A stretch of DNA of 64,000 bases from Verrucomicrobium sp. (GCA_017849585.1 JAFIGT010000033.1:1-64000); one strand, 5' to 3'. Counted from the first letter of the stretch, positions 1 to 64,000 are shown. Made by a program: numbers and translations. The notes: generated by a model from the letters alone, not told the origin.

Positions 1-445
1 CCCTTTCCTGTGACAGCGTGACGCGAGTCGACTGGAACTCCGTTATGAGATCATGCAATCCGCTGGCATAGAGGTTAGCCTTCAACGAGAACTGTTGAGC
101 CGCATCGACCTCAAGACCAGATCGCGATGGCGCGTCGAGCAGCTCGAAGCAATACAGTGCTTCCTCGGACAGACAAGATGCCGCATTCACGTAATAGGCC
201 AGTTGATGATACTGCTCCACCGTGAGCCTGGCCATGCAAGCCGTGTGACGGGTCAATCTTCCCAGATTGGCAATATCGCAGAGGGCTGCGGGTAGACGGC
301 AGGGGGTGTTCGTGAGCGAACTGAAGTAGCGATAGGCCTGAATCAGGGAGTCTTTGACTCGACGAGTGGAGAGGTCGAGATCCTGATAGGCTTCCTCCAG
401 AACAGCTGAGGAGGGTTGAAAGGGAGCAGTTTGTACGTGATTCAT
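1..445 (-). CDS. Hypothetical protein, 3' end cut by window edge
   Basis: An open frame of 148 codons starts at ATG 445 on the minus strand (reads MNHVQTAPFQPSSAVLEEAY...) and runs off the left edge without a stop, so its true length is unknown. The visible part looks mostly alpha-helical, is rich in Leu, Ala and Tyr, and has no signal peptide or membrane segment. I recognise no family. It points the same way as the three genes to its right and is separated from them by 375 bp of repeat-rich DNA, so it is probably part of the same accessory module. No clear Shine-Dalgarno precedes the ATG. Being open over the whole visible length and having protein-like composition favour a real gene, but this is the least certain CDS of the module. 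Confidence 0.5.
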   Translation of the reverse strand, partial: MNHVQTAPFQPSSAVLEEAYQDLDLSTRRVKDSLIQAYRYFSSLTNTPCRLPAALCDIANLGRLTRHTACMARLTVEQYHQLAYYVNAASCLSEEALYCFELLDAPSRSGLEVDAAQQFSLKANLYASGLHDLITEFQSTRVTLSQER

Positions 446-659
446 TTAGTGGAAAGTACTGACAGGCCAAAGGCGGTACGCCAAAGGCCTCACAACACGA
501 ACAGAGGGTTTATGGTTTCTGGTCAGATAATCGTGGTATGGATGATATTTCGTAATCATGTCTCTATTATAGAAAATTTACCCTATGCATGCAATTGTTA
601 ATGCCTGTTAATTCTCTGTTTTATGTAGTCCCCTAGTGTTGTAGTAGTGGTTCGACGTT

Positions 660-708
660 CGTATAATATGGAAATAGCAATTTTGTAAAACTCGTATAAT
701 ATGGAAAT
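660..708. repeat. Two direct copies of a 16-nt AT-rich motif (iteron-like)
   Basis: The motif cgtataatatggaaat occurs at 660-675 and 693-708, exactly 33 bp apart, about three helical turns. Spaced identical repeats next to a replication-initiator-like gene resemble iterons. Only two copies are visible, so this could equally be a regulator site. TATAAT within the motif is also a perfect -10 consensus. Confidence 0.5.
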
Positions 709-742
709 CTCTACCAGTAATAGATAAGAATATACCATATAA

Positions 743-763
743 GGATAGATTTATAATCTATCC
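743..763. repeat. 9-bp perfect inverted repeat
   Basis: ggatagatt (743-751), 3-nt spacer, aatctatcc (755-763). It is an AT-rich palindrome, immediately beside the hairpin at 766-802. It is a possible protein-binding or origin element of the accessory module. Confidence 0.5.
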
Positions 764-765
764 CA

Positions 766-802
766 GCCTAACCCCTTGCGGGAGGCCCGCTCGGGGTTAG
801 GC
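766..802 (-). terminator. Strong hairpin after the rep-like gene, possible terminator
   Basis: gcctaacccc (766-775) pairs perfectly with ggggttaggc (793-802), 18 bp downstream of the stop of the minus-strand gene ending at 821. No run of T follows on the minus strand, so it may be a factor-dependent stop, an RNA stabiliser or part of the element's cis-acting region. Confidence 0.45.
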
Positions 803-820
803 GCGTATCTGATTCAGGTG

Positions 821-2152
821 TTATTCGGAATCGTAAGGAACTCCACGGAGAAATATAATTGCCTCTTTTTTCTCGATCTTACTCTTTTGGATTTCAGATC
901 GCGTCCTTCTCTTTCGCTTTTTGGGTGCTTGAGGTTCTGGGGCTTGCTGCTCGTCAAGATACGACGCCAAAGATCGTTTTTTCGCGAGCTTAAGCTCCTG
1001 TTTCAGGCGGCGACGCTCACCATCCTTCCTCGCTGCTTCTGTGAGTCTTTGCAAGCCGTCTGTAGAGGGGGATTCATTTATCAGTTGGTTCCTTTCCGTC
1101 AGGGCTTTGGTGATGGCGACGCACTGATCTTCGGTCATGCATTCCACCGTCAAAGCTTTTTTGGCAAATGTAAGGCTTTTCCTTTTCTTGAGGTTTTGCG
1201 TCCATTGCGGTTTTTCACGCATGAGCCGATAGCTATTGACCTCCTTATCATACTCATCCAAATAGGTGGACAAGTACTTCATAGCGACCAGCTTTTTGAT
1301 GGCCTTTCTGACAGTCGATTCATGCATGGCAAGCTCATGTCCAATGGCTGAATATCCCAATTCCAACCGTCCAGAGAGGTCGTCTTGAAATAGCCCCTGA
1401 AACCCGTAGTACAGATAATTCAGTACCAAGGCACAGCGTATCCCCAGCAGTCCTGCTTCTTTTGAATCGAAATAGCGATTGTCGTGTTTTTCTTCGTGCC
1501 TACGCAAATCGTCAATGACGTGTTGTGGCACGCTGTACCAGAGGGTTTGATCACGCCATAACGCATTTTCCCCCTTGGAAATTTCAATGAGTCGCTTTGA
1601 TTCCAAAAGCTTTACGTGTCTATGGATCGCTGATTTTTTCTGCCAGGTAATCGTATCGACTATCGGTCGATAGGTTTTGCTTGAGGCCTTTTTGCAATCA
1701 GTGCGGTCTATAGGGCAATAGAAATATTTTTTCCAATTGCGATACGTGGTCGCCGACTTCTGCAGGCCAGCCAGAAAGACCAAAAGGGCTGATCCTTCGA
1801 TCCCCAGTATGTCCGCATAATGTCTGGAAAGGTGATAAAGTTTAGATGTGGGGAGTGTGGCTGTAGAAGCGCATGGAGCCTGCCCTTGGGCAGAGGCAAC
1901 TTCTGAACTCACGCTATTAGTCCCAAGGTCTGTAGCTATATGGCTGGCGATGGACATATCCGGGACAACTATAGATTGGATGGGATCTGCAATCTGATCT
2001 TGAATAAAGAGTGAGGCCTCAGGCTCCTGTGAGTGCTGAAGTGGGGGCAGACAAGTCAGTGGGCTGCTGGGGCTATTTGTGGACGGGGAGATCGCAATTG
2101 CATTCTCCGTTTCATGCGTGGTGAGCGAGGCGGTTGATTTTATAGTCGACAT
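821..2152 (-). CDS. Winged-helix replication-initiator-like protein
   Basis: The protein has 443 residues from ATG 2152 (MSTIKSTASL...). The frame stays open to a GTG at 2269, but an 8-bp inverted repeat at 2209-2227 looks like an operator and argues for the ATG. After a low-complexity Ser/Thr/Pro-rich segment of about 110 residues come two regions with the look of winged helices. The first is around residues 160-230 (contains TWQKKSAIHRHVKLLESKRL) and the second around 255-330 (contains IGHELAMHESTVRKAIKKLV). The C-terminus is highly basic and ends in KKRKRRTRSEIQKSKIEKKE. Tandem winged helices with a basic tail resemble plasmid or phage replication initiators, but they also occur in regulators. 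The position in a repeat-rich module next to tRNA-Glu favours a mobile-element function. Confidence 0.55.
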   Translation of the reverse strand: MSTIKSTASLTTHETENAIAISPSTNSPSSPLTCLPPLQHSQEPEASLFIQDQIADPIQSIVVPDMSIASHIATDLGTNSVSSEVASAQGQAPCASTATLPTSKLYHLSRHYADILGIEGSALLVFLAGLQKSATTYRNWKKYFYCPIDRTDCKKASSKTYRPIVDTITWQKKSAIHRHVKLLESKRLIEISKGENALWRDQTLWYSVPQHVIDDLRRHEEKHDNRYFDSKEAGLLGIRCALVLNYLYYGFQGLFQDDLSGRLELGYSAIGHELAMHESTVRKAIKKLVAMKYLSTYLDEYDKEVNSYRLMREKPQWTQNLKKRKSLTFAKKALTVECMTEDQCVAITKALTERNQLINESPSTDGLQRLTEAARKDGERRRLKQELKLAKKRSLASYLDEQQAPEPQAPKKRKRRTRSEIQKSKIEKKEAIIFLRGVPYDSE

Positions 2153-2208
2153 AGTGAAACTTTCGTTATGGATGGATGTAATTCTGTGAAATGGGATGGC
2201 TATGAAAA

Positions 2209-2227
2209 TTTTGTCACGCTGACAAAA
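2209..2227 (-). promoter_or_regulatory. Operator-like inverted repeat upstream of the rep-like gene
   Basis: ttttgtca (2209-2216), cgc, tgacaaaa (2220-2227) is a perfect 8-bp inverted repeat centred 66 bp upstream of ATG 2152. A TTGTCA hexamer overlapping it could be a -35 box. It is typical of a site for autorepression; the binding protein is unknown. Confidence 0.5.
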
Positions 2228-2320
2228 AGTCCAGAACGACGGATGCCCATGGTTGGGCATTGTTTCCACGTGCTGGAAAATAGCTCATAGGATCACAGTG
2301 AATGGGTTCAGGGCGCGACG

Positions 2321-2377
2321 ATCCCGTAAAGCTCAGGCCATTTTATTGACCTGAGCCAGGAACGACTTTTACGGGAT
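2321..2377. repeat. Nested palindrome between two module genes
   Basis: The outer arms atcccgtaaa (2321-2330) and tttacgggat (2368-2377) are perfect 10-bp complements. Inside lie gctcagg (2331-2337) and cctgagc (2350-2356), a second perfect stem. It lies between the stop of the gene at 2399 and the start region of the gene at 2152. It could be a terminator without a T-run, a cruciform, or a recombination or replication site. Confidence 0.5.
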
Positions 2378-2398
2378 GACTCGATCCTTGTGGTGGTT

Positions 2399-2986
2399 TT
2401 AGGCTGCCACTTGGTGATCGGAATCGCCTTCTTGTTGCTGTTTGGGAAGAGGCGTTACGTTCTCAAGTGCATTCGCGACAGGGGGAGAATTTTCCTCCAC
2501 GATAACGTTTTTCTTCTTGGCCCAAGAAAGGAGCGCCAAGTACTGCTTATCCGTACCGAAAAACTCAATTTTCTTGAGCACGATCTGAGGCTCCTCAGGT
2601 ACCACATCCGCGAGGTTTTGCCCCTTGGCGGCCGCCTTTGCCTCTTTCTTGAGCTTGGACGCATAGCGATGGGCCGCCATGAAGTCCACAATATCCCCAG
2701 CTGCGATTTTTTCGCGAACCGCAGCCTCATGCTTGTGCACCAATAAGGCACGATAAATGGTTCGCTTCTGGTTGGGGAAGTGCTCATCAAGGAATTTGAC
2801 CTTGGATTTTTTAATTCGGTCGAAGCAGGGGGCAAACCTGCTGCTAAATTCAAGCCAGTGGTCCAACGCATTCCGTGAACTAGTCATGGCTTTTTTATAG
2901 AGTTTCTTGCAGAGTTTCATTTCCTCTTCATGAGTGGTGAGAGGTGCAGTTGGTTCGGTATGCGCAACAGTGTTTTTTGTTGTCAT
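2399..2986 (-). CDS. Hypothetical charged, helical protein of the accessory module
   Basis: 195 residues from ATG 2986. The protein is rich in Lys, Glu and Ala and predicted by eye to be helical, with a Thr-rich N-terminus and a Gln/Asp-rich end. The middle (residues about 20-110) has a repeated helix pattern including HFPNQKRTIYRALLVHKHEA, which could be a DNA-binding helix pair, but no family motif is certain. No signal peptide or membrane segment is present. The N-terminal stretch TAPLTTHEEEM resembles SLTTHETENA at the start of the neighbour at 2152, so the two genes may have exchanged or share leader-peptide sequence. It is transcribed with the rep-like gene. Function unknown. Confidence 0.6.
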   Translation of the reverse strand: MTTKNTVAHTEPTAPLTTHEEEMKLCKKLYKKAMTSSRNALDHWLEFSSRFAPCFDRIKKSKVKFLDEHFPNQKRTIYRALLVHKHEAAVREKIAAGDIVDFMAAHRYASKLKKEAKAAAKGQNLADVVPEEPQIVLKKIEFFGTDKQYLALLSWAKKKNVIVEENSPPVANALENVTPLPKQQQEGDSDHQVAA

Positions 2987-3009
2987 AGTGGTAATGTTTT
3001 AGTTGGGAG

Positions 3010-3025
3010 CGCCCTTCTTTGGGCG
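3010..3025 (-). terminator. Small hairpin between excisionase-like gene and next gene
   Basis: cgccc (3010-3014), ttcttt, gggcg (3021-3025): a GC-rich 5-bp stem 30 bp after the stop of the gene ending at 3055 and 24 bp before ATG 2986. No T-run follows on the minus strand, so it is only a weak terminator candidate. Confidence 0.3.
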
Positions 3026-3054
3026 TAGGTTGTATTTGTTTAGGCTATTTGTAT

Positions 3055-3375
3055 TTAAGCGACTTCACGCAGCAGTGCGTCGGCTTGGGAATGGAGATAG
3101 TTCAGCAAACTGTCGGTAACGATGAGTCTTGTGCCTGTGGCAGCTCCTCGCTTTCGGAGGCAGACCGATTGCACGGGTGGTCGATAATCATTCAGCAAGC
3201 AGGGCAGAATGAGTTCATTCAACCCGGTGCGAGATAATCCTGATATCGGACAACGATGTCCTACTTTAGGAAGGCGCAAGAACTCGGGGTAACGAGACGA
3301 TGCTCCTAGAGGTTCCGGTCTACTAGCGCTGTCCCATTCGCCAGCGCTTTGCGAAATAGCATGATTTGCTTTCAT
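3055..3375 (-). CDS. AlpA/excisionase-like helix-turn-helix protein
   Basis: 106 residues from ATG 3375. After about 30 residues the sequence reads FLRLPKVGHRCPISGLSRTG, then a proline-containing wing (RPPVQSVCLRKRGAATGTRL), then VTDSLLNYL. This order (Arg-Leu-Pro opening, Cys-Pro-x-Ser-Gly-Leu-Ser-Arg helix, basic wing, residues where MerR/AlpA-type proteins carry a final helix) matches small AlpA-like DNA-binding proteins often found next to integrases and replication genes in Verrucomicrobia. Its likely job is to regulate or direct excision of the element. No integrase is visible; it would have to lie left of the window. It is the closest module gene to the 3' end of tRNA-Glu. Confidence 0.6.
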   Translation of the reverse strand: MKANHAISQSAGEWDSASRPEPLGASSRYPEFLRLPKVGHRCPISGLSRTGLNELILPCLLNDYRPPVQSVCLRKRGAATGTRLIVTDSLLNYLHSQADALLREVA

Positions 3376-3653
3376 GCTGACTATTTCGCTAGCGAAGGGC
3401 GTTTTCTCTCAGGTGAACTGAATTTTTTTAAAATTTTTCAAAAACCCCCAAATGAGAGGATATGGAAAAGATAGAAGGCCTGGCCTGAAGATATGCGATA
3501 ACGCGTCCGATTGGGTGATGAAATCTGCGTTAAAAAACATCATCTGGCGACACTGCCGCACGCCAAAAAACACAGGCGAATTCGGAGGCATTTGTTAGCA
3601 CTGGATGTTAGCATTCAGGGCTGAAATCAACGCAAATTGTTGACTATCAAGAA

Positions 3654-3728
3654 TGGCGACCCCAACGGGATTCGAACCCGTGCAACCACCGTGAAAGGGT
3701 GGTGAGCTAACCGCTACTCCATGGGGTC
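3654..3728 (-). tRNA. tRNA-Glu (UUC)
   Basis: Read on the minus strand, the 75-nt gene folds as a full cloverleaf. The acceptor is GACCCCA/TGGGGTC, the anticodon stem CCACC/GGTGG encloses loop CTTTCAC (anticodon TTC), and the T arm contains GGTTCGAATCC. The discriminator base is G and the 3' CCA is encoded (3656-3654). The 3' end faces the accessory module at 1-3375, the usual arrangement when an element has integrated into a tRNA gene. Confidence 0.95.
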
Positions 3729-3957
3729 GTGAACGGCAGGTTTGAAAGGAAAGCATAGTGGCCAAAAGAATGCAAGCCCGGTGTAAAAAGTTTTAGGGGT
3801 TGGGGGAGGGAAAGAGGCCTGTTTCCTCGGATGCTGGTGGGGCTGAGGCGGTAATGTGGCGTTTTGGGAGTGGTGACGGCTGACTGTAGGGTTCGGTATC
3901 GGAGCGCATGATTTGGATTGCGACGGGTCAGGCGACCCGCAAGGATGTCGCTTACGC

Positions 3958-5046
3958 ATGAAAGTAAAAGGGACTCCGTTTCGTTCGATCTGGCTGGCGA
4001 TGGATGGCTGGTCGGTTGAGGTCATTGATCAACGCCGTTTGCCGCATGATTTCTCAATTGTGCAGCTTACCAATGTGGAAGAGGCGGCGGTGGCGATCAA
4101 GGACATGGTGGTGCGGGGGGCGCCGCTGATTGGGGCGACAGCGGCCTATGGCATGGCTCTTGCGATGCGTTCGGATGCATCGGATGCGACGCTCGAGGAT
4201 GCTCATTCCATGTTGTTGGAGACGCGGCCTACAGCGGTGAATTTGCGTTGGGCGTTGGAGACGATGCGTGAGGTGTTGCTGCCGTTGCCGCGCGAGGAGC
4301 GGTTGGTGACGGCTTATTCGCAGGCGGCGCGCATTTGCGACGAGGATGTGGAGATCAATCGCTCGCTGGGCGAACACGGTTTGAAGATTTTGCAGGAAAT
4401 CGCCTCGCGCAAGAAACCGGGAGAGCCGGTGAATGTGCTTACGCATTGCAATGCGGGTTGGATTGCGACGGTGGATTGGGGCACGGCGTTGGCACCGATT
4501 TATCTCGCCCATGACAGCGGTTTGCCGGTGCATGTGTGGGTGGATGAGACGCGGCCGCGCAACCAGGGGGCATCGCTCACGGCGTGGGAATTGGCGAATC
4601 ATGGCGTGCCGCATACGTTGATCGTGGATAATGCCGGGGGTCACCTAATGCAGCATGGGATGGTGGATGTGTGCATCGTGGGCACGGATCGGACGACGGC
4701 CTGTGGTGATGTGTGCAATAAGATTGGCACGTATTTGAAGGCGCTCGCGGCCAAGGACAACGGCGTGCCGTTTTATGTGGCGTTGCCGAGCTCGACGATT
4801 GACTGGAGCCTGCGCGATGGGCTGAAGGAAATCCCGATTGAACAGCGCGAGGCGCGCGAAGTGACGCATGTGCGCGGCCTTAATTTCGAAGGTGAACTTG
4901 CTGAGGTCGCCATCACGGAAGCCACGACGAAGGCGTCGAACTATGGATTCGATGTCACCCCGGCACGTCTGGTGACGGGATTGATCACCGAATGCGGCGT
5001 GTGCGAAGCATCGGAAGCGGGCCTGAAGAAATTATTTAATAAATAG
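3958..5046 (+). CDS. mtnA: Methylthioribose-1-phosphate isomerase
   Basis: It isomerises 5-methylthioribose-1-phosphate to the ribulose form in the methionine salvage pathway (cytosol). The protein has 362 residues from ATG 3958; the frame also allows an upstream TTG at 3913, which is not needed. Family signatures are visible: [20 protein letters not shown] near the N-terminus, the catalytic Cys in THCNAG (about residue 164) and the catalytic Asp in VGTDR (about 244), plus the C-terminal [20 protein letters not shown]. Length is normal for the family (about 350). It is the first gene of a likely pair with the Spx-like gene 18 bp downstream. No other methionine salvage gene is in the window, so it may act with enzymes encoded elsewhere. 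Confidence 0.95.
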
Positions 5047-5064
5047 CGAAGCGGAGATTTCACC

Positions 5065-5424
5065 ATGCCCCAACTCAAAGTCTATACCTATGCCAACTGC
5101 GGCACCTGCCGCAAAGCCGTGTCCTTCCTGAACGCGAATCATGTCTACTTTCAGGAAATTCCGATTCGCGAAACGCCGCCGTCGGTGGCGGAATTAAAAA
5201 CCATGTTGGGTGCTTACGAAGGTAATCTCCGCAAGTTGTTCAACACCTCGGGGCTCGATTACAAATCGATGGGACTCAGCGAAAAGCTCCCCACGATGAG
5301 CCAAGCGGACGCGTTGAAGCTGCTGTCATCGAATGGAAATCTTGTGAAGCGGCCGTTCGTGATCGGCGAAAAGGCGGCGCTCGTCGGTTTCGATGAGCTC
5401 GCGTGGCGCCAGCGGTTTAGCTGA
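5065..5424 (+). CDS. Spx/ArsC-family thioredoxin-fold protein
   Basis: 119 residues from ATG 5065, with a GGAG ribosome site nine bases upstream. The N-terminus VYTYANCGTCRKAVSFL carries a CxxC redox motif at Cys12 and Cys15. The rest follows the arsenate-reductase/Spx/YffB layout, with the cis-Pro region KRPFVIG near residue 95 and VGFDELAW at the end. Members include glutaredoxin-dependent arsenate reductases, Spx-type RNA-polymerase-binding regulators and proteins of unknown role; the sequence does not decide between them. It follows mtnA by 18 bp and is probably co-transcribed. There are no arsenic-resistance genes nearby, which argues against a dedicated arsenate function. Confidence 0.8.
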   Translation: MPQLKVYTYANCGTCRKAVSFLNANHVYFQEIPIRETPPSVAELKTMLGAYEGNLRKLFNTSGLDYKSMGLSEKLPTMSQADALKLLSSNGNLVKRPFVIGEKAALVGFDELAWRQRFS

Positions 5425-5518
5425 TTTATCTCTAAAAGGCGCCAAAATAGCATAGGAGTGCACTTTTTTGGCTGTTTTCTGCAGTAGCTGGTCGGATTCC
5501 GAGCCGTAGAGTGAATTC

Positions 5519-7408
5519 ATGTCCCATTCGTTTGCTCCTTTGGCTCCCGCTTGGGATTCCGTCCGGCTGAAGTGTCAGCGCCGGTCATGGACCCTCGATG
5601 TCTTGCGCGCGCTGCGAGCCGACTTCGATTGGTGGCGGCAGGCGCTGGCGATTCCCGCGCCGGACCAATCCTCGCACCGATTCCATACCTATTTCTGCGA
5701 TGCCGACGGCGAGAAGCTGCAATTCGATGTGCAGCGTCCCCACGAGCATCGCTGTCCGCGCTGTGGTAAAATTCACACCGGTCAGCCATGGGATGGCGCG
5801 TGGGTCATGCAAATGCACAACGCCGCGGCGTGTCAGGCCGAGCGCGCCGTCATTTTGATGCAGCTCGAATCCGGCGACGCGGCCCAGCAAGCCCGCACGG
5901 TGTTCGAAGAAATCATGCTCCACTATGCGCGTCATTATCTCGATTATCCGGTGCATGGCGACCGTCCGCCCATGCTCGGTCGCGTGCAGCCGCACGGCTT
6001 GAACGAAGCTGTCTGGCTTGTCGCCCTGCTGCGACCGTTGCGCTGGAGCGGACTCCTTTCGACCTTCGCTCCCGCCGATCGCGCTGCGGTGGAAACCATG
6101 ATCCACGCCGCGGTCGATCTTCTCCAGCCCCAACTCGCCGCCATTCATAACCACGATGGTTGGAAACTCGCCGCGCTCGCGGAATGCGCCGTACTTTTGC
6201 ACGACGGAGCACTCTTAACGTGGTGCCGCGATTCTCAATTCGGTATGGAGGTGCAACTACGTCAGGGCTTCAATGAAGATGGCTTCTGGCACGAGAGCAG
6301 CATCACCTATCATTTCTATATGCTCGACGCGGTGTTCTCCTATCTGGAAGCCGCCGGGCTCGACGCGATCCGTGATCCGCACAGTCTGGAAAAACTGATC
6401 CTTGCGGTCCGCCATCCTGCGCGACTCGCTTATCGCGACGGTCGCATGCCAGCCTATGCCGACGGCTGGATTACCACTACACTCGGTGATTTTTCGCACA
6501 TCGCGGAAATCGCATGGACGCGCCTGAATCGAGCGGTGGATATCGCACCCTATTATTGCGCGGAAAAACCGCGTGCCGTGCGGCTCATTGGTTCGGGGGC
6601 GGCTCCTACTTGCATCACCCACGCTGCGGCGCACCGCGCATCCACCGCCGCGCTGTTGTATGGTCCGGAGCAAATCGACGCCAACACGAACTGTGAAGAA
6701 GCGTCGTTCGTCCTGCGCGACGCTGGCATCGCCGTCCTCAAGAATCAACAGGTTCGCATCGGCCTCCGCTTTGGCGCAGACGGCGGCTGGCATGATCACA
6801 AGGACAAGCTCAACGTCGACATCGAAACCGACACCGGCTGGCGCAGTCTCGATCTCGGCACCAGCGGCTACGATTCCCAATTCACCCACTGGCTGCGCTC
6901 ACCCCTCGCCCACAACCTCATCGTCGTGGAAGGTCAACCGCAACACGCGCACACTGGCCAGTTGATCGATTTCGCGCCAGATAAAATCACGGCGGCCTCG
7001 GTCTATGACCACACCTGCCTGCAACGCACCGTGCGCCTCACCGTCGACGGTTGGGAGGACGAGTACAGCGTGACGCTCGACACTGAGCGACGCATCGAAT
7101 GGATTTTTCACGGCGACGGTTTGTTCACGCCGGAAGGAAATCCTCTCGCAACGCTGGAACCCGCCACAGACGAATATCGCTGGTTGCAGAATTTGCAGAG
7201 ACTCACCACATCTCCCCACACCCTCGTCGGTGCGTGGCGGCAGGGAACCATCGGCGTTCGACTCTCCCTCGTTCTGCCCGAAGGCTTTTCCGGGAACTGG
7301 GCCGAAGCCCCCGGCAATGCCGAAGGTCGTCCCCTCGGTGTCGTGCTTGTGCGCGGTCGCACCCGCACCGCCACGTTCCGCGCGCAGTTCTCTCTATTAA
7401 ATTCCTAA
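5519..7408 (+). CDS. Heparinase II/III-family polysaccharide lyase
   Basis: 629 residues from ATG 5519. The architecture fits the family. A helical toroid-like N-terminal half (about residues 60-370) includes the aromatic stretch WHESSITYHFYMLDAVFSY. A beta-rich C-terminal half (about 390-620) begins with the family-typical RFGADGGWHDHKDKLNVDIE block, where the His residues belong to the active-site region. These enzymes cleave uronic-acid polysaccharides (heparin-like glycosaminoglycans, oligoalginate) by beta-elimination. An early Cys pair plus His/Cys (HRCPRCGKIHTG, about residues 78-89) could bind metal. No signal peptide is seen, so it may act on imported oligomers. The MalK-type ATPase gene follows 168 bp downstream. 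The exact substrate cannot be read from the sequence. Confidence 0.85.
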   Translation: MSHSFAPLAPAWDSVRLKCQRRSWTLDVLRALRADFDWWRQALAIPAPDQSSHRFHTYFCDADGEKLQFDVQRPHEHRCPRCGKIHTGQPWDGAWVMQMHNAAACQAERAVILMQLESGDAAQQARTVFEEIMLHYARHYLDYPVHGDRPPMLGRVQPHGLNEAVWLVALLRPLRWSGLLSTFAPADRAAVETMIHAAVDLLQPQLAAIHNHDGWKLAALAECAVLLHDGALLTWCRDSQFGMEVQLRQGFNEDGFWHESSITYHFYMLDAVFSYLEAAGLDAIRDPHSLEKLILAVRHPARLAYRDGRMPAYADGWITTTLGDFSHIAEIAWTRLNRAVDIAPYYCAEKPRAVRLIGSGAAPTCITHAAAHRASTAALLYGPEQIDANTNCEEASFVLRDAGIAVLKNQQVRIGLRFGADGGWHDHKDKLNVDIETDTGWRSLDLGTSGYDSQFTHWLRSPLAHNLIVVEGQPQHAHTGQLIDFAPDKITAASVYDHTCLQRTVRLTVDGWEDEYSVTLDTERRIEWIFHGDGLFTPEGNPLATLEPATDEYRWLQNLQRLTTSPHTLVGAWRQGTIGVRLSLVLPEGFSGNWAEAPGNAEGRPLGVVLVRGRTRTATFRAQFSLLNS

Positions 7409-7576
7409 GCTGACTCGGCAACGCAAAAAAGTGTTGGAGCCCGCGTCCCCGGCCCGATACGCTTCCCGCATTGATCTTCCACGTGGCCAGCCCGACCGCG
7501 CGGAGTATGACTATGCGGGCAACCGAGACCCTTCCGGTGAACGAAAGGCTGCAACGACAAACGAAGGATTCCACTC

Positions 7577-8764
7577 ATGGCGAAAGTCGTCATTGAAAAC
7601 CTGTACAAAATTTATTCGGGCGAAAAGGGCAGAGAAGTTACTGCCGTCGACAACGCGAATCTCGTCATCCAGGACCGCGAATTCGTCGTCCTCGTCGGCC
7701 CCTCCGGTTGCGGCAAATCCACCACTCTGCGCATGATCGCCGGCCTCGAAGACATCACCAAGGGCGATATCTTCATCGACGATGTTCGTGTCAACGACGT
7801 CCCGCCCAAGGACCGCGATATCGCCATGGTCTTCCAGAACTACGCGCTCTACCCGCACATGACCGTCTACAAGAACATGGCGTTCGGGCTCGAGCTGCGC
7901 AAATTCCCCAAGGCGGAAATCGACAAACGCGTCCGCGACGCCGCCGCTATTCTCGGCCTCACCGACGACATGCTGGAGCGCAAACCCAAGGCCCTCTCCG
8001 GCGGCCAGCGTCAGCGCGTCGCCGTGGGTCGCGCCATCGTGCGCAAGCCCAAGGTCTTCCTCTTCGACGAACCGCTCTCCAATCTCGACGCGAAAATGCG
8101 CGTCCAGATGCGCACCGAAATTTCCAAGCTCCACACCCGCCTCGCCACCACCATGATCTACGTCACGCATGATCAGGTCGAAGCCATGACCATGGGCGAC
8201 CGTATCGTCGTGATGAAAGACGGCGTCATTCAGCAACAGGCGGCTCCGCTCGAAATCTACAACAACCCCGCCAACGCCTTCGTCGCCGGATTCATCGGTA
8301 GTCCCGCCATGAATTTCCTCAATGGCACCATAGTAGAAAAAAGCGGCGATCTCTACTTCGCGGAAGACAGCGCGGCCAATGGTGCCCTGCTGAAACTTGA
8401 ACCTGAACAAGCCCGCAAGGCCGATGCGTACCTCGGTCGTTCCGTTATCTTCGGCATTCGCCCGGAAGATCTGCAGGACCGCCTCTACGTCGCCAACTCC
8501 GATCCCGGCCACACCTTCAGCGTCACCGTGGAAGTCATCGAACCGATGGGGGCCGAGACTTACCTCTACCTCACCACTGGGGCGCACAGTCTCATCTCCC
8601 GCTCGCAGGTGCAACTCAAGGTCGAGGTTAACAGCACCATTGAGCTCGTTGCCAACATCAAGCGTGCGCACCTCTTCGACGCCGCTCGCAAATCCGATTT
8701 TGCCAAGCCCAATGGTGAACTCGATACGGACAAGTGGCACGCCGCTTGTCCGTTGATTTTCTAA
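7577..8764 (+). CDS. Sugar ABC transporter ATP-binding protein (MalK/UgpC/MsmX type)
   Basis: 395 residues from ATG 7577 with an AAGGA ribosome site. It contains Walker A GPSGCGKST (about residue 41), Q-loop, signature LSGGQRQRVAVGRA (about 138), Walker B VFLFDEPLSNLD and a switch His in VTHDQ, then a C-terminal TOBE/MOP-like regulatory region of about 150 residues. Length and order match the ATPases that energise CUT1 sugar importers. No permease or binding-protein gene is adjacent, so it probably serves transporters encoded elsewhere, as MsmX does in Bacillus. Its position behind a polysaccharide lyase suggests uptake of oligosaccharides. The stop codon lies within an 8-bp inverted repeat (8763-8800). 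Confidence 0.93.
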   Translation: MAKVVIENLYKIYSGEKGREVTAVDNANLVIQDREFVVLVGPSGCGKSTTLRMIAGLEDITKGDIFIDDVRVNDVPPKDRDIAMVFQNYALYPHMTVYKNMAFGLELRKFPKAEIDKRVRDAAAILGLTDDMLERKPKALSGGQRQRVAVGRAIVRKPKVFLFDEPLSNLDAKMRVQMRTEISKLHTRLATTMIYVTHDQVEAMTMGDRIVVMKDGVIQQQAAPLEIYNNPANAFVAGFIGSPAMNFLNGTIVEKSGDLYFAEDSAANGALLKLEPEQARKADAYLGRSVIFGIRPEDLQDRLYVANSDPGHTFSVTVEVIEPMGAETYLYLTTGAHSLISRSQVQLKVEVNSTIELVANIKRAHLFDAARKSDFAKPNGELDTDKWHAACPLIF

Positions 8765-8800
8765 GAGCCTGTTTCCGAAAAGATCGTAGACTGGCTCTTA
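8763..8800 (+). terminator. Inverted repeat overlapping the ABC gene stop
   Basis: taagagcc (8763-8770) and ggctctta (8793-8800) are perfect complements, with the TAA stop in the left arm. No long T-run follows. The same taagagcc string occurs at the stop of the giant gene (16491 region), so it may be a recurring 3'-end element. Confidence 0.4.
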
Positions 8801-9101
8801 GGCGAGACGTCACGTTTCCCAGCGTGATACTGCGCCTCGCGCGTCATGCAAAGAGGGAATCCGGTCGATAATTGAGCGCACTTCCTATACTTAATAAGTA
8901 CACTTTTAAGTATAGAAAAAGACAGAACCTGTTATTTCGATCGTAGAGAATCCATATATAAGATTTTTTTTCATCATCTTATAAGGGGTAATAACTGAGT
9001 TGTAGATACGTAATTGCTTGGTGAAGCCATGGAGAAGGGTATATTCGACTCCTTTGGTGAAGAAAAATTAATCTGCATAATAACTCAAGTGGGGGGGCTA
9101 A
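8765..9101 (+). promoter_or_regulatory. Long AT-rich leader before the giant surface protein
   Basis: 337 bp without a gene. It holds a 10-bp inverted repeat ctatacttaa/ttaagtatag (8885-8894 and 8906-8915), a second 7-bp repeat tataaga/tcttata (8957-8963 and 8977-8983) around a T8 tract, a repeated ttggtgaag (about 9020 and 9054), and a poly-G ggggggg at 9092-9098 directly before the ATG. It is likely to contain the promoter and a structured leader. No known riboswitch is recognised. Confidence 0.5.
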
Positions 9102-12100
9102 ATGAAACAGCAGGAAACGCCATTTCGGCGCATGGATAGTTTGTCGCATCGTATTGCAAATTCCATTTTACTTTTATTGATGATGTTTTGGCAGTTGAGC
9201 CCGGCATTGGTTTATGCCAACCCTACGGACGGGACGATTATCGCGGGCAGCGGATCGATTAGCGCGAGCGGCAATACGGTCACGGTGACGCAGAATAGCC
9301 AGTACATGATCACCAACTGGCAGTCATTCTCGATTGCCCACGGAGAGCTGACGAAGTTCCTGCAACCCGGAGCCAGCAGCGCGGTGCTGAACCGGGTGAC
9401 GGGCGGAAGTCTGTCGGAGATTTACGGGACGCTGCAGGGCAATGGACAGATTTTTCTCGTCAATCCCAACGGCATCGTGATTGGACCCACGGGCGTGATC
9501 AACGCGTCGAACATCATCATGTCGACACTGGATGTGGACAACAACCAGTTCATGTCGGGAGGGAAACTGAATTTTGTCGGTGACTCGAATGCATCTGTAA
9601 TCAATCGCGGTAAGATCAACGCCATCGGCGGCAACGTCTATATGATGGCGGCGCAGGTGGTCAACGAAGGCACGATCGACGCTCCCCACGGCGTGGTCGG
9701 TTTGGCAGGCGCGAAGAATGTGATTTTGCAGCAGGAAGGTGACGAGCGCCTTTTCATTGCCACGACGAGCAGCGGTTCGGTGAGCAATACAGGTGCGATC
9801 ACGGCGGCCCAAGTCGAACTCAAAGCAGCGGGCGGCAATGCCTATGCCTTGGCAATCAATAACGGCGGCACCATCCGCGCTATTGGCACGAGTACGCTAA
9901 AGGGGCGTGTATTGTTGATAGGTTCCGGCACGACGAAGAACACGGGTACGATCACCGCGAAGAACGTCGACGACAAGGGTGGCTACATCGAGACGAGCGG
10001 CGATGCGCTGCAGATTTCGGGAACGATTTACACGGGTGAGGGCGGCGAATGGTTCCTCGATCCGCTGGAGTTGGATAATGGCATTTTGGGTACTACAGAC
10101 GTGGCCATTTCCACGTTGCAGAATTCACTAAACGTTGGAACGAACGTCAAGGAGTTCGCGACGTCAGCCATTCGTTTGACGGAAAATCTGACATGGACGA
10201 GTTCGGCAACGCTCACGCTCACTTGCTTGGGCAGTATCACGCTCAACGGTGATATCACCGCCACGAATGGAACGCTGGATCTCCAGGCCAAAAATCTCTT
10301 GGGAACAGATCAAACGATCAACGGCAATCGCGCCATCAACGTCGGTACGTTTAAGCTTTCTTCGGGAAACTGGGTGCAGAACGGTTCCTCTTTGCCGTCC
10401 TTTTACGCGCGTGATTTTCAGATAGGTTCGAGCGCAAGCTTCTTGCGTGCCCTTGGTGGTAGTGGCAGTAGTTCCAATCCGTACAAGATTACCGACATCT
10501 ACGGATTGCAGGGAATCAATGGGACGCTTATCGACCAGAATTTTGTATTGGTAAATAACATCGATGGGCGCGGCACGATGTACTGGAACGGCGGCAAAGG
10601 TTTCGATCCAATCGGCAGCAGCACGATCGGTTCCCGCTTTCTTGGTACTTTTGATGGTGCGGGGTATACGGTTGAGGGTCTTACAATAAATCGTGCTTCG
10701 GAAGATTACGTGGGGTTGTTCGCTTATATTGCCACGGGTTTAAGTACTGGTACGGTCAAGAATGTTGGACTGACGAACGCTTCCATCACGGGCAAGACGC
10801 TGGTCGGCGGCATTGCGGGCTACAGTAACGGTTCCGTCAGCGGGGTGTATGTCACCGGACGGGTCACCGGCACGGGCTCCGTCGGTGGTTTGATCGGCTA
10901 TAATAATGGCGACCTCGCTAAATCGTATGCCACGGTGACGGTCAGTTCCACGGGTAACAATGTCGGTGGGCTGGTTGGTTACAACTCGGGTACGATCTCT
11001 GAGTCTTATGCGAATGGCTCTGTAGCGGGGAATAATTATGTCGGTGGGCTGGTTGGTTACAATTACCGCGCTACGATCAAGGATTCGTATTCGCTGGCTC
11101 CGGTCACGGGTAATTCCTACGTCGGTGGCTTGCTCGGGTACAATGACTCAGCCTTGCTGAGCCGGGGTACGGTCAGTGGTGTTTTTGCCACGGGGGCAGT
11201 CGTCGGTAACAGTAATGTGGGCGGCTTGGTTGGTTACAATTCCAACTACTCCACGGTTAAGAACTCGTACTGGGACAGCACCACGACCGGAAAATCCTCG
11301 GCCTACGGCACGAATAATGGCACCAGTAACAACGTCAACAGCGTGACCAGTTCGACGGCCTACGATAAGGCCAGCTATGGCAATCTCGGCTCATGGGTGC
11401 AAATCTCGGGGAATTACTACAAGACCTCCGATAGCAAGTGGTTCATGATCCAGGGTTCGACCCGTCCGTTCCTGATTTCGGAATGGTCGAGCAAGATCGT
11501 CAACGCGCACCAGCTCCAGCTCGCCAGCTACGCGCTCGGCAGTAGTTACACGCTCGGTACGAACATCAGCCTCGATGAATTGACCCGGTCTGCGGGCATG
11601 TGGAATATCGCCACCGGTTTTTCGCCTATTGGTGATTACAGCAGCACGGCCAATAAATTCAGCGGCTCTTTCAATGGCAACAGCTATTCGATCAGTGGTC
11701 TCATCGTCAAGGGTCGGAGCGCGTCGTCCTATTCCGGTTTATTTGGCTATCTGACAGGCACGGTCAGCAATTTGCAGCTGAGTGCGGTTTCCATCTCGGG
11801 TTATTCGTCGGGGTATACAGGTGGCATCGCCGGGTATTCGACGGGGACAATCTCCAACAGTGCCATACTCAGCGGATCGGTCAGCGGCTCCATGGATGCC
11901 GGTGGTTTGGTTGGCTATAATCAGGGCACGATTGCCAATAGTTCGAATGCGGCCACGGTCACGGGTTCGACCTATATTGGCGGTATCGCGGGCGAAAATT
12001 CGGGTACGCTCAGCAGCGTGGTGAATTCAGGGGCTGTAAAGGGATCAAATTATGTCGGCGGTGGGGTTGGCTACAACTCCGGTACGCTGTCCGGCAGTGT

Positions 12101-15100
12101 CAATAGTGCCACCGTTACGGGGTCCACCTATATCGGCGGCATTGTCGGTAATAATGGCGGAACTGTTGGCAGTGTGACGAATTCTGGTTCTGTAGTCGGG
12201 CTCTCCGGGTCCACCTATGTCGGCGGTTTGATTGGTTGGAATACGGGCACGGTGACTTATAGTTTCAATTTCGGCACGGTCACCGGATCCTCGTATATTG
12301 GTGGTATCGCGGGTTGGAATGGTGGCGTGATTTCCACGGCGACCAACACGGCCTCGTACATCGTCGGGACGACCTATGCGGGCGGTTTAATTGGTTACAA
12401 TACCGGCACGCTCAGCGGCTCGCTTGGCAGTATATCGAATTATAATTACGCCAATGTTTACGGCGCCAGTGCGGTGGGCGGTATTGCGGGATACAATAGT
12501 GGTTTCATTCGTAGCGCCGCCAATGCGGGCGCTACAGTTACGGCTTCGACGAACTATGCGGGCGGCGTTGTCGGATATAATACCGGTACGATTTCTTCCA
12601 GTGTGAACTCTTCCTCCCTGCTGTTGACGGGAGTCGATTCTGCGGGCGGCATCGCGGGCTATAACAGTGGACGGGTCGAGAACAGTACCAACTCCGGGAC
12701 GATCAGCGTCACCCAGTCGAATAAGATCGGTGGCGTGGTGGGCTACAATAATGGGGGCACAGTCACTAATAGCGCCAATCTTGCGGCCTTGACCGCGACG
12801 GGCGGAACTTCCATCGGTGGCTTGGTAGGACACAACCTTTCTGGAGTCGTTTCAAGCTCCTTCAATAACGCCGCACTCACCGTCACGGGCGCGAACAATG
12901 TCGGCGGACTCATTGGTTATCAGGAGGAGAGCGGGTCCTTGCGCCAGAGCGCCAATTCGGCTTCCGGAACGATTGTTACGGTGGGTTCGAACTACGTCGG
13001 CGGAGCCGTTGGCTACAATAAAGGATCGGTCAGTTCCACGACCAATGCAGGAGTGGTTTCCTCGACCGGCTCTGTTAGTGGCGGTGTGATCGGTTTCAAT
13101 GACGGTGCGAATTTGACGGACTTGGTGAATTTGGCCGATGTCAGCGGCGTGGATAACGTCGGCGGCGTTGTGGGCTTAAGTCGAAATGGCAACATCAGCC
13201 AATCGTCGAACAGCGGCAAGATTACGGCCACTGGTCAGATCGCGGGTGGTATTGCCGGATTCTTCCAAAATGGTTCCATCAGTGGCGCGATCAATACGGG
13301 TTCCGTCCGGGGCACTTCCAACGTCGGTGGACTAGCAGGATTTGCCCAAGCCGCCTGGATCGAAAACAGCTCCAATCAGGGCGGCAGCGTTCAGGCAACA
13401 GGAAGTAGTGTGGGTGGTGTGGTGGGCAGTATGTCCAGTAGCACGCTGAAGAGCGTCAGCAACAGCGGCTCAGTCAGCGGTTCCGGTACCGTGGGTGGTA
13501 TCGTCGGAGGGGCCAGTTCCAGCACAATCAGCCTAAGCGTGAATTCAGGTCAGGTATCGGGCACGACTGATTATGTCGGCGGTATCGTCGGTTCCTTCGG
13601 GGGCGGATATCTCTACGGTTCCTACAACACGGGCAGCGTCAGTGGTGCTAACTATATCGGCGGTTTGATTGGGAATGGCAACAATTCCACTGTGGATACC
13701 AGCAGCAACAGCGGAACGGTGACGGCCACGGGCAGCTACGCTGGCGGTATCGTCGGCTATCTCTATGGCAATTCTACCCTGAGCGGCAGTCAGAACCAGG
13801 GAGTGGTCAATGGTACAAGTTATGTCGGCGGCCTTGTGGGCATGGCTTCCCAATCATCCGTCCAGCTCAGCGGCAATACCGGTGCGGTTACAGCCTCCGG
13901 CAGCTATGCGGGCGGTTTGGTGGGTTGGAATGAAGCGAGCTCGATCATTAATAGTTCCAATTCTGGAACGGTCAGCGGTGTGGACTATGTCGGCGGCATC
14001 GCCGGGATGAACACCAACAGCACGCCTATCACCTCGGTGGTGAATGCTTCTACTGGAACCGTTACAGGTCGCAACAATACGGGCGGTCTCATTGGCTGGA
14101 ATAACGGCGGCAGCGTCGTGAATAGCTCCAATGCGGCGGTCGTCAATGGCAAGAACCGCGTGGGCGGTTTGATCGGTCATGCGGAAGCCAATACCGAGAT
14201 CCGCTCCAGCAGTAACAGCGGCACGGTCACTGGAACCGGCAATAATGTCGGTGGTTTGGTCGGTTGGCTGGTGGACGGTACGATTACCTCCAGCCAGAAT
14301 TTCGGCGCGGTCAGTGGCGTCGATTATATCGGTGGTTTGGCCGGACGCGTCGTGACGAGCACGATCTCATCCAGCACCAATGCGGCGAACGTGACTGGTA
14401 CGCAATATGTTGGCGGTCTGGTTGGTGATATCTATTCCAACAGCCGCCTCACCGATTCCATCAACCGATCGACAGCGGTCATCACGGGATCGACCTATGT
14501 GGGCGGTGTGGCGGGTGCGAGCAAGAACAGCAAGATTATTTCCAGCACCAACAGTGGCAGCGTGGTGGGCCTTGTCGGCAGCTCTTATGTGGGCGGCATC
14601 GTCGGATCCAACAACGGAACCATTCGCGACGGTTATAATGACGGCACGGTGACCGGCAGCACGCTTGTCGGTGGCATTGCCGGTCTCAATCAAGCGGCGG
14701 GAACCATCACCAACAGCACGAATCTCGGCGCGATCACCGGATCGTCCAAGGTGGGCGGAGTGGCTGGGGAAAATCAGAACGAGATTGTGGATGTGACGAA
14801 TAAAGGCGTGGTAACCGGCACCGGTAGTTACACGGGTGGCATCGCGGGCTTGAATTCGGGTACGATCAACCTGAGCCGCAATCGGGAAACGGTGGACGGC
14901 GTCGATCGGGTGGGTGGTATTGCGGGTGAAAACACCGGCAGCATCACCAACAGCACTAATGCGGCTCGTATCGTTGGAACGGGTTCCTATGTGGGCGGCA
15001 TTGCCGGCGTCAATGATGGCGGCACGCTCGACAACGTCACCAACAAGGCCAAGGTGGCCGGAGCTCATTATGTCGGTGGTGTGGCGGGCCTCAGCCTGAA

Positions 15101-16493
15101 CCGCGGCTCGATTCTTAACAGCACGAACTCCGCGATTGTCATGGGAACGGAGACGAATTCATCGTATATCGGTGGCATCGTTGGTTCGGCGAAAAGCACC
15201 ACGCTCCGGGATCTCTTCAATACCGGTACCGTCAGCGGTTATGCCTCAGTGGGTGGTATTGCTGGTCAAATTATTAACGGCACCCTCCGCAATCTGACCA
15301 ATGCGGGAGTCATCATAGGCGCGAACAGCGTGGGCGGTATAGCGGGACAGGTTGAAAACGCCAGTATCTCGTTGAGCCAGAATACGGGATCGGTTGACGG
15401 CCAAATCGATGTTGGTGGCCTTGCTGGTCTCCTCTTTGCTTCCACGGTTGACCAGAGCTCCTCTACAGGGACCGTATCTGGAAAAACCAACGTCGGCGGC
15501 CTGGTGGGACGGGCGATGACGGCCAGCCGGATTACCAACTCTTCAGTCAGTGGTGCCGTGATCGGCGCACTCAGCGATGTCATGGCCATTGGCGGCTTGG
15601 TTGGTCTCAATGAAGTCAGCACCATCAGCAGTTCCTTCGCCGCAGGCAAGGTTAGCAGCGGTTCGGGATCGGCGGTGGGTGGACTGGTCGGTTTGAATAA
15701 TGGCGGCAGTATAGAAAAGAGCGGCGCGACCGGAGCCGTCGAAACTCAGGCGGACTATGTGGGCGGCCTGATCGGCGTGAACAAATCGAGTGCGACCATC
15801 TCCCAAGCCTACGCCACCGGTTCCGTCACCGGAGCAACCCATGTGGGCGGCTTTGCTGGTGCCAACATCTGGGGCGCGATCATCTCCGACGCTTATGCCA
15901 TGGGCGCGGTGAGTGCCAGTGGCACGGTTGGCGGATTTGTCGGTTCCAACTCAGGCACCATCCAGAACGCCTACAGCGTCGGCACGGTAACCGGAAGCAC
16001 TGTTGTGGGCGGCTTTGCCGGGTATAATACCGGTACCGTCAGCAGCAGCTTCTGGGACTTCCAATCCTCCGGCAAGACCAATGCGGTGGGATCTGGCAGC
16101 GCGACGGGCATCGCCAAGACGCCGACGCTCTATATGCGCGAGAAGAGCACCTTCACCGCCCAGGGATGGGACTTCACGACCATCTGGACTAACTACATCG
16201 TCGGTGACACTGGCAAGAACAAGGGCTACCCCTTCTTCGCGTGGCAGAACCTGCCCATCGAACCGATCAATCCGGCACCTCCAGTTCCGGTGGACCCAGT
16301 CGTCTATAACCTCGACGAATTGAACAGCCTGTTCAATTCGTATGATGCGTTCCAACGCGCCATCGTCTGGTACCAGTCGAATCTCGACAGTCGCTACGTC
16401 AACGGAAGGGGAGGTCAGCTCATCTTCCAACGGGGAGCGCTGATGAATCAGGGCGGCAACTTTATGGCTCGCGGATCGAGTTGGGATCTCTAA
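9102..16493 (+). CDS. Giant TPS-domain, GLUG-repeat surface protein
   Basis: 2463 residues. Residues 1-40 form an extended signal peptide (ILLLLMMFWQLSPALVYA). It is followed by a filamentous-haemagglutinin/TPS secretion domain with VLNRVTGG and the hallmark NPNGIVIGPTG (about 122-132). After a beta-helix-like spacer come GLUG repeats (consensus VGGLVGYNSGTISN, about 25-30 residues each): about 6 in block 1 (residues about 560-725) and about 52 in block 2 (about 875-2320). Each block ends in a YWD/FWD-type segment. The C-terminus (about 120 residues, containing FARGSSW-like MARGSSWDL) has no evident anchor. TPS proteins are exported by a TpsB (FhaC-like) outer-membrane partner, and none is in this window. 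The likely role is adhesion, self-association or surface coating. The repeats diverge at codon level, arguing against recent expansion. Confidence 0.9.
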   Translation: MKQQETPFRRMDSLSHRIANSILLLLMMFWQLSPALVYANPTDGTIIAGSGSISASGNTVTVTQNSQYMITNWQSFSIAHGELTKFLQPGASSAVLNRVTGGSLSEIYGTLQGNGQIFLVNPNGIVIGPTGVINASNIIMSTLDVDNNQFMSGGKLNFVGDSNASVINRGKINAIGGNVYMMAAQVVNEGTIDAPHGVVGLAGAKNVILQQEGDERLFIATTSSGSVSNTGAITAAQVELKAAGGNAYALAINNGGTIRAIGTSTLKGRVLLIGSGTTKNTGTITAKNVDDKGGYIETSGDALQISGTIYTGEGGEWFLDPLELDNGILGTTDVAISTLQNSLNVGTNVKEFATSAIRLTENLTWTSSATLTLTCLGSITLNGDITATNGTLDLQAKNLLGTDQTINGNRAINVGTFKLSSGNWVQNGSSLPSFYARDFQIGSSASFLRALGGSGSSSNPYKITDIYGLQGINGTLIDQNFVLVNNIDGRGTMYWNGGKGFDPIGSSTIGSRFLGTFDGAGYTVEGLTINRASEDYVGLFAYIATGLSTGTVKNVGLTNASITGKTLVGGIAGYSNGSVSGVYVTGRVTGTGSVGGLIGYNNGDLAKSYATVTVSSTGNNVGGLVGYNSGTISESYANGSVAGNNYVGGLVGYNYRATIKDSYSLAPVTGNSYVGGLLGYNDSALLSRGTVSGVFATGAVVGNSNVGGLVGYNSNYSTVKNSYWDSTTTGKSSAYGTNNGTSNNVNSVTSSTAYDKASYGNLGSWVQISGNYYKTSDSKWFMIQGSTRPFLISEWSSKIVNAHQLQLASYALGSSYTLGTNISLDELTRSAGMWNIATGFSPIGDYSSTANKFSGSFNGNSYSISGLIVKGRSASSYSGLFGYLTGTVSNLQLSAVSISGYSSGYTGGIAGYSTGTISNSAILSGSVSGSMDAGGLVGYNQGTIANSSNAATVTGSTYIGGIAGENSGTLSSVVNSGAVKGSNYVGGGVGYNSGTLSGSVNSATVTGSTYIGGIVGNNGGTVGSVTNSGSVVGLSGSTYVGGLIGWNTGTVTYSFNFGTVTGSSYIGGIAGWNGGVISTATNTASYIVGTTYAGGLIGYNTGTLSGSLGSISNYNYANVYGASAVGGIAGYNSGFIRSAANAGATVTASTNYAGGVVGYNTGTISSSVNSSSLLLTGVDSAGGIAGYNSGRVENSTNSGTISVTQSNKIGGVVGYNNGGTVTNSANLAALTATGGTSIGGLVGHNLSGVVSSSFNNAALTVTGANNVGGLIGYQEESGSLRQSANSASGTIVTVGSNYVGGAVGYNKGSVSSTTNAGVVSSTGSVSGGVIGFNDGANLTDLVNLADVSGVDNVGGVVGLSRNGNISQSSNSGKITATGQIAGGIAGFFQNGSISGAINTGSVRGTSNVGGLAGFAQAAWIENSSNQGGSVQATGSSVGGVVGSMSSSTLKSVSNSGSVSGSGTVGGIVGGASSSTISLSVNSGQVSGTTDYVGGIVGSFGGGYLYGSYNTGSVSGANYIGGLIGNGNNSTVDTSSNSGTVTATGSYAGGIVGYLYGNSTLSGSQNQGVVNGTSYVGGLVGMASQSSVQLSGNTGAVTASGSYAGGLVGWNEASSIINSSNSGTVSGVDYVGGIAGMNTNSTPITSVVNASTGTVTGRNNTGGLIGWNNGGSVVNSSNAAVVNGKNRVGGLIGHAEANTEIRSSSNSGTVTGTGNNVGGLVGWLVDGTITSSQNFGAVSGVDYIGGLAGRVVTSTISSSTNAANVTGTQYVGGLVGDIYSNSRLTDSINRSTAVITGSTYVGGVAGASKNSKIISSTNSGSVVGLVGSSYVGGIVGSNNGTIRDGYNDGTVTGSTLVGGIAGLNQAAGTITNSTNLGAITGSSKVGGVAGENQNEIVDVTNKGVVTGTGSYTGGIAGLNSGTINLSRNRETVDGVDRVGGIAGENTGSITNSTNAARIVGTGSYVGGIAGVNDGGTLDNVTNKAKVAGAHYVGGVAGLSLNRGSILNSTNSAIVMGTETNSSYIGGIVGSAKSTTLRDLFNTGTVSGYASVGGIAGQIINGTLRNLTNAGVIIGANSVGGIAGQVENASISLSQNTGSVDGQIDVGGLAGLLFASTVDQSSSTGTVSGKTNVGGLVGRAMTASRITNSSVSGAVIGALSDVMAIGGLVGLNEVSTISSSFAAGKVSSGSGSAVGGLVGLNNGGSIEKSGATGAVETQADYVGGLIGVNKSSATISQAYATGSVTGATHVGGFAGANIWGAIISDAYAMGAVSASGTVGGFVGSNSGTIQNAYSVGTVTGSTVVGGFAGYNTGTVSSSFWDFQSSGKTNAVGSGSATGIAKTPTLYMREKSTFTAQGWDFTTIWTNYIVGDTGKNKGYPFFAWQNLPIEPINPAPPVPVDPVVYNLDELNSLFNSYDAFQRAIVWYQSNLDSRYVNGRGGQLIFQRGALMNQGGNFMARGSSWDL

Positions 16494-16511
16494 GAGCCAG
16501 TTACGAGGAAG

Positions 16512-16545
16512 CGCCGTCTGGGATTTGACGGCGACTCTTGTTGTT
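16512..16545 (+). terminator. Terminator-like hairpin after the giant gene
   Basis: cgccgtc (16512-16518) and gacggcg (16527-16533) form a perfect 7-bp GC-rich stem with a T-containing loop, followed by the T-rich ctcttgttgtt. A second perfect 10-bp hairpin gtcgcgtatt/aatacgcgac lies at 16551-16576. Together they isolate the giant gene from the gene at 16688. Confidence 0.55.
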
Positions 16546-16550
16546 CGTCG

Positions 16551-16576
16551 GTCGCGTATTGGTTTCAATACGCGAC
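16551..16576. repeat. 10-bp perfect hairpin
   Basis: gtcgcgtatt (16551-16560), ggtttc, aatacgcgac (16567-16576). It lies between the first terminator-like hairpin and the next CDS and may be a second terminator or a protein site. Confidence 0.5.
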
Positions 16577-16687
16577 CTCCCCACGCCACCAGAGTGTGAC
16601 GCTATATCGAGTGTATTAGGTATTATTACAAGACCTATCAGGCCGATTAATCTTGAGCTGTGGCAGCGAACTGCCAAAAATGTCCCC

Positions 16688-18502
16688 ATGCTCCGCTTCA
16701 TTTTCTCGATTTGGGCGTTTCTACTCCTTCTCACGCACCCACTGACGGGAGCTCCTCATGCCGGCTTGTATGCGGGTGCTGATCTCGCTCCGGCGAACAC
16801 GATTTTTTATTCTGAGACACCATCCGTTGCGGAGTTCAACCAGAACTTTTTTTACGCACACAACTCCATCAGCGCGCATCCTCTGGTAGGGGATGCTGTC
16901 CGTGCCATTGCTGGGTCTCCTTTGATCAACCCCAAGCCGGTATTACCCGCGCCACCTCTCGCGATTGATTTTGCTGGCACGCTGTATGCCATGACGCCCA
17001 ATCACCTCTTCACGGCTTTTACTCCTGCGCCGAAACAGGGCATGCTGTTTTTGTCGGGAGGCCAGATGGCCAAACCGGATGTGGCGCTTGCGGAGTTACA
17101 GGCGGCGACGCTCAAGAAAATTCCCACACTCAAATGGTCATCCACAACCTCGGGGCCCATTACGTTGACGACTACCACTATTCCCGGAGTGGGCGGTTTT
17201 CAACTCGCTGCAGGAAATGGTTGGTTGTTGATTGGCACAGACACCGCTGCCATGGCGCATGCCGTGCAGGTCATTCGTCTGGGGAAAGCCGATGCGGATT
17301 CGCTCTCAAGTACGACGACGTGGAAAGAAAATTTTGGTGCTCATGCCGCGACACCGCTCTTGCTCTACTTCAGTCGTCTGGACCGTATGGCGCAGGTGGC
17401 GCAATCTACCGGATTGCAGGCGCAAGCAGAGTTGCTTCGCACGCGATTCAGTGGGGCCACCGCACTTTCATGGAGCTGGAATACCGGGTTTGCCGACCGG
17501 AAATCGTTCGACCGCTTTGTGGTGACCCTGCAGCCCAAGACTGCCGCCGAAGCAGCGCGCCTGCTGGTTCCACTGAAGGATCCGATGGCATTGTCTGGTC
17601 CGGACACGGTGTTTCATTTTGCCATTCAGACAAAAATAAATCAGCTGCTTCAAACACCCCTGTTTACCGAACTGGTTTTTTCCAGGAAAAGCGCATCCTG
17701 GATCGCCTCGCTCCAACTCCCACCGAAAAGCGCAGATCAGCCGCTGCCGGCTACGTTTTTACTGGATCATGCTCCCAATGGTCCGCGTAGTGCATGGGTT
17801 ATTCTCTTGCCGCCGGAGGCCAAAGTGCAAGCGCTCATCCAGGCGCTTCGCGAGAAGACCAGCATGCCAAAGCTTGCATCCCTTTCCACTCCAACGGGGG
17901 TCTACCTCGTGGTTGCGGATGATGTCGCTTCGTCGGATTATTTCATCGAGCGCCTCAAACAAAAGAATTCCGGTGCATCGAAATCATTTGTGGCGCGCGA
18001 AACTCTGCCACTGCTGGATCGAACATTCCTGGCGCTGCGTATTGACCGGGCGCGCATCGTGAAAGATCTGATGGCTTCCTACCGGAAAGATTCGGCGGCA
18101 TCCATGGCGGCGCTGAAGCGACGCGGTGTCGTTTCACCAGAATCGTATGTCAACTTTGATCCAGAGACGATTCTGGGACCCATGCAGATGAGCGCCTGTC
18201 TCGCGGCTAATAACCTGATCGTCGATAACTATTTTCTGCTGAAGAATTCCAATTCCACTGCGATCACGATGTCGACAATCATCAGCCTTCAGGTGTATGG
18301 TCCGCACATTGAAGGAGCGATTCAGCGCTGGAAGGATCTTCTCCGCGCTGACGCCACTCAGACCGGCACGGCGAATCCATATGCGATGTGGGCCGAGTCG
18401 TATTTCCTTTTTGGTCCACTCCTGACGCAGACAAGCGCCTATTCGCTTGGCACAGACATTTTTGCTCACTTGATTCTCGCTCAACAGCCCTCGATTCCAT
18501 AG
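16688..18502 (+). CDS. Secreted protein of unknown function
   Basis: 604 residues from ATG 16688. The frame stays open upstream to 16538, but that extension would read through the hairpins at 16512-16576 and would bury the clear signal peptide MLRFIFSIWAFLLLLTHPLTG. After cleavage (near APHAG) the mature part begins with PANTIFYSETPSVAEFNQNF, which recalls the opening of DUF3352-like secreted proteins of planctomycetes and relatives. The rest alternates alpha and beta with no catalytic motif I recognise. It is separated from the giant TPS gene by hairpins, so co-transcription is doubtful. It lacks the POTRA and beta-barrel features expected of a TpsB exporter. Function unknown; periplasmic or outer-surface location is likely. 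Confidence 0.75.
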   Translation: MLRFIFSIWAFLLLLTHPLTGAPHAGLYAGADLAPANTIFYSETPSVAEFNQNFFYAHNSISAHPLVGDAVRAIAGSPLINPKPVLPAPPLAIDFAGTLYAMTPNHLFTAFTPAPKQGMLFLSGGQMAKPDVALAELQAATLKKIPTLKWSSTTSGPITLTTTTIPGVGGFQLAAGNGWLLIGTDTAAMAHAVQVIRLGKADADSLSSTTTWKENFGAHAATPLLLYFSRLDRMAQVAQSTGLQAQAELLRTRFSGATALSWSWNTGFADRKSFDRFVVTLQPKTAAEAARLLVPLKDPMALSGPDTVFHFAIQTKINQLLQTPLFTELVFSRKSASWIASLQLPPKSADQPLPATFLLDHAPNGPRSAWVILLPPEAKVQALIQALREKTSMPKLASLSTPTGVYLVVADDVASSDYFIERLKQKNSGASKSFVARETLPLLDRTFLALRIDRARIVKDLMASYRKDSAASMAALKRRGVVSPESYVNFDPETILGPMQMSACLAANNLIVDNYFLLKNSNSTAITMSTIISLQVYGPHIEGAIQRWKDLLRADATQTGTANPYAMWAESYFLFGPLLTQTSAYSLGTDIFAHLILAQQPSIP

Positions 18503-18571
18503 TTGTCCTTGGTGAAAACGCGGTGGTGCTTCGCGGCGCATGAGCCTGTTGCGCACTCGTAAAGTTGTGCC

Positions 18572-19042
18572 ATGTTCTATTCCCATATGCCTAAAATTCA
18601 ACCTTTGGCGGCGAGTCCGAATGACGGAGAAGTGTTTAATGCGGGTCCTTTCCATATTGTGGCGAGACTGACAGGTGATCAGACGGGCGGGACATTTGAG
18701 CTGTATGATGTGACTTTTGCGCCGGGCACGGTGGATTACCACATTCACCGCACAATGGATGAAACCTTGTGTGTGATCGAGGGAGAACTCGAGTTTACGA
18801 TCGACGGCAAGTCGTATGTACGCGGGCCGGGATCCGTGGCGTTTGCTCCAAAGGGAGTGCATCACGGATTTAAGAATCATGGCCCTGGCCAAGCGCGGCT
18901 AATCATCCTGTTCAGTCCGGCGGGTGGGCAAGATGCCTATTTCCGGAAGCTGGCGGATTTGTTTGGATCGGGCGGCCCGGACTTGGCGAAACTCAAGGTG
19001 CTCCAATCGCAGTTCGATCAGGAACTGGTGCCACTTCCGTAG
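18572..19042 (+). CDS. Single-domain cupin protein
   Basis: 156 residues from ATG 18572; a second ATG at 18587 (MPKIQPLAAS) is an equally good start. Residues about 45-115 form a cupin_2 barrel. Motif 1 is VDYHIHRTMDETLCVIEGEL (two His and a Glu for the metal) and motif 2 is PKGVHHGFKNH. The protein is cytosolic. Such small cupins bind a metal and act as dioxygenases, isomerases or sugar-binding sensors; the specific reaction cannot be told. The gene stands alone, convergent with the ManA-like cupin gene at 19111, with 68 bp between their stops. Confidence 0.8.
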   Translation: MFYSHMPKIQPLAASPNDGEVFNAGPFHIVARLTGDQTGGTFELYDVTFAPGTVDYHIHRTMDETLCVIEGELEFTIDGKSYVRGPGSVAFAPKGVHHGFKNHGPGQARLIILFSPAGGQDAYFRKLADLFGSGGPDLAKLKVLQSQFDQELVPLP

Positions 19043-19110
19043 ATCATTTTTGCTCTTTCCTGCTCTGACGACAGAGCCGGAAGGTGGGAGTTGATCCGGG
19101 GGCGAGACGG

Positions 19111-20319
19111 CTACACTTTCAAATCCGGATTGCCGGGGCCGAAATGTCTGAGCAACACGAGCGGGTCCGTGGCTGACGGATTTGTGATGACCACGCCTTC
19201 GCGTGCGGCCGCTTCGCTGACAAAGAATTCGTCCGAGGTTAATTGGCCATAGTGAATCAGTGCGGGTGATTCGACCTGCCACGTTCCGACAGAGCCGTGC
19301 CCCTGCACGACAATGAAGCCGTAGGCGGCGGCATCGGTGATGGTGACGGTGTGGCCAGGTAGCACAGAGAGTTCCTTTGCGCTGTAGTACTTGGATTTAT
19401 AGCAGATCCAACGATCGACATAGCCCTTCATTTCATTGAGCGGCTTCACCGGGTGGGGCCGCATGAAATGGTGATCGACGAAATTCGGGTCCACATTGGC
19501 GTCCCAGTCCAGTACGTCGATGAGATAATCGAAATCGCCCTTGTGCTCAGGCGGACAATCCTTCCAGAGCAACTCTTCCTGCACGAGTTGGTTGCCGACG
19601 AGGGATTGATACATCGCGTAGACGTCGGAATTCCGCTGTGGCTCGTAGGTGCAGAAGCTGCCCGGAGCATGCAGGATTCCGGGAGGTACGTCCCATCCGG
19701 TGCCGGGTTCAAGGCGATAGGCGCGGGAAAGATTGGTGATTTTGTTGTCGCCCTTGGTGAAATTGACGAGTGCTTCGCGCAGGGTTTCCCGTGTGGTACC
19801 GGGCTCGATGCCGAAGAACGTATAGGGGAAATCGCCACCGTGATTGTTCATCTGCGGAGAGAAATAATACGATTCCGGTTTTCCATTCTGGCCGACAAGT
19901 TTTGCGTGTTTGTCCTGATGATGCACGTGATGCGGTAGCGCGCCCATGTTATCGAAGAATTTCGAATACATCGGCCAGCAACGATGTTCCATCCAAATCC
20001 GATCACCAATGAGTGCGCCTTTCAATTCCTCAATCGCATCGCGCAGCAGGATTTTTTGTGTATGACCTCCGTCTTCGACGACGATGAAGCTCAGGCCTTC
20101 ATGCGGGGCAGTGAGTGGGCCATTGTCGGCGGGTGTTGTCGAGGACAGCCAGCGTTCGTCGAAGCCGCCGCGACTGCTGCCGAGGGCGTAGTAGTCGTCT
20201 GGATGCAGCTTGATGCGGCGTCCCGGCACGCAATAAAAGCGGGGGACCCAAGTGGGAGCGAGGCGGACAATGCCGCGTCCTTGTTCGAGAGCGAGATGGG
20301 CGAGGGAATGGGCGTTCAT
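19111..20319 (-). CDS. ManA-like cupin protein (phosphomannose isomerase superfamily)
   Basis: 402 residues from ATG 20319. It has two cupin-like halves. The first carries a His-rich metal site ALPHHVHHQDKHAKLVGQNG (about residues 128-147) followed by KPESYYFSPQ, an arrangement like class I phosphomannose isomerases. The second carries GWDVPPGILHAPGSFCTYEP (about 229-248). It lacks the full canonical PMI set, so the substrate may be a different sugar or sugar phosphate. It starts 12 bp after the GHL6-type glycosidase gene on the same strand and is surely co-transcribed with it, under the probable control of the divergent AraC regulator. The pair implies hydrolysis of a glycoside followed by isomerisation of the released sugar. 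Confidence 0.7.
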   Translation of the reverse strand: MNAHSLAHLALEQGRGIVRLAPTWVPRFYCVPGRRIKLHPDDYYALGSSRGGFDERWLSSTTPADNGPLTAPHEGLSFIVVEDGGHTQKILLRDAIEELKGALIGDRIWMEHRCWPMYSKFFDNMGALPHHVHHQDKHAKLVGQNGKPESYYFSPQMNNHGGDFPYTFFGIEPGTTRETLREALVNFTKGDNKITNLSRAYRLEPGTGWDVPPGILHAPGSFCTYEPQRNSDVYAMYQSLVGNQLVQEELLWKDCPPEHKGDFDYLIDVLDWDANVDPNFVDHHFMRPHPVKPLNEMKGYVDRWICYKSKYYSAKELSVLPGHTVTITDAAAYGFIVVQGHGSVGTWQVESPALIHYGQLTSDEFFVSEAAAREGVVITNPSATDPLVLLRHFGPGNPDLKV

Positions 20320-20331
20320 AAATGAGGGGAG

Positions 20332-22485
20332 TTAGTGATTTTGATATTCAAGTTCGTACATGGAAAAAATCTGGAAATCGTGAAAGTCGAATTCGATGCC
20401 GTCTGCTTTCGAACGAACGGGCACCTCTTGGAGTGAAGGGAGCGCGCGCAGGGCGACGAACCGTTTCGTGGAGTCGAGTCGCACCGTCACGCTGCCGGAG
20501 CAGGGAATGGGTTCTTCCTCCTGCCGCAGGGAGATCAGGCTGATGTTGAGCCGGTTTTGCTCCGCTTTGTGAAAGACGGTGATTTCGACGAAAACCGGTG
20601 CTTCCGCTTCCACGGTGAGAGGTTTGCCGAGCAACTCGCGAATGAGGCTCGCGACGACGGCGCGATTGACGCGCGAAAATTCCGCTTCGAGGGGCGCCGC
20701 GGAATAATAGGCGATACCTTGGCCATAGGTCTGACGTGTGATGGCCGGACAGGTCGCCTCCAGAGCAGGGGGCGTGCTATGGATGCTGGCAAAGGAAGGA
20801 CGCAGAACCGTGCCTTTATTTTCGGGATGCCACGGCTGCATCAGGTCGGCTAGGACTGTGGCAGTGCGATTGTGAATGGAGATCCACCCGGCGCGGTGTA
20901 TTAATTGCGTTTGCGGCGTCATCGGTTTGCTGAGCCAGCTATCGCGCGGAGTGAGGAAGGCGAGGGTGTGTTGCATGTCTTCACTGGCGGACACACCGAA
21001 GACGTCCGCCAGTCCGAAATCCGGGCGTCGTAGTCCCGTTTCCGCGACAAGACTGGAATACCCACTCGCATACAGATGACCTCCCTTCTCCACGTACTCG
21101 CGGAAGGCTGCGATCTCCTCATCCGACATCACGAGTACATTCGGCAGTACAACAGCGCGATAACGACTGAGCCGGGAGAGAGTGCGCTGGGTGAGAATCG
21201 CATAGGGAACGTGACTTTCTTGCAGACTTTGCGCTGCTCCCATCACGGCGGTCATGTGTGCTCCGGCAAAGAGGGTGGCCATGTTGTCGGAGCGTTCGGA
21301 AGATCTGGCCACGTCGCCTGTATCGCGGAAATCAAAACGGGATTCGGCGCTGACATAGATTGCCACGTCTGCGGTTAGTTCGCCGCCGAGGAACTTTTCG
21401 TACGGCTTCATTTTGGAAAAGAGGAATCCGATGCGATCGTACACAGCCGGGTTCAGAGTGCCGGTGGGATCGATGGCATCGATGAACATGAATGCAGCCG
21501 CGTGGGCAGGCGCGAGGAAGGCATGCATTTCCATCTGCGAAAGGCTCTTCGTCGTTACGTGATCCCGCAGATTGGTGCAGCGCGAGGTCATGAATTCAAA
21601 AGGCTTGCTGCGGCTGAGTGTCTCGAAAATTTTGCAAACTACGCTTTGCTGGACAGGAGGCCCGTAGAAATCGCCACTGGCGTAGTCGCAGTGATCGGTA
21701 ATGGAATAGGGCATCGCCACGCGCCAATCATGCAGAACGGGGCTCATCTGATGCGTCACCGTCATCGAAGGCCGCGACCGACGCACAGCGGCGGTGAGCT
21801 CGCCCGCCAATTCACTCATCCACCGCTCGCGCGCCCGCTGAAACGCCATCCAGACCGGATCATGCCAATCGGTGACTCGCGGCAAGGAGTGGCCTTCCTC
21901 CTGTTGAAAGCGGGCCTGACAATGCGGGCAATAGCACAGATAGGGCCAGAACAGCATGTCGAAAAAAATTCCATCAAAAGCATAGGTGCGGCAAATTTCC
22001 TCCGTCTGTGCGATGGCGAAATTTCGATAAGGCGAATTCGGACAGCAGGTGCCGTAACGACTGTGTTCATAGGTCGAAGGACCGGTCGGTGGCACGATCC
22101 GCCAGTCGGGATGATCGAGAAAGGCCACATTATTATAGACGGCACTGTAATACGCCACCACGGAGCCTCCCTGCTTTCGAGTACAGTTCAAGACCTCTTT
22201 GACAAAGTCGCCGGAGCCGATGGCGCGGTGAACGGGCCCGATTTTAGAGGGATATAAAGCGAGGCCGACATGGGAGTTGCAATAAAGCATGAGGGAGCCA
22301 CTCCGGCTCTTGGCCACGGTCTCAGCGAAGTGTTTTCCATCAAGCTTGGAGAAGAATCGCGGATCCCAATCGGGGATATGCATATCCACAAGCAGCCGGC
22401 TGTAGTGGCGATGAGACCACGGATTGAGAGACGTATCGGCTTGATCCTGTAATTGGGATGATTCTGCTAAAAAGCATTCGGTCAT
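20332..22485 (-). CDS. GHL6-type glycoside hydrolase with beta-galactosidase-like trimerisation domain
   Basis: 717 residues from ATG 22485, no signal peptide. The N-terminal (about 25-370) TIM-barrel-like part contains LLVDMHIPDWDPRFFSKLDG, YAFDGIFFDMLFWPYLCYCP and a CYCPHCQARF cysteine pair. It follows the hypothetical glycosyl hydrolase 6 / alpha-fucosidase-like pattern, in which the Asp in FDGIFFDM is the nucleophile candidate. Residues about 375-590 look like the class I glutamine-amidotransferase-like trimerisation domain of GH42 enzymes (SRYRAVVLPNVLVMSDEEIA), followed by a beta-sandwich end. It is probably an intracellular glycosidase acting on imported oligosaccharides. It is the first gene of a two-gene operon with the ManA-like cupin, divergent from the AraC regulator with 107 bp between starts. 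Sugar specificity is unknown. Confidence 0.75.
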   Translation of the reverse strand: MTECFLAESSQLQDQADTSLNPWSHRHYSRLLVDMHIPDWDPRFFSKLDGKHFAETVAKSRSGSLMLYCNSHVGLALYPSKIGPVHRAIGSGDFVKEVLNCTRKQGGSVVAYYSAVYNNVAFLDHPDWRIVPPTGPSTYEHSRYGTCCPNSPYRNFAIAQTEEICRTYAFDGIFFDMLFWPYLCYCPHCQARFQQEEGHSLPRVTDWHDPVWMAFQRARERWMSELAGELTAAVRRSRPSMTVTHQMSPVLHDWRVAMPYSITDHCDYASGDFYGPPVQQSVVCKIFETLSRSKPFEFMTSRCTNLRDHVTTKSLSQMEMHAFLAPAHAAAFMFIDAIDPTGTLNPAVYDRIGFLFSKMKPYEKFLGGELTADVAIYVSAESRFDFRDTGDVARSSERSDNMATLFAGAHMTAVMGAAQSLQESHVPYAILTQRTLSRLSRYRAVVLPNVLVMSDEEIAAFREYVEKGGHLYASGYSSLVAETGLRRPDFGLADVFGVSASEDMQHTLAFLTPRDSWLSKPMTPQTQLIHRAGWISIHNRTATVLADLMQPWHPENKGTVLRPSFASIHSTPPALEATCPAITRQTYGQGIAYYSAAPLEAEFSRVNRAVVASLIRELLGKPLTVEAEAPVFVEITVFHKAEQNRLNISLISLRQEEEPIPCSGSVTVRLDSTKRFVALRALPSLQEVPVRSKADGIEFDFHDFQIFSMYELEYQNH

Positions 22486-22592
22486 GGATTGATCATCGCG
22501 ATGACAGATAGAAATCGTAAATAAGACAAAAATGATATTTCTGGAAGAATTTTAACCTGTTGTTTTGAGCGATTCTGAATTAAATAAAGCTG

Positions 22593-23447
22593 ATGTGGCT
22601 CGATCGGATTTCCCCCCAGCCCAATACCCTTTGGCGTGGCTCCTGGCCTGGTCATTTTGTGGAGCCTGCCCGGTATCTCTATGATCATGAGCTGGTATTG
22701 CTCTCGAAAGGCAAGGCGGTGCTGGAGGTGGAAGATCGTCGCTGGGAAATGACGCCGGGAACCTTTGCCATCATTCCTCCCGATACGAAGCATGTGACCA
22801 TGGCAAAGGCGGGATCGGTGTTTCGTTCCTGCATTCACTTTGACTGGATTTCTACCGGACATGCAGTGCGTCGACCCTTGTGCAGTTATTATCCCAAGCG
22901 GCCTGTACGTCGCTGGCTGGTGTCTAAACCCCCGTTTGTCCCTTTCCGTTTCCTGACAGGTCAGTATGCGGTGGATGGCGCGGTGCCGGCTTTGGTGGAG
23001 ACGATTTTTCTGCGGTGGCAGACTCAGGAAGCCTTTCATCGCGCCTTGAGCCGGAGTGCCTTGTTGGAGTTGCTGATTCAGCTTCTTTACCCATCCTCGC
23101 GAAGAGGAGCGCGACCGGATCGCGTGACGCAATTGGCCTATGCGGCGAAGGAAACGCTGGATCAGGAAGGGCGGCGGTCTGACCTCAGCGTTGTGGCGTT
23201 ACTGGAATCGCTTGGATACAGCTACCCGCATGTCTGCCGATTGTTCCGCAAAACGTTTGGACTTTCTCCGGTGGCCTACTTGAATGCGCAACGGCTCGAA
23301 CGGGCGAAGTCCTTATTGCGCCAGCCGCGCATCACCATTGCCGAAGTGGCTTATCAATCTGGCTTTCGCGATCCGGGCTACTTTACGCGCTTATTTCACA
23401 AGCAGACAGGACAGACGCCAGGCCGCTTTCGTCGTGAGCTGCGGTAA
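22593..23447 (+). CDS. AraC-family transcriptional regulator
   Basis: 284 residues from ATG 22593. The N-terminal cupin-like sensor (about 20-160) includes DHELVLLSKGKAVLEVEDRR and PGTFAIIPPDTKH. The C-terminal AraC DNA-binding domain (about 185-284) shows two helix-turn-helices, ending with the signature ITIAEVAYQSGFRDPGYFTR followed by LFHKQTGQTPGRFR. It is divergent from the GHL6/cupin operon, with the shared 107-bp region (22486-22592) the likely place for its operators. It probably senses the sugar released by that locus and activates the operon. Confidence 0.92.
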   Translation: MWLDRISPQPNTLWRGSWPGHFVEPARYLYDHELVLLSKGKAVLEVEDRRWEMTPGTFAIIPPDTKHVTMAKAGSVFRSCIHFDWISTGHAVRRPLCSYYPKRPVRRWLVSKPPFVPFRFLTGQYAVDGAVPALVETIFLRWQTQEAFHRALSRSALLELLIQLLYPSSRRGARPDRVTQLAYAAKETLDQEGRRSDLSVVALLESLGYSYPHVCRLFRKTFGLSPVAYLNAQRLERAKSLLRQPRITIAEVAYQSGFRDPGYFTRLFHKQTGQTPGRFRRELR

Positions 23448-23456
23448 TTCCTGTCC

Positions 23457-23475
23457 GCAGATTGAAAATCTGCGA
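23457..23475 (+). terminator. Short hairpin after the AraC gene
   Basis: cgcagatt (23457-23464), gaa, aatctgcg (23468-23475): a perfect 8-bp stem 10 bp after the stop. No T-run follows, so it is a weak terminator candidate. Confidence 0.4.
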
Positions 23476-23596
23476 AATGCACGGTGAGCTGGATCTGTTT
23501 CAACATTTGTGAGAAGTGACGAGCTGATTATCAAGAGTTTATCCGTAGTGTGCGGAATTGGTACAGCAGTTGCGCGGTGAAAAGGCGGAGGGATTA

Positions 23597-23950
23597 ATGA
23601 TCGAGAATGCCTTTTTTCAAACCGGAAACATTGAGCCTTGGATTTTACTGCTAGGATTGCTTCTTCCGCGTCTGGCGCTTTTTTTGGCGTGGATGGGCTT
23701 AGGAGCCTACCCGCCCAATCCTCTTTCGGATATCGTCAATTTTGTTCTCTGGCTCATTTTCCCTCGTTTTCTCATCGCTTTCTATATCTATACGGACATG
23801 GGCATTTCGAATATCTGGTTTTGGCTCTATGTCGTCTTGGGCATAGCTGGACTCTTGGGTGAAACCGGATATGCGCACCGAAGGATCGTGCGGCGAACAA
23901 CGGTCAGTCGCGATGGTTCCACGGTGACTACAGTCGAAGAAGAGCGCTAA
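23597..23950 (+). CDS. Small inner-membrane protein of unknown function
   Basis: 117 residues from ATG 23597, preceded by a good GGAGGG ribosome site; a TTG start at 23558 would only add residues before it. Three hydrophobic segments are visible: IEPWILLLGLLLPRLALFLAWMG start, IVNFVLWLIFPRFLIAFYIY, and IWFWLYVVLGIAGLLG. A basic, Thr/Val-rich cytosolic tail (RRIVRRTTVSRDGSTVTTVE) follows. I recognise no enzyme motif. It resembles small YqaE/Pmp3-like or phage-shock-type membrane proteins only in size and layout. Neighbours do not suggest a role. Confidence 0.75.
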   Translation: MIENAFFQTGNIEPWILLLGLLLPRLALFLAWMGLGAYPPNPLSDIVNFVLWLIFPRFLIAFYIYTDMGISNIWFWLYVVLGIAGLLGETGYAHRRIVRRTTVSRDGSTVTTVEEER

Positions 23951-24151
23951 GGAAAGAGGGCCACGTGTGCGGCTCGCTTGACGTTTTTTTTGAGGAGTCC
24001 GACTCTGTCTCCTTCTGATCATGAAGCTGGCAAATGCCGCCCGTCACTACGGCGCAATCATCACCGGACATTTTTTGCTCACGGAGATTCGTGAGCCCTT
24101 GAAAAAAGAGCGAGCTCAGGCCTGATTTTTCACAGGGCACTGGGCGAGGCT

Positions 24152-25942
24152 TCAAGGTCGAGTGCGCACAAAGGCTTTCATCGTTGCACATTCGGTTTGG
24201 GTAGAGGCGTTGGTGGGGCGAATCGTGTAGGCCCCCACGGCAGCGGGGACAATGAAAGTCTCCGCGTAATGTACCAGAAAGGGTTCGAAAGCGCCGGTGG
24301 GACTCTCGATCACTGCTTCATCCCCTTGCACGAGATTGAGCACGTGTACACCGCCGGAATGTTGCCCGCCGGTTTGGTGCTGTACGGTCTTGTTAAACCA
24401 GTGACGTCGCGTTTCGATAAATTCCGCCTCATGCAGGCCGGTGCGCTCCTCGCGCCAACCATCTCCGGCGGCCATCGGAGTGAACTGATTGATTAAGCGC
24501 TTGCGGGCGTACTCCTCATCGCGAGACCAATCGATGACCTGTCTGCCGCGCTCGATATTCACCGGACGCGGAAGTCCATCGAGCCCCATGCGGCCCCAGT
24601 CCCAGAGCTTGAAGGTGAAGATGTACGGCGTGGCGGAGATTTCCAGAACCATGCCGTTGGCGCCGGAGCAGTGGAGCGTCCCGGCTGGAATCAAAAAATG
24701 ATCGTGTTTTTTGGCAGGCCATTGGGCCACGAATTTCTCATCGGGGAATGTGCTTTCGCCGCGTTGCGCGGACTCGAGCGCGGTGATCATCTCGCAGAAA
24801 TTAGCTTCGTTTTTACGACCGAGGTAAACCACCGCATTATCCCCGGCATCCAGCATATAATAGCTTTCGTCCTGCGTGTAGTGAATGCCGAAATGTTCCT
24901 GCACAAACTCGGTGGTGGGGTGGACTTGAAAGGAAAGATTTCCTCCGCCCATCGTATCGAGAAAATCAAAGCGGATTGGAAATTCTGGGCCAAAGCGTCC
25001 ATAAACGGGTTCGCCTAGCAGGGCTTTCGGTTGATTGAAAACCAGGTTGATGGCTGGAATTTCGATGCGAAGTCCATCCGCACACTCCAGTAGCAGCGAG
25101 TTTTCTTCCGGCACGCAATCGAAACACCACGCGTAATTCACCTGTGAACGGTCCAGATCGCACACCTCTTTCATCCACTGGCCTCCCCAGGGGCCGGGAT
25201 CAAAGAAAGGAACCACGCGGAAGGGTCGCGTCACGGCGTGTCGCAAGGCTGCCAAGTGAGCCGCGCCAGACAGGAGCTTTGGTTTCGTGCGATCCGTGGT
25301 ATCGAGCAGGAAATCCCACCGTTCCATCGTCCGCTGTTTCAGCCGGTCGCAGACGCGCCAGTCGATAAAGAATGAGCGTTTGTATTGAAGCGACGCTTTC
25401 AGTTCGCGGTTGTTCACTCCGAGGTTGGATACTTCATTGCGCCGCTGGCGCAGTTGCCCTTCCCAGCGCGGCATGTCCGCGTAAATGAGGAGGTCCGGCG
25501 CCGCGAGAAGAGAAGCGCCCGGTCCCACGATCAGAATCGCTCCCGATGCGCATTCCGATAATTTCTGACGCGCGGTCCGCACTCTTGCCTCGTCGAGGAA
25601 GTCCTCCATCTGCAGACGGCTTAGAAATCCAAAGACCGGGTCCGCGCCACCCAGATCGGGCGCGACGAGTTGATCGATGGCCTCTTCGGATTTCAATATC
25701 GTTGTGGAGTCAATGCCCAATACAGGCTGTATCGCACGGTGGAGGTGCGCGCTTATTTCTTCGCAGATCACGCCCGGATAGCATTCCACACCGACGACCA
25801 AAAACCGTGACGAGTTCGTCTGCTTTTTCTGGATGGCTTGTTTAATCGTTGCGCCAATCGTGTCCCACCCGGCCCAGGCTTCGCGGGCATGACTTGCCGG
25901 AACTGGTACGGTGGGAAATTTATCGTAATGGGATGTTCTCAT
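24152..25942 (-). CDS. Class I mannose-6-phosphate isomerase, long form
   Basis: 596 residues from ATG 25942. Residues about 270-590 are a class I PMI. A PWGGQWMK block is followed by the metal-binding region LSFQVHPTTEFVQEHFGI (Gln and His ligands), then Glu in DESYYMLDAG, and HDHFLIPAGTLHCSGANGMV with the later His. The N-terminal 250 residues resemble a nucleoside/uridine-kinase-like fold (SRFLVVGVECYPGVICEEIS) but lack an intact P-loop. This two-part layout is known among long PMIs of Firmicutes and others. The reaction is mannose-6-phosphate to fructose-6-phosphate. It is the last gene of the five-gene operon transcribed from 30625, 21 bp after the cupin PMI gene. Confidence 0.8.
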   Translation of the reverse strand: MRTSHYDKFPTVPVPASHAREAWAGWDTIGATIKQAIQKKQTNSSRFLVVGVECYPGVICEEISAHLHRAIQPVLGIDSTTILKSEEAIDQLVAPDLGGADPVFGFLSRLQMEDFLDEARVRTARQKLSECASGAILIVGPGASLLAAPDLLIYADMPRWEGQLRQRRNEVSNLGVNNRELKASLQYKRSFFIDWRVCDRLKQRTMERWDFLLDTTDRTKPKLLSGAAHLAALRHAVTRPFRVVPFFDPGPWGGQWMKEVCDLDRSQVNYAWCFDCVPEENSLLLECADGLRIEIPAINLVFNQPKALLGEPVYGRFGPEFPIRFDFLDTMGGGNLSFQVHPTTEFVQEHFGIHYTQDESYYMLDAGDNAVVYLGRKNEANFCEMITALESAQRGESTFPDEKFVAQWPAKKHDHFLIPAGTLHCSGANGMVLEISATPYIFTFKLWDWGRMGLDGLPRPVNIERGRQVIDWSRDEEYARKRLINQFTPMAAGDGWREERTGLHEAEFIETRRHWFNKTVQHQTGGQHSGGVHVLNLVQGDEAVIESPTGAFEPFLVHYAETFIVPAAVGAYTIRPTNASTQTECATMKAFVRTRP

Positions 25943-25963
25943 CGGATACGAAATAGAAAGCGT

Positions 25964-26359
25964 TTACTCGCCTTGCTCGGGGCGTTTGAAGTCGTCCTCG
26001 TAGCGGACGATGTCGGCCTGTTGCCAGTTGCCGAAGGCCACCTCGAGCACGCGCACCGGTTGGTCCGTTACACACGAGAGACGATGCTTTTCATTGGCAG
26101 CAATCCAGATTTCATCACCGGCCTTGTGAGCGCGGATCGTGTCACCCACTTGGACGAGTGCGCCATCGTCCAGCACAATCCATAACTCCGCGCGACCTGT
26201 GTGTGATTGCAGGCTGAGGCGTTGGCCGGGCTTCACGGTCATCAGACTGACAGTGCAGTCCTGATTGAAGGCATATTGCTTGAAGCTGCCCCACGGCCGC
26301 TCGACAAAATCCACCTTGGGTTTTGCATGGGGAATGGATTTGGTGATGTAGTGGTTCAT
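25964..26359 (-). CDS. Cupin of the type II phosphomannose isomerase family
   Basis: 131 residues from ATG 26359, which overlaps the preceding gene by 4 bp (ATGA coupling). Residues about 15-120 match the C-terminal cupin domain of mannose-1-phosphate guanylyltransferase/PMI enzymes: VERPWGSFKQYAFNQDCTVS, PGQRLSLQSHTGRAELWIVL, then GDEIWIAANEKHRLSCVTDQ. Here the domain stands alone, without the guanylyltransferase part. It could interconvert mannose-6-phosphate and fructose-6-phosphate or a related sugar phosphate. In this operon it sits between a cupin glucose-6-phosphate isomerase and a class I PMI, so its substrate is probably not simply mannose-6-phosphate. Confidence 0.8.
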   Translation of the reverse strand: MNHYITKSIPHAKPKVDFVERPWGSFKQYAFNQDCTVSLMTVKPGQRLSLQSHTGRAELWIVLDDGALVQVGDTIRAHKAGDEIWIAANEKHRLSCVTDQPVRVLEVAFGNWQQADIVRYEDDFKRPEQGE

Positions 26360-26937
26360 AAAGATTCACTCCGATTCATGCGCGGAAGCAGCGTCGGCTT
26401 TCCGGATTTCTCGATGACGATGTGACGGAAATTTTTCTCTGCGATAGCCTGGTAGTCGTGCCCCGCTTTAGCCGGGTAGACTCCGATATAGACCAATGGC
26501 TCGTTCCCGGTATTCATCGTGCGATGAGCGGTATGACCGGGTACGTAGATAATGGAGTTGGATGTGAGAGGCTCCATCCGACTATCGCCTGTGGATTCGT
26601 CCTCCAGTAACATCACGCCTTGACCGCGCAAACCGATATAGACTTCGGCTGCCGGTCGCCACGCATGCAGGTGGCCTTTCGTCATGAAGTATTCGTTGCC
26701 GATTTTTCCGGGATAGAGAACGCCAATTCCATAATGAAGATCGCCTTCACCCTGGCCGGGCTCCACGGCTGCAACGGCGTAAAGCAGTGGGTTCTCTGCG
26801 GCAAGGCGAGCTTCAAACGCGGAAGCATCGGCAAAGCAGCCTTTCAAATCGGAGAGTCTTCGTTCTACGCATTTGCCGGAAGTGAGTTCTCCGGTGGCGG
26901 CATTATAGTATTGGGTAAGATCGAATGGGGGGAGCAT
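26356..26937 (-). CDS. Cupin-type glucose-6-phosphate isomerase
   Basis: 193 residues from ATG 26937. The motifs match archaeal-type phosphoglucose isomerase (cupin PGI): HYGIGVLYPGKIGNEYFMTK, then KGHLHAWRPAAEVYIGLRGQ with the His, His and Glu metal ligands, and YVPGHTAHRTMNTGNEPLVY with the last His. It converts glucose-6-phosphate to fructose-6-phosphate with a bound metal. It starts 2 bp after the kinase gene and overlaps the next gene by 4 bp, so it is embedded in the operon. Its presence next to a BadF-type kinase suggests the kinase product is a hexose-6-phosphate. Confidence 0.88.
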   Translation of the reverse strand: MLPPFDLTQYYNAATGELTSGKCVERRLSDLKGCFADASAFEARLAAENPLLYAVAAVEPGQGEGDLHYGIGVLYPGKIGNEYFMTKGHLHAWRPAAEVYIGLRGQGVMLLEDESTGDSRMEPLTSNSIIYVPGHTAHRTMNTGNEPLVYIGVYPAKAGHDYQAIAEKNFRHIVIEKSGKPTLLPRMNRSESL

Positions 26938-26939
26938 GT

Positions 26940-27932
26940 CTATTCTTGGGTTTGTTCCGAGAGTCGGCGTAGTGATTCGAGTTGAAATGTGTGTTGGGCC
27001 TGTGCGGCTGCGATGGATAGAGCGCCGATGGCAGGACGCAGTTGGGTCGTATGAAAAATAGCTTGGGGGATTCGGGAGTGAATCGCGCTTTCGACTGGGA
27101 CGCGATACCGGGCGCTTTTTTCAAATAGTCCACCGATCAAGACTACATCGCATGGCTGTTGCGGGAAGAGGCGATGCGCGACGGCTTCCACCATGCGTGC
27201 CAATTCATCGGCTCCGGTAGTTACGATGGCTATGGCCGCTGCATCGCCTTGATGCGCCGCCTTCAAAACGAGCGTGGCCAAAGCGGCGACTTCATGACGG
27301 GCCAATCCCGGGCGATGCACTTTGGAAGAAAAATCGGCGACATTAGTCACGTCCAAGGTGCTGAAAAACAGGTTCTGCAAAAGCGAAGGAGCGATTCGAC
27401 CATCGGCGCTTTGACACGCTGCCGCCATGCCTTTCTGCGCCAAATCATAGCCACTGCCAAGATCGTCCAATAGCCGGTCCCAACCTCCCGCCTGCCACGA
27501 TTTTCCCTCAGCATTGCGGCCATAGCAGGATGAGCCCGTCCCAGCGATCACGGCGATGCCCGGTCGTCCGGCGAGGCCACCTTCAAGTGCAATGCGAATG
27601 TCGTGATCGACTCCGCACAGGCAGGAGGGTGAGAGATTCCAGCTCCGCGCCAGACGGAGGGCATGCGCGCGATCTTCGTCGGTGACCACGCCCGCCATTC
27701 CCAGAAAGAGGCTGCGGATCTGGTTGGTGTTGATTCCGGCATCGGCGCTGGCCATACGCACGGCTTCAAACATGTTCGTTCCGGCCTGATTCCATCCGGC
27801 GTGAGTGGGATTGGCGCCTGCTGCGTAGCCCCAACCGAAATTTTTTCCGTTGGTGGATAGAATTACGGCGCGGCTGGAAGTTCCCCCGGCGTCTACACCG
27901 CAATAGAAAGGGGGAATGTCATTTCGGTTCAT
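26940..27932 (-). CDS. BadF/BcrA-family sugar kinase (N-acetylglucosamine-kinase-like)
   Basis: 330 residues from ATG 27932, overlapping the end of the glycosidase gene by 4 bp. The ASKHA fold is visible: phosphate-1 loop CGVDAGGTSSRAVIL at residues 11-25, phosphate-2 loop AVIAGTGSSCYGRNAEGKSW around 130-150, GGWDRLLDDLGSGYDLAQKG, and an adenosine motif VVLIGGLFEKS near 262. This is the pattern of eukaryote-like GlcNAc/glucosamine kinases of the BadF/BadG/BcrA/BcrD ATPase family. It probably phosphorylates the sugar freed by the upstream secreted enzyme, giving a 6-phosphate for the three isomerases downstream. Whether the sugar is glucose, mannose or an amino sugar cannot be read from sequence. 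There is no deacetylase or deaminase (NagA/NagB) in the operon, which argues against GlcNAc. Confidence 0.85.
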   Translation of the reverse strand: MNRNDIPPFYCGVDAGGTSSRAVILSTNGKNFGWGYAAGANPTHAGWNQAGTNMFEAVRMASADAGINTNQIRSLFLGMAGVVTDEDRAHALRLARSWNLSPSCLCGVDHDIRIALEGGLAGRPGIAVIAGTGSSCYGRNAEGKSWQAGGWDRLLDDLGSGYDLAQKGMAAACQSADGRIAPSLLQNLFFSTLDVTNVADFSSKVHRPGLARHEVAALATLVLKAAHQGDAAAIAIVTTGADELARMVEAVAHRLFPQQPCDVVLIGGLFEKSARYRVPVESAIHSRIPQAIFHTTQLRPAIGALSIAAAQAQHTFQLESLRRLSEQTQE

Positions 27933-30625
27933 TCGACCTCCACGATTTCAAAAAAGGGCGTCGGCCCTGCCTTCGAGAGTTGATGGGTATCAATCGCGAG
28001 CGAGAGCGTTTTATCCTCGATCTGGATGGGTATTTCCTCGGCGCGCTCGCCATTGAGTTTGAGCGCGTAGGCTACCATCTTTTTGGGTGCAGTCGCCCGT
28101 GTCAGCGTCATTTTGAATTGTCCGGTGCGACAAAGCACCGGCAGGTGGCCAAGACTGAGGAGCTTGTCTTCGCTACTATCGGTGAATTTCATGCCGGTGT
28201 TGCGTGCGTCGGTAGAGATCACCAGCAACAGGCGCGTCGCTTCGCGCACGGTCTTTCGGCTGTCGAGCGAGGCCAACGTAATCGAGGCGGGAATAGAGCA
28301 CTGATCGATCGTCATCGCATCAAGGCGCGCTTTCTTGTCACTCTTCAGGACCGCTCCTTCGAGGCGCGGCGTGCGGACGAAAAGCTCGCCTCCAGTCTGG
28401 GTGCGCAGCGTCACTTCGCCCGTATCGCTTTCGAGAACGCCGGCGGTGGGGTTGCTTTTGTTGGGGGTGGGTAGCACTTTGAGTTCCTTTAACTTTGCGA
28501 CAATAGCGGTGAGCTGGCCCGTGCTGTCGGACTTCGTCACGTCGGAGAACCAGATGCTGCCGCCTATGGAAGCCATCTTGTCCGGCGACACGCTCAGTAC
28601 GGTGGGATAGGGGAATTGCTTGGGTCCATAGGTGATCCCCACTCGGCAGAGCACCCACAAGCGCGAAAGTTCATCGTCGAGCGCCTTCATGGCGCGGCCG
28701 GCATAAATGAATTCGTCCGTCAGAGGAATTTCAATGGTATGGGACGACATCGCAACATCGCCCCGTCGGAACAGCAGCGCTGCGACGGCCTCGGAAGCGC
28801 GAATGACGGGATCATCCCCCACATGAAACCACAGCAAGGCTGATCCGGAATCGACGACTTGCGTGGCATGACAGGTCAGCGAACTCCATCCTTGCAGTGC
28901 CGCGCCCGTGCCATGCAGCAGACCTTGCTCATGACGGTACGGATTCCAAAACACGAGACCAAATTCCGTATTCACAAAGGGACGATCAAGGAAGCGCGCC
29001 ATCGTCTGGTTTTTGAAACTGGAGCCGCCGTCGGCCAACGCGCTGTTTTGGTTTACCTCGGTGTTGGGTCCGAAGTGGGGATGCGCGTGATAGGCGTTCA
29101 TCGTCACGACGGGATAAAGCGCGCGCGCGGGCACAGTGCCAATGCGAGTTCGCATGTTGTAATTCGAGATAAGTCCCGTAAAACCGAGTTCGCGCAATGT
29201 CGTTAGATACCACTGCGCCATTTCCACTTCCATGTCTCCGCAACACCTGGCCATGTCGCGACCCGCAGGTGTATCGGAAAGGACAGTCGGTGCTGCGATG
29301 GAGGGGACATCTGTGAAGCTGCCATTTTCCGGTAGTTCAGTCGCGCCACATTTGCCGCCCCACGCTGCGCGCATTTTTTTGTAATCGCCGTACTTTTGGG
29401 CGAGGAACGCCTGCCAGACAAGATCGAACTCCTTCCCATAGTTGCGTTGTTCGAAGAGAATTTCCTGTTCGTTCAGGCACGATGCGATGGCCAGTGCCGG
29501 ATCGTTCTTCAGCGGCAATTGCGTATAGGGATTCACATCGTTGAGCAACCGAGTGACCGCCGCTTTCCAGTTGGCGCGAAAATTCGAATTCACATACATT
29601 TGCGCCTTGGTGTTATAGCCCCCTTGCTTCGGTGCGGACTGCAACTTGCCATTCGCGTAGCCGACAAAGGAGGTCATGAAATCGAGATTCCAGTACACAC
29701 CATGTTTCTTGAGTTGCGCCAGCAGCAGGTGGTAGCGGTCGAGCGCGCGGAGATCGAAGGTAATATCTTCCGGTTTGTCCGGCAGGGTATACCGCTCTAA
29801 TTCCGGAGGTAATTTCTTGAGCGCGGCGGCCTTGTCGTTGCCATTGATGAGATTGTCGAAAAACGGAAAGCGGACGAGATTGTAACCTTGCCGAGCGACG
29901 GCGGCGGCGAACTCCGCGATTTCGACGTCACTCCAGTTTCGAAAACTGGCCGGGGGCTCGAGTTGCACTGAGAAAAACCGGGCGGCGTTGTCCGGCTTCG
30001 AGGCGAAGGCCAACTCCCCTTTTTTATTCACGATGACGCGACCATAAGTTCCAGCGGGGACTTGATCGAAGAAGGGTGAGAAATCGAGCGCAGAACCGGG
30101 CTTGATGTAAAGATCCGTGGTATCAAGCGCCTTCCAGACCACCGGTGAGGCCGATATGGCGCTCTTCACTTGCGAAACGGGAATGACCTTCAAAGAACGC
30201 ATACGAACTTCGCCGCTTGTCGGAAAATTGTCGAAGACAATCAAAGGCAGATTAATCCGAGGCAACGAGGTGGCACTTACAGCAAAACGAAGCGTGAATG
30301 GTTGCCATGTGGGAGTGAGGTGAATTGTCTGTGCTGGGGAAAGGTGGGCGTAGGGCGGGGCAAAGTTGGAGATCAGCAAGCGCGCGCTGAGTGGAACCGT
30401 GCTCTGCGCCTCGAATTGCAGGGCGATCGTTTGGCCCGCCGCTACCTCGGCATTCCCAGCCATGCCGACGGCAGGAGGCCACTCGCTTTTTTTTTCGGTA
30501 AAATGAATGACGATTTCCCCATTAGACACCTCCGCTTTGGCGCCATTCCGTGCAGAGAGATCCTGAGCCGGGACAGTTTCGGCGATCAAACCGAGACTCA
30601 GCAGAAATAGTAGCAGCGGGCGCAT
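27929..30625 (-). CDS. Secreted clan GH-A-like glycosidase with N-terminal beta-sandwich domain
   Basis: 898 residues from ATG 30625. Domain order: signal peptide MRPLLLFLLSLGLIAETVPA; carbohydrate-binding-like beta domain about 22-150 (NGAKAEVSNGEIVIHFTEKK ... NLPLIVFDNFPTSGEV); linker; TIM-barrel-like catalytic domain about 165-620; C-terminal beta-rich part. The acid/base candidate is Glu386 in CLNEQEILFE and the nucleophile candidate Glu554 in FVNTEFGLVF, at the spacing usual for clan GH-A (GH5-like) enzymes. The residue after Glu386 is Gln, where GH-A members and the paralogue at 62538 have Pro. It is the first gene of the kinase/isomerase operon and divergent from the DeoR regulator. 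Activity and substrate are unknown; I could not assign a GH family number. Confidence 0.75.
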   Translation of the reverse strand: MRPLLLFLLSLGLIAETVPAQDLSARNGAKAEVSNGEIVIHFTEKKSEWPPAVGMAGNAEVAAGQTIALQFEAQSTVPLSARLLISNFAPPYAHLSPAQTIHLTPTWQPFTLRFAVSATSLPRINLPLIVFDNFPTSGEVRMRSLKVIPVSQVKSAISASPVVWKALDTTDLYIKPGSALDFSPFFDQVPAGTYGRVIVNKKGELAFASKPDNAARFFSVQLEPPASFRNWSDVEIAEFAAAVARQGYNLVRFPFFDNLINGNDKAAALKKLPPELERYTLPDKPEDITFDLRALDRYHLLLAQLKKHGVYWNLDFMTSFVGYANGKLQSAPKQGGYNTKAQMYVNSNFRANWKAAVTRLLNDVNPYTQLPLKNDPALAIASCLNEQEILFEQRNYGKEFDLVWQAFLAQKYGDYKKMRAAWGGKCGATELPENGSFTDVPSIAAPTVLSDTPAGRDMARCCGDMEVEMAQWYLTTLRELGFTGLISNYNMRTRIGTVPARALYPVVTMNAYHAHPHFGPNTEVNQNSALADGGSSFKNQTMARFLDRPFVNTEFGLVFWNPYRHEQGLLHGTGAALQGWSSLTCHATQVVDSGSALLWFHVGDDPVIRASEAVAALLFRRGDVAMSSHTIEIPLTDEFIYAGRAMKALDDELSRLWVLCRVGITYGPKQFPYPTVLSVSPDKMASIGGSIWFSDVTKSDSTGQLTAIVAKLKELKVLPTPNKSNPTAGVLESDTGEVTLRTQTGGELFVRTPRLEGAVLKSDKKARLDAMTIDQCSIPASITLASLDSRKTVREATRLLLVISTDARNTGMKFTDSSEDKLLSLGHLPVLCRTGQFKMTLTRATAPKKMVAYALKLNGERAEEIPIQIEDKTLSLAIDTHQLSKAGPTPFFEIVEVE

Positions 30626-30701
30626 GGAAGGGTTTGGGTGGAAATGAAATCAGGATCGATTCGTCGAAATAAAAATACGCTGCCTCGCAGGGTCCGGCAA
30701 A

Positions 30702-30745
30702 AACAATGTTTCTTTATTTTAAATATTGTTAAAATTTATAACATT
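30702..30745. promoter_or_regulatory. Candidate DeoR operator in divergent promoter region
   Basis: The 136-bp region between the divergent starts at 30625 and 30762 contains aacaat (30702-30707) facing attgtt (30725-30730), and aatgtt (705-710) facing aacatt (740-745), in very AT-rich DNA. Repeated short inverted words of this kind are typical of DeoR/GlpR operators. Binding by the neighbour is inference. Confidence 0.45.
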
Positions 30746-30761
30746 CGGTATTTCTTCGTTC

Positions 30762-31529
30762 ATGCCCAAGTTGCTCTCCGATCAACGCCTCAAATGGCTC
30801 CGTCATGAACTGGCCCGTCAGGGCAACTTGCGGGTTCGGGATGCGGCGGCGCAACTCGGAGTTACGGTGATGACGGTATGGCGTGACCTGCAGCAACTGG
30901 AGACGTTGGGCGAGGTTCGCCGCGTCCATGGAGGCGCCCTGCCCGCTCTGCCCGCCGATGAACAGGAGCCCGATTACACCGCCAAGGCGGCGGCAGCTAC
31001 GGAGGATCGATTGAAACTGGCGCGTTACGCCGCTCGTCGGTTTCCCCGCGCGGGACAATCCATTTCCATTGAAGGAGGAACGACGGCGATCAGCATGCTT
31101 TCGCACATCGAATCACCCCATCTCACGATTCTCACCAATAGCGTGGAAGCGATGCGGCAGACGCGTTCCACCGACACGGTGCTCGGCTGCGGCGGCATTT
31201 ATCGTCACGTATCGCGTACTTTTGTCGGACCACAGGCGGTCGATTTTTTTCGCACGCACCGCAGTGATCTCTGCGTGATCAGTGCCACCGGGTTCAGGGT
31301 CGAAACCGGGCTGACCGATCCTAACCCGATGGAAATCGAAGTGAAGCAAGCCATGTGTGATGCCTCGGCCAAAGTGGTTCTTCTCCTTGATCGTTCCAAG
31401 TTCGGCAAGCGTTCCCTCAGCAAGGTGCTGGATCTGCAGAAAGTACACACACTTGTGACAAATGAAGGTATTCCGGCGGCGGAACTCAAACCATTCCGTC
31501 GCGCGGGAGTGTGTATTGAGTTGGTCTGA
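30762..31529 (+). CDS. DeoR/GlpR-family transcriptional regulator
   Basis: 255 residues from ATG 30762 (MPKLLSDQRLKWLRHELARQ). The N-terminal DeoR-type winged helix-turn-helix spans residues 1-60 (VRDAAAQLGVTVMTVWRDLQ ... LGEVRRVHGGAL). The C-terminal DeoRC sugar-phosphate-binding domain begins with FPRAGQSISIEGGTTAISML and contains VISATGFRVETGLTDPNPME and KVVLLLDRSKFGKRSLSKVL. Such regulators repress sugar operons and release DNA on binding a phosphorylated sugar. It is divergent from the glycosidase/kinase/isomerase operon and is its probable regulator. A frame extension to 30726 exists but runs into the operator region, so the ATG at 30762 is preferred. Confidence 0.92.
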   Translation: MPKLLSDQRLKWLRHELARQGNLRVRDAAAQLGVTVMTVWRDLQQLETLGEVRRVHGGALPALPADEQEPDYTAKAAAATEDRLKLARYAARRFPRAGQSISIEGGTTAISMLSHIESPHLTILTNSVEAMRQTRSTDTVLGCGGIYRHVSRTFVGPQAVDFFRTHRSDLCVISATGFRVETGLTDPNPMEIEVKQAMCDASAKVVLLLDRSKFGKRSLSKVLDLQKVHTLVTNEGIPAAELKPFRRAGVCIELV

Positions 31530-31639
31530 GTGCTCGCAAGCGGCTTCATGGTGGCGTAATAAAACTGGCGCTAACCTGCGGGGAGATCACGAATGAGGAT
31601 TTACAGTTGCCGGTAAAATGACGATAATCTTCCTACTGG

Positions 31640-32467
31640 ATGAGTAGGAAGCGCCACGATCGAGGTTCTGCGGTAGTCAGGCCGCCAAGGCGCTCTCATG
31701 CCGGTTTTACCTTGATTGAGCTCCTCACGACGGTGGGGATCGTTGCCATCCTCGCGGCCCTGATGATACCGATGGCGCAAAATAGCATCGAGGCGGCGCG
31801 ATCCTCGGGTTGCCTGACCAATCTCCGCCAGATCGGCGTTGCCACGGCGGCCTACGTCAGCGAAAACGATGGCGCCGTCGTTCCGTCCTCGCTCACTGTT
31901 TCGGGTGTTACTCTTCCGGTTCGCTGGCGCGCATTTTTGCAGCCGTACATTCCTTCGCGTGACATGAAGACCTTTATCTGTCCTTCCTATCTCATCGATG
32001 TGAAATTCATGCAGACCAACGATTTGAATTTTCGCATTACGACCGGACTACAACCCTGCTCCTACGATATTAATAGTTACTACAACGCGGCCAATGGTCT
32101 GTACCCTCCCGGCGTGCACGACACCTTCAATGGCTATCTCAATCTCCATCGAAAGCTGGCTGTTGTTCCGAATCCGAGTCGCAACATCTATATCTTCGAT
32201 GTGGGCATTCCCGACAGCATTTCGGTGCCCTATCCCCAGTGGACCGAGAACGGACGCGGTCGCCTGGCCACCTGTTTCAGTTCACTGATGCCCAACTTGT
32301 GGACAGCGCGTAACTGGTGCATTTATCCGCGCCATAAAAAAGGGACCAAGGTCAACGCGCTCTTTTACGACGGGCACGTGGCGAGTCTCGATTTCGTGCG
32401 CGATATTGTGAATAGTCCTCCGGGCAATGAGAATTGTCTCTACGATTTTCAAGGAGGTTTTAAATGA
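31640..32467 (+). CDS. Prepilin-like secreted protein (type II secretion/pseudopilin-like, H-X9-DG type)
   Basis: 275 residues from ATG 31640. After a basic leader (RPPRRSHAG) comes the prepilin cleavage/methylation site G-FTLIELLTTVGIVAILAALM, then a helix, a globular part and the C-terminal RHKKGTKVNALFYDGHVASL, the H-X9-DG-like motif of the DUF1559-like proteins abundant in Planctomycetes, Verrucomicrobia and Lentisphaerae. Leader cleavage by a prepilin peptidase and display at the membrane or in a pseudopilus is expected. It overlaps the next gene (a secreted glycosidase) by 4 bp, so the two are translationally coupled. That coupling suggests it helps place or export the glycosidase, but the mechanism is unknown. 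Confidence 0.88.
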   Translation: MSRKRHDRGSAVVRPPRRSHAGFTLIELLTTVGIVAILAALMIPMAQNSIEAARSSGCLTNLRQIGVATAAYVSENDGAVVPSSLTVSGVTLPVRWRAFLQPYIPSRDMKTFICPSYLIDVKFMQTNDLNFRITTGLQPCSYDINSYYNAANGLYPPGVHDTFNGYLNLHRKLAVVPNPSRNIYIFDVGIPDSISVPYPQWTENGRGRLATCFSSLMPNLWTARNWCIYPRHKKGTKVNALFYDGHVASLDFVRDIVNSPPGNENCLYDFQGGFK

Positions 32468-33909
32468 AACGGCCATTGGCGGTGACGGTTCTTGGGATGT
32501 GGATGCTCAGTCAGGTATTCGGCTTGGCGCAATCGATGACGGTGGCCGAGCCTTCCCAGGTCAATCCACTCGATGGCCCCTTCCTCGGTTTTGGCGCGGA
32601 ATGGGACGGGCGTGGTTATGCTTACACCAAGTTCACGGAGGAGGATTGGAAGCTGGTGCAGGAACGAATCCAATGGATGCGGCTTCCGCTGGTTCGGATC
32701 ATGATGCAGGCCAGCTGGTGCTATACCGGGAACGGAGCTTACCAGTGGGACGGCGAAGCAATGCGGATCTTACAGCGACAGCTCGATTTCTGCGAGGCGC
32801 AGGGAATCACGGTCCTGCTGACCGATTGGGGAGTGAATGACAACTGGATGCGTATCCCCGATATTAAGCGGATGGATGACCCGAAGTACGCGGAGATCAT
32901 CGGTACTTACCTCGACTACCTGCTCAACGAGAAAAAATACACCTGCCTCAAATACTTCATTTTCGTCAATGAACCGGGGCGTCCGGCCACGCGCGACGAA
33001 TGGCTCGCGGGGCTGGCCAACGTGGCGGCAGAGTTGAAGAAACGTGGTTTGGATCAGCGTATTCGACTCACCGCTCCAGACCAATCTGGCAATCGCTACG
33101 ACCTGCTTCCCGCCACCATCGAAAAACTGGGCTACGCTCTGGGCGCGTACGATCTTCACCTGTACGCCAATCAAAACAAAGGCCATGCCACCACGGCCGA
33201 AGCGGCACGCAGCGGCGACATTCGCCGTCATTTTACCGAAGCATGGAAACTGGCTCGCACGATGGATCCCGACCGCAGTAAGCCACTGATTATTGCGGAA
33301 GCGGGCTACTGGTCTGAACCGCCGGAGGTGGCGAAACGCGCGGACGCCGCCACGAACAGTTGGCACCGGGATTGGCGCTATGGTTTTTTCATGGCGCAGT
33401 ATGCGATTCAAGCCGTGGAAGCGGGTTCCTGGGGCGTCTCGGCCTGGATGCTCGATGATACGTCGCACTTGAATTTCAGTTGGGGCATGTGGGCGAGCAA
33501 GAAGGAGGACTTTGCGCTCAAGCCGTGGTTCTACGTCTGGGCGTTGCTGAGCCGCTCCTTTCCGCCCGGTGCCACCATTTCGCTTGTGACTGATACCCCG
33601 CCCGGGATTCAAATTCTGGCGGCCAGACTCCCCGGCCTCGACTCGAAAATCGGTCGCGAGCGCTGGTCCTTGTGTGTGGTCAATACGGAGAAAAATGAAG
33701 TGAAATTTGCACTTCGTCTGTCTGGATCCGGCGTCATCGAAACGGACTGCTATCTCTATTCGGAGAAGCAAGCTGCGACTGATGCCAAAGGGATGCCCCA
33801 ACCGGGCGAACGCCGCTCCATGGCTTGGGACAAAGGAGAACTCCTGTCATGTCCGCCCGAGAGCGTGCTTTTCTTCGTGCCGAGCTCTTGGAATGTGTCG
33901 AACAAGTGA
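32464..33909 (+). CDS. Secreted clan GH-A glycosidase (GH5/GH39-like)
   Basis: 481 residues from ATG 32464, with a strong AAGGAGG ribosome site inside the previous gene. The signal peptide is residues 1-23 (LAVTVLGMWMLSQVFGLAQS). The TIM-barrel catalytic domain (about 35-400) has acid/base candidate Glu170 in YFIFVNEPGR and nucleophile candidate Glu279 in PLIIAEAGYW, giving the usual spacing of retaining clan-A enzymes. WMRLPLVRIMMQASWCYTGN near residue 71 is the conserved Arg strand region. A small beta domain ends the protein. It is translationally coupled to the prepilin-like gene upstream. Substrate unknown. Confidence 0.82.
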   Translation: MKRPLAVTVLGMWMLSQVFGLAQSMTVAEPSQVNPLDGPFLGFGAEWDGRGYAYTKFTEEDWKLVQERIQWMRLPLVRIMMQASWCYTGNGAYQWDGEAMRILQRQLDFCEAQGITVLLTDWGVNDNWMRIPDIKRMDDPKYAEIIGTYLDYLLNEKKYTCLKYFIFVNEPGRPATRDEWLAGLANVAAELKKRGLDQRIRLTAPDQSGNRYDLLPATIEKLGYALGAYDLHLYANQNKGHATTAEAARSGDIRRHFTEAWKLARTMDPDRSKPLIIAEAGYWSEPPEVAKRADAATNSWHRDWRYGFFMAQYAIQAVEAGSWGVSAWMLDDTSHLNFSWGMWASKKEDFALKPWFYVWALLSRSFPPGATISLVTDTPPGIQILAARLPGLDSKIGRERWSLCVVNTEKNEVKFALRLSGSGVIETDCYLYSEKQAATDAKGMPQPGERRSMAWDKGELLSCPPESVLFFVPSSWNVSNK

Positions 33910-34168
33910 CGAATCCATAAAGGAGCAATCCTAATCCTCCCCGCTGTTCATACGGCGACAGCCAAAAGACTCGCGAGAGTGCAATTTGCAATACGGCCGT
34001 TGGCAATGTTGTAAAATGCCCGTTTTAAAGCAGAGACCTAAGTAGCGGCTTTGATGCTATTTATGGCCTTAATGGATAATAAATTCCCTTATTTATGGTT
34101 GTTATGAAAAATGCGGCTAATGTGGAACGGCCCCTGCACGACCTTCAGTCTGAACTCCATCACAACTT

Positions 34169-35233
34169 ATGCCGAACCTTTCAACGGAACGTGTGTTGGT
34201 CACTGGCGGTACGGGCTTCATTGGCCGTCATCTGGTGAGGAAGCTTTTGCACGAAGGCGCTCACGTACGAGTGTTGGCCCGGGATATCCCCAAAGCTGCG
34301 CGCCTATTTGGTGACGAGGTGGAAATCATCGGTGGCGACTTGCGCGATCCGCATGCGGCGCCGCTGGCCTGTCGTCGGATGGATACCGTCTACCATGTGG
34401 GAGGACTCTACCGCTTTGGCTTTCCCTACCGTCAAGAGTTGCGAGAAGTCAATGTCGAGGGCACAGCTCATTTGCTAGAGGCGGCGCTTAATGCCGGAGT
34501 CCTTCGGTTTGTTCATGTCAGCACTTCCGGGCTGTTGCGCAATCGCGGTGGGCTCATCACGGAAAAGGATTTTCCCTCCACGCCCCGCTGGGGCAGTCCC
34601 TACAAAAACAGTAAGTGGGAGGCGGAAAAACTGGCGCTTGCGGCTGTTCAGCGAGGTCTGCCGGTGGTCATTGCTTGCCCGACTTGTCCCATCGGCGAAG
34701 AAGATGATGCGCCCACACCGACCGGTGCGATTTTCCGCGATTTTCTTCTGGGTCGTTTCCGCGCCGGAACGCATACCGGGGTGAATGTCGCCTCGGTGGA
34801 CGATCTGGTTTCTGGTCTGCTGGCCGTCGCGGAGCGTGGACGGGTCGGCGAGCGCTATATTCTCGGTGATGAAAATATCTGGCTGGACGATCTGCTTCAG
34901 CGCATCTCGCAACACACTACCTTGGCGGCCCCCACCATTCACATTCCCCACGGAGTGCTCCTCGCGGCGGGAGCGATGGCCGAATTGATCAGCATGCCGT
35001 GCCGCGAATGGAATTTTCCACTCACGCTGGAAAGCGCCATTCATGCGACACGCATCCAATTTTTCGACGCAGCGAAAGCGCGCACAGAACTCGGATGGCA
35101 GCCCGAGATACCGATCAATACGGCCATTGCGCGGGCGGTGCAATGGTGGGCCGAAGCGTTGGCCGAACGACCCGCTTCCGTCGCCCAAGTCCCCCTTCCA
35201 CGCACCCCTGTGCGGGAAGCGGGAGTGCACTAA
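34169..35233 (+). CDS. HpnA-like NAD-dependent sugar epimerase/dehydratase
   Basis: 354 residues from ATG 34169. The extended SDR fold carries the nucleotide motif VLVTGGTGFIGRHLV (residues 9-23), catalytic Ser region FVHVSTSG and YKNSKWEAE (YxxxK). The stretch TPTGAIFRDFLLGRFRAGTH ... GVNVASVDDLVSGLLAVAER and GERYILGDENIW closely follow the hopanoid-associated sugar epimerase HpnA. HpnA is linked to hopanoid modification, but no squalene-hopene cyclase or other hopanoid gene is in the window, so the assignment is by family likeness. It converges on the EgtD-like gene with the two stop codons directly adjacent (35233/35234). Confidence 0.8.
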   Translation: MPNLSTERVLVTGGTGFIGRHLVRKLLHEGAHVRVLARDIPKAARLFGDEVEIIGGDLRDPHAAPLACRRMDTVYHVGGLYRFGFPYRQELREVNVEGTAHLLEAALNAGVLRFVHVSTSGLLRNRGGLITEKDFPSTPRWGSPYKNSKWEAEKLALAAVQRGLPVVIACPTCPIGEEDDAPTPTGAIFRDFLLGRFRAGTHTGVNVASVDDLVSGLLAVAERGRVGERYILGDENIWLDDLLQRISQHTTLAAPTIHIPHGVLLAAGAMAELISMPCREWNFPLTLESAIHATRIQFFDAAKARTELGWQPEIPINTAIARAVQWWAEALAERPASVAQVPLPRTPVREAGVH

Positions 35234-36166
35234 TCACGGTTTCGCGGTCCAGACGCCTTCTTCCCGCGAAGGGGAGAGCTTTCCGACTCCGAGTTTCAGT
35301 CCTTGCGCGGCGAGCGTTGCGCGGAGTCGCTCCGGGGTATAGCGGTAACTGAAGAAAAGTCGCAGGCCGGTGACGGCCGCAACGAAGCGCAGCAGACCGC
35401 CGTGCTCCTCAATCGAAAGCGTGTAAGAATCCGAGCGCGCTTCGAGCCCCCAATCCATCAACACCCGAGACAACCACGCCCGCGTCTCAGGATTGTCATA
35501 CTGCGGCTTCACGATCTCCATGGCCGCACGATATTCTCCCGGGGATTCATCCAGCACGGGAGCGAGGTTCGCGCTGAGCAGGAGTTGATCCTGCGGACGA
35601 ATCCAGCCGCGCAACTGGGGAAGGATAGCTTCGGGTTCGAAATTGGGGATCAATCCGAAAAAGGTGAAGAGTCGCGATTCGCCGCCGTCATACGACGCGA
35701 TTGCATCCGGGAGTGCCGGAAAATGGAGCAGGTCCGCGACGAGCGGGCGAATCGGTTCGTCGCAAAATTCGCGCCCAGCTTGAGCGGATAGCAGGGCAAG
35801 AGCGGGACTGACATCTACCGGAGTGAACCGAACATGCGCGCCGACGGCTTCCAGTGCTTCGAGCAGAAGGGTGTCCTTGTGACTGCCGCCACAGCCGAGC
35901 GCGACTAGGTGAACGGGTTGATTTTTCCAGTGCGGCGCGATTTCGGTGAAAAGATCGCGATAGATTTTTTCCACTTGCGCATCCGTTTTTACCGGACTGT
36001 GCGCCTGATGCACGGCCAGCCACAGTTCGCTTTGGCGCGGGCTGGCGTAGTGGAACGCATGATCCATTTGCCCTGTGCTCAGCGACGCTTCGCGCGCGCA
36101 CCGAATCGCCTCCAAACTCTGGGAAGAGTGAATCCAGACCGGTTGCAGGGCATCCCACGCGCTCAT
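35234..36166 (-). CDS. EgtD-like (histidine-specific) SAM methyltransferase
   Basis: 310 residues from ATG 36166 (MSAWDALQPVWIHSSQSLEA); a GTG at 36181 is an alternative. The SAM-binding motif is VHLVALGCGGSHKDTLLLEA (about 92-111), followed by FTPVDVSPALALL and the characteristic RLFTFFGLIPNFEPEAILPQ, LRGWIRPQDQLLLSANLAPV. This matches the histidine-specific methyltransferase family (EgtD, first step of ergothioneine synthesis: trimethylation of histidine). The usual N-terminal EgtD segment with the tyrosine-rich LPEYY motif is not evident, and no egtB is nearby, so substrate and pathway are uncertain. Confidence 0.65.
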   Translation of the reverse strand: MSAWDALQPVWIHSSQSLEAIRCAREASLSTGQMDHAFHYASPRQSELWLAVHQAHSPVKTDAQVEKIYRDLFTEIAPHWKNQPVHLVALGCGGSHKDTLLLEALEAVGAHVRFTPVDVSPALALLSAQAGREFCDEPIRPLVADLLHFPALPDAIASYDGGESRLFTFFGLIPNFEPEAILPQLRGWIRPQDQLLLSANLAPVLDESPGEYRAAMEIVKPQYDNPETRAWLSRVLMDWGLEARSDSYTLSIEEHGGLLRFVAAVTGLRLFFSYRYTPERLRATLAAQGLKLGVGKLSPSREEGVWTAKP

Positions 36167-36237
36167 GCGTGAACTATGCACCCGGTCGGGTTCCTCCGCA
36201 ACCGCAACATCAGGTATCGGGAGAGAGGTTCACCCCG

Positions 36238-39201
36238 CTATTTGGCGGGGGTGAGCTTGCCATAAAGCGACGGATCTTTCTCGCCACCGATACCGCTGGA
36301 CCATTCGATGTAGCCAATGCGGCCTGTGCCATCGTTGTTGTTCGCGAGAAGTGAGAGAAAGAGGGTTTTTCCCTCCTTCCACACAAGCGGATAAAGTTCG
36401 CTCCACTCGATGTGCGCCTTGTAGCGAAGGCGTCCATCGGGGAGTTTTTCCACAGCGGCGGAGCCAAATTGCACCGGCTGATTTCCCGGGGTCCATTTTG
36501 CCGGAAGATCACCCCCAAGACTGGGCGCGGTGTTTTTCCACAGTACCGGGCCGTCTTTCGTGAGCGCGACGGCGAATTCCATGATGCCCGGGGGCATGCC
36601 ATTTTCCTCTGTATCAATGGCGAACTGCAGGCTGTCGCCGGTCCAATACTCGCCCCGTTTGCTTTCCTGGGAATGTTTCGCATCGCCCGTCACATCGACC
36701 ACCAGATCGAGTCCGTTCGGTGTAGCTGCCGTAATGAATCGTGCTGAATAGCCGGGAGGCTGCGTCGCGCCATTGAAGCCAACGAATTTCCACGGGGTTT
36801 CATTCCAGCGCAGCGTGGATTCATTCAGCAGCGGACCCGACACTGTGGCAAAGAGAGATGCGGTCTGGTAGGTGCTGGCAAGTCCTGTGTGATCCTTTTT
36901 CATGCGCCGTTCGCGTTCTTCCTTCGAGAGAATCAAATTGTCCGACGCGGGCAGCGCCTTGAGGGCGTCAAGCTTTGCGTCCGCCAACCAGTAAGCGCGC
37001 AAGGGCTGAACGGGAAATGAAGAAGCCGCGAGGGAGCGTCCTTCCCAATCGACGACGCGCGTGGTGGGGGTGATGGCCTTGGCGAGGCCCGGGTCCAGTG
37101 GCGCGATTTTTTGAGACGCGCTCCAGATGCAGACGAGTGGCTTGCCGCCATTGTCGAACCAGACGGCCTTCTGATCGTTTGGAAGTTCAAATTCGCCCCG
37201 GTAGATGAGCTTGCCATTCACCTGGTCGAGCAAGGTGCGCATGACCATGGCCGAGAGGCGCGGTTCAACTTGCGGGAACATGCGGAATAATCCGGCAGGC
37301 TGGATGTTGTAGCGTTCCTCGCGCGAGAAGGGGATGACCTCCATCTCGTTTTTGTTCTGGTTATTGATCATGCTGTAGAACGCGGTTTGCGTGACGCCAT
37401 GTTTCAACTGCAGGAAATGGTCATAGAGCATGCGCAGGGCGAGCTCATTTTCCGTCGGGATTTTGCCCTTGTGGCCGAGAGAATCGATCAGGATCGAGTG
37501 ACATTCCGTGCTCGACCACGGTTTCGACTTCACGCCGAACTTTTTATCGAGTGCGTAAAAATCGTCTGGAATTTGCATCTGTCCGTGAATACCGAGGCGG
37601 TCGTAATACGCGCCCCCACCCAGCCGCAACACCTCGCGGTAAAACGGCAGATAACGGTGTGCCATGCCGCCGATGAAGACGACGGAATCGGGCTGCACCG
37701 ACTTCACTGTTTCGTAGCCCGTCTTGAGCAACTCCACGTATTTCTCGGGCTTCTCACGCCAGAAAACACTGAAGCCCGGCAGGTGTGGTTCATTCCACAT
37801 CTCCCAGGCCTTGATATCCTGCTTGTATCGCGTCACGATGGCGCGCACAGCGTTGCTCCAATCGGCCATATCCTTCGGCGCGTAGGCGGCATAGCCGGGA
37901 ACGCAGATATCCATCTTGGTATCCTCCGGGTGAGGCGAAGCCCATTTCGGTGTATTCACAATCACCGCCTGAACAGCGAATCCGTTCCTGCGGAACATGG
38001 AGATATACTCGTCGTATTTCTCCCATTGGAATTTGCCCCGCTCCGGTTCCAGCAACAATTGCGCGGAATGCTTGTCCGCCCATTCCCAACCATTGCCTCC
38101 CCAGTGAAACCAAAAGCGGACGAATTGGAAACCGATCAGGTTGGCAATGACAGCGTCCTCATTTGGCTTTTCGCAGTGAAAACCAAATTGCACAGGTCGC
38201 TCGGCAACCGGACGGGGACTGCCCGCGGCCACAGCGATGGTGAAGCGCTCACGTTGGAAGTTGCGCGTATGTTCGCGGTTGGATTGTGATTTTACCAGCC
38301 ACGGTTCCGTGAACGTCTTGGGTTTGTCTTCCCCTTTTTCGAGATAGGTGAAGATCACTTCGTAAAAGCCGGGCTGAGCCGGTTTCCACGACCAGCCCTC
38401 CTTGAGGAGGGCGTCGCGGGTGATGCTCGATTCGGCTACTGTTGCGCCGAGAGAATCGATCACTTTGCCATTCAAACTTTCCAACCATTCCGGTACCGTG
38501 CCGGTGGCCACCTTGAAACGAACCGTGTCACCGATTTTCCACCAACTATAAGTGGCATCGCCTCGCAAGGTGAAACGAATGGTCCGAACCTTCGTGGCAT
38601 CTTCGGTGAGGCGCACATCGTCGTAGGCGAGGTTGCCTGCGGGCGTGACACCAGTGGGGGCGGCGAGTACGGCCAGATTTATGCGATAGTGGGTGGTGCC
38701 GGCCGGCATTTCCTCGCGAGGAGCGGAGAGGGTGACTTCGGTCCATTGTCCCGCCGTGCCGCCGTTGGTCTTTGCTTCGGCTTTGCCGAGGAATGTGCCG
38801 TCCGCCTTATGCCACGTCAGAAAGACCCATGGCGAGCCCCCGGCATAATCCGCGCTCTTGCGGGCTTTCACGCGGAGAATCAATGTTTCGCATTCCGGAG
38901 TGAGCGCATAAGCACTCGAGGTCCACCCCGCCGAGCCCTTCGCGGTCGGATTCACGAAAATCGCCCTCTCGCCGAGCGCGGCATCGCCGGTCAGAATGCC
39001 GTGTTCCGGGGCTTGTTCACGGGGCAGACTCCAAGTGGTAAATTCCCAGAAGGCTGGAGCCAAGCCTTGATCCGGTGTCATGGCCGGGCGAGTCTGCTCG
39101 AAGCTGCCATTCTTCACCATGACTTCGGCAGCTGAGAGGTCGTAGAGCGAACCTAAAAGGATGAAAACGGCGAGGGGACGTAAGAGCGGGTGGATGGTCA
39201 T
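36238..39201 (-). CDS. Large secreted glycosidase: CBM-like, clan GH-A, CBM9-like
   Basis: 987 residues from ATG 39201 (a GTG lies one codon upstream). Domains: signal peptide 1-25; beta-sandwich CBM-like domain about 27-200 (VMVKNGSFEQTRP ... GNLAYDDVRL); an immunoglobulin-like part about 205-305; a clan GH-A barrel about 320-700 with acid/base Glu471 in KAWEMWNEPHLPG and nucleophile Glu566 in WSSTECHS (GH39-like); and a C-terminal CBM9/DOMON-like domain about 780-987 (YWTGDSLQFAIDTEENGMPP). It was probably secreted to act on an insoluble or complex polysaccharide. It is monocistronic, facing away from the AT-rich 285-bp region 39202-39489. Substrate unknown. Confidence 0.8.
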   Translation of the reverse strand: MTIHPLLRPLAVFILLGSLYDLSAAEVMVKNGSFEQTRPAMTPDQGLAPAFWEFTTWSLPREQAPEHGILTGDAALGERAIFVNPTAKGSAGWTSSAYALTPECETLILRVKARKSADYAGGSPWVFLTWHKADGTFLGKAEAKTNGGTAGQWTEVTLSAPREEMPAGTTHYRINLAVLAAPTGVTPAGNLAYDDVRLTEDATKVRTIRFTLRGDATYSWWKIGDTVRFKVATGTVPEWLESLNGKVIDSLGATVAESSITRDALLKEGWSWKPAQPGFYEVIFTYLEKGEDKPKTFTEPWLVKSQSNREHTRNFQRERFTIAVAAGSPRPVAERPVQFGFHCEKPNEDAVIANLIGFQFVRFWFHWGGNGWEWADKHSAQLLLEPERGKFQWEKYDEYISMFRRNGFAVQAVIVNTPKWASPHPEDTKMDICVPGYAAYAPKDMADWSNAVRAIVTRYKQDIKAWEMWNEPHLPGFSVFWREKPEKYVELLKTGYETVKSVQPDSVVFIGGMAHRYLPFYREVLRLGGGAYYDRLGIHGQMQIPDDFYALDKKFGVKSKPWSSTECHSILIDSLGHKGKIPTENELALRMLYDHFLQLKHGVTQTAFYSMINNQNKNEMEVIPFSREERYNIQPAGLFRMFPQVEPRLSAMVMRTLLDQVNGKLIYRGEFELPNDQKAVWFDNGGKPLVCIWSASQKIAPLDPGLAKAITPTTRVVDWEGRSLAASSFPVQPLRAYWLADAKLDALKALPASDNLILSKEERERRMKKDHTGLASTYQTASLFATVSGPLLNESTLRWNETPWKFVGFNGATQPPGYSARFITAATPNGLDLVVDVTGDAKHSQESKRGEYWTGDSLQFAIDTEENGMPPGIMEFAVALTKDGPVLWKNTAPSLGGDLPAKWTPGNQPVQFGSAAVEKLPDGRLRYKAHIEWSELYPLVWKEGKTLFLSLLANNNDGTGRIGYIEWSSGIGGEKDPSLYGKLTPAK

Positions 39202-39489
39202 CACAAAAACTCCGAATGCGAATGTTATTGTTTATCTATTATAAACTCATTTTTGAAATAATGAAGTAAAAAGTCAACTTTTACATCATAAGCATGGAAT
39301 ATAAGAAGAAAAAGTCAATATTTGTCTGGCAAATAAGGATGCTTTCGTTTGCATAAAATAAACAAAATTTGAAATCGCTCAAGCGAAGTTATCTTGGCGC
39401 CGATTGCGAATTCCCTGTGAACATGGACACGCCTCAGCGCTTTTGCGCCGGGGCGTGTGAAAAGACTGCGACTATTGAAGCCAAAGGAT

Positions 39490-40587
39490 CTAGGCTGAGG
39501 CGATCGCGGCGACTACTTCCTCAATCTCGGCGCGGGTGAGTTCACCGAAGACGGGGAGAGCCAGCGACGTCGCGGCGGCTTTTTCGGACTGCGGAAATGC
39601 GCCCTTCTTATAGCCGAGGAAGGCAAAGCATTCCTGCTCATGCAGGGAAAGTGGATAGTAGATGTCGCTGCCGATGCCAAGTTTCGCGAGATGCGCCTTG
39701 AGCGTGTCGCGGTTGGCGGAACGGATGACGTATTGGTTGTAAACGTGGAACGCGCCGGGGATCTCGATGGGGGCTTCCACCTTCGCGCCGGATTTGGCGA
39801 AGAGTTCTTTGTAGAGCGCAGCGTTGGCGCGGCGACCGGCGGCATAGCTGTCGAGTAAGGGAAGCTTTACCAACAGCAGCGCTGCTTGCAGCGTATCGAG
39901 CCGACCGTTCAAGCCGACCACCTTGTGGTAGTAGCGCGGATTCATGCCGTGCAGGCGCAGAATGCGCAGTTTTTCTGCGAGCATGTCATCATTCGTCGTC
40001 AACGCGCCACCATCGCCGAAACCGCCGAGATTCTTCGTCGGATAAAAACTGAGCGTGCCGATGTCACCGAAACCGCCGACCATTTTATTATTCCAGCGGC
40101 TGCCGATGGCTTGGGCGCAATCTTCCACCACGCGCAGGTGATGCTTCGTGGCGATGGCCATGAGCTTGTCCATGTCGACGGCCTGACCGAAGAGATGAAC
40201 TGGAAGGAGGGCGCGTGTGCGCGGAGTGATGGCGGCTTCGATCTGGTTCAGATCGAGGTTGAACGTGACTGGATCGATGTCGACAAAAACGGGTTTCAGT
40301 TGCAACCGGGTAATGGCGGAAACGGTCGCAAAGAACGTGTAGGGCGTGGTGATGACTTCGTCGCCGGGGGCGAGATCGAGCGCCATGAGGGCGAGCACGA
40401 GGGCATCGGAGCCATTGGCGCACGAAACGACGTGCTTGACGTCGCAATACGTGGCGAGCTTCTTTTCGAGTTCGGTAACCTGCGGGCCGAGGATGTACTT
40501 GCCATCGCGTAGGACTTCCACCGCGACGCGCTCGAGATCAGCCTGAATGGGCTTGTGAATGCGGGGAAGATCGAGAAGGGGAACCAT
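39490..40587 (-). CDS. DegT/DnrJ/EryC1/StrS-family sugar aminotransferase
   Basis: 365 residues from ATG 40587. It is a PLP fold-type I sugar aminotransferase. Motifs are GPQVTELEKKLATYC, SCANGSDALVLALMALDLAP, PVHLFGQAVDMDKL, VEDCAQAIGS, and the PLP-lysine in LSFYPTKNLGGFGDGGALTT (Lys about 185). It transfers an amino group to a keto-sugar for a cell-surface glycan. It lies 65 bp downstream of the NeuB gene on the same strand, so a role in an amino-substituted nonulosonate or an activated amino sugar is likely. No sugar-nucleotide 4,6-dehydratase, the usual partner of PseC/LegC-type aminotransferases, is present in the window. Confidence 0.9.
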   Translation of the reverse strand: MVPLLDLPRIHKPIQADLERVAVEVLRDGKYILGPQVTELEKKLATYCDVKHVVSCANGSDALVLALMALDLAPGDEVITTPYTFFATVSAITRLQLKPVFVDIDPVTFNLDLNQIEAAITPRTRALLPVHLFGQAVDMDKLMAIATKHHLRVVEDCAQAIGSRWNNKMVGGFGDIGTLSFYPTKNLGGFGDGGALTTNDDMLAEKLRILRLHGMNPRYYHKVVGLNGRLDTLQAALLLVKLPLLDSYAAGRRANAALYKELFAKSGAKVEAPIEIPGAFHVYNQYVIRSANRDTLKAHLAKLGIGSDIYYPLSLHEQECFAFLGYKKGAFPQSEKAAATSLALPVFGELTRAEIEEVVAAIASA

Positions 40588-40652
40588 GACTGAGAACCGG
40601 GAAGTGGTGCGGTGAAGGAGTGGCCCTCACCGCACCGGAGATTGCGGACGGA

Positions 40653-41525
40653 CTAGGCGCCGACGCGGCGCAGCTTCTTGATGATCGGGAGTTCGCTATC
40701 GTACACGCGCTTCACGCCGTCGCCGAGAGCGGCTTCGATCGTGCGGGTGTCGCGAACGAGGCGGGCGAAGCCCTGCGGCTCCACGCTGGCGGCCTGGTCG
40801 CTGCCCCACATGGCGCGATCGAGGGTGATGTGACGTTCGATCATGCAGGCGCCGAGGGCAACCGCCGCGAGGGTGGTGCTCAGGCCGACTTCATGACCGG
40901 AGTAACCGACTGGCACGCCGTAACGCTTCTTGAGTTCCGGAATGACGAGGAGATTCAGCTCCTGCGGCTTGGAAGGATACGTGCTCGTGCAGTGCATGAT
41001 GGCGAGGTTTTCCTTGCCGAGCACTTCAACGGCGTGATCGATCTGCGCCAGAGTGCTGAGACCCGTGGAGAGCACGATCGGCTTGCCGGTCTTGCGGTGA
41101 TGCTTGAGGAGATTATCGTCGGTAAGGGAAGCCGAGGCGATCTTGTAGTAGGGAACGCTGAATTTCTCGATGAAGTCCACGGAACCTTCGTCCCAGCAGG
41201 AGGCCATCCAGGCGATCTTGTGTTCTTTGCAATATTCGTCGATGGCGCGATACTGCTTTTCGCCAAATTCCAAACCACGCTTCAGGTCGCCGTTGGTCGT
41301 GCCGAACGGATTTTCCCGCGGGGTGGCGAGTTCCTTTTCGGTATAAACGACTTCGACGGTGCGCTTCTGGAATTTCACCGCATCGCAGCCCGCGAGGATC
41401 GCCGCCGAGATGAGCTTCTTGGTGATGTCGAGGTCACCGTTGTGGTTGATGCCGATTTCCGCGATGACGTAACAAGGTTTCCCCTCGCCGACTTCGCGCC
41501 CGCCTAGATTAATAGTTTTAGCCAT
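40653..41525 (-). CDS. NeuB-family nonulosonate synthase lacking the SAF domain
   Basis: 290 residues from ATG 41525 (an in-frame TTG at 41531 is a weaker start). The TIM-barrel catalytic domain is complete: VIAEIGINHNGDLDITKKLI, CDAVKFQKRTVEVVY, YKIASASLTDDNLL, KPIVLSTGLS, IMHCTSTYPSKPQELNL, VGYSGHEVG and IERHITLDRAMWGSDQAASV. It condenses phosphoenolpyruvate with an aldose or N-acylated aldose to a 2-keto-3-deoxy sugar acid. Typical NeuB/PseI/LegI proteins are about 340-350 residues and end in an SAF (antifreeze-like) domain that caps the neighbouring active site. This protein stops right after the barrel, with KKLRRVGA. The gene is complete with stop and normal spacing to the next gene, so this is not a frameshift in the visible sequence. 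It is in a cluster with a NeuA-type activator. Confidence 0.88.
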   Translation of the reverse strand: MAKTINLGGREVGEGKPCYVIAEIGINHNGDLDITKKLISAAILAGCDAVKFQKRTVEVVYTEKELATPRENPFGTTNGDLKRGLEFGEKQYRAIDEYCKEHKIAWMASCWDEGSVDFIEKFSVPYYKIASASLTDDNLLKHHRKTGKPIVLSTGLSTLAQIDHAVEVLGKENLAIMHCTSTYPSKPQELNLLVIPELKKRYGVPVGYSGHEVGLSTTLAAVALGACMIERHITLDRAMWGSDQAASVEPQGFARLVRDTRTIEAALGDGVKRVYDSELPIIKKLRRVGA

Positions 41526-41648
41526 GGTCAAATGGGTTTCGAAGCTATCAGGTCTAGGTCAGCCCTGCTTCCTCGTCAAGTAATGCGTGCTAAAGGAAAG
41601 GAGATGGAAAAGGTTTTGAATAGTCCCTCTCGACCAAGGCCCGAGCAA

Positions 41649-42419
41649 TTAGGAGCGCGTCTGGCCACCATCCGCGACGAGGAGCGCGCCGGTTATAAAG
41701 CTGGCGCGGGGCGAGGCTAGAAAAGTCACCGCATCGGCGATTTCGTCGGGCGTGCCGAAGCGGCGCAGTGGCACCTGATCGGCTAGCATCTTTTCCACCT
41801 TGGCGGAGTCGGCTTGCAGTTTTTGTTCCCACGTGCCGCCGGGGAAGAGGATGTTTCCGGGTGCGACGGCATTCACGCGCACGCCATCGCGACCGAGTTC
41901 GCGGGCGAGATTTTTGGAGAGACTGTTGAGCGCCGCCTTTGCAGCGCTGTAGGGCAGTTGCGCGCCTGTGTTTTCGACTCCGGTGATGGAGGAGATGAAG
42001 ACGATATTGCCGCGTGAGGTTTTCAGCAGCGGTACGGCAGCCTGCGCGACGCGAACGGTTGCCCACAAATTCACATCGAACACGCGTTGCCACTCCTCGG
42101 GAGCTACATCCCAACCGATCGTACCTCCACCCGCGCCGACATTGGCCACGAGAACATCCAGTCGGCCCCATGTCTTCACGATTTTTTCGAGCGCATCCCG
42201 CACCGTGATTGCATCGGAGAGATTTCCGGCAATGCCAATCACGCGGTCGCTGCCAAATTCCTGACTGAGTCGAGAGGCGGTTTCATTCAGCCGTTTTTCG
42301 TAGCGACCGGAAATCGCCACGCGCGCGCCTTCGCGCAGAAATCCCTCGGCAATACCGAGGCCGATGCCGCGGGTCGAGCCCGCCACGAAAACAATGCGTC
42401 CGTTCAGTTCCAGGTCCAT
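41649..42419 (-). CDS. Short-chain dehydrogenase/reductase
   Basis: 256 residues from ATG 42419. The classical SDR layout is clear: VAGSTRGIGLGIAE (NAD(P) motif, residues 11-24), LDVLVANVGAGGG, Ser in VFISSITGVENTG, YSAAKAALNSLSKNLARELG (YxxxK), VAPGNILFPGG and ITGALLVADGG. It overlaps the preceding isomerase gene by 16 bp, so they are co-translated. In this cluster it could reduce or oxidise a sugar precursor of the nonulosonate, but the substrate cannot be read from the sequence. Confidence 0.9.
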   Translation of the reverse strand: MDLELNGRIVFVAGSTRGIGLGIAEGFLREGARVAISGRYEKRLNETASRLSQEFGSDRVIGIAGNLSDAITVRDALEKIVKTWGRLDVLVANVGAGGGTIGWDVAPEEWQRVFDVNLWATVRVAQAAVPLLKTSRGNIVFISSITGVENTGAQLPYSAAKAALNSLSKNLARELGRDGVRVNAVAPGNILFPGGTWEQKLQADSAKVEKMLADQVPLRRFGTPDEIADAVTFLASPRASFITGALLVADGGQTRS

Positions 42420-43249
42420 CCAGCCTCCGTGAGGTGTTTTTCGACAAATTCACGATTCTTCTGCGCACTTTCCACTTCGCGGCCCGATTCCTCGCGCGCC
42501 ACTTGCAGAATGAAATCACCCCGATAGCCACAGGCGACGAGCGCCTTGAAAAACTTTTTGAACTGTGCCGATCCCTGACCGAGCGGGAAAGTCGTGCCGC
42601 CCTGCTTGCGGTCTTTGATATGCACGCTGCCGATCCGCTCGCCGTAGGCGGCGAGTTCTTCCGCCGGATCGTAACCAATACCCGAGCTGTTGCCCGTGTC
42701 GTAATTGGCCTTCACGTTCGCATGCGGAATGCGGTCCAGTAGCGAGCGAAATTCCTTCGGGCCGAGCGCGGTTTCGAGGTGCAACTCCATTCCCTGCGCT
42801 GCGAGCGCGGGAGCGAGCCGGTCGCAAAGCTGGATTACCACGGCTTCTTCCTCCGCTGTGTGAATTGCCGCCTGATCGACGAAAGGCAGGACGAGTCTCT
42901 TTACGCCGATGCGATGCGCCACATCAATCAACCATAGAAATTTTTGCACATTGGCTTCGTACTGTTCCGGCGTCACGCGCAGGAAACCGTGCACCATGAA
43001 GTAGTCCGCGCACAGCGAGATCACCTGTACGTTGTACTTTGCGATGTCGTGCTCGATCTGGCGCAAGCCCGCCTCGGAGCACAGCGGATTCGTCACCGCG
43101 CTGTCGTCATCATAGATCCACTCGATATGCGTCAGCCCCGCTTTCGCGGCGTTCGGAAATTCCTGCACCCAACTGGCTCCGGGAAATACCTGAATACGAC
43201 CGTCTATCGGCGGCACAAGCCGCCCCTGCATGGAGCCAATACGAATCAT
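42404..43249 (-). CDS. Sugar phosphate isomerase/epimerase-like TIM barrel
   Basis: 281 residues from ATG 43249 (MIRIGSMQGRLVPPIDGRIQ). The frame has another ATG at 43255, but the -10 box of the promoter at 43257-43284 would end directly before it, leaving no room for it in the transcript. ATG 43249 lies at the expected start site, so a leaderless mRNA is plausible. The xylose-isomerase-like barrel shows THIEWIYDDDSA, VISLCADYFMVHGF, LETALGPKEF, NVKANYDTGNSSGI and GSVHIKDRKQGG (His and Asp metal ligands). It overlaps the SDR gene by 16 bp and is the first gene of a run to NeuB/DegT. Similar proteins occur beside neuB in other nonulosonate clusters; the precise reaction is unknown. Confidence 0.85.
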   Translation of the reverse strand: MIRIGSMQGRLVPPIDGRIQVFPGASWVQEFPNAAKAGLTHIEWIYDDDSAVTNPLCSEAGLRQIEHDIAKYNVQVISLCADYFMVHGFLRVTPEQYEANVQKFLWLIDVAHRIGVKRLVLPFVDQAAIHTAEEEAVVIQLCDRLAPALAAQGMELHLETALGPKEFRSLLDRIPHANVKANYDTGNSSGIGYDPAEELAAYGERIGSVHIKDRKQGGTTFPLGQGSAQFKKFFKALVACGYRGDFILQVAREESGREVESAQKNREFVEKHLTEAGWTWN

Positions 43250-43256
43250 GGGCATT

Positions 43257-43284
43257 AGGATACAAATCCCGCCGCAAAGGTCAA
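43257..43284 (-). promoter_or_regulatory. Promoter, copy 1 of duplicated 37-nt element
   Basis: On the minus strand: TTGACC (43284-43279), 16-nt spacer, extended -10 TG-TATCCT (43262-43257). It belongs to a 37-nt element (43258-43294) that recurs at 43972-44008 with identical spacing: ggataca, nine variable bases, then gcaaaggtcaaaagggNagtg (plus strand). The conservation upstream of the -35 box suggests an activator site. It drives the isomerase gene, with transcription starting near 43250. Confidence 0.65.
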
Positions 43285-43324
43285 AAGGGGAGTGGACGCC
43301 CGAAAACTCCTCGCTTTGAGCGGA

Positions 43325-43921
43325 TCAAGATTTGGATTTAAGCTCGGCTTCCAATTCGGCGATGCGTTGCTGGAGCGGCGCAATGACGGTCTTGATTTCC
43401 TCGGCGGTGTAGCGCGGCGTGATGTGTTGGGAGCAGTTCCAATCGAAGGAAATCACCTCAATGAAAAAGAACCGCTCCACCAGTTCACGCTCTTCCGGCA
43501 CGGCGAGTGAAGCGACCAGCTCGGGATGCTCTCGTGCGTCCTCGATGCGCGCGTGACCGATGACCTTGAGCCGGTAGCGTTGCGGATAATCCATCAGGAA
43601 TAGCATCACGCGATCTGTGGTCGCGAGGTTGCCGGTCGACAGCAACTGGCGGTTTCCTCTGAAATCGGCAAAGGCCAGTTGCGTGGGACTGAGGACGCGC
43701 AGGAATCCTGTTGCCCCGCCGCGATGTTGCAGGTAGGGCCAGCCCGTTTCGCTGACCGTGGCCATGTAAAAGCTGTCGCGGGATTGGATGAACGCGATTT
43801 CCTCCTCGGTGAGGGGATCGGAGTCTGATGCAGGTTTCAGAGGCCGCGACTGGCCGTAATAATGCTGCTGCGCCCGGCGCACGGAGTCGGTGACCGTAAG
43901 CTCGAGGAATTTAGAGGCCAT
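43325..43921 (-). CDS. Pyridoxamine 5'-phosphate oxidase-like flavin-binding protein
   Basis: 198 residues from ATG 43921. The split-barrel fold of the PNPOx-like family is seen from about residue 40: IQSRDSFYMATVSETGWPYL, QHRGGATGFLRVLSPTQLAF, ADFRGNRQLLSTGNLATTDR, VMLFLMDYPQRYRLKVIGHA. A C-terminal helical tail (QQRIAELEAELKSKS) may form a coiled coil. Family members bind FMN or F420 and reduce or oxidise varied substrates; most are uncharacterised. The gene lies between the nonulosonate genes and has its own copy of the duplicated promoter element (43971-43998), with a 49-nt distance from the -10 box to the ATG. Confidence 0.85.
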   Translation of the reverse strand: MASKFLELTVTDSVRRAQQHYYGQSRPLKPASDSDPLTEEEIAFIQSRDSFYMATVSETGWPYLQHRGGATGFLRVLSPTQLAFADFRGNRQLLSTGNLATTDRVMLFLMDYPQRYRLKVIGHARIEDAREHPELVASLAVPEERELVERFFFIEVISFDWNCSQHITPRYTAEEIKTVIAPLQQRIAELEAELKSKS

Positions 43922-43970
43922 GGGCGTGTGGGGTAGGTGGTTCGGACCAGCGTGAGCTCTGTCTGGAGTA

Positions 43971-43998
43971 AGGATACAGGCCTAATCGCAAAGGTCAA
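43971..43998 (-). promoter_or_regulatory. Promoter, copy 2 of duplicated 37-nt element
   Basis: On the minus strand: TTGACC (43998-43993), 16-nt spacer, extended -10 TG-TATCCT (43976-43971). Its sequence outside the nine variable spacer bases matches copy 1 except for one base upstream of the -35 box. It drives the PNPOx-like gene starting at 43921. Confidence 0.65.
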
Positions 43999-44078
43999 AA
44001 GGGTAGTGACTGTTTGATCTGAGCGTTGTCGGGTTTCGCCAAGACGATTCCTCTCCATAATGAATATCAATTCCTACG

Positions 44079-45218
44079 TTAAGTCTTGAGTATTATCTTG
44101 GAGTGACGGGGTTCTTTTATTGCAAAATGCTTTCTGATGATAGCTTGAGAATAAATTTCAAAATATTCATAGATAAAATGAGAGGCTATAAATACACAGA
44201 GAAGGTACGTGATAAAAGGGGTATTTCCATAGTAAAATTCGCGCGAAAATCCAAGATGATCAGATATCAAGACAAATATAATCGAAATCACAGGATGAAT
44301 TAGATAGGAGGAATAAGTGTAGTTACCTATGTGAGAAGCTTTTTTTAAGATAGAGCTGTCCCTTTCAAAAAACAGAATAAAGACTAAAATAAGCAGTGGA
44401 ATAAAGAGATAAATTTTGAGTGCCGATCGAATTCCTCGTAAAGACGGATCGCCGAATCCAAAACCAAAATGAGCCAATGCTAAGATGAGAGGGAAAATTG
44501 CTAAAGTTATTAGCATTTTCTTTTTTCTGCCTAGGCTTTCGATTTGCATGTAAAGATAATAAAGGGATCCTCCAAGAAAAAAAAGAGATCCGCACTGTGC
44601 AGTCAAGACGAGCATGTTAATCTGCGTGAGAGAAAGTAGGCCCTTAAAAATAACGGTCAATAGACAAGTGCTTAAGAGCGAGAATTTCATCCGCCTAGCC
44701 AAGATGAAGAAAACAAAATATATAATCGCTTCTATACATACACTCCAAATGACACCATTAAATGATAAATTATAAGATATAAAAAATACATTTGCTAAAA
44801 AATTATTAACGCTAATTTTAGGATCGAAAAAGTAAGTTCCGTGACTTTCTTTATAGATAAATTGCAGGATAGTTATGAATATTAATGTTGCAATATGTAA
44901 TGGATACAGGCGAGAGAATCTAAAAATAAAGAATTTCCATGCGGAAGTTTTTTTTGAGAATATAGAGTTCGAATATTTCCATATGAATATAAACCCTGAA
45001 ATGGCCCAGAATATTCTTACTGCAAACCCTCCATCCATATAAAATGCATGGAGGAATGAGAAGAATGGTTGGTGCTCCATTTTAACGTAGAATTCTTCGT
45101 TGGAGCTACCACCAAAAAAAGTCTTATAGTGGTAAATGATAACAGAAAATGAGCATAAGAAACGCAAAAATTCTATTCCGATAAATTTCTTCTCCCGAGC
45201 GATTTGCGTATTATTCAT
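44079..45218 (-). CDS. Acyltransferase 3 family membrane protein (OafA-like)
   Basis: 379 residues from ATG 45218. About ten hydrophobic helices are visible, beginning with IGIEFLRFLCSFSVIIYHYK, the opening typical of the family (Glu-Phe-Leu-Arg ... His). It contains FWAISGFIFIWKY and RFSRLYPLH, matching the RXXR and SGF blocks of acyltransferase 3 proteins. These inner-membrane enzymes move acetyl or other acyl groups onto exported glycans. The gene is strikingly AT-rich compared with everything around it, with many AAA/ATA/TTT codons, a sign of recent transfer. It sits inside the nonulosonate cluster on the same strand and is likely to acylate the surface glycan made there. A near-perfect 13-nt palindrome (45224-45236) lies just upstream. 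Confidence 0.88.
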   Translation of the reverse strand: MNNTQIAREKKFIGIEFLRFLCSFSVIIYHYKTFFGGSSNEEFYVKMEHQPFFSFLHAFYMDGGFAVRIFWAISGFIFIWKYSNSIFSKKTSAWKFFIFRFSRLYPLHIATLIFITILQFIYKESHGTYFFDPKISVNNFLANVFFISYNLSFNGVIWSVCIEAIIYFVFFILARRMKFSLLSTCLLTVIFKGLLSLTQINMLVLTAQCGSLFFLGGSLYYLYMQIESLGRKKKMLITLAIFPLILALAHFGFGFGDPSLRGIRSALKIYLFIPLLILVFILFFERDSSILKKASHIGNYTYSSYLIHPVISIIFVLISDHLGFSREFYYGNTPFITYLLCVFIASHFIYEYFEIYSQAIIRKHFAIKEPRHSKIILKT

Positions 45219-45354
45219 TGATGCAATTTTAAATTGTATAGCGGCCGGTTAGTTCTCGTAAAGAGAGGCTAATGTCGATCATTGGAAGGAAATCTGAGCC
45301 TTAAGTGGGCTATGGATATTGGATATTAAGATCTGGTTGAAATCTAGATAATTG

Positions 45355-46521
45355 CTATTTTTCGAGATGATCGGCGAGGAGATCGCAGAGTTCGCGGACC
45401 GCGCCGTGACCGCCGCGTTCGCGTAGGATGAGACCTGCGATGCGGAGCACGTCGGGGTGCGAATCGCCCACCGCGACGGGTAATCCGGCGATTGAGAGGG
45501 CGGGGAGATCGTTCGTGTCGTTGCCGACGAAGATGACTTCCTCCAGCGGGATATTCCGTGACTGACAAATCTCGCGCAGGGCTTTCGCCTTGTCCGGGAC
45601 ATCCTGAATGCACTCGATCTTCAGCTTGGCGGCGCGCGCGGCGACAACTTTATTCGCTTCGGTGGAGAGGATGAGCATCGGCACGCCGAGCTTGCGCAGG
45701 CGACTGATCCCGAGTCCATCACTGCGCCAGCAGCGCACTGATTCGACACCTTCCTGATCCACCCATGCGGCGTTGTCGGTCATCACGCCGTCGAAGTCGA
45801 ACGCAAGGAGACCGATCTTCTTCGGCCAGCGCGGCCGAAAGCGGAATTCGGGTCGGCGCAGGATGAAATCGCAAATCTCCACATCGATCGGTTCGTCGAT
45901 CTGGAAAGAACTGAGCGTGTCCATTTCGTACACGGTCATCTTGCCGCCGAGCCGGTTATTATTCTCCCGCAGAACGGAGGGACGCAGCACGTAAATGGAG
46001 CCGTTCTCGCGGTACTGAATGGCCATGTCCTGCTCGCGACGACGCTGATGGAAATTGTAATTGATCGGGGTGAGCTGGCCGTCGTTCGAGGCCCAGATGA
46101 GCGCTTTGTTGATCGTCGCAGAAAAAAGGGAATCGGCTCCCTGCTTGCGCAAGGTATCGATGGCGCGGTCGATATCATCGAGCCGTCGCACGGGCGAAGT
46201 TGCTTGCAGAAAAACGAGATAGTCCGGGTCGGGCAACCCTTGCTCGCGGCGCCAGTCGAGCACGTGCATCAATGCGGACTCGCTGGTGCAGGTGTCGCCG
46301 GCCAGCTCCAGCGGACGCACCACCGGGGTCGCGCCCATCTCGGCGGTCAGTTTGAGAATCGCTTCGTCATCGCTCGTGACGTAGGTCTCGTCGACCTGCC
46401 GGGCGGCGAGACAATGACGAATGCTATGCGCAACCAAGGGAGCGCCGCCAATCGACATGACGTTCTTTCCCCGAATGCGCTTCGATCCCCCACGCGCCGG
46501 TATGATCGCGATAATCTTCAT
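45355..46521 (-). CDS. NeuA-type CMP-nonulosonate synthetase fused to KdsC-like HAD phosphatase
   Basis: 388 residues from ATG 46521, which overlaps the aroC stop as ATGA; the frame is open further upstream, but that would run inside aroC. Residues 1-225 are a cytidylyltransferase: [72 protein letters not shown], and YRENGSIYV. Residues about 240-388 are a HAD subfamily C0 phosphatase: [20 protein letters not shown] (two catalytic Asp), [19 protein letters not shown], and [20 protein letters not shown]. Together they would remove a phosphate from a nonulosonate-9-phosphate and activate the sugar with CTP. This fusion is known in some bacteria for KDN or sialic-acid-like routes. Confidence 0.9.
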
Positions 46522-47597
46522 GCGATGGTGCGTTGGCGGAGGAGGTGATCGGTGAGGACGAGGCGGGTCATCGCTTCCACCATCGGTACAGCGCGGGGAA
46601 GCACGCACGGATCATGACGACCCCGAGCGCGGAGAATGGCCGCTTTGCCTTGGGTCGAGACAGTTTTTTGCGCCTGAATGATTGTGGCAACCGGTTTGAA
46701 CGCCACGCGGAAAACGATGTCTTCGCCATTGCTGATGCCGCCTTGAATACCGCCGCTGCGGTTCGACGTCGTGCGTACCCGACCGCTGCGCATGACGAAC
46801 GGATCGTTGTGCTCGGAACCTTTCAGTTCCACACAACCGAAGCCGGAGCCGACTTCGAAACCCTTTGACGCGGGCAGGCTCATCATCGCTTTGGCGAGAT
46901 CGGCTTCGAGTTTGTCAAAGACCGGTTCGCCGAGACCGACCGGCACGTTGCGCGCGATGCACGTCACGATCCCGCCGACGGAATCCCCGGCTTTGCGCAC
47001 GCGCTCGATCAGGCGCACCGCTTTTTCCGCGCCTTTGGCGTCGGGCCAGCGGACGATGTTGCTTTCGACTTCGGCGTAGGAAACTTTATCGGGAGTGATC
47101 GCGGCTTTCAGTGTGTGGATCTGCTCTACGTACGCGACGATCTCGAGCTTGGGCGCGAATTTCTTCAGCACCTTCATTGCCACCGCGCCACCGGCCACGC
47201 GGCCGATGGTTTCGCGGGCGGACGAGCGGCCGCCCCCCTGCCAGTTGCGGATGCCGTACTTCGCCTGATAAGTGTAATCGGCGTGCGACGGGCGATACAT
47301 CGTCTCCATCTCGCGATACGCCTCGGCGCGTTGATCCTCATTTTTTACCCAGATGGAAATCGGCGTGCCGAGGGTCTTGCCCTGAAACGTGCCGGAGAGA
47401 ATCTGGCAGGTGTCGGTCTCTTTGCGCGGAGTCACGATCTTGCTCTGACCCGGACGACGGCGATCGAGATCGCGTTGGATGTCGGCCTCGGTGAGCGCGA
47501 GACGTGAAGGGCAGCCGTCGACGACGACACCGACGCCGCCGCCGTGAGACTCGCCCCAGGTGGTGATTTGAAACAGATGGCCGAACGTGTTGGGCAT
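46518..47597 (-). CDS. aroC: Chorismate synthase
   Basis: 359 residues from ATG 47597. It catalyses the anti-elimination of phosphate from 5-enolpyruvylshikimate-3-phosphate with reduced FMN, the last step of the shikimate pathway. Family signatures are [20 protein letters not shown] at the start, [20 protein letters not shown] in the middle and [20 protein letters not shown] towards the end. Length is normal. A sigma70-like promoter sits at 47612-47641. Its last codons overlap neuA-HAD by 4 bp, so the nonulosonate activator is translationally coupled to a housekeeping gene, an unusual combination. Confidence 0.97.
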
Positions 47598-47611
47598 ACG
47601 ATTAAGGCGGC

Positions 47612-47641
47612 ACTATAGCGATTCTGCCCTATGGCAGGCAA
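47612..47641 (-). promoter_or_regulatory. Sigma70-like promoter of aroC
   Basis: Minus strand: TTGCCT (47641-47636), 18-nt spacer, TATAGT (47617-47612), ending 14 nt before ATG 47597. That leaves a leader of roughly eight bases, with no Shine-Dalgarno. Confidence 0.6.
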
Positions 47642-47677
47642 TGTAAGAAAATTGGTTCGTTTTGCGATTGTCTCAAT

Positions 47678-48424
47678 ATGGATCTTTTCCGCCAAAGCTT
47701 ATGTGCTGGGCTGCTCGCCTTTGTCCTTACCTCCAGCCTTCACTCGGAGCTCATTATTGTAAAAGGAGGAAAATCGCCGAATGGGAAATTTGCGGTAGTC
47801 GTACTTTCGGATGTTTTTGCTTATCAGCGTGAACTTTATTCCCGTGAATCCACGGCGTATTTAATGGGTTTGGATCCGCAGAGAATGATCGGTCCCTTGG
47901 GAGAGATTCCAACGGATCGTGGAGGCGGAATGGGGAGAACGACGGCCAATGTCTCCGCTTGTTGGAGTCCAGATAGTCGATTTGTGGCGGTTATTTTCCG
48001 TCTGGCCCGTTTGTCGCGATCATATGTGTTATACCGGATCAAAGATAATCTGGCGTTCGGTCAAAAACTACCTTCAGTCTCCACTCACGCCAAAGGTGAG
48101 GTTTTTCAACATCTCACGACTATAGCAAATCCGGGCGAGCAGGTTAAATCATGGCCGAACCGTCGAACTTTTATCGAACTCAGGCATGGCTACAAGCCAA
48201 TGGATCCTGTCAATCCGCCCGACTTTTCCAGATGGGGATTGGAATCATTTGATTGTGATTTCGAAATCATCTATTCCTATGATGGTCGAAATTGGATCGT
48301 TCAAGATATTCGAATTCCGAAAACTCAAAATGAAACACGTGGTTCTGGTGGGAATGATGGGCGTGGGCAAGTCGACGATTGGCCGTCTCGTGGCCGAGAA
48401 GCTGCAGCGTCCCTTCATCGATAG
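47678..48424 (+). CDS. Hypothetical secreted protein overlapping aroK
   Basis: 248 residues from ATG 47678, with signal peptide FRQSLCAGLLAFVLTSSLHS. The mature part has two beta-propeller-like segments of the PD40/WD40 style, KSPNGKFAVVVLSDVFAYQR and ACWSPDSRFVAVIFRLARLS, and ends with SYDGRNWIVQDIRIPK. The last 31 or so residues (from about TQNETRGSGG) are read from the start of aroK in another frame and look random, suggesting the original stop was lost and translation now runs 95 bp into aroK. Function unknown. It is divergent from aroC, with 80 bp between the starts. Confidence 0.65.
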   Translation: MDLFRQSLCAGLLAFVLTSSLHSELIIVKGGKSPNGKFAVVVLSDVFAYQRELYSRESTAYLMGLDPQRMIGPLGEIPTDRGGGMGRTTANVSACWSPDSRFVAVIFRLARLSRSYVLYRIKDNLAFGQKLPSVSTHAKGEVFQHLTTIANPGEQVKSWPNRRTFIELRHGYKPMDPVNPPDFSRWGLESFDCDFEIIYSYDGRNWIVQDIRIPKTQNETRGSGGNDGRGQVDDWPSRGREAAASLHR

Positions 48425-48857
48425 CGATGTCCAGATTGAGCAAGCCGAAGGCAAGCCGATCTCCGAGATCTTTGCGGACAAGGGCGAAGCCTATTTCCGC
48501 CAGTGTGAGCTCGAAACCATCCGCCGCATCGTCAATGAGAGTGCGCCCGTGGTGCTTTCCATCGGGGGCGGCGCATTCATCAGTCCCGTCGTACGGTTTT
48601 TGCTGAAGGAAACCGCGACTACCTTTTATTTGCAAGCGCGGGTGGAAACACTCGTGCAACGCGTTGGCTCCGGAGCCACGCGGCCCTTGCTCACGCAGGG
48701 CGCGAATGGTCAAGTGCCGCTGGATGTTCGGTTGCGTACGCTCCTGCAGGAACGCGAACCGATCTACACGCAGGCCAATTACATCATCGAAACCGAGGAG
48801 CTCACCGCCGCGCAAGCGGCCGAGGCGATCACCGGTTATCGCTCGGTTTTCGCATAA
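48330..48857 (+). CDS. aroK: Shikimate kinase
   Basis: 175 residues from ATG 48330. The P-loop GMMGVGKST is at residues 8-16, followed by the shikimate-binding Asp/Arg region FIDSDVQIEQAEGKPISEIF, EAYFRQCELETI and SIGGGAF, and the lid arginine in ATRPLL. It phosphorylates shikimate with ATP. The frame is open back to 48186, but ATG 48330 gives the family-standard N-terminus. The 5' end overlaps the upstream hypothetical gene by 95 bp in a different frame. With aroC upstream on the other strand and DAHP synthase downstream, the region is a loose shikimate cluster. Confidence 0.95.
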   Translation: MKHVVLVGMMGVGKSTIGRLVAEKLQRPFIDSDVQIEQAEGKPISEIFADKGEAYFRQCELETIRRIVNESAPVVLSIGGGAFISPVVRFLLKETATTFYLQARVETLVQRVGSGATRPLLTQGANGQVPLDVRLRTLLQEREPIYTQANYIIETEELTAAQAAEAITGYRSVFA

Positions 48858-49252
48858 CGATCTCCCGAGGATTCGGGGCTACTCCGTGATCTCCCTTTGG
48901 TTGATATTGGGTAAGGATTTGGGTGATTTTCGTCTTGTTCTTGTGTTCAAAAATACCCGAGAAGACGGACCGCAACTCTAGCTGGCTTAGCGGTTCAGTT
49001 GTTCCTCTCACGTCCAAGAACTCTTCGTTACGAGCGGAGTTTGCCACCCCCAACCCGTCATCCTGAGCTTGTCGAAGGATCGGCAGGGAAGGTTTTGGGT
49101 TAGTCGTGTTCAGCATGAGTGCGTTCTCATCGGAACCAATTCCCTTCAAGGGGTTTGAGCTGTTTCCTGAGAGCGGGAGTGGCGACTGTTCCGCATCCAC
49201 GCTTGCCCCGCGCGGAGTTTTAGGGCATCTTTGACCCTCACGTTTTACGCTT
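48858..49252. other. Non-coding spacer with a dispersed-repeat-like word
   Basis: 395 bp without a convincing gene. At 49057-49080 it carries gtcatcctgagcttgtcgaa-gg-at, an imperfect palindrome-like word that I know from dispersed intergenic repeats in many bacterial genomes. The remainder shows only short GC-rich segments. The 3' part must hold the promoter of the DAHP synthase gene. Confidence 0.5.
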
Positions 49253-50308
49253 ATGCAAAAGACCTACAATCTGCGTGTCCGGGGGATGGATCGTCTCGTT
49301 TCCCCGCACCAGCTCAAGAATGAATTGCCGATGACCGATGAGGACTCCGCGAGTGTGCTCGCGTGGCGTCAATCGGTGGAGGCGATTCTCGCCGGTAAAG
49401 ACCACCGCCTGCTGGTGGTCATCGGTCCCTGCTCCATCCACGACCCGAAGGGCGCGATGGAATATGCGCAGCGTCTCGTTACCCTCCGCAATGATTTGAA
49501 GGATGTCTTCGAAATCGTCATGCGCACCTATTTCGAAAAGCCGCGCACGACCATCGGCTGGAAGGGGCTCATCAGCGATCCCTACATGAACGATTCCAAC
49601 GACATCGAAGCGGGCCTGCGCCTCTCGCGCAAGCTGCTCATCGACATCACGCGTCTCGGCCTGCCGACCGCCACGGAATTTCTCGACCCGATCGTGCCAC
49701 AGTACAATGCTGACATGGTGACGTGGGCCGCCATCGGCGCGCGCACGACGGAATCGCAAACCCATCGCATGATGGCGAGCGGACTTTCCATGCCGGTCGG
49801 ATTCAAGAATGGCACGGATGGCAGCCTGCAGGTGGCGCTCGACGCGATGCGTTCGGCGAAGCATCCGCACAGTTTCCTGGGCATGGACCAGGACGGGATG
49901 ACCGCCATTATTCACACGACCGGCAACCCCTGCAGTCACATCGTGCTGCGCGGCGGCCGGGGGCGCACGAATTACGACGCGACGAGCATTGCAGACGCGG
50001 AAGCGCAGCTCAAGAAAGCCGGACTGCCCACGGGCGTCATGGTCGATTGCAGTCACGCGAATTCCGGCAAGGAACCGACCCGGCAGGAAATCGTCTGGCA
50101 AAATCTGATGGAGCAACTCTGCAATCGCACCAGTCCTGCACTGATGGGGGTGATGATCGAGAGCTTCCTGCACGAAGGCACGCAGCCGATTTGCGCCGAC
50201 GTTTCGAAGTTGAAGTACGGCGTGTCGATCACCGACCCGTGCATCGGCTGGGAAATGACCGAGAGCATGCTGCGCAGCGGTGCGGCGCTCCTGCGCGCGC
50301 GCAAGTAG
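49253..50308 (+). CDS. 3-deoxy-7-phosphoheptulonate synthase (class I DAHP synthase)
   Basis: 351 residues from ATG 49253. It condenses phosphoenolpyruvate and erythrose-4-phosphate, the first step of the shikimate pathway. It is the AroF/AroG/AroH-type: [20 protein letters not shown] (about 47-66), [73 protein letters not shown] and [11 protein letters not shown] with the metal-binding His and Glu. Length is typical (about 350). The allosteric aromatic amino acid cannot be decided with confidence. The gene stands alone, flanked on the right by a MITE-like repeat region. Confidence 0.96.
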
Positions 50309-50364
50309 TGATGACGTTCTGGCGCGAGGACTGTCTTTTGTAGGACGGGACGGGCTCCCGTCGC

Positions 50365-50527
50365 GGCTAGAGCATCTTAAAGTATCGTGCACATGTTTCC
50401 AAATCGCTCCATGACTGGGAATGCCACGCCCCTTGTAGGGCGCCATTGTATGGCGCCGCGGCGCGATGCAATCGCGCCCTACAAAGCAGACATGCCTCTG
50501 TGCACAATACTTTAAAATGCTCTAGGC
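50365..50527. repeat. MITE-like element with 28-bp terminal inverted repeats and nested hairpins
   Basis: The left terminus 50365-50392 and the right terminus 50500-50527 are inverted repeats matching at 25 of 28 positions. Inside, ttgtagggcgc (50433-50443) pairs perfectly with gcgccctacaa (50474-50484). Within that lie cgccat/atggcg and gcgcgat/atcgcgc hairpins, giving a possible cloverleaf. No gene is encoded. The terminal-inverted-repeat layout and about 160-bp size fit a miniature inverted-repeat element or a structured RNA/DNA repeat. Together with flanks it fills the 388-bp gap 50309-50696, where no other gene is seen. Confidence 0.65.
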
Positions 50528-50653
50528 CGCGTGCTCACACTTCACCGAATCGCCCTGCAGCAAGACACCTGCCTCCGTCCGTTAGTATTTCTGGGCGTAG
50601 CGCCGCGCTGCTATTAGTTATGCTGTAAAGTCGTCATTTCTCGCAGAATCCGC

Positions 50654-50683
50654 TTGGCGTTAATAAGTTGGAAGCCGTATAAC
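50654..50683 (+). promoter_or_regulatory. Sigma70-like promoter of pyruvate carboxylase
   Basis: TTGGCG (50654-50659), 18-nt spacer, TATAAC (50678-50683), ending 13 nt before ATG 50697. The predicted leader is very short and has no Shine-Dalgarno. Confidence 0.55.
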
Positions 50684-50696
50684 ACTGTTCCCCCTT

Positions 50697-53600
50697 ATGA
50701 CTAAACGCCGCAAGACGAAGTCGACTTCCACCACGCAAACTCTTTCCGTTCCAAGCTATTCCGCCGGTACCGGGGGCAAGCCGAAGAAGCTGCTCGTCGC
50801 CAACCGCAGCGAAATCGCCATTCGTGTTTTTCGCGCCGCGACGGAGCTTGGTCTGCGCACGGTCGCGCTCTTCGCGCAGGAGGATCGTTTCAGCATGCAC
50901 CGCTTCAAGGCGGACGAGGCGTATCTGGTGGGGCAGGGGAAGGGACCGGTCGGCGCGTATTTGGACATCGACGGCATCATTACGTTGGCAAAGGATAACG
51001 GCATCGATCTCATCCATCCCGGCTACGGATTTCTTTCCGAGAACGCGGATTTCGCGCGCGCGTGCGCGAAGGCGGGCATTACATTCGTTGGACCGCGACC
51101 GGAGCTGCTCGATTTGATGGGTAACAAGGTGGCGGCGCGGGAGCTAACGCAGAAGTTGAAAATCCCCACGCTGCCCGGCACGGAAGATCCGGTGACGGAT
51201 CGCAAGCTGGCGCTGAAAATCGCGCGCGAACTCGGTTTTCCCTTGATCATCAAGGCGGCGTTTGGCGGCGGCGGTCGCGGCATGCGCATTGTGCAAGACC
51301 CGAAGGATCTCGACCGTTTGCTCGACGAAGCGCAGGGCGAGGCGGATCGCGCGTTTGGTAATCCGGCGGTATTTCTGGAAAAATTCGTGCGTCGCGCGAA
51401 GCACATCGAAGTGCAATTGCTCGGTGACAAACACGGCAATTGCATCCACCTGCACGAGCGCGATTGTTCCGTGCAGCGACGTCACCAGAAGGTGATCGAA
51501 GTGGCGCCGTCGATCGGTCTGGCGGAGAACGTGCGCCGCGAACTGTGCGACGCAGCGGTGAGTATCGGCAAAGAGATCGGTTATGACAACGCCGGCACGG
51601 TTGAGTTTCTCTACGATCTGGACGACAACAAGTGGTACTTCATCGAGATGAATCCGCGCATCCAGGTGGAGCACACGGTGACGGAGCAGATCACGGGCAT
51701 CGATCTCGTGCGCTCGCAGATCATGATCGCGCAGGGCGCGTCGCTATTCGGCCCGGAATTGAAACTGCCGAAGCAGGAGGACGTCCCGCGCATCGGCTAC
51801 GCCGTGCAGTCGCGCATCACGACGGAAGATCCGACGAAAAACTTTACGCCGGACTACGGCAAGATTCTCACCTACCGCTCGGCGGCGGGCTACGGCATCC
51901 GGCTCGACGCGGGTATGGGTGATACCGGGAGCGTCATCACGCCGTTTTACGATTCGCTGTTGGTGAAGGTGACGGCGAGCGGGCCGTCCTTCGGCATCGC
52001 GTTGCAGCGCATGGAGCGTGCGTTGCGGGAATTCCGTATCCGCGGGGTGAAGACGAACATTCCGTTCCTCGAGAATCTGATTCACAACGAGACGTTCCGC
52101 CGCGGCGACGCGACGACGCGCTTGATCGACAACACGCCGGACCTCTTCAAGTTCACGCCGCGCCGGGATCGCGCGACGAAGTTGCTGTCCTACATCGGCG
52201 ATGTGACCGTAAACGGCAATCCGCAGGCGAAGGGGTTCAAGCCGGGGAAACTGCCAACACCGGCCGCGCCGAAATTCGATTTCAAGCAGACGCCGCCCGA
52301 AGGCACGCGCCAGATCCTGCTCAATCTCGGAGCGCGCAAATTTGCGGAGTGGGCGAAGAACGAGAAGCGCTTGCTCATCACCGATACGACTTTGCGCGAT
52401 GCGCACCAGTCGCTCATGGCCACGCGCGTGCGCAGCTACGATATGCTCGCGGCGGCGGACGCCATTGCGCGGCGCACGCCGAATTTGTTCAGTCTCGAGA
52501 TGTGGGGTGGCGCGACGTTCGACACGGCGATGCGGTTCCTGCATGAAGACCCGTGGCAGCGTTTGCGCGATCTGCGCGAGCGGGTGCCGAATATTTGTTT
52601 CCAGATGCTGTTCCGTGGCTCGAACGCGGTCGGTTATTCGAACTACGCGGATAACGTGGTGTCGGGTTTCGTGAAGCATTCGGCGGAATCGGGCATCGAT
52701 ATTTTCCGCATCTTCGACTCACTCAATTACCTGCCGAACCTGAAAGTCGCGATGGAAGCGGTGCAGGACACGCACGCGGTTTGTGACGCGGCGATTTGCT
52801 ACACCGGCGATATTCTCGACGGCAAGCGCGACAAGTATTCGCTGAACTATTACATCAAGCTCGCCAAGGAGCTCGAGAAGATGGGCGCGCATATTCTCAC
52901 CATCAAGGACATGGCGGGTCTGTGTAAGCCCTACGCCGCGTACAAGCTGGTGAAGGCGCTGAAGCAGGAGATCGATCTCCCGATTCATTTCCACACGCAC
53001 GACACGAGCGGCATCAATTCTGCGTCGATTTTGAAAGCGGCGGATGCGGGCGTGGACATTGCCGATGCGGCGATTGCGTCGCTGTCCGGATCGACGAGCC
53101 AGCCGAATTTGAATTCGCTCGTGGCCGCGTTGCAGCATACGCCGCGCGACACGAAGCTCGATCTCGACGCGCTCAACGAGTTCGCCGACTACTGGGAACA
53201 GGTCCGCGAGTATTACGCGCCGTTCGACACCGCGCCGAAGTTCGGCACGGCAGAGGTCTACCTCCACGAAATGCCGGGCGGTCAATACACGAATCTCAAG
53301 GAGCAGGCCGTCAGCATGGAGATCGGCCACCGCTGGCCGGAAATCGCCCGGTGCTACGCCGAGGTCAATGCGCTCTTTGGCGACATCGTCAAGGTGACGC
53401 CGAGCAGCAAGGTGGTTGGCGATATGACCATGTTCCTCGTCACACGCGGCATCAAACCCGCTGATGTGCTCAATCTGCCGGCCGGAACGCCGTTCCCGGA
53501 GTCGGTTATCGACATGCTTTCGGGCGGACTCGGTTTCCCACAGGGCGGTTGGCCGAAGAAGCTGCAGCAAATCGTGCTCGGAAATCGTAAGCCGTTGAAG

Positions 53601-54218
53601 TCGCGCCCCGGGGCGAATCTGCCGCCGCTGGATTTCGACAAGACGAAGGACGAGCTCGAGGCGAAGATCAAGTCGAAGCCGACGGACGACGATCTCTACA
53701 GCTACCTGATGTATCCGCAGGTGTTCCTCGACTACAACAAATTTGAGAAGGACTACAGCGATGTGAGCGTGCTGCCGACACCGACGTTCTTCTACGGCAT
53801 GAAGCCGAATGAGGAAATCAGCATCACGATCGAGCAGGGCAAGACGCTCTATTTGAAATTGCTGAATGTGAATCCACCCGACAAGGACGGCCGTCGCATG
53901 GTGGTGTTCGAATTGAACGGCGTGACGCGTCAGACATGGATCACCGATCGCGCCATCCAGCCGAAGACGAAGCCGCGTGTGCAGGCGGACCCGAACAACA
54001 CGCTTGAAGTGGCTGCGCCGATCCCCGGTATGGTGACGTCGCTGGCGGTGAGCGTGGGCTCGAAGGTCGCGAAGGGAGATAAGCTGCTGACTCTCGAGGC
54101 GATGAAGATGTACACGACTCTCACTGCGCCGGAAAACGGCGTGGTGGGCGAGCTGTTCGTCGCAGTCGGCGATGCGGTCGAGAGCAAGGATCTCGTGGTC
54201 CGGTTGCGGAAAGCCTGA
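50697..54218 (+). CDS. pyc: Pyruvate carboxylase (single-chain)
   Basis: 1173 residues from ATG 50697. It makes oxaloacetate from pyruvate, bicarbonate and ATP. Domains are in the usual order. Biotin carboxylase spans about 30-480 (KKLLVANRSEIAIRVFRA, FGGGGRGMRIV, FIEMNPRIQVEHTVTEQITG). Carboxyltransferase spans about 550-840 (LLITDTTLRDAHQSLMATRV, LFSLEMWGGATFDTAMRFLH, PIHFHTHDTSG with metal His residues). The PYC-OADA region comes next, then a C-terminal biotinyl domain with biotin Lys about 1137 in LLTLEAMKMYT. A 30-residue Thr/Ser/Lys-rich extension precedes the BC domain. The full one-polypeptide layout distinguishes it from two-subunit forms. It is monocistronic; the MaoC-SDR gene follows 33 bp downstream. 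Confidence 0.97.
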   Translation: MTKRRKTKSTSTTQTLSVPSYSAGTGGKPKKLLVANRSEIAIRVFRAATELGLRTVALFAQEDRFSMHRFKADEAYLVGQGKGPVGAYLDIDGIITLAKDNGIDLIHPGYGFLSENADFARACAKAGITFVGPRPELLDLMGNKVAARELTQKLKIPTLPGTEDPVTDRKLALKIARELGFPLIIKAAFGGGGRGMRIVQDPKDLDRLLDEAQGEADRAFGNPAVFLEKFVRRAKHIEVQLLGDKHGNCIHLHERDCSVQRRHQKVIEVAPSIGLAENVRRELCDAAVSIGKEIGYDNAGTVEFLYDLDDNKWYFIEMNPRIQVEHTVTEQITGIDLVRSQIMIAQGASLFGPELKLPKQEDVPRIGYAVQSRITTEDPTKNFTPDYGKILTYRSAAGYGIRLDAGMGDTGSVITPFYDSLLVKVTASGPSFGIALQRMERALREFRIRGVKTNIPFLENLIHNETFRRGDATTRLIDNTPDLFKFTPRRDRATKLLSYIGDVTVNGNPQAKGFKPGKLPTPAAPKFDFKQTPPEGTRQILLNLGARKFAEWAKNEKRLLITDTTLRDAHQSLMATRVRSYDMLAAADAIARRTPNLFSLEMWGGATFDTAMRFLHEDPWQRLRDLRERVPNICFQMLFRGSNAVGYSNYADNVVSGFVKHSAESGIDIFRIFDSLNYLPNLKVAMEAVQDTHAVCDAAICYTGDILDGKRDKYSLNYYIKLAKELEKMGAHILTIKDMAGLCKPYAAYKLVKALKQEIDLPIHFHTHDTSGINSASILKAADAGVDIADAAIASLSGSTSQPNLNSLVAALQHTPRDTKLDLDALNEFADYWEQVREYYAPFDTAPKFGTAEVYLHEMPGGQYTNLKEQAVSMEIGHRWPEIARCYAEVNALFGDIVKVTPSSKVVGDMTMFLVTRGIKPADVLNLPAGTPFPESVIDMLSGGLGFPQGGWPKKLQQIVLGNRKPLKSRPGANLPPLDFDKTKDELEAKIKSKPTDDDLYSYLMYPQVFLDYNKFEKDYSDVSVLPTPTFFYGMKPNEEISITIEQGKTLYLKLLNVNPPDKDGRRMVVFELNGVTRQTWITDRAIQPKTKPRVQADPNNTLEVAAPIPGMVTSLAVSVGSKVAKGDKLLTLEAMKMYTTLTAPENGVVGELFVAVGDAVESKDLVVRLRKA

Positions 54219-54251
54219 CCGTGAGCAGATTCTGAATCTGGATTCCTGATT

Positions 54252-55709
54252 ATGGCAGACAGGGAAAGACGCTTTTCGATGGAGGATCAGCGCCTTTTCG
54301 CGAAGCTATCGGGAGATTACAACAAGCTTCATATCGATGAGATTGCGGCGCGCCGGTATATGTTTGGCAAGCCGGTGGTCCACGGTATTCACCAGCTGCT
54401 CTGGAGCCTGAATGGCTGCTTTGCCGAGATTGGTCAGCGTGGCAGGACGCTTACCTCCTTGCGTGTGACATTCAGAAATCGATTGCTGGTGGGCGACGCG
54501 ATTAAAGTTCAAATCAAGACTCTTGCGGACAATTTTGTAAAATTGGAACTGAGTGGGAGTAATCGAGGGTTGGTTGCGACGATCGATGCAAGCTGGAAAT
54601 CGGGTCATTTGGCGGAGGATCACTGGTACCTTCCGAAATTTCCGGAACGCCGGGAGCCCAAGGTGTTGGAATCTGCGGAGGTGTCAGTTGCGGCGGGTGA
54701 ATTGGATCTGTATGCGGAGGAGGCTACGCTCACCCATTTATTTCCAGACCTTGTACAAGGTATGCCGACGACGCAAATTGCGGAGCTGTTGGCCACCACA
54801 CAACTTGTCGGCATGGAATGTCCAGGGTTTCATTCCGTGTACTATGAACTGAATGTGACTTTTCAGGAAACGTCGTCGGGTTCATCTGCTTTAAAGTATA
54901 AAACCACGCAGTTTGATGATCGTTTCAAGTTGGTTTTGATGGAGGTATCCGGGCCTACCTTGCAGGGGTTTGTGAAAGCCGTTTTAAGGCCGAAACCCCA
55001 GGATCAAATGGCTTACGCGGATCTGGCCACGTTGGTAAATGCAGATGAATTTAAGGGGCAAAAGGCGTTGGTCATTGGTGGTTCGCGAGGGCTTGGTGAG
55101 ATTTCCGCAAAATTATTGGCCGCAGGGGGCGCCAGTGTCCTGCTGACATATTGTCAGGGACGTGAGGATGCGGATAAAATCACCAGTGATATTCAGGTGG
55201 GGAAAGGGGCGGTTTCATCAACCTATTTTGATGTGTTATCCCCGGAGCAATCGGATGTGGATGTCATCAAGAAGCACTCACCGACTCATCTCTATTATTT
55301 TGCGACACCCCATATTACCGCGAACAAGAGGCCATTTTCGCCCGCGTTATTCGCAGAGTTCTGCTGCTATTATGTGACTGGATTTTCGAGCAGCCTGAAT
55401 TTCCTTCTGGATAATCAGTGTCCCATTAAAAATATTTTTTATCCCTCGACGATCTTCATCGACCAATTTCCTACTTCCTTTGCGGAGTACATCGCCGCGA
55501 AATCGGCAGGGGAGTCGCTTTGCAGTTATCTGGAAAAAAATAATCCGGCTCTTTCGATGTTTAAGCCGCGGCTCCCTAAAATGGCCACGGATCAGACGGT
55601 GGGCGTCATGATCGACGAGGGAAGGGAGAATCCCGCGCCTGTCATTTTAAAACAACTGAGGTTGTTTGCGAAACGTGCCGAGCCGGGAGCTCCTTCCCGG
55701 CAAGTCTAA
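54252..55709 (+). CDS. MaoC-like hydratase fused to short-chain dehydrogenase/reductase
   Basis: 485 residues from ATG 54252. Residues about 1-125 are a MaoC-type hotdog domain with the (R)-hydratase motif KLSGDYNKLHIDEIAARRYM, carrying the Asp/His pair, followed by FGKPVVHGIHQLLW. Residues about 150-255 look like a second, degenerate hotdog (GMECPGFHSVYYELNVTFQE). Residues about 268-465 are an SDR: KALVIGGSRGLGEISAKLLA, then a probable Ser in FYPSTIF and the catalytic EYIAAKSAGESLCSYLEK (YxxxK). One polypeptide could dehydrate/hydrate a 3-hydroxyacyl thioester and reduce or oxidise the 3-keto form. The gene is visibly lower in GC than its neighbours, suggesting transfer. It ends 4 bp inside the purF stop on the opposite strand. 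Confidence 0.78.
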   Translation: MADRERRFSMEDQRLFAKLSGDYNKLHIDEIAARRYMFGKPVVHGIHQLLWSLNGCFAEIGQRGRTLTSLRVTFRNRLLVGDAIKVQIKTLADNFVKLELSGSNRGLVATIDASWKSGHLAEDHWYLPKFPERREPKVLESAEVSVAAGELDLYAEEATLTHLFPDLVQGMPTTQIAELLATTQLVGMECPGFHSVYYELNVTFQETSSGSSALKYKTTQFDDRFKLVLMEVSGPTLQGFVKAVLRPKPQDQMAYADLATLVNADEFKGQKALVIGGSRGLGEISAKLLAAGGASVLLTYCQGREDADKITSDIQVGKGAVSSTYFDVLSPEQSDVDVIKKHSPTHLYYFATPHITANKRPFSPALFAEFCCYYVTGFSSSLNFLLDNQCPIKNIFYPSTIFIDQFPTSFAEYIAAKSAGESLCSYLEKNNPALSMFKPRLPKMATDQTVGVMIDEGRENPAPVILKQLRLFAKRAEPGAPSRQV

Positions 55710-57178
55710 AACAAGCGGGCTTCGTCGTTGCTGGTGATGAGCGAGTCGGCGCGTTCGTTGCGGCGTTCGAGGATGAGTTTGTCGACTTTTTGGTCGTAGT
55801 CGACGGGGTATTTGCCGTTGAAGCAGGCGCAGCAAAATTGATTTTCGGGGCGGCCAATGGCGCGGATCATCGCTTCTTCGGTGAGATAGCCGAGGCTGTC
55901 GGCACCGAGGTACTGGGCGATTTCGTCGAGGGAAAGCTGATTGGCGAGCAGGTCTTTGGGATTCGGGAAATCGATGCCGTAATGACAGGCGTGTCGATGC
56001 GGGGGACAGCTGACGCGGATGTGGACTTCCTTCGCGCCGGCCTTGCGCAGGGTGACGACGCGGGAGCGGGCGGTGGTGCCGCGGACGATGGAGTCGTCGA
56101 CGACGACGACGCGCTTGCCCTTGACCGCGTCCTTGACGAGGTTGAGCTTCACGCGGACACCGAAGTCGCGGATGAGCTGGGAGGGCTGGAGGAAGGTGCG
56201 GCCAATATAGTGATTACGCACGAAGGCGTGCGAGTAGGGGATGCCGGATTGCTCGCTGTAGCCGAGCGCGGCGTAGTTGCCGGAATCGGGAATGGGGACG
56301 ACGAGGTCGGCTTCAACCGGATGCAATTTGGCCAGCTCGTAGCCCATGCGGGTGCGGGCGAGGCTGACGTTGACGTCCATGATCTTGGAGTCGGGTCGGG
56401 CAAAGTAGACGTATTCGAAAACGCAGAGCGCCTTGCTGGGCTTGTCGACGAAGGGCTTGAAGGAACGGAGACCTTTTTCGTCGATCACGACGATTTCACC
56501 GGGTTCAACTTCGCGGATGAACTGCGCGTCGATGAGGTCGAGGGCGCAGGTTTCGCTGGAGAGCACCCAGGCGTCACCAAGCTTGCCGATGCAGAGGGGG
56601 CGGAAGCCGTACTGGTCGCGCGCGCCGATGATTTCGCGCTCGCTCATGATGACGAGGGAGAACGCGCCGTCGATACGGGAGAGGGCGCGGATGAGACTGG
56701 ACTCGCGACCGCTGTCCTGCGGTTGGGCCATGAGGTGGAGAATGATCTCGCTGTCGACCGTGGTTTGGAAAATGGAGCCGTTGGCTTCGAGTTCGTCGCG
56801 AATGATGTTCGCGTTGACGAGATTGCCATTGTGAGCGATGGCGACCTGACCACGGGCGCAGTCGACGACGATGGGCTGGGCGTTTTTGAGTGTGCTCGAG
56901 CCGGTGGTGGAGTAGCGGACATGGCCGATGGCGCGGGTGCCAGTGATCTGCTTGAGGATGCCCTCATTGAAGACTTGCGAGACAAGACCCATGCCGCGAT
57001 GAAAGGCGAAGGGGCTGCCTGGTTCCTTGGCGGAAACGATGCCGGCGCTTTCCTGGCCGCGGTGTTGGAGGGCGTAGAGACCGTAGTAGGTCAGCATGGC
57101 GGCATCGGGGTGGCCGAAGATGCCGAAGACGCCGCACTCGTGTTTGGGATAATGGGCTTGGGGGGAGGATTCGCTCAC
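55706..57178 (-). CDS. purF: Amidophosphoribosyltransferase
   Basis: 490 residues from GTG 57178. It transfers the glutamine amide to PRPP, the first committed step of purine synthesis. The N-terminus has a 14-residue propeptide before the nucleophile Cys15 (KHECGVFGIFGHPDAAMLTY). The PRPP motif VVVVDDSIVRGTTARSR lies at about 355-371. Four cysteines (in SCPPHRHACHYG and FCCACFNGKY) fit the [4Fe-4S] type of the B. subtilis enzyme. It is the last gene of the purS-purQ-purL-purF run, 34 bp after purL. Its stop overlaps the convergent MaoC-SDR gene by 4 bp. Confidence 0.97.
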   Translation of the reverse strand: MSESSPQAHYPKHECGVFGIFGHPDAAMLTYYGLYALQHRGQESAGIVSAKEPGSPFAFHRGMGLVSQVFNEGILKQITGTRAIGHVRYSTTGSSTLKNAQPIVVDCARGQVAIAHNGNLVNANIIRDELEANGSIFQTTVDSEIILHLMAQPQDSGRESSLIRALSRIDGAFSLVIMSEREIIGARDQYGFRPLCIGKLGDAWVLSSETCALDLIDAQFIREVEPGEIVVIDEKGLRSFKPFVDKPSKALCVFEYVYFARPDSKIMDVNVSLARTRMGYELAKLHPVEADLVVPIPDSGNYAALGYSEQSGIPYSHAFVRNHYIGRTFLQPSQLIRDFGVRVKLNLVKDAVKGKRVVVVDDSIVRGTTARSRVVTLRKAGAKEVHIRVSCPPHRHACHYGIDFPNPKDLLANQLSLDEIAQYLGADSLGYLTEEAMIRAIGRPENQFCCACFNGKYPVDYDQKVDKLILERRNERADSLITSNDEARLF

Positions 57179-57212
57179 GGGAGTGGGGGTGGGGAGGTGA
57201 TTACAACGTAGC

Positions 57213-59468
<2,256 letters not shown>

Positions 59469-59524
59469 GGCGGGGAAAAGTTTTCGGTTATCAGTTTTCG
59501 GTTTTCAGTAGGACTGAAGAACAG

Positions 59525-60235
59525 CTAGGCGGCAACAGCCCCTTTCGGTTCCTTGGCTTCAATGACCGATTCGAAGATGGCCTTGCCGTCGCTGCCGCCG
59601 AGGATCGACTCGGACGCGCGCTCGGGGTGGGGCATCATGCCGAGGACGTTGCCTTCTTTGTTCATGATCCCGGCGATGTTGAGGGCGGAGCCGTTCGGAT
59701 TGGTTTCCGGCGTGGCGCGGCCCGCGCGGTCGCTGTAGGTGAAGAGAATCTGGCGGTTGATCTGGAGCGACTTCAGCGTCTCGGGATCGGCGAAGTAGTT
59801 GCCTTCGCCGTGGGCGATGGGGATGTCGAGGATCTGACCGGTGAGGAGCTTCTTCGTGAAGATGGAGTGGGGATGCTCGACGCGCAGAGGACGCGATTCG
59901 CAGCGGAAGTGGAGCGAGCGGTTGCGGATGAGCGCGCCGGGGAGCAGACCCGCTTCGCAGAGGACCTGGAAGCCGTTGCAGATGCCGATGACGATGCCGC
60001 CGTTGGCCGCATGGGCCTTGACCGATTGCATGACCGGCGACCAGCGGGCGATCGCGCCGCAACGCAGATAGTCGCCGTAGGAGAAACCGCCGGGGACGAT
60101 GACGGCGTCCGCGCCTTCGAGGGAGTCGTTCTTGTGCCAGACGTAGTAGGCGTCCTGACCGAGGACGTGCTTGAGGACGTGGTAGCAGTCCTGATCGCAG
60201 TTTGAACCGGGAAATTGAATGACAGCCCAACGCAT
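59525..60235 (-). CDS. purQ: Phosphoribosylformylglycinamidine synthase glutaminase subunit PurQ
   Basis: 236 residues from ATG 60235. It is a class I glutamine amidotransferase that supplies ammonia to PurL. Motifs: [40 protein letters not shown], nucleophile Cys in [20 protein letters not shown] (about 88), and His/Glu in [10 protein letters not shown]. Length is normal. It is the second gene of the operon, 43 bp after purS and 56 bp before purL. The end carries a short [11 protein letters not shown] extension. Confidence 0.97.
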
Positions 60236-60278
60236 AGTCGATTCCTTCTTATTCTTGGGTTAATGGACGAGCTTGGTG

Positions 60279-60716
60279 CTAGTGCTTCTTTTTCTTTTTG
60301 TCCTTCTTCTTCTTGTCCTTTTTCTTTTCTTTTTTGGACTTCTTCTTGTCGGACTTGTCTTTGGCTTTGTCCTTGGACTTGATCTTGGAAGCGGGAAGGG
60401 GGATTTCGTCGTCGTCGTCGGTGGCTTCCTCGATGAGGGCCTTCAGCTTGGCGGCGGCGGAAACGGGGGTCTTGGCTTCGCCGAGCTTCAGGACGTAGTC
60501 TTCAATCACGGGATTGGAGAGCAGATCTTTGCAAATCTGGTCGAGCTTGACGCGGGTTTTTTCGACATTCTTGCCGCTGATTTCGAGCTCGATGAACTTG
60601 CCGATGCGGACCGATTCCACACACTCCATTCCGAGGTGCTGCATGGCGCGACGCACGGCATCGCCCTGGGGGTCATAAACGCTTTGTTTCGGGGTGACAA
60701 TAATCTCGGCCTTCAT
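60279..60716 (-). CDS. purS: PurS subunit with long lysine-rich C-terminal tail
   Basis: 145 residues from ATG 60716; the promoter at 60730-60757 would exclude the longer TTG start at 60746. Residues 1-80 are PurS: KAEIIVTPKQSVYDPQGDAV, RRAMQHLGMECVESVRIGKF and NPVIEDYVL. PurS forms the structural bridge of the PurS-PurQ-PurL complex and is normally about 80 residues. Here a linker (PVSAAAKLKALIEEATDDDD) and a tail of about 35 residues almost purely Lys, Asp and Ser, ending KDKKKKDKKKKKH, are added. It is the first gene of the operon. Confidence 0.9.
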   Translation of the reverse strand: MKAEIIVTPKQSVYDPQGDAVRRAMQHLGMECVESVRIGKFIELEISGKNVEKTRVKLDQICKDLLSNPVIEDYVLKLGEAKTPVSAAAKLKALIEEATDDDDEIPLPASKIKSKDKAKDKSDKKKSKKEKKKDKKKKDKKKKKH

Positions 60717-60729
60717 AGGGGAGCGAGTA

Positions 60730-60757
60730 TCTTTAGACGGTGGCAAGGAGAAGTCAA
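60730..60757 (-). promoter_or_regulatory. Promoter of the purS-Q-L-F operon
   Basis: Minus strand: TTGACT (60757-60752), 16-nt spacer, TAAAGA (60735-60730). The -10 box ends 13 nt before ATG 60716, implying a leader of about six to seven bases without a ribosome site. It also decides the start of purS. No purine riboswitch or PurR box is recognised. Confidence 0.55.
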
Positions 60758-60843
60758 TGGCAGCGTGGTGACAAATCGCAAGTCGTGATACTTCTGGTCA
60801 ACAGTGAGGCGTTTTGGCAGACTTTCTGGCGGGAGGAAGCTCA

Positions 60844-61206
60844 ATGAAATGGGTCCGTTCGTTGCACTTATATTTAGGCTGTGTTTTTGCTCCTTTGCTG
60901 ATTCTTTATGCGATCAGCGGCGTCTGGCAGGTTTATCGGCTCAATGATGCGGCCAAGGATGGGAGTTATACCCCGCCCGCGTGGTTGAAAACCATATCCA
61001 GCGTGCATCTCCACCAGTCCCTCGCCAAGGGAACGCCTGCCACCCTTTCCAAGGCCATCGGGGCGGTGCTTGGACTGGCGCTGGCCGCGACGGCGGCGCT
61101 GGGAGTGGTGATGGCCTATAAATACCAGCGTCGCCCCGGAGTGGTGACGCTTTGCCTGCTGGCGGGCATTCTATTGCCAGGATTGTTGTTGGTCTTGCGA
61201 TTGTAG
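60844..61206 (+). CDS. PepSY-TM-like small membrane protein
   Basis: 120 residues from ATG 60844, with a GGAGG ribosome site; a TTG at 60814 is a weaker start. The N-terminus MKWVRSLHLYLGCVFAPLLI, then YAISGVWQVYRL, follows the opening of PepSY-associated transmembrane proteins (His-x-x-x-Gly ... Ser-Gly). Two further helices are IGAVLGLALAATAALGVVMA and VTLCLLAGILLPGLLLVLRL. Family members are linked to membrane electron transfer, peptidase control or iron-siderophore reduction. It is much shorter than full PepSY proteins, so it may be a reduced relative. It is divergent from the purine operon. A terminator follows. Confidence 0.7.
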   Translation: MKWVRSLHLYLGCVFAPLLILYAISGVWQVYRLNDAAKDGSYTPPAWLKTISSVHLHQSLAKGTPATLSKAIGAVLGLALAATAALGVVMAYKYQRRPGVVTLCLLAGILLPGLLLVLRL

Positions 61207-61215
61207 GGAGTGGCT

Positions 61216-61238
61216 CCGCCAATATATTGCGGCTTTTT
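61216..61238 (+). terminator. Intrinsic terminator after the PepSY-TM-like gene
   Basis: ccgc-c-aa, tata loop, ttgcgg (61216-61232) with one bulged base, followed by cttttt (61233-61238). A GC-containing stem plus a T5 tract 10 bp after the stop is a reasonable Rho-independent terminator. Confidence 0.6.
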
Positions 61239-61481
61239 CGACTCGCACAGACTTCAATCATTGATCGATAAAATCGGATCGAGTTTCGGAAAACTCCTTG
61301 GCCGGGCCGCCAAGGTGCGAATACAATAATTATCAAAATATATAACTTATTGACGGAATGTGAAAAGCTGTCCGGTTCGCCATGCTTTTTCGATTTGGCA
61401 TAGTTATCATGGAATTTTACCCGCTTTGCACCGCCGCCATTGCCGATTTTGCTTTTTAACCCTCAACGACTGACCTTGCTT

Positions 61482-62009
61482 ATGAAATTGGGATTACATT
61501 TAGTTGCCGTTACTCTTCTCATGCTGCCTATGGCTGCCTGCGGCGATCCGCGCACGCAGGAGTGGAATTATTCCAACATCGCGAACACGCCGGAGAATTG
61601 GGGTGGATTGAAAATTTCGGTGAATAACGAGGTGAAGACTCCGGACGGTCAACCTACGCTCGAGTTGGTGCCGGAATACGGCACCGAGGATCTCGAATGG
61701 CCGTCGCACCTGCGTTACCCCGCCCGCGCGGCGTTGGCCATCGGTGCGAAATCGGTGGAGATTACGTTTTGGATCAAGGGCGATGTGGGGTCCCAGATCG
61801 CCATGCGTATGACGAGCGCCAACGCGAGTCACTACACTGTTACGAAGTCCTATGATCTGACCGGCGCGTGGCAGAAGATCGAATTCAAGGAAGCGATCAA
61901 CGGCCAGGTGAGCGGTAAATGGCTCAGCGCCCCACGCTTGCTTCTTTCCAGAGCCAAGGGCGGACAACATTTTTTCATTGGCCCTGTCATGTTCAAGGCA
62001 ATCGAATAA
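61482..62009 (+). CDS. Secreted beta-sandwich protein, possible lipoprotein
   Basis: 175 residues from ATG 61482 (MKLGLHLVAVTLLMLPMAAC). The leader ends at Ala-Ala-Cys, a weak lipobox, so the protein may be anchored through Cys20. The mature part (about 130 residues) is beta-rich, with YPARAALAIGAKSVEITFWI, IAMRMTSANASHYTVTKSYD and WLSAPRLLLSRAKGGQHFFI, and resembles a carbohydrate-binding jelly roll. No catalytic residue is seen. It is followed at 62040 and 62538 by two genes of the N-terminal-domain/GH family and probably belongs with them. The upstream 61207-61481 stretch is AT-rich and presumably carries its promoter. Confidence 0.7.
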   Translation: MKLGLHLVAVTLLMLPMAACGDPRTQEWNYSNIANTPENWGGLKISVNNEVKTPDGQPTLELVPEYGTEDLEWPSHLRYPARAALAIGAKSVEITFWIKGDVGSQIAMRMTSANASHYTVTKSYDLTGAWQKIEFKEAINGQVSGKWLSAPRLLLSRAKGGQHFFIGPVMFKAIE

Positions 62010-62039
62010 CCCCCATTTTATTATCGAAAGGAATACCTC

Positions 62040-62495
62040 ATGCGTCATCTCATACTCACAGCTCTGCTGATCGGCCTGCTCTCGGGAGCGGTCCACGCCC
62101 AGGAAATTGCCGCCCGCAACGGCGCTCAAGCGACTACCGTCAATGGTGAGATCGTCATCACTTTTGCCTCGAAAAAAGGCGAATGGCCGCCCGCCGTGGG
62201 CATCCCGGAAAAGGCATCCGTGGTCGCGGGAAAAAAGATCACGCTTACCTTTGAGGCCAAAGCCACCGAGGCGATGCCTGTGCGCCTTGTGATTTCCGAA
62301 TTCGTCGCGCCCTACACACATCTGGCCGGGGCGGAATCGATCAAGCTCGGCACCTCGTGGCAGCCGGTCTCGCTGACTTTCACCGTCAGCGCGACGAGCG
62401 CGGCGAATGTGAATCTGCCCTTGATCGTATTTGAAAGTTCCCCCACCAGCGGAGAAGTGCGCGTGCGCAACGTCAAGGCCGTTCCGGCCCCCTAA
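62040..62495 (+). CDS. Stand-alone copy of the glycosidase N-terminal domain
   Basis: 151 residues from ATG 62040, with an AAAGGA ribosome site. A signal peptide (MRHLILTALLIGLLSGAVHA) precedes one beta-sandwich domain: EIAARNGAQATTVNGEIVIT, EWPPAVGIPEKASVVAGKKI, SEFVAPYTHLAGAESIKLGT and NLPLIVFESSPTSGEVRVRN. It matches, block by block, the first 150 residues of the glycosidases at 62538 and 27929, but here it ends at RNVKAVPAP with no catalytic domain. It may be a secreted carbohydrate-binding or scaffold protein, or a remnant of tandem duplication that kept an intact frame. It starts 30 bp after the upstream gene and lies 42 bp before the glycosidase. Confidence 0.78.
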   Translation: MRHLILTALLIGLLSGAVHAQEIAARNGAQATTVNGEIVITFASKKGEWPPAVGIPEKASVVAGKKITLTFEAKATEAMPVRLVISEFVAPYTHLAGAESIKLGTSWQPVSLTFTVSATSAANVNLPLIVFESSPTSGEVRVRNVKAVPAP

Positions 62496-62537
62496 TCCTT
62501 TCCTTTGAATCGTTTACTCCAGAAAGACCCTCCCTAC

Positions 62538-64000
62538 ATGCGTTCCTTCATTGTCTCCGTTCTCGTCCTCGGTCTGCTGGCCGGGACCGTCGCCGCCCAG
62601 GAACTCTCCGCCCGCAATGGGGCGAAGGCCGATGTTGCCAGCGGTGAAATCGTTGTCCGTTTTGCCGAAAAGAAAGGCGAATGGCCACCCGCTGTCGGCA
62701 TCGCCGGAAAGACGGAGGGTGTTGCTGGCAAATCGATCGTACTGGAATTCGAAGCCAAGAGTACGACATCGCTTCCCGTTCGTGTGGTTATCTCCGACTT
62801 TGCAGCGCCCTACACCCATCTCTCGCCAGCGCAAACGATTAACATTGGCACGGCGTGGCAAGCCTACTCGCTCACTTTTGCGGTGAGCGCGACGAACGCC
62901 GTGAAGATCAATCTGCCGCTGCTCGTTTTCGAGAGCTCTCCCACCAGCGGGGAAGTTCGATTCCGCAATATCAAGACCTCCACGCCAGTAGCGGCTGCAG
63001 CGGCTGCGGCCCTGCCGGCAGTGGAACGGAAGTGGAAGGCCATCGATACGACCAATCTCTTTATCAAGCCTGGTAGCGCGCTCGACTTCACGCCTTTCTT
63101 CGACCAAGCGGCGGCGGGTACGTATGGACGGCTGATCGTGAATAAGAATGGCGAGTTTGCTTTTGCTTCCAAGCCGGACGCGTCGGTGCGCTTCTTCTCG
63201 GTGCAGCTCATGCCGCCGCCGGATTTCACCTTATGGACGGATGAGGATGTGGCGCAGTACGCGGCCGCCATCACGCGCCAGGGCTACAATCTCGTGCGCT
63301 TCCACTTTTTCGATAATCTGATCAATGGCAATTTCCGAGCGGCTCCGCTAAAGGCCACTCTGCCAAACATGGAGCGCTACACGCTGCCGGAGAAGCCGGA
63401 GGAAATCCAATTCGATGCGCGTGCCATCGACCGCTTCCATCTCCTGCTGGCGGAGCTCAAGAAGCGCGGAGTGTACTGGAATCTCGATTTCATGACGTCG
63501 TTTGTCGGCTACTCCAACGGCAAGCTGCAGTCCGCGCCCAAGCAGGGAGGTTTCAACACCAAGGCACAGATGTATGTGAATCCGAATTTCCGCGCCAACT
63601 GGAAAGCGGCGGTCACGCGGTTGCTCAACGACGTGAATCCCTACACCAAGCAGTCAATCAAGAATGATCCCGCCTTGGCTTTGACCACCTGCCTCAACGA
63701 ACCGGAAATCCTGTTCGAACAGCGCAATTACGGTCACGAGTTCGACGGGCCGTGGCATGCTTTCCTCGCGAAGAAATATGGCGATTACAAAAAAATGCGC
63801 GAAGCGTGGGACGGCAAATGTGGTACCACGGTGCTGCCGGAAAATGGCACCTTTGCCGATGTGCCGCCCATCGGCGCGCCGACGGTGCTGACCGATACTC
63901 CGGCTGGTCGCGACATGGCGCAGTGCTGCGGCGGCATGGAATATGAAATGGCGCAGTGGTATCTCGCCACGTTGCGCGAACTTAACTTCCCCGGTCTCGT
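62538..64000 (+). CDS. Secreted clan GH-A-like glycosidase, paralogue of 27929 (cut by window end)
   Basis: 487 codons are visible from ATG 62538, and the frame stays open to the right edge. The order equals that of the enzyme at 27929: signal peptide MRSFIVSVLVLGLLAGTVAA, N-terminal beta domain (about 22-150), a short Ala-rich linker (VAAAAAAALPAV) and the start of the catalytic barrel (WKAIDTTNLFIKPGSALDFT). The acid/base motif is CLNEPEILFEQ, with the Pro typical of clan GH-A that the other paralogue has replaced by Gln. The part holding the nucleophile lies beyond the window. It is the third gene of the block with the secreted beta-sandwich protein and the stand-alone domain. Confidence 0.78.
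   Translation, partial: MRSFIVSVLVLGLLAGTVAAQELSARNGAKADVASGEIVVRFAEKKGEWPPAVGIAGKTEGVAGKSIVLEFEAKSTTSLPVRVVISDFAAPYTHLSPAQTINIGTAWQAYSLTFAVSATNAVKINLPLLVFESSPTSGEVRFRNIKTSTPVAAAAAAALPAVERKWKAIDTTNLFIKPGSALDFTPFFDQAAAGTYGRLIVNKNGEFAFASKPDASVRFFSVQLMPPPDFTLWTDEDVAQYAAAITRQGYNLVRFHFFDNLINGNFRAAPLKATLPNMERYTLPEKPEEIQFDARAIDRFHLLLAELKKRGVYWNLDFMTSFVGYSNGKLQSAPKQGGFNTKAQMYVNPNFRANWKAAVTRLLNDVNPYTKQSIKNDPALALTTCLNEPEILFEQRNYGHEFDGPWHAFLAKKYGDYKKMREAWDGKCGTTVLPENGTFADVPPIGAPTVLTDTPAGRDMAQCCGGMEYEMAQWYLATLRELNFPGL

Follow-up and report, generated by a model that had tools for sequence, protein, structure and literature searches.

A conserved DeoR-linked sugar-catabolic operon of Verrucomicrobium sp. 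combining a hexose kinase, a long class I mannose-6-phosphate isomerase and a pair of cupins

The isomerases encoded in the operon analyzed here have known relatives. Pyrococcus furiosus PfPGI (PF06560), whose metal ligands and proton-transfer residues have been assigned (PMC6627849), shares these residues with the cupin-type glucose-6-phosphate isomerase (cupin GPI) of the operon; unlike PfPGI, however, the latter stands beside a second cupin, in genomes that also possess a canonical PGI. ManA of Bacillus subtilis (PDB ID 1qwr) and ManA of Salmonella (3h1m) have the same fold and the same Q-x-H/E/H metal site as the C-terminal 360 residues of the long class I mannose-6-phosphate isomerase (long PMI), which differs from them by an additional N-terminal domain of ~230 residues. 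The C-terminal PMI domain of ManC/AlgA (PF01050) displays the same Q-x-H...E...H pattern as the stand-alone cupin of the operon, but the latter is a cupin only, without the fused GDP-mannose pyrophosphorylase domain. With respect to gene organization, alpha-mannan loci with GH92/GH76/GH38 and a ROK kinase, such as those of Spirosoma and Parabacteroides distasonis, resemble our locus in combining the long PMI with a kinase, often together with an MFS porter. These loci lack the cupins, whereas the operon described here has a BadF kinase, a DeoR regulator and an unclassified GH-A enzyme instead.

The window, i.e. the whole stretch of 64,000 nucleotides of Verrucomicrobium sp. DNA that was analyzed (GCA_017849585.1 JAFIGT010000033.1:1-64000), contains five tightly packed genes on the minus strand, opposite a divergent DeoR gene (Table 1). 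Recomputing the coordinates in the window reproduced exactly the five-gene arrangement of the original prediction: the genes for the glycoside hydrolase (GH) and the BadF kinase overlap by 4 bp, the BadF and cupin GPI genes are 2 bp apart, the cupin GPI and cupin PMI genes overlap by 4 bp, and 21 bp separate the cupin PMI gene from the long PMI gene. The family assignments of the BadF kinase, the cupin GPI, the PF01050 cupin and the DeoR protein were upheld by Pfam. The window operon indeed contains no transporter gene; among the cupin-bearing loci of its relatives, 20/46 encode an MFS sugar porter no more than 5 kb away.

Table 1. Coordinates of the operon and its regulatory region, counted from the first nucleotide of the window
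Feature	Position	Strand	Basis
Long class I mannose-6-phosphate isomerase (long PMI), 596 aa	24152..25942	-	1qwr match E 4e-8; superposed model
Stand-alone PF01050 cupin, second cupin of the pair (cupin PMI), 131 aa	25964..26359	-	PF01050 E 7e-21
Cupin-type glucose-6-phosphate isomerase (cupin GPI)	26356..26937	-	PF06560 E 6e-29
BadF/NagK-type hexose kinase	26940..27932	-	PF01869 E 7e-32
Secreted clan GH-A glycoside hydrolase, 898 aa, no Pfam family	27929..30625	-	Fold and invariant residues
Upstream element common to the second operon copy (37/46 bp identical)	30697..30742	.	Comparison with simulated pairs
Putative DeoR operator TGTTATAAATTTTAACA, read on the minus strand	30727..30743	.	Perfect genome matches at two operons
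DeoR-family repressor; ORF listed from TTG 30726, likelier start ATG 30762	30762..31529	+	PF00455, PF08220

The synteny check proposed with the original prediction was run by scanning 84,980 genomes for the long PMI and taking the best 80 loci as a sample; these came from Verrucomicrobiota, Bacteroidota, Acidobacteriota, Planctomycetota, Enterobacterales and Photobacterium. Together with the loci from relatives and from phylum searches, they gave 96 non-redundant long-PMI loci. Cupin isomerases are present in 46 of these and absent from the other 50 (with some contigs ending near the PMI gene, this number may include a few incomplete loci). A survey of 240 genomes from the same phylum as the window showed the cupin PMI next to the long PMI in 8/8 copies, and likewise the close copies of the cupin GPI in 12/12. 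The grouping is thus conserved across phyla, far beyond the genome of the window. Adjacency by chance, one of the outcomes that had been named as refuting the prediction, is ruled out by these synteny counts; considering also the upstream elements specific to the cassette (see below), we rejected this explanation as having practically no probability. The claim that no described pathway has exactly this set held as well: no paper describing it was found in the literature searched, which missed most subscription journals.

The second cupin is not the same in all loci. In the 46 cupin-bearing loci it is of the PF01050 type in 29, where it occurs with the cupin GPI, and in 17 it is GPI2, a second PF06560 subfamily, and the two types never occur together (0 loci). 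A cupin GPI gene lies within 5 kb in 13/17 of the GPI2 loci and further off in two more (L089 and L092), and the combination of cupin GPI and GPI2 was found in four further loci by other searches (L218 and L219 in the cupin GPI search, Persicobacter and P. distasonis in plasmid searches). When mapped on the PMI tree, the presence of cupins required 13 changes, and a mapping with three states required 15, compared with a mean of 39.8 for shuffled labels. These few changes indicate that the cupin pair is gained or lost as a unit, and that its second member has been swapped. In P. distasonis, the cupin GPI, ROK kinase, GPI2, MFS porter, PF12876 and GH2 genes form a single run without PMI, and the long PMI is encoded in a separate GH92/GH38 locus. 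Because of this operon, we conclude that the pair contributes a function beyond that of PMI and is also able to act separately. In Enterobacterales the cassette occurs in a rearranged form. Furthermore, the long PMI of Buttiauxella and Mixta is accompanied by a mannose-family PTS and that of Photobacterium by a fructose-type PTS and GH38 (L115, L116, L093, L106), and therefore the sugar would arrive already phosphorylated in these organisms. A search for the Buttiauxella unit in E. coli gave no homologues.

The long PMI comprises an N-terminal alpha/beta domain (residues ~1-230) and a class I PMI domain (~235-596). None of the type I PMI models of Pfam and NCBIfam matches it above the cut-off, whereas its relatives are annotated by NCBI as 'class I mannose-6-phosphate isomerase'. 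The original assignment as a long class I PMI was confirmed by the sequence match to B. subtilis ManA and by the AF2 model (pLDDT 93.5), in which residues 238-592 superpose on 1qwr (VIA Z 31.1, rmsd 2.6, 309 residues). Since oxalate decarboxylase and seed globulins come up as the lower-ranked fold matches, class I PMI itself has a bicupin-type fold, and the original description of the three isomerases as 'three unrelated folds' is incorrect, as all three are cupins. Residues Q339, H341, E359, H424, E434, K445 and R451 are invariant in 97 sequences, and the Q-x-H, E, H metal site and the conserved Arg of class I PMI are present in 97/97. A glutamine (Gln357; placed by motif alone) is found in all 97 long PMIs two residues before the Glu ligand, at the position of a lysine (K132) in Salmonella. 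We also considered a different PMI substrate in the cupin loci and rejected it, as the inspected active-site residues do not differ between cupin-bearing and cupin-free loci. The intact class I site and the alpha-mannosidase context of the relatives suggest that the long PMI most likely converts mannose-6-P to fructose-6-P. Mannose is indicated by the neighbors of the cupin-free long PMIs, which include GH92 (16/50 loci), GH38, GH76, SusCD, a ROK kinase and an MFS porter; in Spirosoma, the GH76, GH92, ROK and PMI genes form a single run.

The N-terminal domain (residues 1-235, window 25238-25942) is conserved and carries the motifs ECYPGV and YADMxRWE, yet no relative of it was detected by sequence in PDB or Pfam. 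A degenerate motif, noticed by eye, suggested a P-loop kinase; a profile compared with PDB and Pfam gave no credible match, hhalign against one uridine kinase sequence gave no score, and the results of a structure search with the long PMI model were filled by cupins. The family with this N-terminal domain reaches Listeria (L202, L203) and Deinococcus (L205), as well as Actinomycetota (Arthrobacter, L206) at ~30-36% identity; the records annotate these four proteins too as class I mannose-6-phosphate isomerase. Elsewhere in the window, a 402-aa protein (19111-20319, minus strand) without a Pfam match looks by eye like a PMI-type bicupin, with a weak match to 1qwr (E 0.029), and its gene adjoins those of a GHL6/GH42M-type hydrolase (20332-22485) and an AraC regulator (22593-23447).

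The kinase scores 111.5 bits against PF01869 (cut-off 31.5). Its matches in PDB include the MurNAc/GlcNAc kinase 8zo3 (E 2e-30) and the hexokinase 2e2n (E 5e-22), and it does not reach the cut-off of the N-acetylglucosamine kinase (NagK) equivalog NF046058 (118 vs 370 bits). A BadF kinase 51% identical to that of the window is found in locus L039, together with GH38 and PMI and without cupins. The ROK kinases of other loci have one LGGH motif with few variants, common to cupin-bearing and cupin-free loci. The ROK motif common to both contexts and the BadF/GH38/PMI locus both argue for mannose, so that, judging from family, motif and gene context, the substrate of the cassette kinase is probably mannose. 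This supports the mannose part of the mixed-hexose substrate (glucose plus mannose) that had been proposed for the operon.

The glucose part of that proposal received a mixed answer. The cupin GPI matches P. furiosus PGI (1x7n) with E 7e-49 and its best match is 1j3p (E 2e-49). The residues equivalent to PfPGI H88, H90, E97, H136, Y152 and H158 are present in the window protein, with Y152 replaced by Trp in 16 relatives, and the active site, as read from the sequence, looks like that of an ordinary G6P/F6P isomerase, in line with a role in glucose utilization. However, a canonical PGI is present in 23/24 cupin-bearing genomes and in the window's own genome. We therefore rejected the idea that the cupin GPI replaces a missing PGI, and glucose alone does not need it. 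The presence of PGI is also one of the arguments for an alternative in which the two cupins form a two-step route, combining an isomerase with epimerase-type chemistry, for a hexose other than mannose or glucose: the kinase would phosphorylate this hexose at position 6 and the cupins would convert the product to fructose-6-P, with PMI as an optional companion. The cupin GPI is nearly always paired with a single second cupin, of one type or the other, and the P. distasonis pair has its own kinase and transporter. In addition, GH92 was found in 0/46 cupin-bearing vs 16/50 cupin-free loci (Fisher P 9e-6, a value that overstates the evidence, as the loci are related), suggesting different sugar mixes for the two kinds of loci; GH2 and sulfatase genes are found near the cupin loci. 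The ordinary appearance of the cupin GPI site speaks against such a route, and so do the ROK kinases, which belong to the same motif class as those of the alpha-mannan loci. We consider it doubtful that the pair works in this way, and equally so that it would constitute an undescribed two-enzyme module for a non-glucose, non-mannose hexose-6-phosphate plugged into mannose operons.

The PF01050 cupin scores 75 bits (curated cut-off 23.6) and is 54-83% identical to its cassette homologues. Residues Q51, H53, E58 and H92 are invariant. The canonical motif of the ManC/AlgA-type PF01050 domain is QxHxHRxEHW, and its second His is absent in all 25 aligned sequences of the cassette cupin. Given that PF01050 is the domain of type II PMIs and that the gene contexts of both kinase and PMI favor mannose, all three isomerases could serve this sugar: the second cupin would act as an additional isomerase or anomerase of mannose-6-P, with the cupin GPI pushing fructose-6-P towards glucose-6-P and so avoiding a build-up of mannose-6-P. 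Half of the long-PMI loci, however, lack the cupin pair, and GPI2, which takes the place of the PF01050 cupin in other loci, is a relative of PF06560 rather than of PMI, which makes this explanation, too, rather unlikely. GDP-mannose synthesis likewise involves PMI and PF01050 domains, and the set could accordingly feed GDP-mannose or a related nucleotide sugar, as an NCBIfam GMP_PMI match might suggest. This is very improbable: the operon includes a DeoR repressor, a kinase and a secreted GH, a Pfam search revealed no nucleotidyltransferase or mutase gene in it, and a separate short PMI-like protein is encoded elsewhere in the genome.

No Pfam family, including GH42, GH50 and GH5, matches the GH above its cut-off, and the same is true of NCBIfam; its relatives match GH42 or GH5 weakly. 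The N-terminus reads like a signal peptide. The nearest structures found by Foldseek with the AF2 model (pLDDT 81.5) are GH42, GH50 and GH5 mannanases, and N385-E386 and E554 are invariant. The enzyme is thus by fold a TIM-barrel protein of clan GH-A, as had been claimed, in which the Asn-Glu pair would provide the acid/base and the second Glu the nucleophile. A glucomannan or beta-mannan utilization operon would combine mannanase, beta-mannosidase or GH130 genes with a transporter gene; here, mannanase-like folds are among several fold matches of the GH, and GH2 beta-mannosidase-like genes occur in the loci of only some relatives. The unclassified GH-A enzyme is present in two further copies (71-73% identity), at window position 62538 onward and on another contig of the assembly (C15:15982-18675), and a partial second match to its N-terminal region lies at window 62091-62486.

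The DeoR protein has PF00455 (E 4e-35) and PF08220 (HTH_DeoR, E 4e-13) domains, both above the cut-off. A second copy of the operon is present in the same genome, on contig 43 (C43, L032), with DeoR 75%, BadF 66%, cupin PMI 82% and PMI 78% identical to the window proteins; it also encodes a PF12876 cellulase-like protein. In its cupin GPI gene (L032 7615-8190), an in-frame TAG stands in place of the Tyr codon of the window copy, reflecting either a mutation or an assembly error. The regions upstream of the two copies are identical at 37/46 bp, whereas 200 simulated pairs gave a mean of 22.8 and a maximum of 26. Because an ORF started at the TTG would run through this common element, translation of DeoR probably begins at the ATG. 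The two copies also share a 17-bp palindrome, TGTTATAAwTwTTAACA, with perfect genome matches only before the two operon copies, and we propose it as the putative DeoR operator. In its place, other DeoR cassettes have the triple repeat TGTTA-N13..15-TGTTA-N3..6-TGTTA, which occurs 13 times in 1.48 Mb, 12 of them in DeoR/cassette gaps and the thirteenth (L190) just upstream of a BadF gene; the repeat was first spotted by eye in the same gaps, so this count is not independent of its discovery, which leaves its rarity elsewhere unaffected. A similar triple repeat upstream of a GH3 gene (L045 11200) hints at a wider regulon. Downstream of DeoR, the plus strand (31640-33909) encodes a protein that by eye resembles a pseudopilin, together with a secreted GH5-like protein; both genes are possibly co-transcribed with DeoR.

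The reading of the locus as a sugar catabolic unit is supported, and the operon probably feeds mannose and a second hexose into central metabolism. In our working model, the secreted GH-A enzyme would trim a glycan, and a transporter encoded elsewhere would import the released sugar. The BadF kinase, judging from its family and context, would then make a hexose-6-phosphate, most likely mannose-6-P, which the long PMI would turn into fructose-6-P. The cupin GPI and the second cupin would channel another hexose-6-P into this fructose-6-P pool, and our first guess for it is glucose-6-P. We judge the odds of this interpretation slightly better than even: a hexose catabolic operon repressed by DeoR, in which the kinase and the long PMI handle mannose and the cupin pair has been added for a further hexose-6-P. 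As for the pair itself, it may serve a second hexose-6-P or extra flux, with glucose as the simplest guess.

In conclusion, the cassette is a genuine and conserved version of a sugar-catabolic operon for which we found no description in the literature searched. It spans Verrucomicrobiota, Bacteroidota, Acidobacteriota and Planctomycetota, with the rearranged form in Enterobacterales in addition, and presents a clean case of two different cupins occupying the same slot. It also brings to light a large PMI subfamily with an additional N-terminal domain that falls outside every curated PMI profile, and supplies a predicted operator.
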